Shown: one piece after another, positions 1 to 64,000 of the stretch
Layout of the letters: every line of letters starts with the position of its first letter
How positions within the stretch are numbered: position 1 is the stretch's first letter
Source of the DNA: Isoetes taiwanensis
Taxonomy: Eukaryota; Streptophyta; Lycopodiopsida; Isoetales; Isoetaceae
Direction: 5' to 3'
Assembly: GCA_021234155.1 (NCBI GenBank)
Contig: JAJEKV010000110.1
Coordinates: 250,187-314,186 of the forward strand
DNA length: 64,000 nucleotides
Notes under the pieces: generated by a model
What the model was told of the DNA's origin: nothing
Database searches by the model: none
What the model saw: the letters and a program-made list of their open reading frames with translations, nothing else
Made by a program: the position numbers and the translations under genes

Positions 1-1897
1 AAAGATCTAAAGCAGGCAAAACATGCTCATGCTGAGCATATCCTGCAATTAGTGAACTCCATGATATGGTATCTTTATATTCCATATTGTCAAACACTTC
101 GCACGCCTCCATCATATTCCCACATTTAGCATACATATCAAGAAGGCTATTCGCCAGAAATGAGTCCCATTTTACCCTGCTTTTCAATATCTGCTCATGT
201 ACCAGCCTGCCGTGCTTAAGAGATTTAATACTGCCACATGCTTTCAGAACGCTTGAGAATGTTGTCCTCAATGGCTTGATGCCTATCTGCTGCATTTCTT
301 CAAAATGCTCCAGCGCAAGAAGCCCTTGTCCATGTTGCGCATAACCTGCAATCATTGCCCCCCATGCCACCACATCTGGGTCTTCTAACTTGTCAAAAAC
401 CATGCATGCTTCCTCTAGGCTGCAGCATTTAGCATACATGTCAATCAAGGCACTACCAATGACAACATCTAATTCTTGTCCAGTTCCAATGATGCCGTCG
501 TGTATCAACCTGCCTTGTTCTAATGCGCCAGCAATAGCACATGACTTTAAAACACTTAAACATGTGACTGGTTGTCCCCTGGTGCCCTTTTGCTGCATCA
601 TATCAAAAAGTTCTAGGGCCAGAGTACCCTGTTCATTGTGGGCATATCCTGCGATCATTGTCGCCCAGAGGACCAAATCATCATTATGCAACCTGTCAAA
701 TACGTTACGTGCTTCTTCCAGGCTTCCACATTTTGCATACATGTCAACAAGGGTGCTCCCAAGCACAACGTCGCCGTTGAGTTTACTTTTAATGATCTGA
801 CCATGCAAGTGCCTTCCCTCTTGGATAGCTCCAATATTGCTGCACGCCTTTAAGCTGCTCAGAAATATGACTTTGTCTGGCATTATGCCTCCTCCTTCCA
901 TTTCTTTCATAAGTTCTAAGGCAGAAATTCCATCATTATTCTCAGCATATGCTGCAATCATTACACTCCATGCAACCAAATCATGTTTATTCATATTACT
1001 AAAAAGTGTGTACGCCTCCTCTAGATCCCCACATTTGGCATACATGTCAACAAGAGCAGTTCCAAGCACCAGATCCACGTCAAGTTTGCATTCAATGATC
1101 TTGACATGTATGAGTCTGGCTTGCTCCAATCCACCTAAACTAGCACAAGCCCTTGAGATGCTCAAAAATGTGACTTTATCTGGTGTTATACTATCATCTT
1201 GCATCTCACCAAACAGTTGAAGAGCAGATTGTCCATGCCCATGCTTTGTACAAGCTGTGATCATTGCACCCCAAGAGACAGCATCTCTAATCTCTAAGCT
1301 GTCAAACATTTTACGAGCCTCGTGCAGGCTCTTGCATTTTGAATATGTGTTAATCAGGGTGTTCCCAATAATAATATCCAATTCCAGGTCACATCTCAGA
1401 ATTTGTTCATGCATAAGCCTTCCACATGTAAGAGCACCATTTGATGCACATGCTTTGAGCATTGCAAGATGAGCATAACTGTAGTTATTTGGCATCAATA
1501 GTTGCATCCCTTGGTACATTTTAATAGCTTCCTCGCAATTTCCCATTGTGGAGTTTGCTGAGATTAAAGAACCCCAGGCATACAAACTTGGGTTTACAAT
1601 CTTACTGAATACTAAATTCGCTTCGTATAAACTTCTACTGGAAGCAAACAGTCGTATGAGATAGTCGCTTAGGATCGGAACAGAATCAAGCCCACTTTGG
1701 ATCATTAGGGATAGCACTCTCCTGCCACTTGAAAAATCTTTTTTTCTAGTACATTCCTGCAGAAAACTGTATGCAGCATTCCTAGATATAGGTACTCCAC
1801 GCTTTTGCATAAGCTCGGCAATCTGAAGCGCCTCATTGAGCACTCCTTTTGCACACAACTTACTCAAATCTCCGGTCAATGTCTCCACCTGTGCCAT
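1..1897 (-). CDS. PLS-class pentatricopeptide repeat protein, 5' part (runs off left edge)
   Basis: The minus strand is open without a stop from an ATG at 1897 to position 1 (about 632 codons). A TAA lies in frame two codons upstream, so 1897 is the first possible start. The protein is a chain of P-L-S PPR units with the recurring helix signatures MYAKCG (codons read from 136 and 1045 lie in the same frame), AYAQHG-like, LKAC and GRLxHxQI. This is typical of plant organellar RNA-binding editing factors; each repeat would contact one RNA base. Intronless, as usual for the family. The E and DYW domains that would define the editing activity lie beyond the window edge, so C-to-U or U-to-C function cannot be read. 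No clear N-terminal transit peptide was judged. Family assignment is certain; target and organelle are unknown. Confidence 0.93.
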   Translation of the reverse strand, partial: MAQVETLTGDLSKLCAKGVLNEALQIAELMQKRGVPISRNAAYSFLQECTRKKDFSSGRRVLSLMIQSGLDSVPILSDYLIRLFASSRSLYEANLVFSKIVNPSLYAWGSLISANSTMGNCEEAIKMYQGMQLLMPNNYSYAHLAMLKACASNGALTCGRLMHEQILRCDLELDIIIGNTLINTYSKCKSLHEARKMFDSLEIRDAVSWGAMITACTKHGHGQSALQLFGEMQDDSITPDKVTFLSISRACASLGGLEQARLIHVKIIECKLDVDLVLGTALVDMYAKCGDLEEAYTLFSNMNKHDLVAWSVMIAAYAENNDGISALELMKEMEGGGIMPDKVIFLSSLKACSNIGAIQEGRHLHGQIIKSKLNGDVVLGSTLVDMYAKCGSLEEARNVFDRLHNDDLVLWATMIAGYAHNEQGTLALELFDMMQQKGTRGQPVTCLSVLKSCAIAGALEQGRLIHDGIIGTGQELDVVIGSALIDMYAKCCSLEEACMVFDKLEDPDVVAWGAMIAGYAQHGQGLLALEHFEEMQQIGIKPLRTTFSSVLKACGSIKSLKHGRLVHEQILKSRVKWDSFLANSLLDMYAKCGNMMEACEVFDNMEYKDTISWSSLIAGYAQHEHVLPALDL

Positions 1898-2047
1898 TCT
1901 TTACTGCAGCTGTATATTTGGCTTGGCTGAAGAGATTCCAGTTTTATTTGGCAATGATATAGCCAAGGACGGTGTCCTAAGGGAAACCTTTTCTGCAAAA
2001 CAGTGGATTTTATACATACCCGGCATCGCAAAAATGTATGCCCTTGC

Positions 2048-2215
2048 CCTCCAAGTCTCCATGACGAAAACTGCAAAGCAAAACTAGGTACTGATGCGGA
2101 GCGATGGTTTTATGTACGCTCGATTTGGGTTGGACTCGGGTGGAAACCTTGTATTTTTCGGAAACCCTTCCCTCCCGGAAACCTTCTTATCTGCTTATTT
2201 TCCTAATTTTCCAGA
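2048..2215 (+). repeat. Dispersed repeat, copy 1 of 2
   Basis: About 160 bp (GAAAACTGCAAAGC... through a run of GGAAACCCTTCC-like motifs) recur in the same orientation at about 4,410-4,560 with roughly 85% identity by eye. It could be the end of a larger element or an independent short repeat; no coding potential. Confidence 0.6.
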
Positions 2216-2252
2216 GGCTTCTGCTTATTTTCCTATTTTTCGGAGGGTTAAA

Positions 2253-2426
2253 GGGTGCTTTCCCACGGACGGACCTGGATGAGGTCAGACCCAGGTCCAA
2301 AAGTAATCGTTGGGATTACTTTTCAAGTGAGGTTCTTAACCTCAGCCACTCAAGTTTTTAGCTCATGGGAATAGCAGATCAGACCTTCAGGAAACCTGGA
2401 GGTTTTCTGCCCATGGGAAAGCACCC
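2253..2426. mobile_element. MITE (Tourist/PIF-Harbinger-like), 174 bp
   Basis: Terminal inverted repeats begin GGGTGCTTTCCC and end GGGAAAGCACCC. The right side is followed by TAA, matching the 3-bp TAA/TTA target preference of PIF/Harbinger elements; the left flank has one extra A. A second copy lies in opposite orientation at 36,955-37,197. Too short to code. Confidence 0.7.
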
Positions 2427-2635
2427 TAAGCCAGCCTTGTGCTTCGCGGGTCGGCAGGATTTTCCCTTTGGAATCAAGCCCGGATGGACTTTCCCTCAAC
2501 GTCAAGGAAAGTTGGTGTTGATTCCTGTTTGAGAGCCAATGGCAGACTGCCATGTGACAACCATTCTATCCAAGAATGTAAAGTGACTGCTCCATTCTGG
2601 CATGACCTCCTGCAGCTGGTTCGTTGCTGACCAAC

Positions 2636-2915
2636 GGAGTTTTTGCTGAGTATTGCCATAGCCGGTTCTGGCATGATCAACGGAGCAGCCATAGCCGAAG
2701 TTCTGGCATGACCAATGGAGCAGCCATAGCCGAAGTTTTCTAAATGTTTGCTGAAGCTTTTCTGAAGATTTCTGAAGCCATAGCACCGGATCAGCCTGGA
2801 TTTCTGAAGATTTTTGAAGATGCCATAGCATTGATGAAGATTTCCTGGATGCCATAGCACCGGATCAGCCTCATCTTGGGCTTCGTGGACGCTCTAGAAC
2901 CGGATCAGCCTAAAA
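2636..2915. repeat. Degenerate tandem repeats
   Basis: Imperfect units share GCCATAGCCGAAG or GCCATAGCACCGGATCAGCC, the latter in about three copies, mixed with TTTCTGAAGA stretches. No gene is supported here. Confidence 0.5.
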
Positions 2916-3008
2916 ACAAGAAGAAAAATAACTCTGTTCTTGCCATATCTATCTGCTAGCAATCTGCATCTGCACCAAAATATCTCCGCCATGCCTTTCC
3001 TTGACGTC

Positions 3009-3133
3009 GTGGAAGGGCAACAGCTCATGAATTCCGGACAGCGAGGGGGCGGTGGCTACCGCCATCGGTGGCGGGCTCTGGCGATGGCGGTTTTGCCCCC
3101 CTGTCCGAAATTCATTCGTGGTTGCCCTTCCAC
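3009..3133. repeat. Foldback (inverted repeat) element, 125 bp
   Basis: Arms starting GTGGAAGGGCAAC and ending GTTGCCCTTCCAC pair over about 50 bp, including ATGAATTCCGGACA / TGTCCGAAATTCAT and CGGTGGCTACCGCCAT / ATGGCGGT. It looks like a foldback MITE; no clear target duplication was found. Confidence 0.6.
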
Positions 3134-3620
3134 ATAACATCCAGGTAAGTGGCTATGTTTCCGGCAGTTCATTGGATCATTATTATCCAGAATAGCAACT
3201 GGCCCCCCAAAAACCTGTAGAATCTGGTAGCTTACCTTGACGTACGGCCCTCTCGGATTCTGCAGGTCAGGGGGATGGCAAGAATGCCGTCCCCCTTCAC
3301 GTTCCACATCACATAACCCACAGGTAGGGTAAAATTCTTGTGGGTTACGGTTTGTGTTTTTTTTTTTGGTATTTAAGCTTATTGGAGGCTTAGGCGGCAC
3401 TTTCATTGCTCCGCCAAGAAACCTCCTTCCTACGAAGTCTTCAAGTCTCCAGGCGAGCCGCTACAGTGTTTATTCCGGCTTTGAGGCGAGCTATTTAAGG
3501 ATATAAAATAGGAACCTCAATTCCGAGGATGCCGACTATGGAGGATCGGAAGAAAAATAGGTGTTTCTACAAGTTAGCATTACCTTCTTGGCGATGGCTG
3601 CCCTTCCATCTATAATGTTT

Positions 3621-3796
3621 TGGATGCAAGAATGGCTCCAGAATCTGGAGCTCTGCTAGCTACTGGGGCACTGGAATGGATAAGTTATAGATCTAGCCAT
3701 CTTTTATGCCGATATAATTTTTTGGATGTAAGAATGGCTTTAAAATCTGGAGCTCTGGTAGCTATTAGGGCACTGGAATTGATAAGTTGTGGATCT
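3621..3796. repeat. Tandem duplication, two about 75-bp units 101 bp apart
   Basis: The segment starting GGATGCAAGAATGGCT and ending GATCTAG at 3621-3695 recurs at 3722-3796 with about 10 substitutions. Open reading across it is a by-product of the duplication. Confidence 0.6.
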
Positions 3797-3893
3797 AGAC
3801 GTAGTTTATGCCCGGATCAACTTAGAACTAACCCTTGGCTGCTTCCATATAGAGGAAACAGAGAAAAAAACGGGAAACATGGCAAAAAATTAG

Positions 3894-4010
3894 CTTGAAC
3901 CGCAAGAATCTGCAAAAAAACCAGCTTGAATCTGCATTGAACGATCTTGAATCGCAAGAATCTGCAAAAAAACCAGCTTGAATCTGCATTGAATTAACTT
4001 GAATTGCCCT
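3894..4010. repeat. Tandem repeat, period 52 bp
   Basis: CGCAAGAATCTGCAAAAAAA plus the following CCAGCTTGAATCTGCATTGA occurs at 3901 and again at 3953, nearly identical. Confidence 0.7.
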
Positions 4011-4409
4011 TGCAAGCCCATCGACATAATTTCCCCCTACCTGTAGGCCATGTGCGTAAACCCGCAGGCAGTCGAGGGTTTTCTACGAGAAACCAGCAGG
4101 CAGCGCCGGCGCTCAGGGCTAATGCCCTCGCGGCCCCGAGCGATGATGCCGCCTGCCAGTTTCCCACCGGAAAACCTCTCCTACCCGTGGGTTCCCTAGC
4201 ATGTAGAGGGCGACTGGGCCCAATCTAGGCATGCAATATGTCCTTTTGCAGGTGGACATCTCAGAAAAGCAAGTATAAATAGTTAGAAAGTGGTGTAAAA
4301 AGTCAGAACGCGGAGTAAGAAGCGGCGAAATGCAGAGTATTTAGACATAGAAAAGGTGACACGTGTCACCTATTCATTGGTGAGACGGCTGGATTGGGCC
4401 TGGCCATCC

Positions 4410-4560
4410 TCCTCTATGAAAACTACAAAGCGAACCTAGGTACTGATGTCGAGCGATGGTTTTATGTACGCTCGATTTGGGTTGACCTCTGGTGGAAACT
4501 TTCTATTTTTTAAGAAACCCTTCCCACTGGAAACCCTTCCGACCTTCTTATTTGGAAGGG
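4410..4560 (+). repeat. Dispersed repeat, copy 2 of 2
   Basis: Second copy of the repeat at 2048-2215 (GAGCGATGGTTTTATGTACG is identical in both). It is followed to about 4690 by degenerate GGAAGGGTTT units. Confidence 0.6.
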
Positions 4561-4950
4561 TTTCCTTCCAATTTTTCTATTCTTCATGGAAATTCCTTGC
4601 TTTAGAAAATAGGAAGGGTTTTTGCGAAAAATAGGAAAAGTTTCCATTTTGAAAACCGAAAGGGTTTTGACGAAAAATAGGAAGGGTTTAAATTAACATT
4701 ATATTTTTTCTCACATGTAACTTTTATGGTCACGGACGCCTTCCATTAAACTGCACGTCCATCAAATATTGCACGTCACCCTAAGATTCACAACTCAAAT
4801 TTTGAATTTATTTGGAAACCCTTCTTATTTTTCAATGGCTTGAAAAATGGGAAGGGCTTCCACAAGATGGTTAAATTTTTTGAGGCATACTCTATATTTT
4901 TGAATCACTTTTCCTTTCTTGCACTTCCACTCCATGCTTGCATTCACCCA

Positions 4951-5265
4951 ATGGATCCAGAGCTTGAGGCGTTTGAGCAATGTGAGGAGGATGCCTCCAT
5001 AGATTCATCTCTATATGATTCGGATGAAATTGTAAATGATCTTGCTTTTGAAAATATTGACAATGCTACAAGTTTTGAGGATCTACCATATGAAGACAGT
5101 GCACGACCAAATGTAGATTATCATGATCCCTTGGAAGAGGAATGCTATATTCAATCATTTCCTGACATTCCTGTAATCGCCTCAACTAAGGGCTACGTTT
5201 TTAATGAAGCTTCATACTATTTGATGGTGCATTGGGTCTCAAGTTCCCTCCATTCCTCTATTTAA
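4951..5265 (+). CDS. Hypothetical acidic protein fragment
   Basis: An ATG at 4951 opens about 104 codons beginning MDPELEAFEQC. The product is very acidic (many D/E, including a DPLEEECY stretch) and has no motif I recognise. It lies directly upstream of the decayed MULE-like region and could be the N-terminal part of the same dead gene. It may equally be a chance open frame. Low confidence. Confidence 0.25.
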   Translation: MDPELEAFEQCEEDASIDSSLYDSDEIVNDLAFENIDNATSFEDLPYEDSARPNVDYHDPLEEECYIQSFPDIPVIASTKGYVFNEASYYLMVHWVSSSLHSSI

Positions 5266-5559
5266 GATGTCCTTCAAGCAGATCCAAATTTTCCCGAAGG
5301 GTATGTTCGCCAGTCACAAAAGGCACGAGATACACAAATCATGGGAAGGTGGTTGAGCTTCCGGGAGAAGTTGCAAGTCCATACAGAATCTCCTCTTCTC
5401 ATGTGCTTGACCTTTGGGAAATGGATCTACATCCTGTCATCGTGGATGTGTGAAGCAAATTATTTTCAGAGTGCATGTCGAAGGCGGTCTAGGGCACTTG
5501 CCTATATGCTCTACACTAGATAACATTAAGAAGGTATAGCAGATGGGAGCCAAGTTTCA

Positions 5560-8500
5560 TGGCATTGTAGAAGATTATATGAGGTAATGTAGAGCAATAT
5601 CTGGATGCAATTCTCGGCCTGTGAAGCATGCAAGGAGACAAGAGTTATTCAATTATGAGGAGATAGTGCCATACTACTCCTTAGATAGTCAAGTGGAGCA
5701 GTTCCAGGTAGATCACAAGGCCAGATTGCTTCATCGCCATATTAGGAATTGGATGAATGATATAACATGTTGATTAAATGTGTCGTCAATGAGGAAGTGC
5801 ACATAGGCATGGGAGCCTAGATCGAAGGCAGATAACAAAGAGCTTCAAAATGAGATGCGGGTTTCATCTTCGCACAGTGATGCTGATCAATCTAAGTACA
5901 AAAAGTTCTGCCACAATATACATTTGTATTGGGCACGATGGACACAACCCGTGGTCTGAAGATGATGAATGGTCCTGGCCCTTGCATCCCCCTATTGTAG
6001 AAGCAACAGCTAACATGCTGCTAGACACAAGAGATTTTCAAACTGTCTAGAGTATATGATTGAGTGAGGAAAGGAGTTGTACAAACTAGCATACGGTTGA
6101 GAAAGCCACTTACTGCTTCAAGGTGGCCCACAAGGATATATGGCGTCTTGGGTACCGCTTAGGTATAAGATGGTACAATTATCGAATAAAGAAGAAATGC
6201 AATAAGTATTTATGTTTTTAGGTTTATCACATCTATCGTGTTGTAGGAGCATTCTTTGGTCCAGATTGCAGTGCCGTAGAGAGTGGAATGGATGTTTGGG
6301 TCAGATCAAGAAAGGTCATATACCACCAACCTTATGCACCCACCCATGATGACGCGGCAATGCTGCCTTGGATAGTTGTCATCCATGGAACAAGCGATTA
6401 AATACAGCCCAAAGGTGGGTTGGACCATGGAGTCCACATTTAGAACTAATATATATGGTTGTCCACTATATGGTGCACATGTTCCTAATCTCAATGGGAT
6501 CGGTGTGCCTATTTTCTACATGTTGTGCACCACTGTGCCTGGCGAGCATCATGAAAGAATGGCATTGGGAGCATGGAAAAAATTAGTGGCTATTAGTAGC
6601 CAAATGGTGATTTTCTAGGGGGTCTCGACAATTCTTGCGGCGAATTTTATGAATGGAGATTTCTTTTAAAAAAAGAAAAAATAGCCATAGTTAAAACAAG
6701 TACTCCATTATTTTTTAAGGATTATCCAAACTATTTTCCCCCTTTTCCCTAAAGAAAAAGGGATTAGCCTTTCTTTATATTACATAATTATATAATAAAT
6801 CATTAATAGCCAAAGAAAAATGAACTCTTATTACAGACTTTTACACATCTGCAACTACCATCATCAGTGATAGTAATTTTTCGAACTATGAATTTCTATT
6901 ACATGTACCACATTGTATCTTCAAAAAGAAATTGTAAGAGCTGGCTAATATCCCTCTAGATGTCTGAGTTGGTTGCATAACATCTTGCTTCAAGGGTTAG
7001 AGATAAATGCAATTTGATCACCATATCTAGAAGGTGTCGTTGCATTGAATGTAGTTTTGACTATGGATATTATAAGCTATGTTGTGAGCTTCTGTTAATT
7101 TTTTTTTAATATTATTATATCTTCCTTCATTGTTGATTATTATTTGTAATTGTAGTACAATATATCTAAAGCTACAGAACCTATATTTTTTGCTTTTTCT
7201 AGTTATAAAAAATAGCCAAGTGAAAGTTTGTAGTACTTAATTCAAATGTTCGCAAGTCCAAACACACATAAACGTAATGATAATAATATCTTTAGCCAAA
7301 TGTATATCATAAAATACTGTAAAATTCTGAAAAATAGCCAAACAATTTTTTATAGAAAAATATATAGTATGCTTAATTTTTTCCTTGATTGGGAGTGGCT
7401 CTACATGCAGTCTTCACTCGCATGGGTAGCATTCGACCTAGGACTATTACCATAGACCTTAACAATGCAGAACGAGCGGCACTTAATAATGTCATTGTCC
7501 AAGACCCACACTGCTAGCTAGGGGAGACCCCACAGGTGAATCATCTACATAATTATTATGTTTCGCATATTATATTATGTAATGTATTGTCTGCAGATCG
7601 CATGTCATGTTCTTGCATGTTAGTTCCATTCAAAATGAGTGTGGCTCAAGTATCTGCTACTGAAGGTAATTCCTCTTTTATGTGTACATATTTTATCATT
7701 CTGAAGCATTCAATCACTGTCCCCTTTCAGGTACCCGGTTCAATAGGTAAGAAGGATATCTTTGCTCACCTTTCCACCATGATGACTTGCCCCAGCAACT
7801 AGGAATACCTCGGTCACCTGCATGAGCTTATAGAGGCTTACAGAGATAATGAAGATATGAGGTATGACATGTAGGCCCTCAAATACTTGCTAATAGTACA
7901 ACTCATTTTCGTGCTTGCATGTAGCTATATACGTCACAACTGAGTCCTTGAAGGACATTGGAATGGCAAATGGTAGAAACATGCTAGAATGTTCTCTCAT
8001 TCCCATTGCGACACCAAAAACCTGACAGAAGTGCAATGGCGTATTCTAAAGGTGCAGCTTCTACTACGCAGATTCAATATTCGCATGTATCACATGTTAT
8101 TCACCTTGATTGGCTATCCGAAGGAGGGGCTTCCGTAGGTGGTCAATGTTGGAGTTGTCCAAATAGAGGCAAGAACTTGGTATGCAACATCTATAATTTT
8201 CAATATCGCTTCAATTCAGCTTACTAGTGTTTCCTTGAACTACCTTCTAGGTGTTAGTGGGCGGTTTGTCCGTCGCGGCGATAGCAAGTGCTTGGCAGCA
8301 GCTAAACACTTATGCAAGTTGGAACATGAGCACCGTGGTGCAATTGTCTTGAGGATAAATAATTCATTGTGCCTCATATCATTTCCGAGTCAACACCAGA
8401 GTTGAGATACCGTGTGGAAATGCATGCAATATACTGCAGTTGTCCAAGCATAATATCTAGGTGCAAGCACCTTTTGCCAGCATAGTACGCCCTTGCTAAG

Positions 8501-8735
8501 CATCATCCTGACTTCTATAAGATCCTCCATCCCTCTATGGGTGTGAATGAGATTGCTGAAGTTGACTATGTAATTGAAACCCCAAAGGGCACAACGAGGA
8601 TACTGCAAGAAGTTGCCCTTGTGCTTGTAAGAAAGAGGCAAGTGATTCTTGAGAAGTGGATTGATGTAACAACAACACAACTTGGGAGAATCTAAGTGGC
8701 AGACAAAGAAGAGCTCGAGCAGATTATTCAAAACG
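5560..8735 (+). pseudogene. Decayed MULE/FAR1-like transposase gene
   Basis: Coding-like islands occur in shifting frames. At 5850-6050 one reads CGFHLRTVMLINL followed by IGHDGHNPWSEDDEWSWPLHP, resembling the region before the catalytic domain in MULE-like proteins. At 6376-6618 one reads VGWTMESTFRTN, then CPLYGAHVPN and GVPIFYMLC, resembling the first catalytic strand and the following strand of MULE transposases (D/E-T-F-x-T-N type). Stops separate the islands and no terminal repeats were found. Islands at 8006-8400 and 8540-8700 may be the C-terminal part, but I could not identify a SWIM zinc finger. Family call is from motif resemblance only. Confidence 0.35.
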
Positions 8736-8739
8736 TATG

Positions 8740-9470
8740 ACGAGATGTCAAATTAATCGGGTCTATGGACAAGCCAGTACCTGTGAACTTCAAAGGGTCT
8801 TTATGCACAGCCACAGGCCGCTACACGAGCACCCCTCAATCCATCTAGCGAACATGGTCCACTTCGACAACAACCACCTTTTCATACTGGAAGTAGGTCA
8901 AGGGGAGTCAAGTTCCTCCTGGATGAAGAGATATAGAAATGACACCATGCCGTATTCTAATAATTAACGTTATTGCATAAGTCTTGTCTTTGATAAATAT
9001 CTTCAAGGTCTACATGCAAGAATCACAAAAATGGTTGAAGTAAACGACAATTGTGAATTAGTGTCTCATCATAAGTAAGTCGTCCCCCTTGGCTTGTTAT
9101 GAATTAGGCAGGTCGCATGCTACAGTAGCATAAATAATGCCACTTTAGCCCTAAATAATAGTGCTAATCAGCGGGGTCTAACCGAATTTTTAGATTTTAA
9201 CTAAATCTCGCCCATGGGATCCTAAATTGTCGAACCTTTCTTCCTTTCCCTCTGCCTTAGAGTTCTTAGAATCGATTCAGAAACATAGCTACTCCAAATC
9301 GAGATCCCCATACCCTACTTGGTTAATACACGCTCACCCCGCATTTTGGTCCATTGTTGAAAAGTATAGTTTTCTTAGGTCCACATGTTCTTTATTCAGA
9401 GATTTCAAAAAAACCTACGTGTAGATCTATGGAGGTGTGGTTTTACTAACTAACGGTATTGTTTTTTAAG
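8740..9470. other. No gene seen
   Basis: AT-rich sequence with only short chance frames; nothing recognised. Confidence 0.5.
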
Positions 9471-9830
9471 TGGAAAAGGAATGTCCATTGTTGTTTTTTT
9501 AAGGAGTTGTGCTTTTTGTTTTTTTAGGACTTGTGGTTTTTTAAGGAGGTATGTTTTTTGTTAAAAGAACTATGGTTTTTTCTTTTGAGGTAGTGGTGTT
9601 TTTAAGGAGGTGTAGTTTTTGGAGGTGTGATTTATAAGTAAGTGTAGTTTTTTTTAAGGAGCTGTGGTCTTCGTTTTTTAGGATGTGCGGTTTTTTAAGG
9701 AGGTATGTTTTTTGTTAAAGGAACTGTGTTTTTTTTTTTTTTTTTGTTGAGATGGTGATGTTTCTAAGGAGGTGTAGTATTTGGAGGTGCAGTTTATAAG
9801 TAAGTGTAGTTTTTAAGGAGGTTCTTTATA
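9470..9830. repeat. Degenerate T/G-rich repeats
   Basis: Repeated TTTTTAAGGAGG-like units alternate with GTGTAGTTTTT and GGAGGTGT motifs; at least six recognisable copies with irregular spacing. Confidence 0.55.
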
Positions 9831-10076
9831 GCCAATTTTGTAAGCATCATTATACAATCATTGCACTGCTCCCATCCATATGACACCCCATAAAGTATTC
9901 ATGTTGTCATTACATGCCATGTGTAAAAATACAACATCTCATCTATTGTCCCTCTATCCCTCATGCTTATAGAAAACAATAATGCAAAGGCATTATGAAG
10001 ATCCCAAAATTGAATTGAACTGAATTTAACTTTAACATCCATGGGACCAACAAGTCTATCAGATCCAGATCCAGAT

Positions 10077-10317
<241 letters not shown>

Positions 10318-10872
10318 TTTTAACGCCACGCCATACAAAGGCGTCCCCATCGGACATGTGACACTTTACAACACACCCAAATGGGTCCCCGCCCCCCACC
10401 ACTTTACATTGCTGAAGTGGGTCCTTCCCCCACCAACTTTACATTGCATGGCCACTTTCACAACGAGGCGTTGAACCCGTGACCTTGGGTATGGCAGTTT
10501 AACGTCTTAGAGAGAGAGAGTTTTTTGCTTTTTTATGCCTCAAATCCATTTTTTGAGCACATGCACATGATCTCAGGTCCCATTCAGACTTGCAGGAGTT
10601 GAAAGCACACAACAAAAACCTTATAGAAATCGAGATTCAAAAAATTATTTGCTGGTTTTTTCTTACAATTCATTGAGAGAAAAATATATCCAATTCTCTC
10701 CATCACCTTAGTTCCAAATCAAGCCAAATTTCCCACATGTTCCTACAAGTTCCCCAATAGTCATTTCAAATATCAGTCAGAAATGCTAAAAAACACTCAA
10801 GATATCATCATTTGAGTGTACATATCTTTTTCTGCCATAAGGATGTGCAATGGACAAATTTTCTGTCCACTT

Positions 10873-11255
10873 GGCTCAAACATGCCACCTAGGCTCAAAC
10901 ATGCCACCAAAGTGGTTCAAACATATACAAGGTGGCTCAAACATGCCACCAAGGTGGCTCCAACATGCCACACGGGCTCTAACATGCCATACAGGCTCCA
11001 ATATGCCAAGGCGGCGCAAACATGCCACGTGGGCTCCACCATGCCACCTAGGCTCCAACATGCCAAGGTGGCTCACAACATGCCACCTAGGCTTAAATAT
11101 GCCAAGTTGACTCAAACATGCCACCTAGGCTCAAACATGCCAAGGTGGCTCAAACCACGTGGGCTCCAACATGCCACACGGGCTCCAACATGACAAGGTG
11201 GCTCAAACATGCCACCTAGGCTCCAACATGCCAAGGTGTCTCAAACATGCCATAT
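10873..11255. repeat. Minisatellite, about 19-20 bp units
   Basis: About 18-20 units of the type GGCTCAAACATGCCACCTA with variants (CCAAGGT, CACGTG, CACACG inserts). Confidence 0.9.
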
Positions 11256-11267
11256 GTGTCACATTTA

Positions 11268-11340
11268 AGGGTCTGGACGGGACTCGAACCCACTACCTCT
11301 GGAGTGGTAGCCGTGCAGCCTAACCGAAAAGGCCACGATG
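11268..11340 (-). repeat. tRNA-derived (SINE-like) sequence with pol III boxes
   Basis: On the minus strand GGTTCGAGTCC (11280-11290) matches the pol III B-box consensus exactly. A degenerate A box (TGGCCTTTTCGG) lies upstream at about 11324-11335, with a CTACC/GGTAG anticodon-like stem between. No clean cloverleaf, so this is a tRNA-related SINE head rather than a working tRNA gene. Confidence 0.55.
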
Positions 11341-11565
11341 ATTTAGACGAAACCAAATCACACGCTCCAGACCTGATAGTTAATCGTCACACTATCCTCC
11401 CCTCAAGGCCCCCCTCCTTGAAGGCTTGCAACCGGGGGAATTGGGAGCGGACCGAACTCGATCTGCAAGGGACTGAACACCGAGGAGTGTGATGACAACC
11501 ATCTGGACCCCCAACCCTATTACGGGTTGCCCACACCACTAGGGCATGAGTTATCCAAATCATAC

Positions 11566-11911
11566 TGTCACGACCATACGGATAAGAAGGAAGTGCCTCC
11601 TTATATATCTAAGCCGACGGTCAAGATCGCACCACTCCAATGGATAAGATCACGCCAAGTGTCGCGCATGCATTTAAGTTCTAGAATATTCTAGAACCTC
11701 TCAGAGATAGTCCCACATATGAGGAAGACGTGAAGGAATGTCTTCAACAAGTATTGGTAGCGCACTTGGCAAGGGTGTATGACTCGCAACTGGAAGGTTG
11801 CGAGTTCAAACCCTGTCTTGTGCAACTACCCTTTTGCATCTGTGTGATGACCATCTTTTGTACATACGAGTATAATGATCGTATGATACGAATATCCGTA
11901 TGGTCGTCACA
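11566..11911 (+). mobile_element. Short element with 19-bp terminal inverted repeats and an internal tRNA-like promoter
   Basis: The left end TGTCACGACCATACGGATA is the inverse of the right end ATCCGTATGGTCGTCACA apart from one base. Inside, TGGTAGCGCACTTGG (11755-11769, A box) and GAGTTCAAACC (11802-11812, B box) flank a stem TCGCAAC/GTTGCGA, which is tRNA-like. TG...CA ends would also fit a small LTR. No target duplication was recognised. Confidence 0.5.
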
Positions 11912-14900
11912 CCATCCCCCTCCTACGACGGCGACGAGTCCTCGAAGCTGGGGTCGGAGTACTCAAACTTGGCTTGTTCGGGTAACGTTGGTGAAACTCC
12001 GCAATTTTGTCAGGCGGTTCTATCACTTGGCGAGTAACCTTCCCAATCAACAAAGTAATACAATCGTCGACGGAGAAACTTGGAGTCCAGAATCTCTCGA
12101 ACCCCGAACTCCTCATGATCATCAATCTCGACTGGTGGTGGAGGTGGAGGTACTCGATCTGAAAATGGATGTGAAGCAAATTAGAAACACAGTAGAAGCA
12201 TACATTGTGTACCTGCATGTCTTACTTCCTTATACCATGTCTATGGGACCAAGTAGTAAGTTTTAACAACTTGAATATCTTGTTTCCTTGTATCATGTCA
12301 CAATAAGGGCAAAAAGTAGGTTTAAAACCCTCAAAGTAACTTATATTCCTGCACAAAATATGCACAATTATAATCAGCACAGTACATGAATGCAAACTAC
12401 TGAAATAGCATAAGTAGTTACATACTGTTATTGGAAACACCAGGATATAAGCTAACGTACACAAATTCCGCAATCAAATCAGCTAGGTGGTAGCCATGCT
12501 AACCATGCTACAATGTCTATATAATCATGTGTGGTAGGTTTTGTGTCCATGGTACGCAAGCACTGGAATTGGAAGAAATTCATGAAAATCTGTTGAAACC
12601 AAGCCATGGCACTGCAGAGATAGAACATCCCATACCATCCATCCACGTTATATCAGAAACTTGGGAGGATCATGTCACATATCCAGCCAGATCAGCATCA
12701 AAAGCAAGTGTATTCAAGATAACATTTTGTGATTGTAGAGCTTAGAGACATTAACTCGAAGAATCAGCGAGAATAATCGGCTTACTCTGTTATCATTAGA
12801 GATAAACATCCAAGAAGCAAAGCCCATAAAAAGATGTTTTAGCTTCAGGAAGTTTCCATTAGCATCGTCTTTAAGATTGGAGACATCATATATCTGCTTT
12901 AATTCTTCAACATCTGCTTCATTCCCTCTTCATCTAATGCTTACACCTATTACTGGCAATTTATATACCATATATGCATGCATATACTTCCTACTCCATC
13001 GTTTCTAAATCCAAAATTCATTTTCTATATTTTCAATAACACTTCCAATAAGTATAACCTAAGGACAGCCGGAATACGTTGAACTTTCATACCATTAATA
13101 TGCATAGTCATGCCTTATTACCTCCCTTGCTCCAGGTGCATTAAAGCAGGGCTTAATATAGATTATGCTACCAATATCTCAGGGATATAGTTAGCCCATA
13201 ATGAGCCACAAATGTGAGTGCATTCACTGACTACTGTCTTGGACGAATAATTACACAACTTACAACTTGTATGAATCCTCATCCCATCGCTGCAACTCTG
13301 TTTCCTCTGATCCTCTGCAACATGATCCCATCGCTGCAACTCTGTTTCCTCTGATCCTCTACAACATGGTACAAATCAATCTACAACGTGGTACAAATCC
13401 TTATTCACCTAAATCTTGGAGCACGTAAGAATGTCAGATTTACTATAGAATAACCATACTTAAACATGTTGTAAATTTGAATAAGAATGCAATCAAATAG
13501 GTGTGCTATTATGCCAACTCCAAGTATGACTCACAGCACTACGTAGCAGCTTCTGCAATTGCTCAAAATGAAATAACAACCAACAGAACTTCTTCAAAGT
13601 AAAGGAAAAAATTCACATGGATATCTAGGAATTTATTAATAAGCTGGACTTGCATGCGCCACTCCTTCCAGATATTAAATGGTAACACCAGCAGCTTAAA
13701 AAGTTTCAGGATGCTAGAAAAGACAATGCATATGGTAAGTTACTATACCCCATCCCCTTTCCGACTAATAGTTAGAAAAACCATCTGGAACTGATACCAC
13801 TCAAATAATTACCATAAAGATCTCTAATCATTGCAAATCACATATGTTTTTTAACTGTATAGGAGGATCTACCATAATTCATTCTGAGAAGGACGCTCTC
13901 ATATAGGCAGCTTCTTCTTCTCCTTTTTGAAATGAATAAAAGCCGACTTCTAGGTTAGCTGCACCAGCCAGAACAAAAAATGATAGAGGTTGCTCAGCTG
14001 GCAGGATTAACGAAATAATGGATGCATTTTAGATGATAAGCTAAACTAAAAGAACTTTTGTAGTTTAGATCCATCGTTAGTTATTGTTGGGTTCCAACTG
14101 GAATCACATGAAGATGAAGTAATGAGGGCATACCTACTCAATCAAATAAAGTCTAATTCCTGTGCTCCCATATCCACATACCTTTCTGGATCTGCCAACT
14201 AATAAGTCTCCACATGAGCTTTTCATTACATCCAATTCACCTTGCCCTTCAAAATAGGGTCGACACATAGATAATCCATTCATTTCCTATCTTCTCAAGC
14301 AAGACAAAAGTTAAAAACAAAAGTCAAAACCCAAATTAGCCCATTCAACAGATGAAATAATTTGTTATATCTACTTGGATGTTACAGAAAAGCTCTCTGT
14401 ATGTTCATTGAGAATCTATTGTATGTACATACGCATTTTTTACCACAAAATATAAGTTAATGCAAGTGAATATGTGTAGACAGATTCCTGTAGACACAAC
14501 GATACCATGCATAACTTCCTAATTGCATTCCTACGATGATGCATTAATGCAAAAGATTGCTTGCAAATAAATCTGCATAGACAGCAATATCCCATCGTCC
14601 TAGCCAGTTAAGCCATTTGGATCTCAATAAATAAAACTAACCGGCACCTCTTTGCATCTGCTCAAGATGATCTTTTCACATGCAAGATCCAGCACATTTC
14701 TGACAGGCATCTTCTTAGAAGCCAGGAGCAATATGACGACTCAATAGCTTCCGAAAAAGCTTGGAGTTTCAGCAATCGTGGCATGCATCTTCTGGCTAGC
14801 TAGAATTGGATAAGAAGAGGAGTCAATGGATCTTTGGATGCCTTCGATTCTTTCTCAGATCCGACCATAGCACTAACAACGAAATCAAGGATTGGCCTTT

Positions 14901-15757
14901 TTCTTCAAATAACATGCCAAAATAGTGCATGCTTTGCTCGCCGAGCTTGAAAGATAGCAATCTTGGCTATGGCAGTCGATCTGCACGATTCATGAACACG
15001 ATCCTCTATAGCAAGGGTACTCAGAGGAGAAAATGATGCGTATAATTTCATGCCAGATTAAATTAGAAATGGACCGATCAAGACAAAACTTCCTAATCCG
15101 GCAACAACAGGTATCTCATTTTTTTCATTGGAAAGGAAAATGAAACCCAAAAAAATTCTTTCGATTTTTGGTTTGCCAAATTTTTTTACCGGTTGCCAAA
15201 ACTATTAAAACCTTAGAAAATCCACCTTAAAAAAAACCAAAAACTTTTTCCCCAAACCGGAAAATCCAAATTTAAACAAATAGGATAGGATAGTTTTGTG
15301 AACTTAAGGCTTTTTCTATTTAAAAAAAAAAGGTTTGTTATACACTGATCACACCTGTGCCTAAGATCAAACTGCCATATCACAAACTTGACCAGAATGG
15401 ATGAACCCTAAAATCATTCTTCTTGTTCAGATTTGATTCTCAGATCCCTCCAAACATCAACGGATTAGTTTGTTTGCTGCTGAATCAACCACTACGGGCC
15501 TCTCCAAGCAAGAAAAATCCGAATTTGGGATTTGCCTACTTCGACTTTAGCATTATTTCTCCTCGGATTCTTGCTATTCTACTCCTCTGCAAGCATCCTT
15601 TGCGATTTGGATTCATTTTGAGCAAATCCGGCAAGGAAACACTCAAATCCATCCTGAATCGCTCAAACAGAAACCCTAATCTTTGCTCTTCCATATCTTG
15701 CTGCACTGTTGGCACTTAGCTGGCGGCGCCCAAGATCGTGGTCAAGGGGCAACCCCC
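11912..15757. other. AT-rich intergenic stretch, no gene recognised
   Basis: Only short chance frames. One local tandem duplication of about 45 bp occurs at 13,275-13,368 (CCATCGCTGCAACTCTGTTT twice). Confidence 0.5.
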
Positions 15758-16214
15758 TGATAACTTTGAACCTTGGTGAATTGTATCTCCCTCGGGGATT
15801 TCTCTGATAACCCAAGCTGATTACCCTTTCTGTGGCTGCTCCGACAGCCCAAGCTTCTCTGCTGATGGCTTCAACTATTGCAGACACCCAGATCGGCTTG
15901 CAGGTCTCTGCAATCACTCAGCCCAGTCCGCCTGCTTCAAACGCACAGTTGCACAAAGGGATAATCCGGTCTGTATTAGACCTGCAGGTTTATTTGGTGA
16001 CTTCGTCTCCTGCTCCTATGCCAAAACGACCACTCGGAAAACCAATCGGGCTTCCCCCTTTAGTTCGATCTACCTCCACCTCTCTCTCTCTGACCGTCTG
16101 CATCGATTCTACTTCTCCCCTTTTATTGGCTTTACCTGAACCGCCGTTCTGCAAAGCGTGTGTGTCTGGAGCAGTCATGGCATGACACGTGTCGTACAGG
16201 CTGTTATTCCATCA
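15758..16214 (-). repeat. 3' LTR of the Copia element
   Basis: Plus-strand ends TGATAACTTTGAACC and CTGTTATTCCATCA; same length as the partner LTR at 20283-20739. Confidence 0.95.
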
Positions 16215-16222
16215 CTTCCCCT
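16215..16222 (-). other. Polypurine tract of the Copia element
   Basis: On the coding strand AGGGGAAG lies directly before the 3' LTR, the position expected for the plus-strand primer. It touches the stop codon of pol. Confidence 0.75.
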
Positions 16223-17400
16223 CAGCCTGTACAACTCGCAATTCCTACTTGTTCCATTGCAACATAAAGTTTTGGTTCAGTAAGAACCTTAGTCAACATA
16301 TCTGTCTGTTGCAATGCAGTAGGAATGTATTCTACATTTATTTCACCCTTTTCTACTTCATCTCGAATAAAATGGTGATGAACCTCTATGTGCTTGGTTC
16401 GCGAATGACAAACTGGATTTTTGCTCATCGCTATCCCGCTTTTGTTGTCACAATAAATTGTTGTTGTTCCCGTGCAGGACTTCCCTAATTCCTTGAGCAT
16501 CCTTCGCAACCAAATGATTTCCGACACTGCCAAAGACACTGCCACATACTCTGCTTCAGCACTGGATTTTGCAACACACTCTTGTTTTTTACTGACCCAT
16601 GATATTGCCGTACCTCCAAACTTACAAAGATATCCAGAAGTGGACTTTCTATCATCAGTATCTCCTCCCCAGTCTGCACCTGCATATCCAACTAGATTAT
16701 CTTCCATGCCCCTTTCAAAACACAGCCCATGAGTTGAGGTACCCTTCAGATACCTGAGTACCCTTTTTGCGGCTATCCAGTGCTCCCTTCCTGGATTATT
16801 TAAAAACCTGCTGAGAAGATTAACAGCATAAGTAATATCTGGCCTTGTGCTGTTTACAGCATACAACAGGCTGCCAACTAGTGACCTATAGGGTCTACCC
16901 TTCATATCTTTCTCCTCTTCAGGTGTTTGTGGACACATCTTTCCTGACAATTTTACTCCTAGTGCCAATGGTGTCTTCGCTACATTGCAATCAAGCATTC
17001 TGAACTTGACTAGCATCTTCTTGATATACTGTTCTTGAGTGAGATACAACACACCCCGTGCCCTATCTCTTCTTACTTCCATTCCCAACAGTTTTTGAAG
17101 ATCTCCAAGATCAGTCATTTGAAATCGGCTTCTCAATAATAGTTTACACTTATCCAGCAAGGCTTTGTCATTACTGGCTATGACACAATCATCGACATAT
17201 AAGGCCATCATCAAGCATTTATCTCCTTCCCTTTTCATGTAAAGATTACCTTCTGTTTTTAATTTAATGAATCCACTGTCAATCAAAAACTTGTTCATGA
17301 ATAAGTACCATTGTCTAGATGCCTGTCTCAATCCATAAATAGCCTTTTTAAATTTGCACACCATATTACTTCCCTGCTCGTATCCATGAGGCTGCTCCAT
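16222..17400 (-). pseudogene. Copia reverse transcriptase and RNase H
   Basis: About 390 codons open. The sequence shows the AIYGLRQASRQWY block, the catalytic YVDD box, the LRYLKGT and ADWGGDTDDRKSTSGY blocks and the RNase H end with KHIEVHHHFIRD. The upstream part of the same domain is in another frame (17415-18626); the break falls in the DVKTAFLNG-type block, where the frame runs into a stop after HMDVKTAGT. A functional product would need that junction restored. Confidence 0.93.
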
Positions 17401-17414
17401 ATAGATTTCTTCTT

Positions 17415-18626
17415 TTAAGTCCCCGCAGTCTTGACATCCATATGACCCAACTCCATGTCATTTTGTACTGCAATGGCTACGAGCGCTCTCAAACTAGTCA
17501 TCTTAATGATAGGTGAGAATGTGTCCTTCAAATCTACTCCTTCTAACTGTGTATATCCCTTGGCAACCAAGCGTGCCTTGTACCTCTCGACAGACCCATC
17601 TGCCCTTCTTTTAATCTTAAAAATCCACTTACTACCGACAACATTTTTGCCATTTGGTCTCGGCACCAAATCATAGGTTCCAGTTTGTTTGAACGAATCT
17701 AGTTCATTCCTCATCGCCTCTTTCCACAAGTCTGCATCCGGCCTCGTTACTACTTCTTCCACAGTTTCTGGTTCTAAAGTACAGGACAAGATCTTAGGCT
17801 TTCGAGGTCTTGTTGTCTTACCACTTTCTTTTCTGCCAAATCCTTCTGTATCAAACGGAGGCTGAGATTTGAGACGTTCTACTTCACTGCGACGAGTCCT
17901 GCTTGTACTCCCCCTGGTTTCTTCAATTACAGCTTCACCGCTCTCCTCCTCCTGGTGTCCAATTTCCGGTGCACTATCAGCCTCTAAGACTTCATGCACC
18001 TCCTCTGGCTCTAATACTTCACGCACTTCCTCTAGCTCAGTATGTAGCGCACTATCAGTTTCTGCAACTTCATGCACTACATCTGGTTCTGTGTCCTCTT
18101 CCTCACTTGTATCCTCAATTTCATCATCTTCAAGGTCAACTTCATCTCTTATGGGCAAACTTACTGTCTCCCCAAAATTGTGCATTGTCTCTTTATTTGC
18201 CCTTGAATCATTTTCCAAATATTCTACTGGCACCCATTCTGTCATTTCCGTCTTGCTAAGCAGCTTCCTATCCTTGTATAGGATGTTTTCGTTAAATATC
18301 ACATCTCTGCTAACGTGTATTCTGCGAGTGTTTGGATCATATAACCTGTAACAATTCGTTTCCTCATCATAGCCAACCAGAAACGTACATATGCTCCTAT
18401 CATCCAACTTCCTCCTGAGTTCCTCCGGAACCAACATATAGGCTAGACACCTTGTATCAAAAAAAGTACACCTTAAAAGCTTTCTACAAATGTTAAATTG
18501 CCTTTGGCCTCCAATAGTATTGTCCAAACTTGTTGATATGTTTTTCGCTTTGCTTCCTTTATTGCAACACTTTGGGCAGCCCGTTGCGAATGTGACAAGC
18601 GGCCTGATTGCCAAACTTGCGCCCAT
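17415..18626 (-). pseudogene. Copia integrase C-terminus and reverse transcriptase N-terminus
   Basis: CLAYMLVPEELRRKLD and FLVGYDEETNCYRLYDP are the conserved integrase C-terminal block. An acidic linker follows, then the RT start with WKEAMRNELDSF, GSKWIFKIKRRADG and KARLVAKGYTQ. The first about 50 codons read out of phase with the family, so another indel lies near 18,450-18,500. Confidence 0.9.
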
Positions 18627-19721
18627 AAGTTGTTGGGTAGGCCCGCATGCTTAAGCATGGACCTTCTTTGCATTCATGGCGGTGCGATTCTTTGGTTCGC
18701 TACACCATTTCTTTGCGGGTATGCGATACCGACATGTATACTGTCTTCTAATCCCATGCTCCTGACAAAATTTGCAAAATTCATCCGATCTATATTCTCC
18801 TCCAAGATCGGATCTCAAGCATTTAACTTTCAACGACGTTTCCCTTTCAACCTCCGCCACATAGAGCCTAAAGGCATCAAACACTTGATCTTTGGACCTC
18901 AAAAAATAACACTTAGTCCTTCGGCTATAGTCATCAATAAATGATGCAAAGTAAGATTTTGACCCTAGACTTTGAACTTGCATTGGACCACGAACATCTG
19001 AATGAACTAACTCAAGCAATTTGTGTGCTCTTTTGCCTTTATTTCTAAAAGGCAATCTACTTTGCTTCCCTAACATGCATGCCTCACAAATATCATCATG
19101 ACTTTCATGCTCAGACATCAAGTCATCCAAAAGATTGTGTTTTTCCGCAATTTTAATATTATTATCATTTGTATGCGCCAACCTCAAATGCCAAGTATGC
19201 AGTTTATCTATTGGAGATATTTTATTGATTGCTTTGATGTCAAATTCAAACAAATTTCCTCTTCTATCAGCATCAAATATCTTCACACCATCTTTAATAA
19301 ATTTGCATCCATGCTTATGAAAAAGCAAATCATAACCATTATCAACAAGATTTGCAACCGAAACCAAATTAAACAACATTTCTGGAGCAAATAGAGTATC
19401 TGGCAATTTTAAAACTTCCTTGCCTTCTCTTGATACCTGCAACTCCCCCTTTCCTCGCACCTTTTGTGTTGCGCCATTTCCCATTTGCACCCTCAAATCA
19501 CCCTTACTCAGCTCAACCTTATTCAACAAATCAGGTGAGTTGACTATGGAGACTTCAGCTCCCGAATCTAAAGTCAAAGTGTCAGTTTTATCCAAACCAT
19601 TTTTAAGAGTAACTTTTGACACTACATCCTTAGAATTTAGTTTCTTTACCTTATCCTCACTAAGCACTCCCATTGTTGCCAAATTTTCACTGCTATAATC
19701 AAGTTCACTTACAGTTGCCAC
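18473..19721 (-). pseudogene. Copia protease and integrase core
   Basis: The protease motif LDSGAEVSIV is followed by the pre-integrase zinc motif (HLRLAHTN ... CEACMLGK) and the integrase core with HSDVRGPM, FIDDYSRRTKCYF and LRSDLGGEYRS, holding the catalytic Asp residues. Near 18,670 the frame shifts: the block NNLWAQ that should follow is found in a second frame at 18473-18673. Confidence 0.92.
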
Positions 19722-19778
19722 AGATGATACTCGACCTCTTCCTCGTGCATATGACCCTCGTCCACGACCCCATTTTTC

Positions 19779-20263
19779 TCAATTGGGACACTCCGCTTTT
19801 ATATGCCCAAATTCTTCACAACCATAGCACTGAATTTGTGCTCTTCCTCTTCCTCGGCTTCGCCCTCGGCCCCGACTTCTTTCACCTGTATATAACACAG
19901 TGGGGTGTTCCTCCCTACGAGATTTCTCCCTCGCACTTACCTCTGCAATCTTCTCTTGTTCCATTTCCGTTCTTATTGCCTCTACAGCTTTATCAAATGT
20001 CGCAGAAGTACGCCTAACTAGCACAGCCAAATCTTTATAAGAATTTCCTCAGAGATCACTTCCTTCTTCTCTTCTGCAAAACCAGAAGCTTCTCTCTTTA
20101 CTTTGATTGGTGTCACAGGTGACTTTCCTTTTGACACAAGACCCCACAGCTTGTCAACCTTGAGAGCTTGTGAAATCATAGCTTTCCACAATTGAAATCC
20201 GGCTTCATCTCCCTCGAAAACTTTGGTGCTGCTCAGGTACGTCAATGCAAGCCTGCTGGCCAT
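19779..20263 (-). pseudogene. Copia gag, internally deleted and frameshifted
   Basis: The ATG at 20263 lies 7 bp inside the primer-binding site. It opens MASRLALTYLSSTKVFEGDE and the FQLWKAMISQAL block typical of the Copia gag start. That frame stops at 20018. The C-terminal part, in another frame (19779-20030), has an RGRGRSRGRG tract and a zinc knuckle CYGCEEFGHIKAEC (CX2CX4HX4C). An in-frame TGA follows at 19779, before protease. The middle of gag, usually about 100 residues, is absent. Confidence 0.88.
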
Positions 20264-20269
20264 GATAAG

Positions 20270-20281
20270 GCTCTGATACCA
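20270..20281 (-). other. Primer-binding site of the Copia element
   Basis: Reads TGGTATCAGAGC on the coding strand, complementary to the 3' end of plant initiator tRNA-Met, next to the 5' LTR. Confidence 0.93.
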
Positions 20282-20282
20282 C

Positions 20283-20739
20283 TGATAACTTTGAACCTTG
20301 GTGAATTGTATCTCCCTCGGGGATTTCTCTGATAACCCAAGGCGATTACCCTTTCTCTGGCTGCTCCGACAGCCCAAGCTTCTCTGCTGGTGGCTTCAAC
20401 TATTGCAGACACCCAGATCGGCTTGCAGGTCTCTGCAATCACTCAGCCCAGTCCGCCTGCTTCAAACGCACAGTTGCACAAAGGGATAATCCGGTCTGTA
20501 TTAGACCTGCAGGTTTATTTGGTGACTTCGTCTCCTGCTCCTATGCCAAAACGACCACTCGGAAAACCAATCGGGCTTCCCCCTTTAGTTTGATCTGCCT
20601 CCACCTCTCTCTCTCTGACCGTCTGCATCGATTCTACTTCTCCCCTTTTATTGGCTTCACCTGAACCGCCGTTCTGCAAAGCGTGTGTGTCTGGAGCAGT
20701 CATGGCATGACACGTGTCGTACAGGCTGTTATTCCATCA
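20283..20739 (-). repeat. 5' LTR of the Copia element
   Basis: Same ends and length as 15758-16214, about 98.5% identical. Confidence 0.95.
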
Positions 20740-20863
20740 TCCCCCGACCAGGAATTTCGTCTCCGGCCAAGAATTTTGAGGTTTTGGGCAGTGATATTAT
20801 GATAAGAAATGTGCCTGCCCATGCCAAATGGCATGCTGTATATGGTTCTCACATTTTTTAAAA

Positions 20864-20894
20864 CTCGAGCGGCCGCAGGTGTGATTTCGCCCTT
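20864..20894. other. Sequence resembling a TA/TOPO cloning-vector junction
   Basis: CTCGAGCGGCCGC (adjacent XhoI and NotI sites) is followed by AGGTGTGAT and TTCGCCCTT. The order matches the pCR-type polylinker left of a TOPO insertion point, with one short stretch missing. It may be chance or an assembly/library artefact. Confidence 0.4.
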
Positions 20895-20905
20895 AGAATG
20901 CTTTA

Positions 20906-20931
20906 GGTTCCCAAAATGTTGTTTGGGAACC
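20906..20931. repeat. Perfect 10-bp stem hairpin upstream of the HUH gene
   Basis: GGTTCCCAAA and TTTGGGAACC flank a 6-base loop (ATGTTG). It is a candidate structure for a left end or origin of the HUH element. A smaller palindrome, ATGCCAAATGGCAT, lies at 20821-20834. Confidence 0.6.
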
Positions 20932-21351
20932 GTGTAACCTAAGATTTTGCATGGTGAAGGCCTGTATTCGTATGCAAATTTGGTATTTTTCTGACTCAGA
21001 AATTGGGGTTTGGTTCAGCGAAGGTCGAATGGGCTGTGTTTGTTTTTTTGGGGCGGCCCTAATTTCCAGAAGTGGAGTCGTGGCGATGGCTTCTTGTGCG
21101 CGTGGAGCGGATGCAGAAGGGCAGAGGGAGTTCCGGCTTCATGGTTGCAGTGGTCATGGAGTTCCTTCTGTTCTACTTTATGTTCGAGGTGAGTCTGCTC
21201 CTTGTTTTTCTGCAGTTCCGGTTGTATATATGCTGTGCATGAGGTGCTGTTCCGGGAGTTCTTGCCTTCATCGTGCGCCTGTTTGTAGCTGCATCTTCTG
21301 ATTGTGGTGTTGTTCGTGGTTTCGGCTGTGCTACTCTGCAACCCAGGTAAG

Positions 21352-22356
21352 ATGTTGAAGAGGGCAGCTAGATCTAGGAAGCAGGCCTTTGGTTCTGAGG
21401 GTAAATTTCCTTGTGTTGAGGATGCCTTCTCTGTGGGGGATGGGGAGGGCACATCCAGGGGCAGGGGTAGAGTAGAAGCTGAGGATGAGGGAACCGGCCT
21501 TTTGGATGTGAGCCTCACTTTGGGTTATGCTGGGACTGATGTTCCTGTGGCCATGTTTGATAAGCTGGTAGATTTCCTAAAGACCCAGACTGTGGCTGGT
21601 GCTGTAGCTCTTGAAAGGGGATCAGAGCTTGACCATCTGCACTGCCAGGGGGTGTTGAGGAGCACATTAAAGACCCCTCGTGCTGTGAATGCCGCCATTA
21701 AGAAGTTCTTTGGGTGGGGAGCCCAAAGGCCTGCTGGCATCCTTCTCATATGTAAAGCTCTCAAAAACACCAGGATGCATTGTTTTGAGGGCTTAGTGGG
21801 ATACTGCTTGAAGGATCTTGGAAAAGTGCACTTCAAAGTGTGCTTGCATAATGTCTCTGAGAGACAAATCGAGATGGGGAAGGATCTCTACCTTCTTCAC
21901 GGTGCAGGTGACCTCAAAAGTGTGGTTGTGTTGGATAACAGGAATTTGTTGCACAGGGCCCATCACTTCGTCAAATACCATGGCAGGAAGCAACTATCTG
22001 CTTCTCTAGTCTATACTGTTTGCCGGATGCTTAGGACTGGCAAGTTTGTTTTGTCTAGTCAGTGGATTTTGCCTACTAATTGTGCTTTTATTTCAGAACA
22101 TAGGGTGAAGGCAGCATGGAGGATAACCCTTAATCCCTCGCAGGCTATGCCTAGTGATGTGCGATGTGTAATTTTCAATATCCCTGCAGGTATGCAACCT
22201 GTGGAGCGCATAGGAAAGGCACGTAAGAGGTATTATGATGATGTGCCAAGTCCTGGAGATGGGGATGAGGGGTTCGTGGACATTGCGGATGACGAATTCA
22301 GGCCTGGAATAGAGGAGACCTCTGCAACCAAATTACATTTCTTTGGATTGTGCTGA
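21352..22356 (+). CDS. HUH endonuclease (Rep-like), helicase-less; candidate Replitron transposase
   Basis: From the first in-frame ATG (21352) the protein has 334 residues. It shows the three Rep motifs in order: motif I SLTL (54-57), the metal-binding HUH motif HLHCQG (His95, His97) and motif III YCLKD with catalytic Tyr151. Such enzymes nick single-stranded DNA and stay bound through the Tyr. There is no Walker A motif, so it is neither a geminivirus-type Rep with helicase nor a Helitron protein. Known helicase-free eukaryotic HUH transposons are Replitrons, the best fit. The N-terminus is acidic with an RGRGR patch. A CAG/GTAAG donor-like site just precedes the ATG, so an upstream exon is possible. 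The frame is intact, unlike most coding DNA in the window. Confidence 0.75.
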   Translation: MLKRAARSRKQAFGSEGKFPCVEDAFSVGDGEGTSRGRGRVEAEDEGTGLLDVSLTLGYAGTDVPVAMFDKLVDFLKTQTVAGAVALERGSELDHLHCQGVLRSTLKTPRAVNAAIKKFFGWGAQRPAGILLICKALKNTRMHCFEGLVGYCLKDLGKVHFKVCLHNVSERQIEMGKDLYLLHGAGDLKSVVVLDNRNLLHRAHHFVKYHGRKQLSASLVYTVCRMLRTGKFVLSSQWILPTNCAFISEHRVKAAWRITLNPSQAMPSDVRCVIFNIPAGMQPVERIGKARKRYYDDVPSPGDGDEGFVDIADDEFRPGIEETSATKLHFFGLC

Positions 22357-22528
22357 TTATACATTGGCTGTTAATTGATCGTCCAGTTTGTGTGTGACTT
22401 CCTTTCTAATTCTCTTGTATTCTTTGCCAGCTTGTATTGTCTATGTTGTGTAAGACTTTGTGTGTTCATCCATTTTGTGTTCATGCACTCATAGAGTACT
22501 GATCTGTGATGCTTGCAGGCAGTTGCCC

Positions 22529-22948
22529 ATGCCTTTGTCTTCTGATGCTCACATGGAAAATGGTCACGAACAAGTGGCTCCTCCTGATAGGCCTCCTGAG
22601 CCAGCATTGCCACAAGCTCCTCCTGTTCAGCCTCCCAATGTTCAAACTCTAATTTCCAATGGGTTGCCACATCCTACCATAGCATCTCCACATGCTGAGC
22701 ATGCCCACGTTGCATCGGAATTGCTCACTAGTGTCGTCAACATTAACACACTTGCTGAAACTGTGGCAGCCTCCGTGCGATTGTTGAGGATGCAGTTGGG
22801 ACGTCTGTTTCATGAACTTGAAGAGACAATTGGCTCGATGGAGTGGGACGAGGTGGCTGTTTCTACAAGAGAGAGGGAGGCTCTGAGAAGCCATATGAAT
22901 TTAGCGCGGGCACTTCTGCTACGAGAACTGAGGCACATTGATAGGTAG
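22529..22948 (+). CDS. Hypothetical second protein of the HUH element
   Basis: An ATG at 22529 follows a splice-acceptor-like TGATGCTTGCAG and opens 139 codons. Residues about 12-45 are rich in Pro and Ala. The C-terminal half is predicted helical, with ETVAASVRLLRMQLGRLFHELEETIG and a run of Arg/Leu (LARALLLRELRHIDR). It lies 172 bp after the HUH gene on the same strand and could be a partner protein or a spliced C-terminal extension. No family recognised. Confidence 0.45.
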   Translation: MPLSSDAHMENGHEQVAPPDRPPEPALPQAPPVQPPNVQTLISNGLPHPTIASPHAEHAHVASELLTSVVNINTLAETVAASVRLLRMQLGRLFHELEETIGSMEWDEVAVSTREREALRSHMNLARALLLRELRHIDR

Positions 22949-23240
22949 TTTGTCATGTTACAATTTCTTTCTCATGTTCTCTCACTCTAACAGATGCACA
23001 GGCGTAGGGCAGGCTTGCGAGGCGGCATGCGGAGGCACTGAACATTACAAGCAACTGATGTGATTTCTTTTCTTGAACTGTTTGCTGCTGTTTTTTGTTT
23101 CATGTAGGTGCATTGCATGGTGTGGTTGAAGCATGAATAATGCATTACAAAAGGTAAAAAATGTGTTCGTTAGCTTCTGTTTTCAAGTTAATTGCATATG
23201 CATCTGCATGCTGGATCATTTGCATGGGATTAGCCCCCTG

Positions 23241-23276
23241 CCATAATGGGGAGCCCTTTGGGGAGCCTCATTATGG
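23241..23276. repeat. Hairpin next to the tRNA-like fold
   Basis: CCATAATG and CATTATGG flank a 20-base GC-rich loop that can itself pair (CCC TTT GGG). Confidence 0.6.
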
Positions 23277-23280
23277 CTGG

Positions 23281-23333
23281 TGAAGCATGACGGTACTGGC
23301 TTCGGCCGGCGGGGTTCAACTCCCCGTGCTTCA
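23281..23333 (+). ncRNA. Compact tRNA-like structure (53 nt)
   Basis: A 7-bp acceptor-like stem (TGAAGCA / TGCTTCA) encloses a 5-bp hairpin with a TTCG tetraloop (CTGGC-TTCG-GCCGG) and a perfect T-arm: stem CGGGG/CCCCG with 7-base loop TTCAACT, fitting the TTCRANY T-loop rule. The T-arm joins the acceptor strand with no gap, as in tRNA. It is too short for a normal tRNA and resembles compact tRNA-like folds of the mascRNA or viral type. It lies 330 bp after the HUH element's last ORF and could be an RNA 3'-processing signal or a DNA hairpin used by the nickase. Confidence 0.6.
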
Positions 23334-24050
23334 GTATTTTGTTTCCTTGTTTATTCTGTTGTCAATCTGCTGTAGCAGGTGCAGCAGATTCCTCTGCAGC
23401 TTGTGCGCAGGGTTGTTTTTGGAGCTGCTTGATATCATTGTTGCAGTAAATGTATGTCACACAGGCTGTACTTAGTATTTGTATGTGCATGTGGAAGTGG
23501 AGCAGGCTCTGCAGCAGGTTGTTGTGCACAATTTTCATTTGTACGACACATGCTGCTGTAACTGTATCTTCTGTGTATATACATAGTTGACTTCAATTCA
23601 ATACGTTCCCATTAACCTTAGGCTGACGTGGAAATGGGGTTTTGACCCCATCTTGACTTCGACTGGAGGGCTCAGGTTTAGCGACAGGGCATATGATTGG
23701 GAATATGCCCTTATTCAATGGTCAGGATTGGCGATTATAGAGGATTGGCGATTAAAGGAACCATCTACGGTGTGTGGGGAATGTTGTGAAGATCGAAAGC
23801 ATATGATGCCCCTGCCACTTGAAAGCAGAAAAAGAAAGAGAATGAAACCACCGGGGCAAACCGAAGTGAGACATTTATACTGTCCTCCGATCGGGGCAGT
23901 GGGAGTAAGGGCGTATTATGGATGTCTTCAAGTATGGTTTCGTTACACTTTCTCCTTTATGCAGTTGGTGGGGAAATCGTCAATGTGGTCTTCATTGATA
24001 GAGTTCCGTGCATCATATAATGCTCAAGAAACCTGTGGGTTACCACTATT

Positions 24051-26363
24051 ATGGAGCAGAACAGTGCTCTTATGTCCAAGGATATAGCTCGTTATCTTTT
24101 GCTTCTCAAAAGAAAAAGCCCAGTGTGTGGAAAGCAGCTGCAATCGCTTATGTCCCTTAATCGATTAAATTCACTCGGTATTGCTTGCCGAAGCTTGCTG
24201 GAAGCAAACCAAGCATTTGGTAAAGTTATGTCACCAAGTCAGTATACATGGAATGCTATTATTTCTGCAAATGCATGTCACGGAGAAAATGCTTTTGATT
24301 TATACCATAAAATGCAGCAGTCTTGTATGACAAATGAAACCTTTGTTTACATTGTTATACTTAAAGCTTGTATGTCAAAAGCTGCTTTTCCAGAAGGTAG
24401 ACTAATACACAACCAGATTAAAGAAACAGGCTTTGAATCGGATATTGCAGTTGTGAATACTCTCATTGGCATGTATGCAAAATGTGGGAGGCTAAGAGAG
24501 GCACAAGAGACATTCCAAAGATTACAAGATCGAAATGTTGTATCATGGGGTGCAATGATTGCAGCATATGCGCAGCTTGGGTATAGTGCTTCTGCTTTAA
24601 AGCTTTTTGGTGAAATGCAGGAAGAAGGCATAAAGCCAGGAAGAGTCACCTTTTTAAGTATTTTAAAAGCATGCAGCAGCAGTGGAGCCATAGAGCAGGG
24701 TAGATTAGTACATGAGCAGATCATAGCAAATGCCCTAGGAGACGATGTTACCCTCGGAAACTCACTTGTGAATATGTATGCCAAATGTGGGAGTTTAGAT
24801 GAAGCAGGTAAAGAATTCGATCAATTGCAATGTCGAGATGTGGTGTCATGGGGTGCAATGATAACTGGCTGCGTGCAACATGGACATAGCATGCGTGCAC
24901 TGCAATTTTTTCAGAAGATGCAGCAAGATGGCATAGATCCCGATTTGGTTATATTCTTGAGCAGCTTGAAAGCATGTGGCAGTCTAGGAGCCATACAACA
25001 AGGCAGGCTGATACATGAAAAGATCACAAACTACGGCCTTCAATGGGATAGGGTTATTGGTAACACACTTATTGACATGTATGCTAAATGCCAAAGTTTG
25101 TATGAGGCGCATAAGTTATTTGAGGAATTGCCAAGTCAAGATTCAGTATCCTGGGCTGCGTTAATAGCAGGCTATGCCCAAAATGGATATGGAATTCCTG
25201 CTCTGAATCTTTTTGAATTTATGCAACATGAGGGTATAAAAGCAGAGAGAGCGGCAGTTTTAAGTGCCCTTAAAGCATGCTGTCACATAGGAGCGTTAGA
25301 GCGGGGCAGGCTAATACATGACCAGATCATCAAAGGGGGTTCTGAACAGGACCTTGCTGTTGGTAGTGCCCTAGTTGACATGTATGCCAAATGTGGCTGT
25401 GTGGAGGCGGCACATAAGGTTTTTTGTAGACTGTCAACAAAGAATGTTATATCATGGACTGCGATAATATCAGGATATGCTCAGACTGGTGATGTGAGGC
25501 TTGCCATGCATTATTTTGAAGACATGCAACGACAAGGCATCAGGCCGAGTGATGTTACGTTTACCAGTATCCTTACTGCTTGTGGTCATGCAGGCCTTTT
25601 AGATGAAGGGTGCCAGTTTTTTAAAATTATGAGACAAGATTATGGTATTGAGCCTGATATTTACCACTATAACTGCATGACAGATCTTCTTGGCCGTGCT
25701 GGACGCTTGGTTGAGGCAGATGATTTTGTGCAAGCTGTTAGGCTGACTACCATAGGATGGATATCCTTGCTGACTGCCTGCAGGACATATGGAAATGTAG
25801 ACATTGGTAAACAATGTTTTGAACTACTTGTGCAAGCAGACCCTTGCCATGCAGCAGCTTATATACTCATGGCTGACATTTATATTGATGCTCACATGTG
25901 GAAAGATGCTACGAGAGTAGAGGATCTAAGAAAATGTGCAGGTGCTTGGAAAAAGCCTGCAAAAGCATGGATTGAAGTTGACAATACAGTCCATGAATTT
26001 ATTGTTGGAGCCAGTACTCATGAACGAAATGATGAGATTTATGCCATGTTAAAGAAGATAAGCAAGCAGATGAAAGAGCAAGGATACATTCGCCACGCTA
26101 GCTTGTTGTCATCACAACTGTCTGAAGAGAGACTGGACGACGTGTTTTGTGGACACTGTGAGAAACTAGCTATTGCATTTGGGCTTCTTAGTACCCCTGA
26201 AGGCACACCCATTCGGGCGACAAAGAATCTGAGAGTATGTGCGGACTGCCACAGTGCTATGAAGATTATATCAAAGATTGAAAGAAGAGAGATTATCATA
26301 AAAGATAGATATTGCATCCATTATTTCAAGGAAGGGTTGTGTTCTTGTGAAGATTACAACTAA
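24051..26363 (+). CDS. PLS-class PPR protein with variant DYW (KP-type) domain; candidate U-to-C RNA editing factor
   Basis: An intronless 770-residue protein: P-L-S PPR units (MYAKCG, LKAC, AAYAQLG signatures), E1/E2 motifs and a full DYW domain from about residue 634. The deaminase zinc site is present (HCE 702-704; C730, C733, H734 in CADCH), and the second metal site H757, C764, C766. Two features differ from standard DYW proteins: the PG box is replaced by KPAKA (635-639), and the last three residues are DYN. The KPAxA box defines the DYW:KP group found in hornworts, lycophytes and ferns, shown for family members to favour U-to-C editing. It would act in mitochondria or plastids on a transcript set by its repeats. 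The first about 45 residues match PPR proteins poorly; the true start may be upstream or downstream. Confidence 0.93.
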   Translation: MEQNSALMSKDIARYLLLLKRKSPVCGKQLQSLMSLNRLNSLGIACRSLLEANQAFGKVMSPSQYTWNAIISANACHGENAFDLYHKMQQSCMTNETFVYIVILKACMSKAAFPEGRLIHNQIKETGFESDIAVVNTLIGMYAKCGRLREAQETFQRLQDRNVVSWGAMIAAYAQLGYSASALKLFGEMQEEGIKPGRVTFLSILKACSSSGAIEQGRLVHEQIIANALGDDVTLGNSLVNMYAKCGSLDEAGKEFDQLQCRDVVSWGAMITGCVQHGHSMRALQFFQKMQQDGIDPDLVIFLSSLKACGSLGAIQQGRLIHEKITNYGLQWDRVIGNTLIDMYAKCQSLYEAHKLFEELPSQDSVSWAALIAGYAQNGYGIPALNLFEFMQHEGIKAERAAVLSALKACCHIGALERGRLIHDQIIKGGSEQDLAVGSALVDMYAKCGCVEAAHKVFCRLSTKNVISWTAIISGYAQTGDVRLAMHYFEDMQRQGIRPSDVTFTSILTACGHAGLLDEGCQFFKIMRQDYGIEPDIYHYNCMTDLLGRAGRLVEADDFVQAVRLTTIGWISLLTACRTYGNVDIGKQCFELLVQADPCHAAAYILMADIYIDAHMWKDATRVEDLRKCAGAWKKPAKAWIEVDNTVHEFIVGASTHERNDEIYAMLKKISKQMKEQGYIRHASLLSSQLSEERLDDVFCGHCEKLAIAFGLLSTPEGTPIRATKNLRVCADCHSAMKIISKIERREIIIKDRYCIHYFKEGLCSCEDYN

Positions 26364-26878
26364 CAATTTGCATGATGTTTATCTAAGCTTTTTGTGTTGT
26401 TTTACAACACTGGTAGAGGTATAATCTGCTGTTATAATTTTTCATGGGATGGATCTAGGCCCTAGAAGAACTCCCATAAATGTACATGATCATACCAGCA
26501 GTTAGTAAATGCTAAATGCTACAGTGGAAGATATTTATGTGTTCTTAGATTAGCAGATATACCCGCTTCTTGAGGTTAGGTGAGGGTTCTTTATAAGAGC
26601 ATTTAATCCCATCTACCCCTGTTTTGTCCCTATCAGCTGCTTTTGAGCCTCTTTTCACATTATATAAATCATCACTCTTTGAAATCCCATTGTATGACTT
26701 GGAAGCTATATATGCTCTCGGTATAGAGAGTCCCCAATTCTTTTGTGGCCAGTATCTTAAACTGCAACCTCCATTAACATATAAGTCTAGTAATACCTCT
26801 CTAAGATCTGTTGTAGCATAACTTAAAGTGTGTGGAGTTTTATCTACATGTCTGATGGTAATATGTTTGCAAATGCAG

Positions 26879-26997
26879 GTGGATGCACTTTGCAGGTTTT
26901 GGAGAAGGTTCCGTTCAAGGTGCTTGCACTCGAAACATTGGATGCCCATCTGGAGACATGTGGGCTTGGCAATGCTAGGTTTAAAGGACATTTCTAA
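26879..26997 (+). other. Exon-like fragment with stop codon
   Basis: A 3' splice site (TTTGCAAATGCAG) is followed by a sensible 38-residue frame containing LEKVPFKVLALETLDAHLE and ending at TAA. No family recognised; it may be the last exon of a lost gene. Confidence 0.25.
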
Positions 26998-27051
26998 TAT
27001 GGTATTGAACTATGAGCAGCCGCACATGGTTGGGATTTTGTTTAAAGAATG

Positions 27052-27730
27052 CCAAGTAAGAAAGAAAGAAAGAAAGATTATATTAACGTCTACGAAAGAC
27101 CGCTTGGGTCTATGAGACCATATATACATCAATCATGTCCAGCTAGGGGCGCATTTGCAGCCACCTAGAAATATTGTTTAAAAAAGGAAAAGAAAACTAA
27201 AACAAATGAAGTTAAGAAACTTTTGTCTTCTTGGCCACGGGCCCAAAGTATAAAGTGATACCAGACTTGTTTTCTCTTTTGAAGAACTGCTTATGTTTTT
27301 CCTTTACTGTCCTCTTTCTTCTCCTAGACACTTTCATGGTTACTCCTTTCGAGATCGGTTCGGGAAGAGAACCTGCCTTCCGTTTATTATCATTATCACC
27401 TCCAATGAGAAAGACAGTGATCAGCCTTTGTGTAGGATCGTTTTCATGTCCCACTCTTCCCCCAGCTTGCCCCTTCAATAAAGTTCTTCTATGCGCAGTC
27501 ATTTGGTGAAGGAAAAGAGCTATACATTTCTGGTCCTCATAGGCGATCAGTTTGGAGAGGGAGGTAGGTTCCCGAAATAGGCAATGGAATCTGCCCCGTA
27601 TTTCATAATAGACAGGACATGTGAAGATGAAATGTTCCTCGGACTCAATTACATTCAAGTGACACAGTCTGCAGATCCTCTTCGAGCGCTCCACCACTAG
27701 CACGACCAGCCTCAGTAAGAAAGTGATTTA
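27052..27730 (-). mobile_element. 5'-truncated LINE (non-LTR retrotransposon), 3' end only
   Basis: The minus-strand frame 27212-27703 carries the zinc-binding end of LINE ORF2: RICRLCHLNVIESEEHF followed by CPVYYEIRGRF (C-x2-C ... H-x4-C). After that come a basic tail (KVSRRRKRTVKEKHK) and a stop. The 3' end runs into a short (CTTT)n tail at about 27052-27075. The endonuclease and reverse transcriptase domains are absent, as in dead-on-arrival LINE copies. Confidence 0.75.
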
Positions 27731-28350
27731 AGCAGTGGCCTATGTATCCAAGAGAGAGGGAGAGTGGCGCCATCAGGGTTCGAAATTGGGGGGGTTCTGC
27801 CCTTAAAAATCCGGTCATTTCCAAAAATTTCCGATAGCCAAAAAATATTCCCGGCGTTTTTTCAGGCTATTTTCGGAGAAATTTCTAAGGATTTCTGGGA
27901 AAATACACTATAATTTCATGTATTTCCGGCAGCCTTAAATGTAAGCAGGCATTTTTAATGGTTGGGGCAAATTCTAATTTCGAACCCTGGGCGCCATCCA
28001 TGATCATTGTGTTGGATAGGCCTGAGGTGCAGATGTTGATGGCATTGAGAAATATGTGGGTTGCGTGGCCCTTAGACACGGAGGACCAGCATGAAAATGA
28101 CAATCTCAATCTGTAGTCCAATCCAGAAGGTTATCATAATCGTTTTTGGTTGATGGAAGGGGCAACCCTTGCATTATCGTGTCGATTGGGTTTATTTTGG
28201 GGGGTCAAGAATCCCCACCCCAGCCTCCCCCCGCTATGAGTCAGCCGCGCCCGGGGTCAATTTTGTCCATAATTGCATGAACAGTAGCACGGAGAGAAAA
28301 GCTGAAGATTACAAGCTCATAGCAAGCATCCATTTCGTTAAGAGGAGGAT

Positions 28351-28440
28351 AACCCTCCTCTTGAGATGATTATGGCAAATAACCCTCGAGGCCGGCAGGC
28401 CGAGAGGGTTATCTGCCATAATCATCGAGAGAGGAGGGTT
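28351..28440. repeat. Long hairpin, 43-bp arms, 4-base loop
   Basis: Arms 28351-28393 and 28398-28440 match at 37 of 43 positions, from AACCCTCCTCT outward to GGCC at the loop. It could be a foldback element or a small-RNA precursor. Confidence 0.75.
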
Positions 28441-28447
28441 GGCCTCC

Positions 28448-28626
28448 CTTAAACATCTGGTGGAGGGGATTATCACCATCGATTTGATAATCTCCTCAAT
28501 CTCAGCCGTGGACTTGATAATCACTCAGGAGCAATGGATTATCAGAGATAACCTCTGCTGCCAAGATGCCGATTTAAGGGTGGAGATTGTTGCGATCAAG
28601 ATAATCCACGACACCAGATGTTTAAG
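28448..28626. mobile_element. MITE-like inverted-repeat element, 179 bp
   Basis: CTTAAACATCTGGTG at 28448-28462 is the exact inverse of 28612-28626; similarity continues inward through GGATTATC. No target duplication was seen. The right arm overlaps the coding sequence of the phosphatase fragment. Confidence 0.55.
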
Positions 28627-28820
28627 GAAAAAATCCAGTCCAGGTCTCTTTCTGACTGCTAACTTTTCTGTATAAGTTTCAGAATGCTTTATACATACCA
28701 CAAAATCATAAAGATGGATAGTGGAGCTGCAGCGTCTCAAATCACAGGTGCTTCTCAAATCACAGATGCTGATTAGTGTTTCATCCATATCCAGAATCAA
28801 AGTCGCCTTGCTTGCGTTTT
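28612..28820 (-). pseudogene. FCP1/SCP-like phosphatase fragment
   Basis: After a splice-acceptor-like site at 28821-28822 the minus strand encodes ATLILDMDETLIS with the catalytic DxDxT motif of FCP1/NLI-interacting-factor HAD phosphatases. DFVVCIKHSETYTEKLAVRKRPGLDFFLKHL follows (shown here only as its blocks DFVV, VRKRPG and LDFFLKHL), the usual next strand and helix. The sequence then enters the inverted-repeat element and loses similarity. No neighbouring exons were found, so it is a stranded exon or gene fragment. Confidence 0.6.
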
Positions 28821-31271
28821 CTGTTCGCATTACAGGTAACTCCGGCACACTCAAAAATTATTTGTTTTAAAAAATTTATTTTTAACACACCAGCCCTACC
28901 AAGTCTACACCCTTTTCTGCAGTTCTAACCTATCCACGTAGCAGTTCCACCTAAGCCACATCTTAAGTGGCATGAGCCTGCACCATTAGATCTCCACTTT
29001 TTTAAATCGATGGCCAGGTTAATTAGAAATGGCATAAATTTTGACACGGGATATGAAAAGACGTCCCGAGAGCATTCTCCCTTCTAGGTTTTGTTTTTGG
29101 CATGGCTTCAATTCACGACTTGTATCGACCTTTCTGCACCCTCCTTAGTGTTTCTCAAAATCGACACAGTGTAACATATTGATTCTATTGAGGTTTTGAT
29201 TTCACAAGAAAGTTGTAACCATGCAGTTCTTATGTGAAATCGAAAGTGGAGATCATTCTTATGGAAGCATTGGAGATACGCTACTGCCATCGCTCTGTTT
29301 ATTTCTTCTAGTCCGATTTACTGAATACTGTGGAGCACCGTCCATATTATGGATTTGGCCAAGCATCGTGTATGGAAGAATAGGTTAAGTTTTGGGCATG
29401 CATCCAGGTATGGCTATGATTTCATAGTCAGTGAGTCAAGAACAAGCAAAAGAATAGGAAAAGGGCATATGTTAAGATCACCGGATCTGTACTTAAACGG
29501 CCCAAAAAATAATAGTAGATCAAAGTGAATAAGAAGTGAATAGGAAGTGTTGGCTTGATTTGTACCCAGAGGAACGAAGTTGGAAAGGCTGATGCCAAGT
29601 TTGAAGCATTGTCTCGATGGGTTACAAGATCTTTGGAAGCTGCACCTCAGCCTGAACCAGCTACCTTTGTTGTTCATTGTCTAAGGGCTTGCTTTGGTTA
29701 CAGATCCTCAGTTTGGTCAAGGCCTTAGCCATTTACTACTACGCTCTCTTAGGGCACTTGAACAGACATTTAAAACGGATGAGGATACCTTCCTTTCAAA
29801 AAAGTTGGCCGCTGCATTGTTTAAAGAAGTGATATGTGGGCAGGTTAATATGGATGAAAGAGTTCTTGTCAGGCTTGTCATTGTTTTTGGAGTTAAAGTC
29901 AAGGATATCGCAGATTGTTTTGATGCACAAGTGCTTGATAAAGCTGACACACATAATGAAACTAAATCTCTTCTAGAATCATTTATTCTAGACCTAGTAA
30001 AGAAGCGCTCCTATAACTCTGCAGTCTCTCTTTTGGAGCAGTTTGATATGCAAGATTTTACTTCTCAGGAAAAGCAGATTTAGCAGGCCTGTGGGCAGCT
30101 TATCTGGGTGCTGAAACATGCTGCTTCCTTGTACAACAATGTATGGACACGGGATGTATAAGATAGCATATAAAATTGTGGAGTGTTACAAGTTGCATAA
30201 GGAGTTTCCTGATGCATATTATCTGTACAGAGTCAGGTATTACTCTTGGCTTGAATGTTGTAAATTGCGCAAGTCTTAATATCAGATAAATTGTAGGGAT
30301 AGCTTGACTTTCTCTTGTCAAACATGATTGCAAGGTTTAGAAGACTTGCAAGGACATAGGGAGAGCTCTTTATCTGTGCTAGACACTCTTCTGCTTTTGT
30401 TGTTTGAAACTGCTTTTACATATATACTTATAAACATGTAAATTGAAACCTTCATCCTGATTTCCAGCTGCCATAAGTAGGAGAAAGGAAGTCCAACCTA
30501 TGTAATTTCACATACTAGAATGGCTTTTTAAGGCTTGGATTCTCTTTTTCCAGCTTCCAAGTTGCATCCGAACTGTGCTATATTGAATCAAAATGTATGG
30601 ACAGTGCCACTTGTTTTCACCAATGTCAAGTTTCTACTTTCTGAAATTATTCTTATACTACAAATTGAGTTACTGCAGCTTTGGATATTTGCATTAGTCC
30701 CTCTAACCATTGGGTACATAGAATTACTTGGGGAAAATTGGCTAGTAAAGCCCTATATTTGTCAACATGACAGCCCATGTGCACCTACTATGTCTAACAA
30801 TCCAAATGCCATGTTAAATATCCTTGCTTAAGCGAATTTGAGGTTTAAAGTGAAATGGGCCAGTTTGATGTGAGAATTTGTTGCATTATTTGCTGCCAGT
30901 TCAAATCCATTGTTTAGGACTGATCTTCCAATCCTTTACGCCCTGGCCTTTTTATATTCTTTCTTTGCTAGCATGAGGTTGTGGCTATCTTTAAAAGGAG
31001 CCAATATTTAAATATTCCAAGCCTTTCTGCACATTGTGAGTAGAATGTTTGCTATCCTTTGTATACTTGTTATTAAAATTTATTACGTGCTCTATCATAT
31101 GTTCTTAGGATTCTATTTGCATGCCAGGTAAGTAAAGAAGCTTGCACGAAGCAAGGGCTATCTTATGTCTTAACATCCTTTTTACTGGTAGGTCAGTAAA
31201 GAAGCCTGTGCATAAGGGTCTTTGGGAGATTGCAGAGGAAATAGCAAGGATCGTTGATTGCAGGAATATGT

Positions 31272-31365
31272 GGTATGTTAACCAATATATTATCATATGG
31301 AGATTACATGTTTATTGTTTATGTTAACCAATATATTATCATATGGAGATTACATGTTTATTGTT
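31272..31365. repeat. Tandem duplication, period about 47 bp
   Basis: TATGTTAACCAATATATTAT and the following sequence occur twice in a row. Confidence 0.8.
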
Positions 31366-32059
31366 CACGACACGTTCCTTACATTAATACATAGTGCAGG
31401 TGAGACTTGCATTAGAAATGGGTGACCTTTCTCGGGCGGAAGCACTTTGTAGTTCATTTGTTTTGGACAACCTCCACCTTACTCCAGGTATAGCTTAAAT
31501 CAAAAGACCTATTATAGAAATCCCAGGGTGCATGTCATGTGGACATCTCTTATTGTTTCGTGAAGATTAATAATGTGCTCAATATTTCTCATGAAAAGGA
31601 GATCTGTGGGCATCAGTCTTTTAAGAAGAGCGGGGCCAATACCAAGGACATTGAGAAGAACTTGATGGGTAAGATCAGAAGAGTATCTACATGCAAAACT
31701 TGTGGTTCAAATGTAAGAGTAATTAATTGATGCTCATATTGGATTCATCATAGGTGTCATATTATGGGATGCAAAGTTTTCTCAAGGAAACCTGGAATTC
31801 TACATTACATATTCCACTTAAGATATCGAATTATATGCAGAAAGTGAATACTACTACAATGATATCTTTTCTAGTTTTGCATGTTGTCGGAAGCCCTCCA
31901 GACTTGTATTTGTCGGATTTGAAGGCTCTTGATGCTGAATTAGAATCTGGCAAAAAATGAAGTAAAAGTAATAAACAACTTATATAAGTCTTGCTCCCTA
32001 AAGCACACACAGAGCAGCCGGAGAGCAACTAGCACATAGTTTATGGAGCTAGAAAGAGT

Positions 32060-35000
32060 TTATGCCAGACAAGCAAATATGCCAGAGTTTATGCCGGACA
32101 AGCAAATATCATATCTTTTCATGATTTCCCTGCCAAATTTTTACAACCTTACTGTTCCTTCACTGTATTGGGTATTTTTTTTTGGCTTATAAAACGTTAC
32201 AGATGCAGCTTCCTGAATGCACTCGAGATGGACAGTGGAGCACTTTGCAGTAGCCATATGTACAATTCTGCCGGATATTTTATATAGCCCATGCTACTGT
32301 CATCGGATTATTCTTTTACTATATTAAAATCTGCTTCTTCGGTAGTTAGAGTTGAGCTAGATTTTATAACCATCGAAACAATTCTGCGTACAGCCTTGTC
32401 ATGTTCTTGTGATACGAAGAACATGCATAGTCTTGAACCTCCACATAGGATAATGTTAGACTTGGACAACCAAATGTTAGACTAAATGTGATTCAGATCC
32501 AAACTTGTTATTCTATCTTAGAACAACAAAGCCAATAGAGTCAGAGGCGATGCAATTTGCAAGCTACATATGTCTAGACTCAGAAACTATGTCTCGACTC
32601 TATCCTAAACGAAACCATGCCTAGCTACAGTAATTTAGCTATTGAAGCAATGTTACTTAGCTGAATGCTTGTTTGGTATTGCATGAATGCATAAGAATCC
32701 CATGTTGCCCACAGGTAATTAAGCATACTTAGAAGCCAAACAAACTATCTAGCATGCATGCAGGACCAAAAGAGACTTCTAATATATAACAAACTAGGCC
32801 CCAATATTACTTGTGCAAGAGCTATTGTAGATGGTCTTCATTGCTGCTTCAACTCAATGGGCTTGTAGTCTACATGCTGATATGATCAAGATGATAGAAC
32901 CTTAATGCTTATTAGAGGAATTGGTCTGTAAACAATGATGAACTGTTCAAGTTAGAAGGGGGGTGAGACAAAGTCCTCCTTTGGCTGCAGCAGCACGAGC
33001 TTATAATACAGTAGCTCACCTTCTTAGATTCCATTACCCCCTTATCACTCCTTCTTCACATGTTAGCCTAGCTAGTGCGTTGGCGGCATCTTCATCTTCT
33101 GCTAGATTGCCCATTGGAACATGATGTCCTGATCCTAGGCTTCCTTTTATAAGGTTTGGGTCTTACTCACTACATGCCCTGCATTTTCATTCACTATTAG
33201 AAAACGAATGTATTACTACATTTACGTCTGTCCTTTTCTCCGTCCTTTTATTGTTTGCTGCAATTTGTCTTCTTGCATATTCATGTCACATGGTTCGCCT
33301 ATCCACATTCTGGAGTCCAAGTATATGTGCAAAGGCGGTTAGTTGCATGGACAATAGCAAGAGATAGATAATGGCCTCAAATAACATCGGCCTGTGAGAT
33401 GTGGCCATCTTTGTACTCAGATGTGGCCATTATACAGACCATGGCTATGGAGCCAAGGCTCTTCAGCTTTAGCATGAGGTGCATTTAGATAGATAAGTCA
33501 ACTTACTCCTTTTGGGGAATGAACATGTGGGCTCTCTAGAAGAATTATTAATGTGATGTCTCAGTTGAATCTCCTCTTCAAGTTATCTTAAAATGTCAAT
33601 GCAAGGCAAAACAAGTTTCAGTGGACTAGATTGCAAGCCACAATGTAAATAAGATTTGGAACCCCTTGCACTAGATTGCAAGCCACAATGTAATTAAGAT
33701 TTGGAACCCCTTGCACGTGATCAATGAGCTTCGCGAGTATCTTGAACATGTATATTTTTACATCACACCTTGTTTGAACAATTCGACTATAGAACTATAT
33801 TGCTAGCTACTTTATGTATGGTTTACATTCTTAATTATTTTGCAATCTAGTTTTGGATATGTTTGGATTGCATTCCATTGTGATTGGATCTCAATTCTTG
33901 ATATTAAATTACTATTAAAAATGAAAATAGTTAATGGCAGTTCGTTCTTGTTAACACAAAACAATGTGCCAGCAAATGAAATGGAAGCAAACAATGTATC
34001 TCAAAGGAAGCAACAATGTATTTCAACTTCTCTAAACTAGATCAAACATCATTCCAAAATTACTAATACTCAAATGTAAGGAAAACGTATAATATTCTTT
34101 CTTTCTTAAGCATTGCACTCACAAACTGATATAGATATGGAATATTCCTCTACCTTGCCATTTCCATGCTGAATGACACTGTTTTTGAAAGCCTAACAAA
34201 TTTGACCTTGCAAAAACCTAAGCCTAAAGGCAAACTTGGCCTTGCAAAAACCTACCTAGTTGAATGATACTAAGCTTAAATGCCTAACAACTTTGACCTT
34301 GCCAAACCCTTCTGGCGTGCTTTTCATTGGTATATTTCACTATGGCAGCAGGGGGCCGGATTCGTAAAAGGGAGGGGGGGGAGGGATACTTCATGTCGCA
34401 GGATTGATCTTTCCCTTGTGCCTACTTGCATGAGTACAAATTTCCATCCTGTTTTGACACGTGTATTGCGTTATATCTGCATCCTGTTCACTTTGTTCAC
34501 TTTTGGTGGCTGATTGCATATAAAAAAGATGATGAAGAAGCCAAATGTCTTTGCAGTTCTGCCTAGGAGTAAGTTCAAGTATGCAGTTTTCGTGCTTATG
34601 ATCCTGCATCATCAGGTAATTGTGTGATAATGAATGTCATGATAAATCAAAGTTTATGCAATTGTGCCATCGTATTTGATAATTGCAATTGTGCCATAGT
34701 ATTTGATAATTTTCATGGAAAGACCGAAGTAATCTTAGAAACCAATGGCATAACGGAAGGTTTGGTACAAAATAGGGGAATTCCAGATAAAACATACTAG
34801 TTCTGTGTTTAATCATATGATGTTGGATATTATTTTGAAATCTTGAATAACCTGCAGGATTAAGAATCTTTAATAAAACAAGTCTTAGATATGAATAGCA
34901 TAGAGTCTTTACTGCAGAATTTGTCTTCTGAACTATTTCCTCAATGGCTAGTCTTCCTTGTTCGGCCCCCCTACTGACGTGGCATCAGATCTGACTGTTG

Positions 35001-35170
35001 AATGCTTGAATTGGAGGGTCAGATTTGATGCCACATCAAAAGGGGGGCCAAATAAGGAAGGTGTCCTGATTCAGTTTTGTCCCCCTCCTTAGCTACCACA
35101 GATTTGTATTTTGTAAGTTGTCTGTAAATAACTGTTCAGATACAAATGGCTCAAGCATCAAGTAGGTTCC
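32060..35170. other. Gene-poor interval
   Basis: AT-rich sequence with short tandem duplications (33,626-33,717, period about 45; 34,190-34,260; 34,645-34,705) and one foldback element (listed separately). No coding region is supported. Confidence 0.5.
34953..35060. mobile_element. Foldback MITE, 108 bp with 43-bp arms
   Basis: The left arm CTTCCTTGTTCGGCC... matches the inverse of the right arm (...GGCCAAATAAGGAAG) at about 37 of 43 positions, with a 22-bp loop. No clear target duplication. Confidence 0.75.
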
Positions 35171-36228
35171 AAATTTGACAAAAAATATCAAAGCAGAAAA
35201 TTACGTGCTCTATGCTGTTATGGATTGTTACGACCAACTTCAACAAATTCTGGAAGTTCTCATACAGGATGATAAAAAATGTTCTCCTGGTTTGGTACCC
35301 GCTGGTACCAAGTTAACATCTGAAGTGCCTGCAGCATCCGGCTTATATAATGAGTAGATTTAAATGTATCAATGTATTTATTTTTGACATGTTTTTGTCG
35401 CAGCCATGCCATAATAAAGAAGCTGCTGCAGATTATGGAAATGTCTATAAAAAGTAAATTTATTTCTAGATTATTTTTCAATGGTTGCATATTCTCATTG
35501 GAAAGTTCGTGCAGCTATTAGGATATGACAAAGCAGGATGAAACTGTCTTATTTCTTTCGAATTCACTAATAAATATTTCATTGTTCTAGAAAGAACCAA
35601 GTGCAGATGCATGAGATGTACTTATCTTCTCCTTCACATGATATGTTTGATGTGGCGACACGCTATATGGTGAGAGATGATTTAAGGTTTAAATTAAGTG
35701 GTTGCGCAATGAAGGCAGTCTATTCATTCTTGCCATATGTAGGGATGATTTGAGGCAGATCCACAAGATTTGATAGTAGAGGATGTGACAATTGTGTTTA
35801 ACTGATGTCGGCAGATAAGAGGTTACATCTCTTGTTGACCGTAAAGGATGTACCTATGAACTTGGAGGCCCATCGACGGATAAGCATTTTTACGAATTCA
35901 TGAAATTGCTATATGCTTTGCCTGTCGAGAAAATGCTTACTTTCAGATTCATAGTCAGTTCTCTTCCCTTGTTTTTAGGAGTTTTTCCCAATGAAGATGC
36001 AATATTAGTGAGTTGATATAAGGTATATACCTAATAAAATGTTCTATTCTATAGTGTTCCACGCCCTATTAGAGTGAGGAAATTGTATATACAAAGGACG
36101 AGCTAAAGAAGGACAACAAAGATGGAGTTACCATTCCTTTTTACCTTGAAGATATGCCCGGGTTGACTATTTCTAAGATGTTGATGCTTATTGATGCCAT
36201 ATTATTATTATTTATTAAATATAACACT

Positions 36229-36788
36229 TTACAGATGATCGAGGTAACTTCTTGAGAAAATCAAGAGCAAGGATGAGAAGGAACTAGTTGGGAAAAATAA
36301 GTTGAAGCTCCATGAATGGGCTTCTTTTTGGGGGCAGATGCTCTTAAGGATAGATAAAGGAAAGATAAGGGGAATTTGAATTTTTGAGGGTGCTTCTAGA
36401 TCCAGGCACAATACTTCTAGATTATGAGATAAATGATGTATGACTTTCAGCAATGCTTTTGAAGGCTCAGGCTTCTCAGCGTTCTGACAAATTTCATATA
36501 ACAAATCGCTGCGTTTGGCAGAATCAGGTTTTTGAGACATAGCATTCTGATCCTTAACTGATCTTAGAACAGAAATAAACCTGTTTAAGGAAAATCCAGC
36601 GGAATTCAGTTGATCTTGCACTAGTCTTGCAATAACGACGACAAGAATTTCGTCTGCAACTGACCCTCTTGCAAGATTTGCAGGTCTCTCATAGATTTGT
36701 TGATAGACATTTAAAAACATAAACAAAGTCGGCGAGTCTGGAAGGTTTCAATTCCAACGGTAAAGGCATTTTCCTTTTGATTTTCCAT
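36229..36788 (-). pseudogene. LTR-retrotransposon gag fragment
   Basis: An ATG at 36788 lies 36 bp after a tRNA-Met primer-binding site, the normal position of gag. The start MENQKENAFTVG breaks after 25 codons. The continuing frame 36229-36726 reads YQQIYERPANLARG, VVVIARLVQDQL and so on, a plausible capsid-like helical protein. After about 36390 the frame looks random. No protease or polymerase follows. Confidence 0.5.
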
Positions 36789-36824
36789 TTTAATCTGCTT
36801 TAAGGTCTAACCTGCCATAAGGAG

Positions 36825-36836
36825 GCTCTGATACCA
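36825..36836 (-). other. Primer-binding site of a truncated LTR retrotransposon
   Basis: Reads TGGTATCAGAGC on the minus strand, complementary to initiator tRNA-Met; identical to the Copia site at 20270. Confidence 0.75.
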
Positions 36837-36954
36837 TAGGGGACCCATACCATCACGCACTTGCCGCTTGCTTCGAATAGCTATCATGCTTGATAGCTGA
36901 AAGGAAGGTAAAAAGAAGGGTAGGCCAATCCTACTCTAGGAAGAACATGGTTAA

Positions 36955-37197
36955 GGGTGCTTTCCCATGGGCAGAAAACCTCAAGGTTTCTTGAAGGTCT
37001 GGTCTGCTATTCCGATGTTCCCAGGTTTCTTGATGTTCCCAGGTTTCTTGAAGGTCTGATCTGCTATTCCGATGTTCCCATGAGCTAAGAACCTGAGTGG
37101 CTGAGGTTAAGAACGTCATTTGGAAAGTAATCCCGACGATTACTTTTGAACCTGGGTCTGACCTCATCCAGGTCCATCCATCCATGGGAAAGCACCC
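36955..37197. mobile_element. MITE (Tourist/PIF-Harbinger-like), 243 bp, second copy
   Basis: Ends GGGTGCTTTCCCATGG and CCATGGGAAAGCACCC, flanked on both sides by TAA. Inverse orientation to 2253-2426, with an internal duplication around TGTTCCCAGGTTTCTTGA. It sits in what should be the LTR of the fragment at 36229-36837. Confidence 0.85.
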
Positions 37198-37199
37198 TA

Positions 37200-38455
37200 A
37201 GATGATCTAGGAATGCAAACTAACAAACAGTCATCTATTATGTGTCTAAAATCTATTGTGTAAAACATTGCCTACCACATGAACAACCTAGCACTAACTT
37301 TGGAGGCTGCCAGGGAAGGAAGTATGTGAACATAATAACAAGATGCTGCACACGAGGGATTGCCCTCTGGTAACCCGAGAGTGTGTTTTCTTGGTTTTTG
37401 TTTGGGTCATTTTGTTTGAGGTTTTTTGTTTTATATCGAGCCATGTGAATGGTACAAGCACATGGTTTTGTTTTCTTAACTCAGAACAGGTTAGTTCATG
37501 CAACTATCGATGTCTTCGTACTACTTAGCCTAAGCCCATTGAGTGCATTTGAGACATTGTAGACTTCTTCAAGTGAATGCTATGTATGTCTCTATGTGGT
37601 CGCCCCAGTAGTAGTATTCGATGTCACAGAACGTAAGCGTGAAGTCTGTCCACATGTTGTTGAGGAGTGATGTAGAGCATGTGGGGGCATGGTGACGTGG
37701 AGGTTAGCAACAGTGCTGTTTTGTTGCAATGTTGAAATCTTCCATGAGGATGGTCGTGGTGGTTTTCATTGCGTTGTTGGTGCCGGTTGTGGTAGGGGAT
37801 GTTGTGCTGTTCGCGTTGGTGAGGAATTGCTGCACGTTTCCCCCATTATGTCCGTATATGTTGGTTGTTTGAACTACAATTCCCATGGTGCGTTCCTGGA
37901 ACATGGGGGAGATGGTTGTGACTGAGGGTTCCATGACTTGGTGGTGGTGGAGGATTCTTTGATGCTCTCAAAGACATAAAATGGTTTTTGATGACTTTGT
38001 AAAATGGACTTGAAATGTAATAGATAAGCTGAATTTGAGAGAGAACAAGAGTAGGATTGCAGATAGAACGAGGCAAGATTTCAAGGCATTGTATCTCATA
38101 CTTATGGTCTGATTTTGTCTAGAAAGGAAACAGAAACAATACTAGAAGGGAGACAAATATAAATGGAAGCAGCAGATATGTAGGCACAGTATTCAAGCTC
38201 AAGATTTGAAGGCTTGTTAGCTCCCACATATAATAAATATGTCATCAAGTGATCTTGTATATGCAGTTTTACAATTGCTCTTGCATGCTAAGTGAGGATT
38301 ACATTTGTAAAATGAAGACGAAATGAGACTAGATAGCCCTGCCCTGCTTTGCATATCACAAGTTTAGTCTGTCCTCTCATTGGAATGGCATATGCTTGCA
38401 AAATGTGTTATACTCTAGTGCAAGCTTTTTTGAGCCAAACCTCCTCCACATTATT
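37200..38455. other. No gene recognised
   Basis: Open frames on both strands at 37,690-37,930 are compositionally biased (Gly/Val against Thr/Asn) and show no family features. Confidence 0.45.
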
Positions 38456-38471
38456 CAATAACTAGTAATGG

Positions 38472-38490
38472 TGCCCAGCGTTGCTGGGCA
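38472..38490. repeat. Short hairpin before the polypyrimidine tract
   Basis: TGCCCAGCGTTGCTGGGCA, an 8-bp stem with 3-base loop; a related imperfect one (AGCCCAGCAGTGCTGAGCTT) lies at 38567-38586. Confidence 0.6.
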
Positions 38491-38589
38491 TAAGTTGGAA
38501 ATTTGTGTGGACGGAAACCTACTCAGCTCAGACTCCTTTTCATAAATCTAATATAATAGAAACCAAGCCCAGCAGTGCTGAGCTTTAAG

Positions 38590-39705
38590 ATGGTTTTCCT
38601 GTATTCGACATCCTTCCTCTTCCCTTTGTCTTTGCTCTATCCCGCATTTCCCTTTTTTCTCGTTTTTCTACACACTTTCCTTTTTCCTTTTCCATTTTTT
38701 CTCATTTTTCCCCTTCCTCTTCCTCTTTTTCAATTCCTTGATCCTCACCCTTCTCCTATTCCCCTTTCCCTCCTCCCTTTTCTCCTTTTTTGACCCTTTC
38801 CCTCTTTTCCTTTTCTCTGTCTTTTTCCTGATGGACTTTTTCTGTTCCATTTTCCTCCTTTCTCGATCCTTTCCCTCTTCCTCTTTTACCCTTGCCCTTT
38901 TTTCATTTCCTTCACCCTTGCTCCCTTCCTTTCCTTTCCTTTTCCCATGCCCTTCCCACATTCCTTTTTTTCCATGCCCGTTTTCCTCTTTTCTCTCAAT
39001 TTTTCCCTCTTCCCTTTTTCTTTTTTCCATGCCTTTTTTTTGCTTCCTTTTTTCCCTTTTCACCCTTTTCCCCTTCCTTTTTTCTTGTGCCCTTTTCCCC
39101 TTCCCTTTTCTCATTTCCCTCTTCCCTTTTTCTAATGCCCTTTTTTCCAGGTTCTAGTTCCTCCTTTGCCTCTTCCTTTTTCTTTCTCCTTTCACTTTCC
39201 CTTTTTCCATGCCCTTTTTCCCTTCCCATCTCTACATCCCTTTCCTTTTCCCCATTTTCCCTACCCTTTTTCTCATTTTCCCAACCTTTCACTCTTTTCT
39301 TTTTCTCAGTGCCCCTTTTCCCTTCCCTTTTCTTCTTTCCTCACCTTTTTCCCTTTTCTCGTCTTTTCCATGATCTTTTTCCCTTTCCCTTTCCCATGCT
39401 TTTTTTTTTCCTTCCTTTTCCCATTCTTCACTCTTTTTACCATCCTTTCTCTTTTTCCTATGCCACTTCCCCTTCCCTTTTCCCCTTTACCTCTTCCCCT
39501 TTTTTCATGCCCTTTTCTCAGGTTCCCTTCCACCTTACCTTTTGATTTTTCCCTTTCCCTTTTTCCATGCATTTTTCTCCTCTCTTATCCCCACCCTTTT
39601 CCCTCTCTTGTTTTCCCCTTTTCCCATGCCTTTTTACCCCTTCACATTCTCTCTTTCCTCCTCCCTTTTCCTTTTCCCCCCTTTCCTTTACCCTTTCCCC
39701 ATAAG
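38590..39705. repeat. Polypyrimidine tract, about 1.1 kb
   Basis: Almost pure C/T on the plus strand with recurring CCCTTTTCC and CATGCCC units. All long frames (Phe/Pro/Ser on plus, Lys/Glu/Arg on minus) are artefacts. Confidence 0.92.
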
Positions 39706-39716
39706 TCCAATCATAG

Positions 39717-39743
39717 TAGGAAGTTATGCGAGAAATCTCGGCC
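39717..39743 (+). repeat. 27-bp direct repeat at left flank of transposon A
   Basis: TAGGAAGTTATGCGAGAAAT plus TCTCGGCC, repeated at 47950-47976. With the 4-bp target duplication CCTA this implies insertion between two tandem 27-bp units. Confidence 0.8.
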
Positions 39744-39745
39744 TA
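39742..39745. other. Target site duplication (left), transposon A
   Basis: CCTA, repeated at 47948-47951. Confidence 0.75.
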
Positions 39746-39785
39746 AACAAGATTGCGTATTAAACGGGAGCAAATCATTGAAACG
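39746..39785 (+). repeat. Left terminal repeat of transposon A
   Basis: AACAAGATTGC, then ATTAAACGGGAGCAAAT; AAACGRGAGC appears twice as a direct repeat (to 39795), unlike the right end, which has a hairpin. Confidence 0.8.
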
Positions 39786-40120
39786 AGAGCAAAAGGAATA
39801 TTCCTCAAAGATTCCTTTTTTTTTTCAAAAAAGGGGGTAAAACGAGGTTAAAAAAAAAAAAGATGCATGAAATTCTATTTTGACCCCCCCCAAATGACTA
39901 ATTTTTTTTTGCAACGAAAGAATTGACTTTTTTAAAGTGTCACTTTTCTTAGCAAATAGAATGTTCTTAAAGTATGTTTTAAGAGAGAAACTCTAATTTC
40001 AGAGGATAAAATATTTAACAAAAAATTGAAGTAAGTATGTGACTGAAACTTTAGTATTCTCAAAATTTGAAGATAGAATCTTCATATTCACATGCAAAAT
40101 TTACAGTCTTTTTCTAAGAC

Positions 40121-43100
40121 TCAGTTATGTGCAAAAGTGTGAGGAGTGATGAGAGAGGGATCCAGGACGTCCTCATATTCATTTATGCCATCGTCATCAC
40201 CTTCACTTCTTTCACTGTCACTCGAGGAAGTGCTTGAGTTATCTTCCTCATCACTATCAACAGACGGTGAAGCATTGTCACCACCTTCTTCATCATCTTC
40301 TTCGTAATTACAAGCTTTTTTAAGCAAATTGATAGTCGTCTGGCGTAGACGATTGTCAGATTTCAATTTAAAATCATAGCACAATATAGTCACGTCATTA
40401 AGGTTCAGCTCGTCCCTACAACCCACCTTCTTGAACTTTCTCCCTTTTCCTTATCTACCTTCAAAAGCATTTTCTGAGCGTGTTGCAAGCCAATGAATCT
40501 TGAGTTTAGTGACTAAGCCTTCCTCCTTGACTGTGTCAAGCACTTTTGCTATCCAGAACGGTCGACCTTTGTCATCCTCCTCAGTCGGAAGAGCAATTAG
40601 CATACCTTTGGTAATTTCTGTGATATTACCTTGAGGCTCATTCCTGCGTCTTGGTCCGAGGTACATGACTCGGTCCTCCTCGTCTTCTACTGTAGGTGCA
40701 AATGTAGCACTGCTTGGACCTGCTTGGTGCTGGGGTTGATGGAAGGTGTTAGGCCATTGAAATGGTTCTTGCAACTGTCTTAGAGCTATATTTTGTACAA
40801 CAATTTTCTGTTCGAGAAAGAAATTACTCCACCACATCCGATCTTCTTCTAAGAAGTACTTAAAGCCTGAGGAAATTCCATTTTCAATGGCTTTTAAGGA
40901 TGACTCTGGGGTACTTTTCTTCTGCTTGGACTCCTTAGGATTTTTGAGAGGAAGTTGCTCAGCACGTTCTATGATGGAAGTGTCTGGAATATATTTAAGG
41001 AAGCGTAATCCCTCTGGTGGACTCCAGTCCTTAGTTGTGGTATACTTCTTCCCCTGTAAGAAGCTTTGGCCATCCTTCAAGTAGAACTTGATATGATGTT
41101 GAAAGGTGAGATCATTCAACTTGTTCACAGCTTGTTCTCTGTTTGAACGTTGAGAGAAAATAAACTCTCTGAAATCAGCAGTCTCTTTAAGAAGATCGAC
41201 CACTGGAGTAGGAGTGTAAGAATCTTCAATAATTCGAACTAAAGAAGGAAGACAGAAAGCCTTCTTCCTTCTAAGGCGCACAGAAAATCTGCTGAACATT
41301 TGGTCAATCTGATCATGAGTGTGGCCTACAAGTAAGAAACCGAGCTTCACTTTTCTAAAGATCCCTAGCTCCACTAACATGGCACAGTATGCAAAGAGTG
41401 TTTGATTCTTGTTCTCCCTTGTAGTATTGTCAAGTTGCAGATAAAGCACTGGTGGTAATTGCTCTTGCTCGCACAGGACCTTGTTAAGAACTGTAATTGT
41501 GAGGTTTGGGTCACCATGCAAGTTTGGATACGTCAAAAATACTTTGCACTTTAGACTTCCTTTGAAGACCATAGCTCCTACAAGGTGGACCTTAACAAAA
41601 CATTCCTCTGGCACATCTTTAGGAATGTTCAAGAAATGTGGTAGAGTTGTTTTTTTTTTTGGTCCATTCCATCAATCACAACAGACATGTATTGCAGTGG
41701 ACGTTCAAGAGCTTTTTTTCTATGCTTGGCAAGCTTTCTTCTCTCTGCTGCTTGTTGTTCACGATGTCTGGCAAGGTTCTGTTGCACAATATCTGTAGAA
41801 GAAATCAGGTTAAAGCATTTTCTCTGAAACAAGTGAGAGATTAGAGAACATGAGCTTACTTCTTTCGACCTCTGTCTTTGCAGTTTCTCGTTGACTCTTT
41901 AATTCTGCACACCTCGAGCAAACAGACATTCTATGTTTTCTAGGAATTTTCACAAGACCGAATTCACTTTTCCACAGTCTGGTGAAGTGTGAGTAAGAGA
42001 TGTGCTGAAGCTGAGTGCAAGTCTCTTTGTAGTCATTAAAAACATCTTTTTTGGTGATGTTATCAGTTAAATGATACATGTTGCTGTTAGGTAGCTTCTC
42101 ACATGTTTCTCTAAAATATTTCTCCATCCATGACACAGCAGCAAGGGCATGCATGGTTACAACTCTTCTTGGTCCGCAATGATCATTGATTGCTGGATTT
42201 TTGTCCAGTCTTTTGTGTATTCTAGACATTCTGGTGGACCCTAAACGGTGGACAACCATAAAGCATTTCTGGCAAACTTCTTGACGGTTAATGTAGTGCA
42301 AGAAGGTGTGCGGTCCGGTCTTACATTATAAGCTAAGTAAGCATTCTGGTCTGCCATTGTCATGGAGCTGTAGTTGTCTCTAACTGCTCGTAATTTAGCC
42401 ATGTTAAATCTGCTGATGCAACCCAATGAGCAGCATTTAGTTCTCAAAAGTCTCCTCATTTTGTGTTCATCCATAAGATTTCTTCTTCTTACAGAGGAGC
42501 AAGCCCTCAAACCAAAATCCACCTTGAATTTCTTTGAAGATTGGCTGGAGAACATGTAATCTCTTTGTTCCTCGTTGGTGTCTTCATCTTTCGATGAAAC
42601 TTCTACTCGGGGTGACTTCCTCCGTCTCCGAGTGGTGTGCTTGTAGAGGAAAAACAGACCCGCGTGAAGTTGTTCCCGAGGAATAGGCGGGGTCTGATGT
42701 TAAAGGGTGGTGATGGCCCATAAGAGGTTGTGGCATCAGCTGTTCTTGTACCATCTTGAAAAGGAGTTCTTGCAAACATCTCCTTCAGAGCGGACTGGAA
42801 TTCTGCAAATCCATGTGTCACAACCGTTGTTGTGTGAAGAGGAGTGCTTGCTCGAGCGTCGTCCTCATTTGTAGTGAAGTCCTGGTGGGAGAAATTGTAG
42901 TGAATCTCACAGTCTTCTTTACTTTCTGTGTTCCTTGTATGTTTGGATGAAGGGGGCGAAGCAATAAATGGGGGGGGTAGCTTGTTCTTGAACACCCGTT
43001 GTTGTGGAGCTTCTGTAGGTTGTCTCGGGGATGGAACAAAGGGTGGTGGCAACATGCTCCGAACTGGTGGTGATTCTTTGGAAGGAGATGCCAGTGTGCT

Positions 43101-43316
43101 ATCTACAGGACTTGGTGACGGTTGGAAGGGTGGTGGAAGTCTGTTACGTGCTGGACTCGGTGTGTCTTCGAGAAGCAACAACGATGAAGCAGAGGTTGGA
43201 GTCTGAGAATGCCGGTCTTTACTAGAAATGACGTTCTTCTCAAGCGTGTCCTCAGAACTAGACGAGCATGAGACAACAAATGGTGGTGGAAGCTTGTTCA
43301 CGAAGCGGTTCGTCAT
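40121..43316 (-). pseudogene. DUF7869-type putative DDE transposase of transposon A
   Basis: The ATG at 43316 follows an acceptor-like TTTTGCAG, so a 5' exon may exist. The N-terminal region has five LPPPF-type linear motifs, then a basic TRRRRK stretch. A middle region with NRQEVCQKCFMVVH and SVCSRCAEL follows. A 67-bp intron (41793-41859, GTAAGC...CTACAG) joins the core: VVIDGMDQKK, LYLQLDN...NKN and LLVGHTHDQIDQMFSRFS, the DUF7869 hallmark. Its Asp residues would suit an RNase-H-fold DDE enzyme (inference). The C-terminal tail is acidic (DDEEGGDNASPS). Defects: frame slips near 42,640 and 42,300, one at an 11-T run near 41,655, and a TAA before the tail at 40451. Family is clear; transposase role is inferred from position. 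Confidence 0.8.
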
Positions 43317-43329
43317 CTTAACAACTGCA

Positions 43330-43650
43330 AAATAGTAAAGAGATTTGAGAAACTTTCTGTGGTGCAGAGCTTTTCTTATTCCCGAATACACGCCCACGTA
43401 GTACAAGTAGAAGTTCCAGTACTAATCAAGTGAAAGTCAAGGTAAAAGCTATTCTGGAATACACAAGAGTAGGATAGTAAAGCTAAACGTATTCCGCAGC
43501 ACATAGAAAAAGAGCAAGACGAAAATGATACCTTTAAAAGGAAATTTCGGCGCCTTCAGTTGCGTATTCCAGTCTCTGAGCTCAAGTCGCCAGCGCCAGC
43601 GCCTTCGATTATAATATTCAGAGCTGTATTCCGATACTCATAGAGAAAAC
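43330..43650. promoter_or_regulatory. Divergent promoter region of transposon A
   Basis: It separates the two divergent starts. It holds full or half copies of the palindrome: ATTCCCGAATACACG (43376), TATTCTGGAATACAC (43450), GTATTCCG (43489), GTATTCCAG (43565) and GTATTCCGATAC (43626). No clear TATA box was chosen. Confidence 0.5.
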
Positions 43651-43715
43651 ATGGAGAGGTGAGTAAGAAAGTACAAGGTACAATCATTTATGTGTCTGTT
43701 TCTTATTCCGGAATA

Positions 43716-43787
43716 CACTTTCGCCTTCCCTCGAAGGCAAAAGTGTATTCCGGAATACACTTTCGCCTTCGAGGGAAGGCGAAAGTG
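43716..43787. repeat. 72-bp near-perfect palindrome in intron 1 of the methyltransferase gene
   Basis: 36-bp arms with one mismatch, centred on GTGTATTCCGGAATACAC at 43743-43760; the arms contain CTTTCGCCTTCCCTCGAAGG. Flanked by two more copies of the core at 43704 and 43804. Confidence 0.9.
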
Positions 43788-43831
43788 TAGAGCGAAGGCG
43801 AAAGTGTATTCCGGAATACACTTTCTTGTTT

Positions 43832-43948
43832 TTAGGTTTTTAGAGGTAACTTTTCCATGCGTTTTTTAGTTAATCTATACGTTTTTGCTGCATTTAAAGC
43901 TTGTTTAGACCACTTTTTTTTGTCAGGATTGTAGTGCTTTTTTGGCAT
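43832..43948 (-). CDS. Small basic peptide, hypothetical
   Basis: 38 codons starting MPKKHYNPDKKKWSKQALNA and ending in KKRMEKLPLKT. The pattern vaguely recalls a pipsqueak-type DNA-binding helix start, so it could be an upstream exon of the transposase or chance. It lies inside intron 1 of the opposite gene. Confidence 0.25.
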   Translation of the reverse strand: MPKKHYNPDKKKWSKQALNAAKTYRLTKKRMEKLPLKT

Positions 43949-45778
43949 TTTTGTCCTCTTTTTGCCCTCTTTTTTCACTTTTTGTAAGACATTTCGTATT
44001 CTGGAATAGTTATTTGCCACTGTTTTCTCTAACAAGGTCGTGTTTACACATAATTTGCACAGACAAGAAGGCAGCAAGAAACAACAGAAGAGGCCCCTTA
44101 AAATCTCACAGAAACTGCACCCACAGAGAAGGGTTGAGGAGTCAGCTGCGCCTGCTATCTACGAAAACTTCCAAACTCAATGGTTTTTTACAAGGGGTAC
44201 TTCTGGAAAGTACAGCACCCTGACTTTCCTACATGTCTGTCGGAGCCCTGGAACCAAAAGGTATGATGAAAGGGAATTTGTCTGCATGGGCACCATCCAG
44301 GCCGTCAGTGAGGTAGCTGGGGAGTCCGGTCAGGGAGGGAGACTATCTTTTCAGACTTCCCAAGGTTTTATTCATGTTGATGAATCCTACCTTAGAGTTG
44401 CGAAAGTAAATCCACATCCTCTTTATAAGTATGTTGCTCACTACCTGAACAAGAGGTCGCTCTCTGCCATCATTAACTACGTTCGAAGCACAACGAGCGA
44501 GGACTTCCCCTACAGCGAGTCAGAACAAGAGGCCGAGGATAACCCAGAGAGCCCGAGCAGTGCATCATCACCATCTGGGAGTCCATCAGAGTCCGAAGAA
44601 AGGCCACCGTCACCACCACCAAAGCGGCAAAGGATAACCGTTGCCGCTAAAGAGCCTAAAAAAAAGCAAACGGCTTTGATTGCACCAGAAGATGCTCCTG
44701 AGGCACATAAGAAGAAGAAGGGGAAAGGCAAAGCACCTGGTGTTGCCATCAAAGAAAAAAAAGTTGATAAAACATCTGAGAAAATGGAGGAGATTAACCT
44801 GCACAAGTTTGTGCAAGGTGTCATTTATTTGCCAGTCACTTGTATGAAGCTTCCACCGAAAAATGAAGCTGGTGAAAGGCCACTTCAGGTTCGCAAAATT
44901 TACGCCGATCACTTGAGGAACCTGAAAGACAGAATAAGGAGCAATCCAAATGCTCATGTGGCCCCAATAGTTGTCCTTGTTGACAGGGAGCAGTGCAAAA
45001 CCCCCCAGGACTATGACAGAGAAAACGCAGACACCTACACTCACTACGTCTTGGGAGGCAATCACAGCTTTAAGGCAAGAAGGCAACTTTTTAAAGAGAA
45101 GAAGAACCCGAGGTACCTCTCCGTCCTCTGCGCTGTCTACTGTGGTCTTACCGATGAAGAAGCGAAAATCGTTGCCAACACCCACAATGCTGACAACGAA
45201 TATAAACTAAAGATGAGCTTCGTCGACAAGATCCGGTTCATGCACAGGGAGTACGTAATTTTCAAGGAAAAGTACGGTGAGGACTTGAAGAAGCCAGCGT
45301 TTTCCTTGGAGCTTAAGGAGGCGTGTGCCATTGAATGCTGCCTGAAATATGACGAGGCCAATAAAAGGCAGTCTCTCATTGGCCACGATAACTGGTTCCA
45401 ATTAGCTTTTAGAGATGGCAAGGTAAGAACAAAACTTATTCCAGAATAACAAATCAACTATCTCCGCGGAAATATTTTTGAGCAGATTTGGGAACTCGGG
45501 ATCGAGATTTTTTCAATGTTGAACGAGGGGAGTTAAAGAGCAAGGGCAAGGAGACAGCCAAGAAAAAAATCATCGACGTGCCCAAAAAAGAAATGACCAT
45601 TACCGTCTGGCGAGAAATGCAGGGCTTCTCCGACACAGAGATTCTGGAGCGGCTTCTCCAAAAAGTTGTTGATAAGGAGTTTAGCCTAGAAGAAATGTCA
45701 AAGGAATTGCACAAGTAAGATCTCTGCCACAAACTTTACTCTTTAGACGTTAGAGTCCCAAAAACATCGGGGTAGATA

Positions 45779-46059
45779 GTGTATTCCAGAATACACATAC
45801 CTTTCTTCACATGGGCACTGTGTATTCCGGAATACACAATGCTTTTCTAGAGACAAGCAATGTGTATTCCGGAATACACATTGCCCTTGTAAAGAAAGCC
45901 ATGTGTATTCTGGAATACACATGTCCTCTTCTAAAAAAGTATTGTGTATTCCAGAATACACATTGCTTTTTTCAGAGAAGCAATGTGTATTCCGGAATAC
46001 ACAATGCATTTTGTTTCGAGGTAACATCACCAGTTAACCAGTTTGTATTCCAGAATACA
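45779..46059. repeat. Array of seven palindromes in intron 3 of the methyltransferase gene
   Basis: Copies start at 45779, 45830, 45872, 45903, 45944, 45985 and about 46044. Each is GTGTATTCCGGAATACAC or has CCAG/CTGG at the centre, so symmetry is kept or changed at the middle only. Some extend by CAATG/CATTG to 28 bp. Spacing is 31-59 bp. Single copies lie in other introns at 45436, 46800 and 46840. Confidence 0.95.
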
Positions 46060-47595
46060 TTTAGCTTGACTTTTATTTGTTTTTCTTCTTCTTTGCCTTG
46101 TTTCTTACTTTTTAACTCATTGTTTCCTTAACGTCTTGCAGCCAAAAGAACGTCATAACATGTCAAACATGTTTGATGGAGCAGCTAAACGTAGAGACAT
46201 GGGAAAGGTGCAAGGAACTCTACCCTGTAGCCACTTCTGACGAGCGAATTGTGCAATACGCACCAAATTTTGAGGGCTGGGTAAGTACTCTCAACATTCC
46301 TCGCCTTTGCACACACGATCTCCTTACAGTTGTTGTCATGTTTTTCCTCAGAGCAAAAAGAAAAACAAAGACCTTCCCGAGGGCTTCATGCATTTGGTTA
46401 GAACAGCACAAGAATAGAGGTCGTTAGCTGAAAGAAGAACTGTTGAGTTAGAACCATCCGACTACGAGAGATTCTGCATGTTTGATCAAAACAATTTATA
46501 TTCAATCATTCATGGTGATTGCACGAACCTAGTCGGAACGGTTAAGCCACAAGACTTCACTTTGGTTATTGCTGATCTTCCCTACGGGTTTAAGCTTAAA
46601 GACAGCAGATATGACGACCAGCCCTTCAAATTTTCAGAGTTTAATGCTTTTATTGATGGAATCAAGCAGGATCAGCGGCTAAACATTGGCGTTTAGTTAC
46701 TTTCCATTCGAGCATGCTGTCTGGCTTGGTAGAATCAGCTTTCAAAAACCACTTTGGTTCTCCAGTTCAGGCAGGATATGAAAACCTTGTATGGTAAGTC
46801 TTATTCCAGAATACAGTTACTTTTCTCTTTGATTACGTAGTGTATTCAGGAATAGTATTTCCTTACGGTTTTGAAGTGTGTTCTTGTTTTTGCTAAGTAA
46901 ACATCACTTTAAATGTTTTACTAGGTACAAAAGCGAACATCAACTACCATGGTGGAGGACCAAGGTTGCTTAGCAAGGTAGAGTACCTTCATGTAGCTTA
47001 TTGGAGTTTTGATGGGAAGAGGACCATGGAACACTTCAACACTGCCGCCTGTCAAAACTTTTCAAACGTCCTTGAGTTTCCAGCGATTATTTACGAAATT
47101 GCGGGCCCAACTGCACAAGGCAGGATTGTGAATCACTACCAGAAACCACAAAAGCTCATCAACCATCTCCTGGACATGTTCTCGCGTCCAGGAGACTGGG
47201 TGCTTGATGCTTTCTCTGGTTCTGGTACTACTATCGCATGTGCACTTAAGAAGGGCCGCGAAGCGTAGCCGTGGATATTGATAAGGATCTTTGTTAATTT
47301 TGTGAAGATGAGACTGGCTGCCTTACCTACTTTACCAGATGAACATCAAGAGCTAGGGGCCAAGTCTTCATCTGATTATGCTAAACTAACGTCCTCAGAG
47401 ATACAGCCTCCATTCTCCAGCTCACTAGACGATGAGGCAACCTTTGCAGAGCTTAAAGAAGTAGCTTTAGCTACCATTCCAGAGGACAAGGAGGATACAA
47501 AACTCAAGTCTCCAGCAAAGGAGCAGATAGAACAGAAGGACGAGATGGCAGAGAGCAACAAAAAGAATGAGGAGGACTATGATGTAGATCTTTGA

Positions 47596-47903
47596 CTACT
47601 GCATATTAAAATTATCATTATTTATTACAATGAATCTTCAATATTGATGTACAACAATTTATTAAAAACATAGTACTTTTTTTTCCTTTCTATTCTGGTG
47701 CTTGTTTTTTGTAATGCTTTCAGTCTCTTCAAGTCTAAGCCTAAATTTCGCTATTTTTATGATTTCTGTTTCATAAGTACAAAGTTTTCGTCTAATGATG
47801 GGCCAAAATGGCATGAAAAAAAATGCGAACCTCTAGAAATTCTCAACAACTATCAAAAAAGGCTTATTTTAGAAACTTGGTGTTTTTTTAAAGGGAATCT
47901 TTG
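47596..47903. other. Right subterminal region of transposon A
   Basis: Non-coding AT-rich DNA. From about 47,780 it is clearly similar to 52,420-52,550 in transposon B. Confidence 0.7.
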
Positions 47904-47931
47904 AAACGGGAGTGATGCAACACTCCCGTTT
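47904..47931. repeat. Right-end hairpin of transposon A
   Basis: AAACGGGAGTG and CACTCCCGTTT, an 11-bp perfect stem with loop ATGCAA, 16 bp from the element end. The same hairpin, loop CTGCAA, is at 52554-52581. Confidence 0.9.
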
Positions 47932-47947
47932 AATTTGCAATCGTGTT

Positions 47948-47951
47948 CCTA
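47948..47951. other. Target site duplication (right), transposon A
   Basis: CCTA, matching 39742-39745. Confidence 0.75.
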
Positions 47952-48052
47952 GGAAGTTATGCGAGAAATCTCGGCCTTTGGATGCACCTAGATGATCTCG
48001 GCCATTCAAATTAAGGCTTGATCCAATCCAAGACTTACGGTATAAACATTAT

Positions 48053-48207
48053 AATGCCACGGTTCTATTGCGATAGCAATAGAACCGACATTCCTTGGAT
48101 GGGGACGTCCTACTTGCACCTCCTATTTATACCGCCTCCTTCCTCATTTTCAGTCATCGGCGTTCTCTTGAGCTTATTTTCCTTATTGTTCTTTTCTAGC
48201 TCCACAA
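48053..48207 (+). repeat. TATA-containing repeated module, copy 1
   Basis: Nearly identical to 58278-58430. It begins ATGCCACGG, contains the palindrome GGTTCTATTGC-GATA-GCAATAGAACC and a TATA-like CTATTTATACC. It looks like a promoter end of an LTR or other element. Confidence 0.75.
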
Positions 48208-48857
48208 GCGCTTCCTACCTTCAACGCTCACAAGTTTGCTATCTTCAAGGCTTTTCCCTACGGGGACAACAAGCGGTTTGATTGTGCTGGCTTGGATCCG
48301 TTCTCTTTCTCTTGGACGCTTAGGTTTTACAGTTTCGTGAAGAACTGTGGGGTTGTCTCGGTTTGGACATCGATTTGTTGAGCCAGTTTGTCTGCATAAT
48401 ATCCCGTTACTTTCTTTCGATTCTCCTTTCTGTCTGGGCGCATCGATCCAGGTTTATCCAGGGCGCATCGATCCAGGTAGAGTTTCTGTACTTCTGCTTG
48501 TGCCCCTTCTTTCTTTGTTTTCATTTTCGATTCTCGGATTGGAGTCTGACTAGCTTTTAGGTTGAAAAGGGATGTCGGTTCTCAAGTTGTCTGGTTCTTC
48601 TTGTTCTGTTTCAATTTTTATTTTGTTTGTGGCTACCGGTCTAATCTGGATTTCTTTACATCTATTTTTGCCCCCTTTTCTCACGTTTTTTTTGCAGAGT
48701 TGATCTGGGTGGATGTTCATGAACTGTGTTTCTGTAGAGCAAGCAACAGCTGCTTCCGGTAATCTGCCTTCTGGCGGATTCACCTCTGCAAGTCGGCTCG
48801 CACTCCCTGGATCTCGCGAGCCCCTATCCAGAATGTTCTTGTTTCGTAAGAAATTGT
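48208..48857. other. Interval between transposons, no gene recognised
   Basis: T/C-rich with short frames; GGGCGCATCGATCCAGG occurs twice at about 48,438 and 48,461. Confidence 0.5.
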
Positions 48858-48861
48858 TTCT
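48858..48861. other. Target site duplication (left), transposon B
   Basis: TTCT, repeated at 52598-52601. Confidence 0.75.
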
Positions 48862-49230
48862 AACAAGATTGCGTATTAAACGGGAGCAAATCATTGAAAC
48901 GGGAGCAAAAGGAATATTCCTTAAAGATTCCTTTTTTTTTTCAAAAAAGGGGCTAAAATGAGGTAAAAAAATTTATTTTGGTCATAAAATTGCATTTTGA
49001 CCCCCCCCCAAAATCACTCATTTTTTTGTGCAAAGAGAAAATTGACTATGTCAAAGTGACACTTTTTCTAACAGTTAGAATTTACCTGAAGTGTGTTTTT
49101 AAAGAAAACCACTAATTTAAGTGTATGTCCTACACAACATTTTTTAAACTTGGATTATATTCCAGAAAATGTACTTTTAGGTTACAATGTGTCATTTTTT
49201 AATGATGTAATATTTCAAAGTACCAAAATT

Positions 49231-49545
49231 GTAATCCGGAATACACTAATGCTATTCGAGAATAACAGAAGTGTATTCCGGAATACACTTTTGCTTTTCT
49301 TGAAAGTCAAAGTGTATTCCAGAATACACTTTTGGTTTTGCTCGAAATCCAAAGTGTATTCCGGAATACACTTTTGTTGTACGAGTTTTTGAGACTGAAC
49401 AGCGATCTTGGGGTTTTTCGGGGTTTCGACATTTTCAATGATCTTGCAACTTTTTTGTTTTTCTAGCATATTCAATTTATTTGTATGACCTTTCAATTGT
49501 TTTTATTGTTTTGTGTGGATACACGTTCGTATTCCAGAATACACT
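49231..49545. repeat. Palindrome block 1 of transposon B
   Basis: GTGTATTCCGGAATACAC-type copies at 49271, 49312 (CCAG centre), 49354 and about 49528, with a degenerate one at 49231; more at about 49694-49725. Confidence 0.92.
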
Positions 49546-49739
49546 TTTGTATTCCGTGGGCAACTAAATTTGGCTCTGGGCATCGAAATTTGACTTGTAT
49601 CTTGGCGTTCAGGAACTCGAACATTTTTAAAAGTGTAAAAGAAGAAAATAAAATAGAGGGATACCGGATAACGGCTCCGGGAGAAGAGGGAAATATATTC
49701 TGGAATACACTTTGTATTCCAGAATAGGATTTGGTTTAC

Positions 49740-51870
49740 ACAAAAGAGGCGATGATCCTGCTGGGTGATCTATTTCAGCTCCAGATTGGGGTTTTGAAAG
49801 CCTGCCTGCTGATGGCGGCTCTGGTATGTTGCACTGGTAGCTTGGAGTAGGTTCAATGTCTTGGATTTAGGGCATGTTTGCTAGCTATCTTTGGCCGGGT
49901 GTGGTCGTGGTCGTGGTACGCGGGTCGTGGTCGTATTCGTGGCTATCCGGGCCGCTTGAGCAACACAAGATTGCTGATGGCACAAGATGGCTGTGGCCGT
50001 TGGGATGATGGTTGTGGCCGTTGGAACGATTTTTGCTCATCACTACAATTTCCATTAACTTATTCCGACAAAGGAATACATAGAAGAATGACCTGTGCTT
50101 ATCTTTGTTATAATTTCCAATAAAATAGTTCCTGTACGTTCCATCAGCTGTTTACAAAAGGAATCCTGACTCGGTGGGAAGCTCGGCTGTAACTTACCAC
50201 AAACATAGCTGCAAGTTAAATATACAGCGCATAATCACAACAGCTAACTGCAGCAGGCTTTGAGGAATGTTTTGAGTATCATCAGCGCCTTGGGTTATTC
50301 GAATCTGGCATTTGGTTAGACCGGAAGGCTACCACTGCTACCACGCCAAACAGATGAGGACCCACACTTTAATGCCGTGATTCACACACTACAGACAGAT
50401 TCAACGTCGGTCCATTCAATAGCCGGATAAGGAGGGTAAAATTGTTTGTTTAAAGCCAAGACTAATGATTAATTTGAGTTCTAACTTTGTAGTACAGCTA
50501 AAGCATCATTTTGTTCATCAAACATGTGTGAAACATTAAAATACCTCACTGCTGATTTTGACAAGGAGGGATGGAAGCTAAAGCCCAAGTAAAAATGAAT
50601 GTGGCAGCATCCTACACAGTCCATACAATGCCTCAATGTCGATTTTGACACAAGGGATGGAAGCTAAGCAGGAGCTTTATGTACAATACTTGAAAATTAT
50701 GTGTTGCAAAGAATGCTTGAATATGAAGCAGCTAGCAGAGGAGAAACTGCCAATGGCGAACCCTTTTTTACTGCTCTAGTCCGTTCCTTTTCGAGAATAA
50801 AGGCCTAATATTAGCAACATTGGAAAATTTTCAGTTCAAAAGATGGCATTGTTTATTTCATAAAAAGCCGTTTTTTTTACTGCTTTTTAAAGAGAAGAAG
50901 CAAATGGAATGTGCAAAACACAACAAATGTGCTTGTTTTATTCTACAATTTCCTTGATTTGCATTTGCTGGTTCAACATGCAGGTTTTATTAATTTCTGA
51001 GGTTACTGCATATTTCTCTCCTTGTTATTTGGTCCATGGCATGTGAGGCTACTGCGGCAGAGTCGTGGATATCATAAACTTGAGTTTTTATGCTGCTCTG
51101 GTCTCCATTCAGAGCATCATTATCACAAGCATCATTGTTTTTATGTGGTATCATTACAGGCATCATTGTTTTCATTGTTTTTGAAATTTTTCTTTAATAC
51201 ATGCTTCATTGTTTTCATGTGGCTATTTTGGGGCATTAGCATGAGACTAAGAAACAATTTGCTATGGACAATTCTGCTATGGAGCCACAATCAGGCCAGT
51301 GCTCTGAAGAAGATGAATATCTTGCGAGAAATGTTTATGTGACGCCTTTAAAATAAAGTTTTGGTGCCGAATGATGCGAACCCATTAAGTTGTGTCTTCG
51401 TAAGGTGCTTTGGCCAGACTTAAAGATTAAAAAGTAACAATTCCGTGGCAAATGAGTTTGCAAAACTTAAAACTCATGTACAACCCTGGAACGAATGCAA
51501 CTTTGACAAAATATCAGTATGTTTTGATTTTCTTTTTCTTCTTTCCTTCTTTTTACAGTTTACATCTTAATACAGGGTACACATCTCCCACATGTCTTTA
51601 ATGAATGTTGCACATACCATGTTTTCTTCATAATATATATCACCATTGGCATATAGTCCTACATCCATGTCCTTTTTTGCACAAAGAGAAGGAAATAACA
51701 TCAACGATGACTTAGACTTTTGAATATCTCAGGTCCACATTAAGTCATCATCCATTCTTCAATCCATTCTTCAGTTCACAATAAGTCTCCATCCATTCTT
51801 CAAAGATTTTAGAAATGCGGGATGACAATTTTAATGTGTGTGGAAGCAGATGATTGAAAATATGGCTTTT
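49740..51870. other. Internal filler of transposon B, no gene recognised
   Basis: Contains GTGGTCGTGGTACGCGGGTC-like short repeats and chance frames. Its source is unknown. Confidence 0.5.
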
Positions 51871-51900
51871 GATTTGTATTCTAGAATAGGGTAAGAAATG

Positions 51901-52290
51901 TCCATGGAATTGCACAAGTAAGCTAGCTCTAAACCTTAACACATACGAAACAAGTTATTTTGGAATACACGTTTGATTTCTTAGAAAGCATAAATGTATT
52001 CCAGAATACACATTCGCTTTCTCAGAAAAACAAAAGTGTATTCCGGAATACATTTTTGCTTTCTCTGAAAATCCAAAGTGTATTCTGGAATACACGTTTG
52101 TTTTTTAGAAAAGCAAAAGTGTATTCCAGAATACACTTTTCTTTTTACATTTTTTGTTTTATGTGTCCTAGTGTTCATTTATTTACTTGATTATTTTTTT
52201 GTTTTTTAAATGTGGAAACTTAGGACAGATACCCAGTCGCAACATCTGACAAGCGTGTTGTTCAATACGCACCAAATTTAGAGGGTGCCA
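51901..52290 (+). pseudogene. Remnant of the methyltransferase gene in transposon B
   Basis: GGAATTGCACAAGTAAG at 51905 matches the exon 3 end and donor of the A gene. 52215-52290 (ACCCAGTCGCAACATCTGAC, then CAATACGCACCAAATTTAGAGGG) matches exon 4. Between them lie palindromes at 51966, 51993, 52036, 52078 and 52121, in the position of the A intron 3 array. Coding is destroyed. Confidence 0.82.
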
Positions 52291-52553
52291 AATTGATCTA
52301 CTGAAAAAATTTAAAGAAATAATTATTATTTTTTCTTCTCTATTTTGATGTTTTTGATATCTCACTTTCAGAGATTATGTATTCATGTACACATTTTGCC
52401 ATTTTCAAGAGTGTTTCTTTGCACAAAGCAAACTTGTCACTTAATGAGGAGCCAAAATGAGGGAAAAAAAAAAACTGAACCTTTTGAAATTCTCAAGTTT
52501 ATCCAAAAAAGGCCAATTTTAAGAGCATGTTGTTTTTTTAAAGGGAATCTTTG

Positions 52554-52581
52554 AAACGGGAGTGCTGCAACACTCCCGTTT
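52554..52581. repeat. Right-end hairpin of transposon B
   Basis: AAACGGGAGTG-CTGCAA-CACTCCCGTTT, same place and stem as in transposon A. Confidence 0.9.
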
Positions 52582-52597
52582 AATTTGCAACCTTGTT

Positions 52598-52601
52598 TTC
52601 T
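52598..52601. other. Target site duplication (right), transposon B
   Basis: TTCT, matching 48858-48861. Confidence 0.75.
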
Positions 52602-55400
52602 CTGCCATTCCCTCTCTATCCAGGGTAAATTTTAAGGACCCTAAATGTTTTCGTATCCAAATAAAGGTTGGCTAAAGCTATAAAAACAAGAGTCCGTACA
52701 ATTTTTTTTTGGCGAAATGTGATACAGTCAAGCCCTTTAGTTTCTTCCCACTTGGCGAAATTATAAAGTTTGTATAATTTGAAAATTCTTATGTTGGCGA
52801 TTTTGTCTTTGTTGGTGGTAGCTAAACGGCAACTGTTGAACTAAGCAAGTTATCATGCGTATTTTAGTTGATATATTTAAAGAGAAGTGATAATGTGCGT
52901 GTATCTGTGGGTACCAACAACAATAAAAAGTGATGGTGCATATCTAACCATGGGGTTAGGTCTGACAATCTTCCGTATTCAGACGAACTACATTGTATGC
53001 TATGTGAATGGAAATAGCAAACATAATAAAAAAGGTGGGAGTTTTTTTCAATGTTTAACATTGCAATAGTATAATGGTCGTGGTTCTTCAATATGGCGAT
53101 TTCTAAATGAAAGATGTATCTGAATAGATTAGACATGGCTATTTGAATTGATCTGGGTGCACCTAACCAGCTTCAGGGAAGGCAATTCAGCACGCCAATG
53201 CCACAGTCAATCTCGGCTAAACCCTAAACGTCCGAAATTTTCCCCCTTTTGGAATGGCTAATTTTTTCTTTTTTTTTAAGAAATGACCCTTATAAACTTT
53301 AGCCACGAAATTTTAATAAAGGTCTAAAAAATCGCCATTTGGCGAGTTTTAGCCTCTCTTTATTACCCTGCTCTCTATCTGTTCGATTTCGTGGTTTCTG
53401 TGGCCTGCTTCAAGCCTCCATAGCCAGAAGCCTGTCGATTGATGGTAAGGCCGACTCTGTTGCTTGTGGTTTCTCCTTTTCGGGTCAGAACAATCGGAAA
53501 AGATTCCCTGGCTGAGCTTGTGGTTGCTTGTTCTGCCCTGCTGCTAATCTATTTGGTTTTATTTATTCAAGCCACAAGCCACATTCCTTCTTCTTCCCTG
53601 CTGGAGTGCTGCCATCGCAAGCGGCCGTCGCAATCGGCCTGCCTGCCGCCTCTGTCATCACCACGTGTTTTCTGGGGATACCCGGCGTCGGTTCCCCTTG
53701 TCCTCCCATGGCGTGGGGATACCAGGCTCCTGTTACCCCTTTGTATTTTTTGAGGTAAAACACAACGTTTGTTTAATCAGATCTAGGTCAGTTAGCTCTA
53801 TGCGTATGCTCTTTTTAGATTTGCTTTAGGTGGCATTCTTGTTTTTTCTCTTAGGAAGCCCCTTGTAGACTATTGTGGCTCCCTGTTCTCAACTTCCTAG
53901 ATCAATCTCACTTTCTTTTATTCTTCGTTTCCGTGACACGTTATTTGCATGTTTCAAAACTTATGGGGCTCTTTGCTCGATACCTTTTATATTAGTTGTT
54001 TACATTGTCCATTGTCTCATCGTCTTATTTACAAGTCATTGGGTCCGCTGTCATGTGGTGTTTATGGTTTTTTAATACCACTGTTCCACAATACAGGCTC
54101 TCTAAGTCGATTTGTTGCTTCATGGCATTTCTTCTGTTGTTTTACGGGCTATGCCCATACAACTTTTTAGATTGCAGGGGTGTCTGTCCTTGTTGATCGT
54201 CGTGCACCAGTGTTTGCTAGCGGTTGGGTGTACAGTAGAGCTGTTCCCCTTTGGAGACATATGGTTGGAGGGTTCGAGTTTGCATTGGCACAATCCTATC
54301 CATGGAGAGGCTTCACATGTCCCTTTCAAAGTGGGTAATCTATGCTTAGACGATCCAAGGTTCCCGAGATAGTGGTGCTCTATGCTTAGACGATCCAAGG
54401 TTCCCGAGATAGACAATCTAAGTTTTCCCGAGATGTATGACCCATGGTTCATGATGCTGAGTTTGCAATGCTACAGTTTTAAGTGCGCAGCCGGAAGACC
54501 TTTCTAGTGTTTGATCAATGGGATTGTAAGTTTTTCATTGTTTGATTAATGATCTTGGATTTTGGGTATACATTTTGGGGATTTGTCTAGTTTATTGAGA
54601 GTTGCAAAATGGACTAATGGCTTGTCGCACAAAATTTTCTCGGGTTCGGTTGTTTGGACTCGCTTTTGTCTTGGTTATGAAATGCAACATCGCTAGTCAC
54701 GTTATGGGTCATTGCACGAATTTTCGGTTTCTCATATATTTGATTTTCAAATTTTGCCTCAGCATTTGTTTGAAATAAGCTTATTACATCTAGATTTTCT
54801 TTTATAGTCATGTTATGGGTCATGGCAAAAAATTTTCAGTTTCTCATATACTTGGTTTTCAATTTTTGCTCTAGCATTGTTTGAGATAAGATTATGACAT
54901 CTAAGTTTTTTCTTTCATAAGAGAGGTGATGCTTTACACCTAACCTTGCCATCTAATCGTATTTCTTTTCATTCGCTGTGGTCCAAGTTTTTTATCTGCA
55001 TGGAAGCGACTGAGAAGTTTAATCATCATCTTACATATGTTATTCGACGATGCAATTCGACTTTGTCTGGATCCAGGTAAATTCGCATTTTGCAGATGAG
55101 CATTTTTGCACGAGGAGCTTCATTTTTGGTGAGAGCATCCCGTTTGGGCATTTAGTACTTTTAGTTGATGCCTAGTCCATGATATAGCAATTCCCTGAAT
55201 TCTATTCGCATTCTCTATATTGGCGTCCTTTGCACCGTATATCTTCAGTCACTGGAACACGCAGCTGATTTGTTTCATTTAGACATGGTTTTATTTGCTA
55301 AGCTAGCTCTTTATATAGGTACATTTTGCATTGTAATTTTTATTTTTTGATGTGGGCGCCCATTTGGCATATGGCACAAACATGGTTGGTTGTCTAGTTG
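52602..55400. other. No gene recognised; local tandem duplications
   Basis: TGCTTAGACGATCCAAGG units are duplicated at 54,340-54,412. A unit of about 112 bp (GTTATGGGTCAT ... TCTCATATA) is duplicated at 54,696-54,920. Open frames are short and unlike any family. Confidence 0.5.
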
Positions 55401-58240
55401 ACCACTTTCATAACGTTTGTATCTTTCGTTCTCTGCGAAATGTTCCATCTTTAGTATTCTATTCTTCTCCTTGTTAGTTCCTTCCATTGTTCTTGCTCAT
55501 CCATCATATAGAGGTGGTTCTCTTGCCCAGGTCAGGATGTTTGAGTTTATTCCTTTTGATAGCATGCCAGGGTTGAAGTTCAGATTTGCTCATTCTAGGA
55601 GCTTGCTCGCATTTCTAACGTGGCATTTACATTTATTCTCCACTTTGCTTCTACCCTTCGCGTCTTCCATTTACGCGCCAGTCTAGCATACCCCATTGCA
55701 TGTTGTCTTTTTTGGAGGATTTGCTGGTTGTGGTTTCATGTGGTTGGTGATGTGTGGGTGGTTTCCACGAAGTTTTTATTCTTTTGATGCTTATGTTTAG
55801 ATCGGCATGAGTAGTTCCATTGTCCGTTGCTTAATGTCGCTTTCTAAGTTCGTATGGGTATTTTTTGTACTCGCATGCTTAACATGAATATGACTTTTAT
55901 ATGGTTGGGATCTTATTATCAATTTCCTCAAATAACTTTTTGATTATAGATGTTTAGATAAGTTGTCTAGATTTTGCCGTCGTTCGTTTTATATGGTGCA
56001 AGGTTGCAGGGAAGTATCTCTTAGGTTTTTTGTCTACATTGACTTGACGGCTCTAGTACCTTAGATACTTTCTTTTATAGATATGGTATGTACATGTGAA
56101 AACGACCACTAAGACTATTGTATTTAGGTTCTGTCTTGCTGCAAGAGGTTCATTCGTTCATCATGATATATATGCTTGACTATGATTTTAATATCTTTTG
56201 GTTAGTCGGTTCCCTTTATTTGCTACTATCGAGTGTGCTGTCTAGCTTAATGGCTGGGGTTCTTCGTATCGTGGCCTTTATTTATTCCTTTGGTACAGCT
56301 TGGTCACAGAGGTGATTCCTTCTAGGCGTGATTGCTAGATTCTATGTTCCATAATCTTCATCAGGTTTTCTCTCAAGCTTTTGTATGTTTGTTGACGCAT
56401 TCAGGTATCGATGAATATGTACATGGTTACGTTCTTTGCGTTGTTCTAGCCTTTGTTTTAGACGTTTGATCTTCTCCATGCACTCTTGTCTTGTTTCCAT
56501 GCATTTTTGTTAGTCCTAATGGTCTAGTTTTGGTTAGCATGATTTTCGTAAAGCTTGATTTCATTCAGTCTTGTGTGTCAGTTGGCTCTTATCATGTTAG
56601 GGGCTAGGTGTGTTTGGATTCTTGATCGGTTATACATGGGTATCCTTTGTGCCTTGACCTCTTTTCCCCAGTTCTGCTTTCGTCTTTGATCATTATCTTT
56701 CTATTATGTTATTTTTAGATGTAGCAATCCGGTTGGTTTTAGATGCTTTGTTTATTCCATTTCTTCTACAGCTTATTCCATGTTCATTTTGCGTGTCATT
56801 TTTTCTCTATGTTCCACATATCTTTTGTTCCTTTTCATGATCCTATGTTCGTTCCTATTGTGTTTAGTTTGTCATTTTGTCTTCGTTCTCATTTAGTTTT
56901 TTTTTTTTCTTCTTGTTGGTTTGTTCTTTATTCTTCTGCTCCATGTATGCTGGTGCGTTCCTTGTTAGATTTTCGCTTAGTTCTTTTGAGTCGTTTTTGG
57001 ATCATTTTTTAATATTTATCTCTCTCTTTCACATATTCTTTTTATCCTCGCTCCTTCGTTTAATCATTGACTTCGTAGATCTATTTTAAATCGTTTTGTC
57101 CCTTATTTTGTTCTTTCTCTTATGTTTGCTCAGCTCATCTCTTGAGTCGCCTTAATATTGCTTTGCCTCGCTGGTGTCAATATATAATGTTTTTGCCCGT
57201 CACCCTGGTTATCCAAGTTTCCCCAATAGCCTTGCTTAGCCATGTTTTCTCTTTTTGTCCCATTTGTCTCTTTCATTCGAAGCATCCTTTTTTCGCTCAT
57301 TCTTCCATCAGTTTGCTTCTGCCCTATTGCCCTCTTCGTCTTAGTTTGCTCCGTTTGTTAGTCTAATTCATCCTCTTTGGCCTTGTTGATCATTTTTTCA
57401 TTACCTTCTTGTACTTTATTCACTTACTCCATCAGTTCCTTTGTTTTACTTCACCCACCTTCTCCTTGTTGCTCTACTATATTTTTCTAAGGTATAGTTC
57501 CTTTTTTATGTTCTCATTGGTTCTTGCTTGCTCTATGCCTTGACGTATTTTTTCCCTTTTAGCAATGATATATTTAGGTTTTGGAGTTTTTTGGATCCTT
57601 TTTGGTGCATATATCTCTAAAAGTTCTATTCTGTATCGTTTAGTCTACGTGCTTTATGTATTTGTGTGTTTTCCTTGTCAATTTTTTGTTGAGTCCTTGT
57701 AGCTCTTTTAATTTCTTTGTCTGTTCCAGTTTGACCCCGTTAACTCTTTTGGGTAGTGCACTTTCTACCGTTGCTTTTAATTGCCTCGTTTCTTCTTTCT
57801 TTTGTTTCCTTGTGCTCCACTTTGACCTCCTTAACTCCTTTGCGTCATGCCCTTCTTGCCTTTGCTTATTGCCTCGTTTTTCCTCCACTTTGTCTTGCTT
57901 CTTCTATTCCAGTAACTCCATTAGTTCCCTTAGTTCATCATGTGTGTATTACGCTAGTCTTTCTAGAATGCATAGCTTTCATATCTATTTTGACCATGTC
58001 TTCTCTTGATTCAACTTAATTCCCTTTTTCATATTGGGGTCCATATATCATGTTCTTTGCCCACTGCTTTGATTATCCCCGTTATTCGATCATTCTTGCT
58101 TTACAGTTTTCAGGTTGCCCCCTTTTCCTGATTTGTTCTATTCATCATTTTTGGCCAATTTTTCCTTCGTTTCACATTTTGCCTTTTATTTCTTTGTCGT
58201 CTTGGTTTGCTCCATTCCTTTGAAGTATATTCCTCTTCTA
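55400..58240. repeat. T/C-rich low-complexity stretch
   Basis: Pyrimidine-rich (TTCTT, CTTTG, TTTCC) without clear units. Frames rich in Phe/Leu/Ser/Cys are composition artefacts. Confidence 0.55.
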
Positions 58241-58279
58241 TCGGCCAACTAGTTGTATCATAGGACCCATCCTAGGAAT
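58241..58279 (+). repeat. 39-bp direct repeat, left copy
   Basis: TCGGCCAACTAGTTGTATCA and the following TAGGACCCATCCTAGGAAT recur exactly at 59484-59522. The two bound about 1.2 kb. Confidence 0.9.
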
Positions 58280-58430
58280 GCCACGGTTCTATTGCGATAG
58301 CAATAGAACCGACATTCCTTGGATGGGGACGTCCTACTTGCACCTCCTATTTATACCGCCTCCTTCCTCATTTCCAGTCATCGGCGTTCTCTTGAGCTTA
58401 TTTTCCTTATTGTTCTTTTCTAGCTCCACA
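58278..58430 (+). repeat. TATA-containing repeated module, copy 2
   Basis: Same module as 48053-48207, with one or two substitutions. It starts exactly at the inner edge of the 39-bp direct repeat. Confidence 0.8.
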
Positions 58431-58669
58431 AGCTTCCCGCCCCCCTCTCCCTTTATCATATCCGAGCTTGTTGGTCATTTCATCCGTTTTCCCGTTTTCT
58501 CATTTCATGTTCCATCATTGAAGTTGCTTCGTTTCCTGTTAGTCAGTCGGTTATCTGTATTTGTCTATTTGTCTATACTTCTCGGGTCATTCTGCAACAC
58601 TTGTTTTCCTCCATGTTTCTTTCTAGTTTTATGAACGTGCATACATTCTTATTTTTCATTTTTTCATTT

Positions 58670-59115
58670 TTCTCGGCGTGGCATTGTAGCCTCCGAGACT
58701 TACTTATCATTTCATTATTTTTCGGCATGGCACTGTGGTCTCGGAGTCATGATTCTTTTTTCATTTTCTCTCGGCGTGGCACTGTAGCCTCCGAGGCAGC
58801 ACTAATTGGACATTTCTTGCGATGGTCATTCCGCAAACGGTTTTCGATTGATCGGCTGTTGTTTCTTCCTCGGGGCTTTCTCTCGGTGTGGCTTTGTAGC
58901 CTCTGAGTCAATATTTATTATTCATGTTTTCTCTCGGCGTGGCGTTGTTGCCTCCGAGATTATATATTTATTGTTTTTTCTCGACGTGGCGCTGTAGCCT
59001 CCGAGGCAGCACTAATCGGTTGTTTTTTCCCGCGATGGTCATTTTGCGGACGGTTCCCGATTGGTCGGCTGTTGTTTCTTTCTCGGCGTGGCCCTGGAGC
59101 CTCCGAGTCTTCTTG
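58670..59115 (+). repeat. Run of about seven hairpin modules
   Basis: Each module has CTCGGCGTGGC, a 4-6 base loop, then GCCTCCGAG, so CTCGG/CCGAG and GGC/GCC can pair. Copies are near 58673, 58724, 58772, 58881, 58933, 58979 and 59079. Two larger units also share GGCAGCACTAAT, GCGATGGTCATT and GATTGGTCGGCTGTTGTTTC. Confidence 0.85.
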
Positions 59116-59483
59116 CCTATGGCATCTAACTCATTGACGGGTTATTTTTCTTTCAGCTTTGTTTCTGCAGGATTGTTTAAGGTCTTGCGGTTGCCATAGT
59201 GCGTGGGGTCGTGCTTCTACTATTTGCTTGGGTTTCCTCAAAAACCTAAGAAGGCGTGGTTCTTCTTCCCGATGAGGAGCAGTCACCGAGTCTTCTCACC
59301 TTTGCATCGACCAAGTGGCGGATAAAACCATCTTTTATGTTGTATTCTTCAGTTTCATCATGCTCTCGATGATTGTCTAGTTTCGGAGCATTTAAAGTTC
59401 ATATTTCCAAATTTATCTATCCCTAGTGAGGGATCTATTTGTACTCAATGTTTTACAAAGCTCAATGAGAACACCACTTCACT

Positions 59484-59522
59484 TCGGCCAACTAGTTGTA
59501 TCATAGGACCCATCCTAGGAAT
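59484..59522 (+). repeat. 39-bp direct repeat, right copy
   Basis: Identical to 58241-58279. Confidence 0.9.
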
Positions 59523-60880
59523 ATAAGATACTATGAGGAAAATATATTGATGCACCCTTCCTAGTTTCTCATAGCCCACTGGTGCCAAAACTTACCGCCC
59601 ACATTATTAGCTTTTAAAATTGACTAGAGCAAGCCTTGCTGACATGGCGGCCACATGTTCTTTGAGGATGAGTAATCGAAGTTTTTGAAATCACTACAAA
59701 ATTATGAACAAAATTGTAAAATATACGACACATTTTGACATTGCCTCATCGTTGGATAGGCATATTCACCCCTTATTCCTTAATCTATACCGTACGTAAA
59801 GTTCCTCGTTTGTGGGGTATGCAAGTACAAAATTTGCTATACTGTATAACAAGATTCGCAAAATACTATAAGATTTCAAGCGAAATACTATATGGTGTTG
59901 ATTTCGTACGTGCAAAATACAATTATGAGGGCTCTCGCTGCCCTACGTCACCCCCCGTGTGAATACGCACCCAAACCAAAGGGGGTTTAAGGGGGATTTT
60001 AATTTAAATGTGTTGGACCTAATGGTTGTGTTAATTAATGTCAATGGTAGTTATAATGTCAATGGTTGTTATGTGTTGGTTGTTATGTGTTGGGGGATTT
60101 AATTTTTATATGTTGGATGTTAATGGTTTGTGTTACAAAAAATTTTTTTTGGCCCCCTCGGGCTTTAGGGATGTCACCCTCCCTCCCCCCCCCTGATGTG
60201 ACAAAAATTTTAGAATTCAAACCAGAAAAAAACTAGAATTCATTTGAGGCTTTCATCACCTGTAGCTTTTGAATTTGATCACAATAAAACAAATAGAACA
60301 TAAGTAAAAGTTACCATAAAGATAGAGCAGATTGATCCCATTATTCTGAAAGTCATAAAGTTTGCAACACAAAAAAAAACCCTCTGTTATTATGCTACAT
60401 ATTGTTACTTCCGCTACAACTATTTCTCTTTCACAATGACACCATTGTTTATCAATCCATATGATTTTGGATGCTCCATCTCTAGCTTAAAGGTAATGCA
60501 TGATTCACCTTATGGTTCGATTAAAGTTCCAAACCTACAATATAAATGCATTCTTGTGGCCATTGTTTGACTGATCTGCGTGACATGGAAAAGGGCGTGG
60601 AATAATCCGCCTGTTGTGTGCATAAGAATCCGTTTGTTGATTGAAGCTAAAGGCTGGCTGCTATGAACAATCCGGTAGCCAGGAATATCCAAGAGTTGGA
60701 AGCAAACAGAGGGCCTAAACTTGAATTTGCAGCAAATCTTAGGAAGGAAACAAAAAAGCATGATTTCATTAATTGGATAAATTAACGCAATTTTGAGAAT
60801 TTTGAGCACACCTTATTTGCTCAAGCACGAATACTTTCACCTAGTACTCGACCCCAACAAACATGAGGTAATTAACAAAC
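59523..60880. other. No gene recognised
   Basis: AT-rich, with GTTATGTGTTGG-type short repeats at about 60,050-60,120. Confidence 0.5.
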
Positions 60881-60984
60881 ACATATACATACAAATTTTG
60901 TGTTATACTTGTACGTGTACATGACACTCGTATAAGCTCAATAATGGCCCTACATCGTACGCCAATAATTCACTTCAATAATTT

Positions 60985-61010
60985 TACTTCACTATAAAAA
61001 CGGCTTCACG
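60985..61010 (+). promoter_or_regulatory. TATA-box promoter of the 80-codon gene
   Basis: CACTATAAAA lies about 40 bp before the ATG. The upstream block CAATAATTC...CAATAATT is shared with the promoter of the neighbouring copy (61,580-61,620). Confidence 0.65.
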
Positions 61011-61035
61011 AGGGGGTAGAGGCCATTCATCTTCC

Positions 61036-61278
61036 ATGGCTTCCTCGATGCCTCGTCCAGAGCACATCCGCTCTTTCAAGTGTTACTTGAGCTACAACGA
61101 TCTGGGCGAATGCGCTAGAAATAGCGTTAAGCTTGATCCATGGCTCTTATCTAAAGCTGATGGACCTGCTAGTGCTTGCAGGAAGCTCACTCGCGTTAAA
61201 GTCCATATTTTTCGGCTTCCCCGATCGGAGATCTATGAGCTGAATGGCATCACGAGCTTTGATGTTGATGACGAGTGA
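61036..61278 (+). CDS. Small hypothetical protein, 80 aa
   Basis: An ATG at 61036, 40 bp after a TATA box, opens 80 codons ending at TGA (61276-61278). The protein has HIRSFKCYLSYNDLGECARN, a positively charged centre (ACRKLTRVKVHIF) and an acidic end (GITSFDVDDE). I recognise no family. A diverged tandem copy with a shared promoter lies 0.6 kb downstream, and conservation of the frame end between the copies argues that it is or was a real gene. It lies between the low-complexity region and a DUF7869 pseudogene, and may belong to the same element. Confidence 0.55.
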   Translation: MASSMPRPEHIRSFKCYLSYNDLGECARNSVKLDPWLLSKADGPASACRKLTRVKVHIFRLPRSEIYELNGITSFDVDDE

Positions 61279-61610
61279 ATGCAAGACCGCTAATAATGTA
61301 ATAATGACATGGGTACCTAATAACTAAGTAAGGATGTAATAGCATTTCGATTAAGGATGTAATATCACGTACCTTAACTGAGTATATTGTAACGATGTGC
61401 TATTCCACCTCCACTTATTCTGCAAGCTGTCATTGAATTCAATCATAGCTAAATTCGTCAAGCAAACATGTTTTGAAACATACGCATATTAGTACGCATA
61501 CATATATCCATACCTAAAGATGTATTATACTTGTATTTATACAACGGTCTTATACACAAGCAATAATGGGCGAAGTCTACCCCAATAATTCACCTCAATA
61601 ATTCTACCTC

Positions 61611-61895
61611 ACTATAAAAGCTTCTCACTTGGGCTAAAGTTCATTCCTCTCACATGGATTATTTGCCTTCATCAATTCACCACATCGAGGCGATCAAGTG
61701 CTCAATGAGCCACTCGATCTTGTTGGTTGCCTAGGCGGGCATCTTCTTCTTGATCCCTACCGCGAAGAAAAGCTTTGGGGCTGAGATTCGTTGCCTGCGT
61801 CAATTCGTGTAATGATCCATCGATTTGGATTCCCCGAGCGAATGAGCTATGAGATATCGGGGATCACTACTACAGAGATCGAAGGTGAATGAATC
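61611..61895 (+). pseudogene. Decayed tandem copy of the 80-codon gene
   Basis: CACTATAAAAGC (61611) matches the promoter of the first copy. The ATG at 61654 gives MDYLPSSIHHIEAIKCSMS, then a TAG. Other frames continue the homology to the end, where FPERMSYEISGITTTEIEGE matches LPRSEIYELNGITSFDVDDE of the first copy. At least one stop and frame slips make it a pseudogene. Confidence 0.6.
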
Positions 61896-62030
61896 ACATT
61901 GTTTAGCATTGTATAGTGTAAGAGCTCTTGTGTTGAGATGGAAACGCAGAGCGTAACAAATAATAACTAGTCTATTGTAACTTTCATGTTATGAATGATA
62001 TAGTAATTATGTAAAAGAGCATTGCATACC

Positions 62031-64000
62031 TCAAGAGTTCTCATCATCGTCCTTAGCTTCTTTAGCCACTAATTCTTGCAACTGAGCCCGAACACTATTG
62101 GGGATCACCACTGACAATGGCCTGGTCTCTACGGCCCAACCATAGTCTATTGTTTTCAAAGGTTGGTAGCGTATGGTCATTAGGATTGGGTCTCCAATTC
62201 TTGCTCCAACAATCCCTATCTTTGCATTGCATATGAGGTTCCCTTTTTCGCAACAGTTCAAACCAAGAGACAAACACCTCTTCATAATGTGGGAGATTAG
62301 GGTCCTCATCGGGTCCTGTTTCGCAAAAAGCCATCCATGTCGGGCAGTTATCATGTGGTCTGATTAGCAAGAGCATTCCCTTCTTGACATCTTGGTAGGG
62401 GTCGAATATTTCAACTGGGTTCTTGGGTCTACCCGAGAAAGGCCCTACGTAATGAGATGCTTCAATGTGCTCATCCACAAACACTCTTTTCGGGTTCTTC
62501 CAATGCACTTTGCCACAGTCTTTGGGCGAAATCTGAATGATGACTCTACCGGGCTGCACGTCACCAAGCACTCGCAGCAAAGGTGGACCCAAGAGTCAAT
62601 AACTTCATTCATATATGTGTTGGACCATGACTTATCGCCAGCTCTAGAAATAGCCTGCCCAATTGCATCATGTACTTGGCAATAGAAGCTCTTAATGCAC
62701 CTATATCTTTCAAGCTCCCATATGGCTGCAGGACCTTAGGTGACCCTCTCGGAATCATAGGTAAACCTTGGGCATCCTCCTTCCACATTCTGATTCCCTT
62801 TTCAGGGAGCCACTCCCTATGCCCCGCCTCATCTTGTAGAACATTAGTGGCCATCCATCCTTCATGCAAAACTTGAAGAGTAGAGGTTCCAAGTGACCAC
62901 ATAAACAGTCCTTCTTATCGGGGATAAATCCTTTCACCGAATTCCTTCCAATCGGGGAACCTGTCACAAGGTAAGGTGAAGGAGCCTTTGAACTACACTG
63001 CCTGAAGAGTTGCATAAGCTCCGGAATAGTCAATGCATCTGATCTTCTCATTAGAGTAGAGTAGTTTCCAAATGGGGCATCTATGTCATCGTGGGTGTGT
63101 CCAACCATCATGAATCAGCTGCACTTGATCAAATACACCTAACCAAACCAAGTATGACAAGTAAGAGAAAAGATATCTATTCTTATTCTGACCTGAGCAA
63201 TTATCTAGCTGCAAGTAAAGCCTCCTAGGCAACTTGTTTGCTACCATGGGGCCTTTGATAGGAGGCATAAAATCATTTCTACTGCCATTCATCATTTTTG
63301 TCCTAAGGTTATCTGTGTTTAAAATTGCTTTGCACCCGGTTTTGCTTTCGGAGACATCGGTATCTCTCAAATGGCCCCAATTATCCTCAGATTTATTCTC
63401 CAGTGTCTTCAAGGTATGATTCAAGGATCCCACATGAAAATTAGAATCATCAGGCCAGAGGTCCAGTGAGAAGTGGCCCAAGGCACCTATACCATGGCCG
63501 TGCATGAGAGCACTGTGTAACTGCGACCTTGGCCGTTCACCCCTCCATACGAGACTTTGCTAGCTTCTCTAGACGAGGGACCATGGTCTTATTCTGATCC
63601 ATCTTATCATGTATAATGGTTAAAGCGTGCTCAGGAGATCTATGCGACAAAGCTCTCCAGGACCAGTAAAGGCTCCTGCATGAAATCTGGGCCGTCATAT
63701 GTGATTTTCTCTCTATTGCAAGTACCCTTCTTTCGTTTGGGATCTGGTCTTAGCAAGCTTTTCCTTTATGACAATACGGGTGTTACACTTGGAAAATGCT
63801 ATCCTCTTATCTATTGCTACCTCTGAATGATTCTCTTTCCAAGCGCAGCCGAAATGACGAAGGAGAAATATGCTTGCTTTTGTCATCTACGTGAACGGAA
63901 ATATCTACTTCTTGGTGTATATCCTTCTTAGTCAAGACTGAAGGTAGCCTCTTAACATTTTTGTCTGTTACCCCCTCGCCGTAATTTTCGAGCGGTGTGG
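62031..64000 (-). pseudogene. Second DUF7869-type putative transposase (runs off right edge)
   Basis: Reading leftward from about 63,650, the minus strand encodes IIHDKMDQNKT, LYLQLDNCSGQNKNRYLFSY, then MMVGHTHDDIDAPFGNYS and RRSDALTIPEL. These are the same blocks in the same order as the gene at 40121-43316. The C-terminal part covers 62031-62592 (PHDNCPTWMAF ... ending KEAKDDDENS). Frame slips at about 63,110, 62,830 and 62,350, and stops upstream of 63,505, break it. It is diverged from the transposon A copy, so it belongs to a different element lineage. No terminal repeats are visible in the window. Confidence 0.75.

Follow-up and report, generated by a model that had tools for sequence, protein, structure and literature searches.

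Divergent DUF7869 transposase and ParB-like methyltransferase genes with palindrome arrays in a DNA transposon family of Isoetes taiwanensis

The window analysed here, a stretch of 64,000 nucleotides from Isoetes taiwanensis, contains at 39746-47947 a DNA transposon with inverted ends and two divergent intron-bearing genes, delimited by the following features.

39746..47947, unstranded: whole transposon, 8202 bp, defined by terminal inverted repeats, flanking CCTA and full-length relatives (L039-L042)
39746..39770, plus strand: left terminal inverted repeat, 25 nt
47923..47947, minus strand: right terminal inverted repeat, 25 nt
39742..39745, unstranded: left copy of the 4-bp target duplication, CCTA
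47948..47951, unstranded: right copy of the 4-bp target duplication, CCTA

The two ends are 88% complementary over their 25 nt and flanked by CCTA on both sides, in agreement with a preliminary description of this DNA. Exact 4-bp duplications of differing sequence were found in five of five copies of similar size (CCTA in the window, TAAT in L040, ATTG in L042, TGTT in L041 and TCAA in L039) and, with the TTCT of a gene-less element in the window, in all six copies with both ends; this count leaves out L043 and L044, in which one end is cut off or replaced. Members of the Sola superfamily make 4-bp target duplications, and the Isoetes element resembles them in duplication length. A 28-bp identical stretch outside both ends (39717-39744 and 47950-47977) was not accepted as a longer target duplication, since the duplications of five other elements are 4 bp and no other copy tested has one so long. 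The family is abundant in the 1.66-Gb genome searched, where the left 255 bp of the element match 40 scored places, a few of them without the first bases. Both genes of the window copy are damaged or mis-assembled; intact exons are present singly in other copies, and no copy was shown intact end to end.

The minus-strand gene was delineated from open reading frames and relatives.

40121..43316, minus strand: transposase gene of several exons, ATG at about 43316; frame broken in the window copy
40451..41671, minus strand: exon with the DUF7869 domain (Pfam PF25273, E 2.3e-52), containing the motifs LQLDNTTRENKN and GHTHDQID

The PF25273 match scores 177.9 bits against a cut-off of 26. An intron was read by eye near 41796-41862, and the reading frame of the window copy is broken at least once, at a T-run. 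As candidates for the acidic triad of a DDE/RNase H-like transposase, acidic motifs of the DUF7869 exon are present in several other copies; its single-sequence structure model is too poor to use (pLDDT 36.2), sequence comparison found no related solved structure, and the literature searched yielded no mention of DUF7869. A diverged, degraded DUF7869 fragment lies at 62854-63238, with neither methyltransferase nor palindrome beside it in 60000-64000 or in the 5.3 kb beyond.

The plus-strand gene comprises six exons.

43651..43658, plus strand: methyltransferase exon 1 (ATGGAGAG), read from the sequence; another copy has ATGGACAG before GTAAG
44063..45422, plus strand: exon 2, with an unnamed N-terminal domain, a K/R-rich linker and a ParB-like core
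45486..45714, plus strand: exon 3, from splice sites; detected in 29 of the 30 loci L009-L038, L023 being the exception
46142..46280, plus strand: exon 4, from splice sites in most copies
46352..46793, plus strand: exon 5, with the motif IV-like DLPYG; broken in the window copy
46935..47595, plus strand: exon 6, with the motif I-like DAFSGSGTT (Pfam PF01555); broken in the window copy

The window gene contains one in-frame stop and several frame breaks. Its N6_N4_Mtase (PF01555) match on the plus strand is above cut-off (E 3.1e-13 to 5.4e-13) and, together with DUF7869 on the minus strand, upholds the earlier claim of two divergent genes; a further match is to phrog_67 (E 2.6e-14). The motif IV-like DLPYG precedes the motif I-like DAFSGSGTT, with FSGSG present, and this is the beta-class order that had been read beforehand. 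Motif IV is DLPY in most copies, one residue off the canonical D/N/S-P-P-Y, and both motifs are retained in most diverged copies. The profile searches proposed earlier placed two domains above cut-off and left the third, the ParB-like one, weak: three libraries agree on it (TIGR03764, E 0.0012; phrog_1033, E 0.0041; DUF6551, E 1.9e-4), each match lying below the curated cut-off where one exists. Exon 2, which has 90 scored genomic matches at 66-100% identity, gave a structure model of low confidence (pLDDT 39.8), and its only match among solved structures, a spore protease (E 0.13), was taken as chance. Most of the solved structures closest to the enzyme in sequence are those of adenine enzymes (CcrM, RsrI, MboIIA and DpnA). 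The Isoetes enzyme aligns with CcrM in the IIHGDC..DPPY and FxGxGTT segments and with RsrI in the motif I segment alone; unlike both, it has a DLPY motif IV, a fusion to ParB-like and unnamed N-terminal domains, and eukaryotic introns. Close phage relatives did not emerge, the best-ranked one matching at 24.6% across 88% of a piece of 248 aa, and viral contigs gave one weak match to exon 6; no phage relative of exon 2 was found, nor any match to it in viral contigs.

Comparison of copies revealed that GT..AG intron boundaries agree in most copies reaching them, in keeping with the intron structure described earlier, and that the sequence inside the introns diverges; in L040 and L041 some of the boundaries differ. 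The introns, together with synonymous sites near saturation between subfamilies, substantiate the view that the element is long settled in a eukaryote. The methyltransferase is strongly constrained between diverged copies: exon 2 has a median dN/dS of 0.09 (124 pairs at dS 1 to 3, out of 435 computed, 119 of which fall outside the bins), and catalytic exon 6 has values of 0.01-0.03 in 8 pairs with dS 1.18-1.50 (15 pairs from six in-frame copies), these copies having been picked for open frames, a choice that tends to lower dN. Seven of ten exon 6 stretches match the exon (L048, L051 and L053 do not), and the four in frame (L046, L049, L052 and L054) were compared with L023 and L043; the window copy, being out of register, was left out.

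The two genes are linked. Of 30 methyltransferase loci, counting that of the window, 29 have a transposase N-terminal exon upstream and in divergent orientation. Scored matches, 103 to the transposase and 90 to the methyltransferase, form 18 pairs within 20 kb, divergent in every case (18/18); among the unpaired transposase copies, 11 of the 12 ranked highest have methyltransferase exon 2 next to them. The preliminary description had allowed that copies with the same ends might never carry the methyltransferase gene, in which case its reading would fall; this refutation fails because other same-ended copies do carry it. The distance matrices of the two halves (28 copies) agree overall (Spearman 0.78). 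The supposition that the halves always travel together was qualified by exchange in L017 and L031, L017 differing from L012 and L033 by 5.6-6.8% in the transposase N-terminal segment and by 20-23% in exon 2, and by three full copies (L040, L041 and L042) that break at the promoter. The two halves of the element reassort, with the promoter as breakpoint.

The shared promoter and the methyltransferase introns contain palindrome arrays that appear to be new.

43377..44008, unstranded: palindromes TATTCNNGAATA, six sites, two in the shared promoter and four in methyltransferase intron 1
45437..46057, unstranded: palindromes, eight sites across introns 2 and 3, most of them spaced by 41-42 bp
46802..46854, unstranded: palindromes, two sites in intron 5

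In the 3-kb flanks of 30 loci, TATTCCGGAATA has 391 exact sites, against none in the ParB exon, with 26 at one mismatch; 15 same-letter decoy palindromes have one exact site altogether; genome-wide, the palindrome 18-mer has 2585 exact sites and its reversed control none, and 12 of 12 genomic sites sampled lie inside the element family. Among neighbours less than 130 bp apart, 149 of 232 are spaced by 41-42 bp, about four helical turns, and the palindrome centre varies mostly as CG, CA or TG. The transposase half of the window copy (39746-43320) contains no palindrome, and none lies near the ends of that copy; in gene-bearing copies the palindromes are internal, more than 3.6 kb from the left end, rather than subterminal. 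The palindrome is unchanged where the N-terminal domain of the methyltransferase differs by about 40%, so that it cannot be assigned to the methyltransferase in preference to the transposase or a host factor. We regard TATTCCGGAATA as a putative cis-acting site at which a protein of the element acts; this may be the methyltransferase, which would bind and methylate it.

Palindromes are also present in copies that lack the genes, one of which lies in the window.

48862..52597, plus strand: gene-less element, the second of this family in the window, with ends 83% and 78% identical and a TTCT duplication

This element contains 12 palindromes, an exon 4 remnant and unrelated filler. Among gene-less copies found by the left end alone, palindromes were read within 1.1 kb in 13 of 13 and a pair spaced by 19 bp, at 668-967 bp, in 11 of 13, with most DNA between palindromes replaced. 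Some palindrome sites (301-400 and 601-700 bp) are no better conserved than their surroundings, and the palindromes may have been retained through descent from one deletion derivative.

Comparable gene pairs occur in algae. In the passages covered of its description, Ectocarpus Sola1-1_Ec32 has a gene for a ParB-like and N4/N6 methyltransferase protein opposite its transposase, and its authors propose that proteins of this type bind the transposon encoding them and modify it (PMC12477816). The Isoetes element shares the opposite arrangement, with both genes inside one pair of ends. It differs in its size (21.5 kb versus 8.2 kb), its 1104-aa product and its brown algal host, and those passages mention no palindrome array, unlike what we find in Isoetes, and name no target for the algal transposons (PMC12477816). 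They also cite green and red algal ParB-methyltransferase cases, which at second hand share the protein architecture of the Isoetes element in algal hosts (PMC12477816). On these passages, a ParB-methyltransferase opposite a transposase is a kind already published and is not new; of the preliminary description, the stable adoption of a prokaryote-type DNA methyltransferase by a plant DNA transposon stands and the newness of the kind does not. The literature searched contained no land-plant case of a transposon-borne ParB-methyltransferase. As far as the sources were covered, dinoflagellate and charophyte retrotransposons carry cytosine methyltransferases (PMC5890265), C5-cytosine enzymes as opposed to the N6/N4 enzyme of a DNA transposon in Isoetes, and fungal DNA transposons resemble the Isoetes element in carrying a base-modifying enzyme, a TET/JBP dioxygenase acting on methylcytosine rather than a methyltransferase (PMC12730594).

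From these sequence comparisons we propose, with a probability of roughly 0.55, that an element-serving ParB-like/beta-class methyltransferase and a cis-acting palindrome together regulate expression and transposase assembly. The proposal builds on the anatomy, the gene linkage, the enzyme constraint, the enrichment and conservation of the palindrome and its place near the left end in the gene-less copies sampled. The family would represent cut-and-paste DNA transposons amplified in the lycophyte, with the DUF7869 protein as the putative transposase; the methyltransferase, if active, would serve the element itself and would most likely be nuclear and N6-adenine-specific. 6mA is disputed in land plants. 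The palindrome, arrayed at about four helical turns, would be a site for an element-encoded protein, most likely read by the methyltransferase or by the transposase under methyltransferase control, and methylation of the element's own DNA would then control both the expression driven by the shared promoter and how the transposase assembles on DNA. Such a logic would be analogous to the Dam control under which IS10 stands, or to that of En/Spm, where TnpA acts at 12-bp subterminal repeats: in Isoetes, too, a second protein of the element may act on 12-bp repeats in a manner that depends on their methylation, but the Isoetes palindromes are internal in gene-bearing copies and near the ends only in gene-less ones. 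More tentatively, the circuit may be closed, the ParB-methyltransferase itself recognizing the family-marking TATTCCGGAATA and methylating element DNA, with the mark setting promoter and transposase competence in cis in gene-bearing and gene-less copies alike. If true, the Dam-controlled transposition of bacteria would have a eukaryotic counterpart in a land plant, with the methylase borne by the transposon. The palindrome, so far seen only in the Isoetes family, is a concrete candidate for the target; if its link with the enzyme holds, it becomes possible to test directly why mobile elements of eukaryotes take up DNA methyltransferases.

It is also conceivable, and in our judgement unlikely, that the enzyme marks element DNA against host silencing, by anti-silencing or chromatin opening, with the palindromes driving the shared promoter as enhancers or as sites for host transcription factors. 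The palindrome core TTCNNGAA resembles a heat-shock half-site pair (no third half-site was seen by eye), and the CG, CA or TG centre is as expected if the host methylates a central CpG. The enzyme is kept by selection and host silencing is the chief threat, and in some eukaryotes 6mA accompanies permissive chromatin, according to the part of the source covered (PMC12695648). Against this, small indels between copies are concentrated at CAG/CTG (3.95-fold, z 8.6), a pattern to be expected from mis-calling of heavily CHG-methylated copies in a presumably ONT-based assembly (the literature searched yielded no published nanopore errors at CHG sites); if so, host methylation would still cover the copies regardless of the enzyme. 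Host sites would also be expected outside the family, where none of the 12 sampled palindromes lies, and gene-less copies keep palindromes with no genes to drive. Quite doubtful is a replication-linked or target-choice benefit of the methyltransferase (hemimethylation timing or self-insertion immunity), with palindromes bound by the transposase only. CcrM-type orphan beta-class enzymes time replication in bacteria, and in some copies the transposase half and palindrome are conserved where the methyltransferase half is exchanged; binding by the transposase only sits poorly with the lack of palindromes in its half or near the ends of the window copy, and a second element less than 1 kb away (48862) does not suggest immunity, although this depends on its age.

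That the arrays act as RNA, through intron hairpins controlling splicing or feeding small RNAs, appears improbable: intron 3 does have 70-nt arms, 90% complementary and 2 nt apart, but tandem palindromes yield such arms automatically, the motif is also found ahead of both start codons as well as in gene-less copies, and it recurs at close to whole helical turns. Assembly contamination or a chance neighbourhood of unrelated genes was rejected as having next to no likelihood, given copies on many contigs of up to 53 Mb, eukaryotic introns, the six exact 4-bp duplications of differing sequence and the fixed divergent geometry.

The window holds two elements of one transposon family, only the larger of which retains genes.

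39746-47947: transposon (the window element), with inverted ends of 25 nt that are 88% complementary; DUF7869 transposase gene on the minus strand, ParB-like/N6_N4 methyltransferase gene on the plus strand
48862-52597: second element, less than 1 kb downstream of the window element; gene-less, of the same family, with two palindrome arrays

The matched ends and 4-bp target duplication reported in the preliminary description were both recovered, the former as the inverted repeats listed here and the latter as exact duplications, differing in sequence, in all five copies with both ends in view among the seven under comparison (six fetched, plus that of the window); the second element likewise has an exact duplication, TTCT. 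The genome searched comprised 1,658,258,908 bases in 1110 contigs; the published Isoetes taiwanensis assembly, which was built on Illumina-polished nanopore v9.4.1 reads, is of matching size, 1658.30 Mb in 204 scaffolds and 909 contigs (PMC8566536). The left 255 bp of the window element matched at 40 of 40 scored places (40 of 1459 first-look candidates were scored).

Profile searches matched both families that the preliminary description had proposed, the multi-exon minus-strand gene carrying a DUF7869 domain (E = 2.3e-52) and the methyltransferase matching PF01555 (N6_N4_Mtase; E = 3.1e-13) and phrog_67 (E = 2.6e-14). The transposase motifs LQLDNTTRENKN and GHTHDQID were found again in other copies. 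The methyltransferase gene has six exons and starts approximately 335 bp from the transposase gene; in its product an unnamed N-terminal domain and a K/R-rich linker precede a ParB-like core, which is followed by the beta-class methyltransferase. Among solved structures its sequence matched CcrM (E = 9.7e-6) and, more weakly, RsrI, MboIIA and DpnA, and on these matches the methyltransferase assignment is sound; the ParB-like domain claimed to precede it is a consistent label for the core, with weak matches. Both the related enzymes and the DLPY motif point to N6-adenine as the predicted target base, with N4-cytosine as the alternative. The GT..AG intron boundaries were concordant in most copies reaching them, with deviations at some in two fetched copies (L040 and L041). 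A further fetched copy, L044, has other DNA in place of the methyltransferase gene from exon 4 onwards; beyond position ~6512 this DNA, read by eye, resembles a plant Ty3-type integrase, and the insert is probably a nested retrotransposon. In three copies (L057, L058 and L064) the N-terminal part of methyltransferase exon 2 was ~57-63% identical to that of the window and the ParB-like core 84-93%; this N-terminal domain may be fast-changing or exchanged, and frame breaks may lower these identity figures.

The two genes are linked at most loci sampled. The methyltransferase exon by itself retrieved 30 loci, counting that of the window, and at all of them except L029 the N-terminal exon of the transposase lies upstream and divergently oriented (29 of 30). 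Among the 103 transposase and 90 methyltransferase best-scored matches listed there were 18 pairs closer than 20 kb, all 18 divergent and 16 separated by 2.07-2.80 kb, the remaining matches having no partner among those listed. Conversely, among the unpaired transposase copies, 11 of the 12 ranked highest have methyltransferase exon 2 next to them (none at L062), with 40-93% identity per aligned piece and short pieces only at L061 and L067. A chance neighbourhood of the two genes is thereby ruled out. The DUF7869 protein may be a Sola-type transposase; Sola elements have 4-bp target duplications, and these together with the opposite-strand pairing agree with such an assignment.

The family is further marked by arrays of a palindrome, TATTCNNGAATA, present at 28 sites in the window against 0.06 expected, divided between the window element (16) and the second element (12). 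All 16 of the former lie in the shared promoter or the methyltransferase introns, and none in the transposase half. At each of the 30 loci, 7-17 palindromes were counted in the 3 kb of sequence flanking exon 2 (44063-45422 in the window) and none in exon 2 itself (0/30); exact sites totalled 391, sites with one mismatch 26 and sites with two mismatches 57, and 15 shuffled-letter palindromes combined yielded a single exact site. Genome-wide, the 18-mer GTGTATTCCGGAATACAC is present 2585 times and its reversed control not once. Twelve sites sampled from the first hundred of those listed (2585 in the genome) all fell within the family of the window element, six of them accompanied by gene sequence and the other six in copies that were gene-less over the 3 kb read, two of these with an exon 4 remnant. 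Of 175 distinct contexts, 146 had CG, CA or TG at the palindrome centre, as expected from CpG deamination. Among neighbours less than 130 bp apart, 149 of 232 were spaced 41-42 bp, near four helical turns, a spacing that tandem duplication may explain.

Palindromes also persist where the genes are lost. The second element retains a remnant of exon 4, and its palindrome arrays lie near both ends, on either side of about 2 kb of unrelated filler. So that copies were not picked by palindrome content, 40 places were located by the left end alone (48862-49110), and 13 spread along the list were read over 1.1 kb; within this span all 13 contained palindromes and none a DUF7869 exon, and 11 had a palindrome pair spaced by 19 bp at 668-967 bp. 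Relative to the second element, identity outside palindromes dropped to 36% at 701-800 bp and was 63% at 801-900 bp, palindromes in the latter interval being 91% identical. Elsewhere the advantage of palindromes was small or absent: 99 versus 96% at 401-500 bp and 100 versus 81% at 501-600 bp, with palindromes below their surroundings at 301-400 bp (87 versus 91%) and 601-700 bp (41 versus 57%). The 13 copies share ancestry and are thus not 13 independent events; the pattern fits a cis-acting role.

Across 30 copies of exon 2 (435 pairs, 119 of them outside the bins, chiefly through saturation), median dN/dS was 0.37 in the closest bin (8 pairs, dS <0.1), followed by 0.28, 0.26, 0.15 and 0.09 (124 pairs, dS 1-3). 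For the catalytic exon in six in-frame copies (15 pairs, four saturated), dN/dS was 0.01-0.03 in eight pairs (dS 1.18-1.50) and 0.10-0.26 in three close pairs; choosing in-frame copies biases these values low and estimates of dS >1 lack precision, yet the difference is wide. Motifs IV and I are kept in most copies, some single copies having lost one (for example, motif I in L042). Because of the low dN/dS and the persistence of these motifs, the spreading element lineages apparently required a functional enzyme, with decay affecting individual copies.

Comparison along the element pointed to mosaic structure. Three fetched copies (L040, L041 and L042) were 86-99% identical to the window copy across the transposase half and 53-87% from the shared promoter (~43350-43650) onwards, returning to 91-97% over their last 67-69 bp; L039 and L043 were mostly >89% identical over their full length. 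In 28 copies the distance matrix for the transposase N-terminal segment and that for exon 2 agreed overall (Spearman 0.78, a value that none of 999 permutations reached); there were clear exceptions, and by eye the exon 2 of L031 resembles L035, L036 and L038 in its N-terminal half and the window copy in the rest. Modules are exchanged between elements, and one of the breakpoints is the palindrome region of the promoter.

A self-directed regulatory circuit is the simplest account of selection on the enzyme, the family-specific promoter palindrome and its survival in gene-less copies: an element-encoded protein, the candidate reader, would bind the palindrome, and methylation of the element's own DNA would tune expression or transposition. 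Because copies with methyltransferase N-terminal domains about 40% different have the same palindrome, its reader would be expected to be a conserved part, that is, the ParB-like core, the catalytic domain, the transposase or a host factor. The gene pair itself is not new, the same pair having been described in the Ectocarpus transposon Sola1-1_Ec32, the closest known system (PMC12477816). The open-access literature searched yielded neither a land-plant case of this pair nor an account of a target site for such transposon methyltransferases. In the red alga Asparagopsis 66 genes have an N6_N4_Mtase domain, whereas three further red algae have 4-6 (PMC12115072); the 66 may be transposon genes of the type described here.

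In the transposase half (39800-43650) of the seven compared copies, 36% of 91 short indel clusters outside homopolymers touched CAG/CTG, where 9% would be expected (z = 8.6, above that of every other trinucleotide pair). We infer that such indels are the expected product of mis-called CHG-methylated cytosines in a nanopore-based assembly; the literature searched contained no published account of nanopore errors at such sites. Because the indels cluster at CAG/CTG in an assembly of this kind, some frame breaks in element copies may be artefactual, and host methylation at CHG may cover these copies.

A different DUF7869 protein fragment lies at 62854-63238 on the minus strand; extended with the stretch L093, it is 30-54% identical and carries the motifs LQLDN and VGHTHDDID. 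Neither methyltransferase nor palindrome was found within its reach, and some DUF7869 elements perhaps lack both. Immediately left of the window element, at ~38580-39700, is a long C+T-rich low-complexity tract (CCTTTTCCC-like). Identical 28-bp stretches flank the element outside its ends (39717-39744 and 47950-47977), and a tandem 27-bp duplication seems to have been present at the insertion site before the element arrived.
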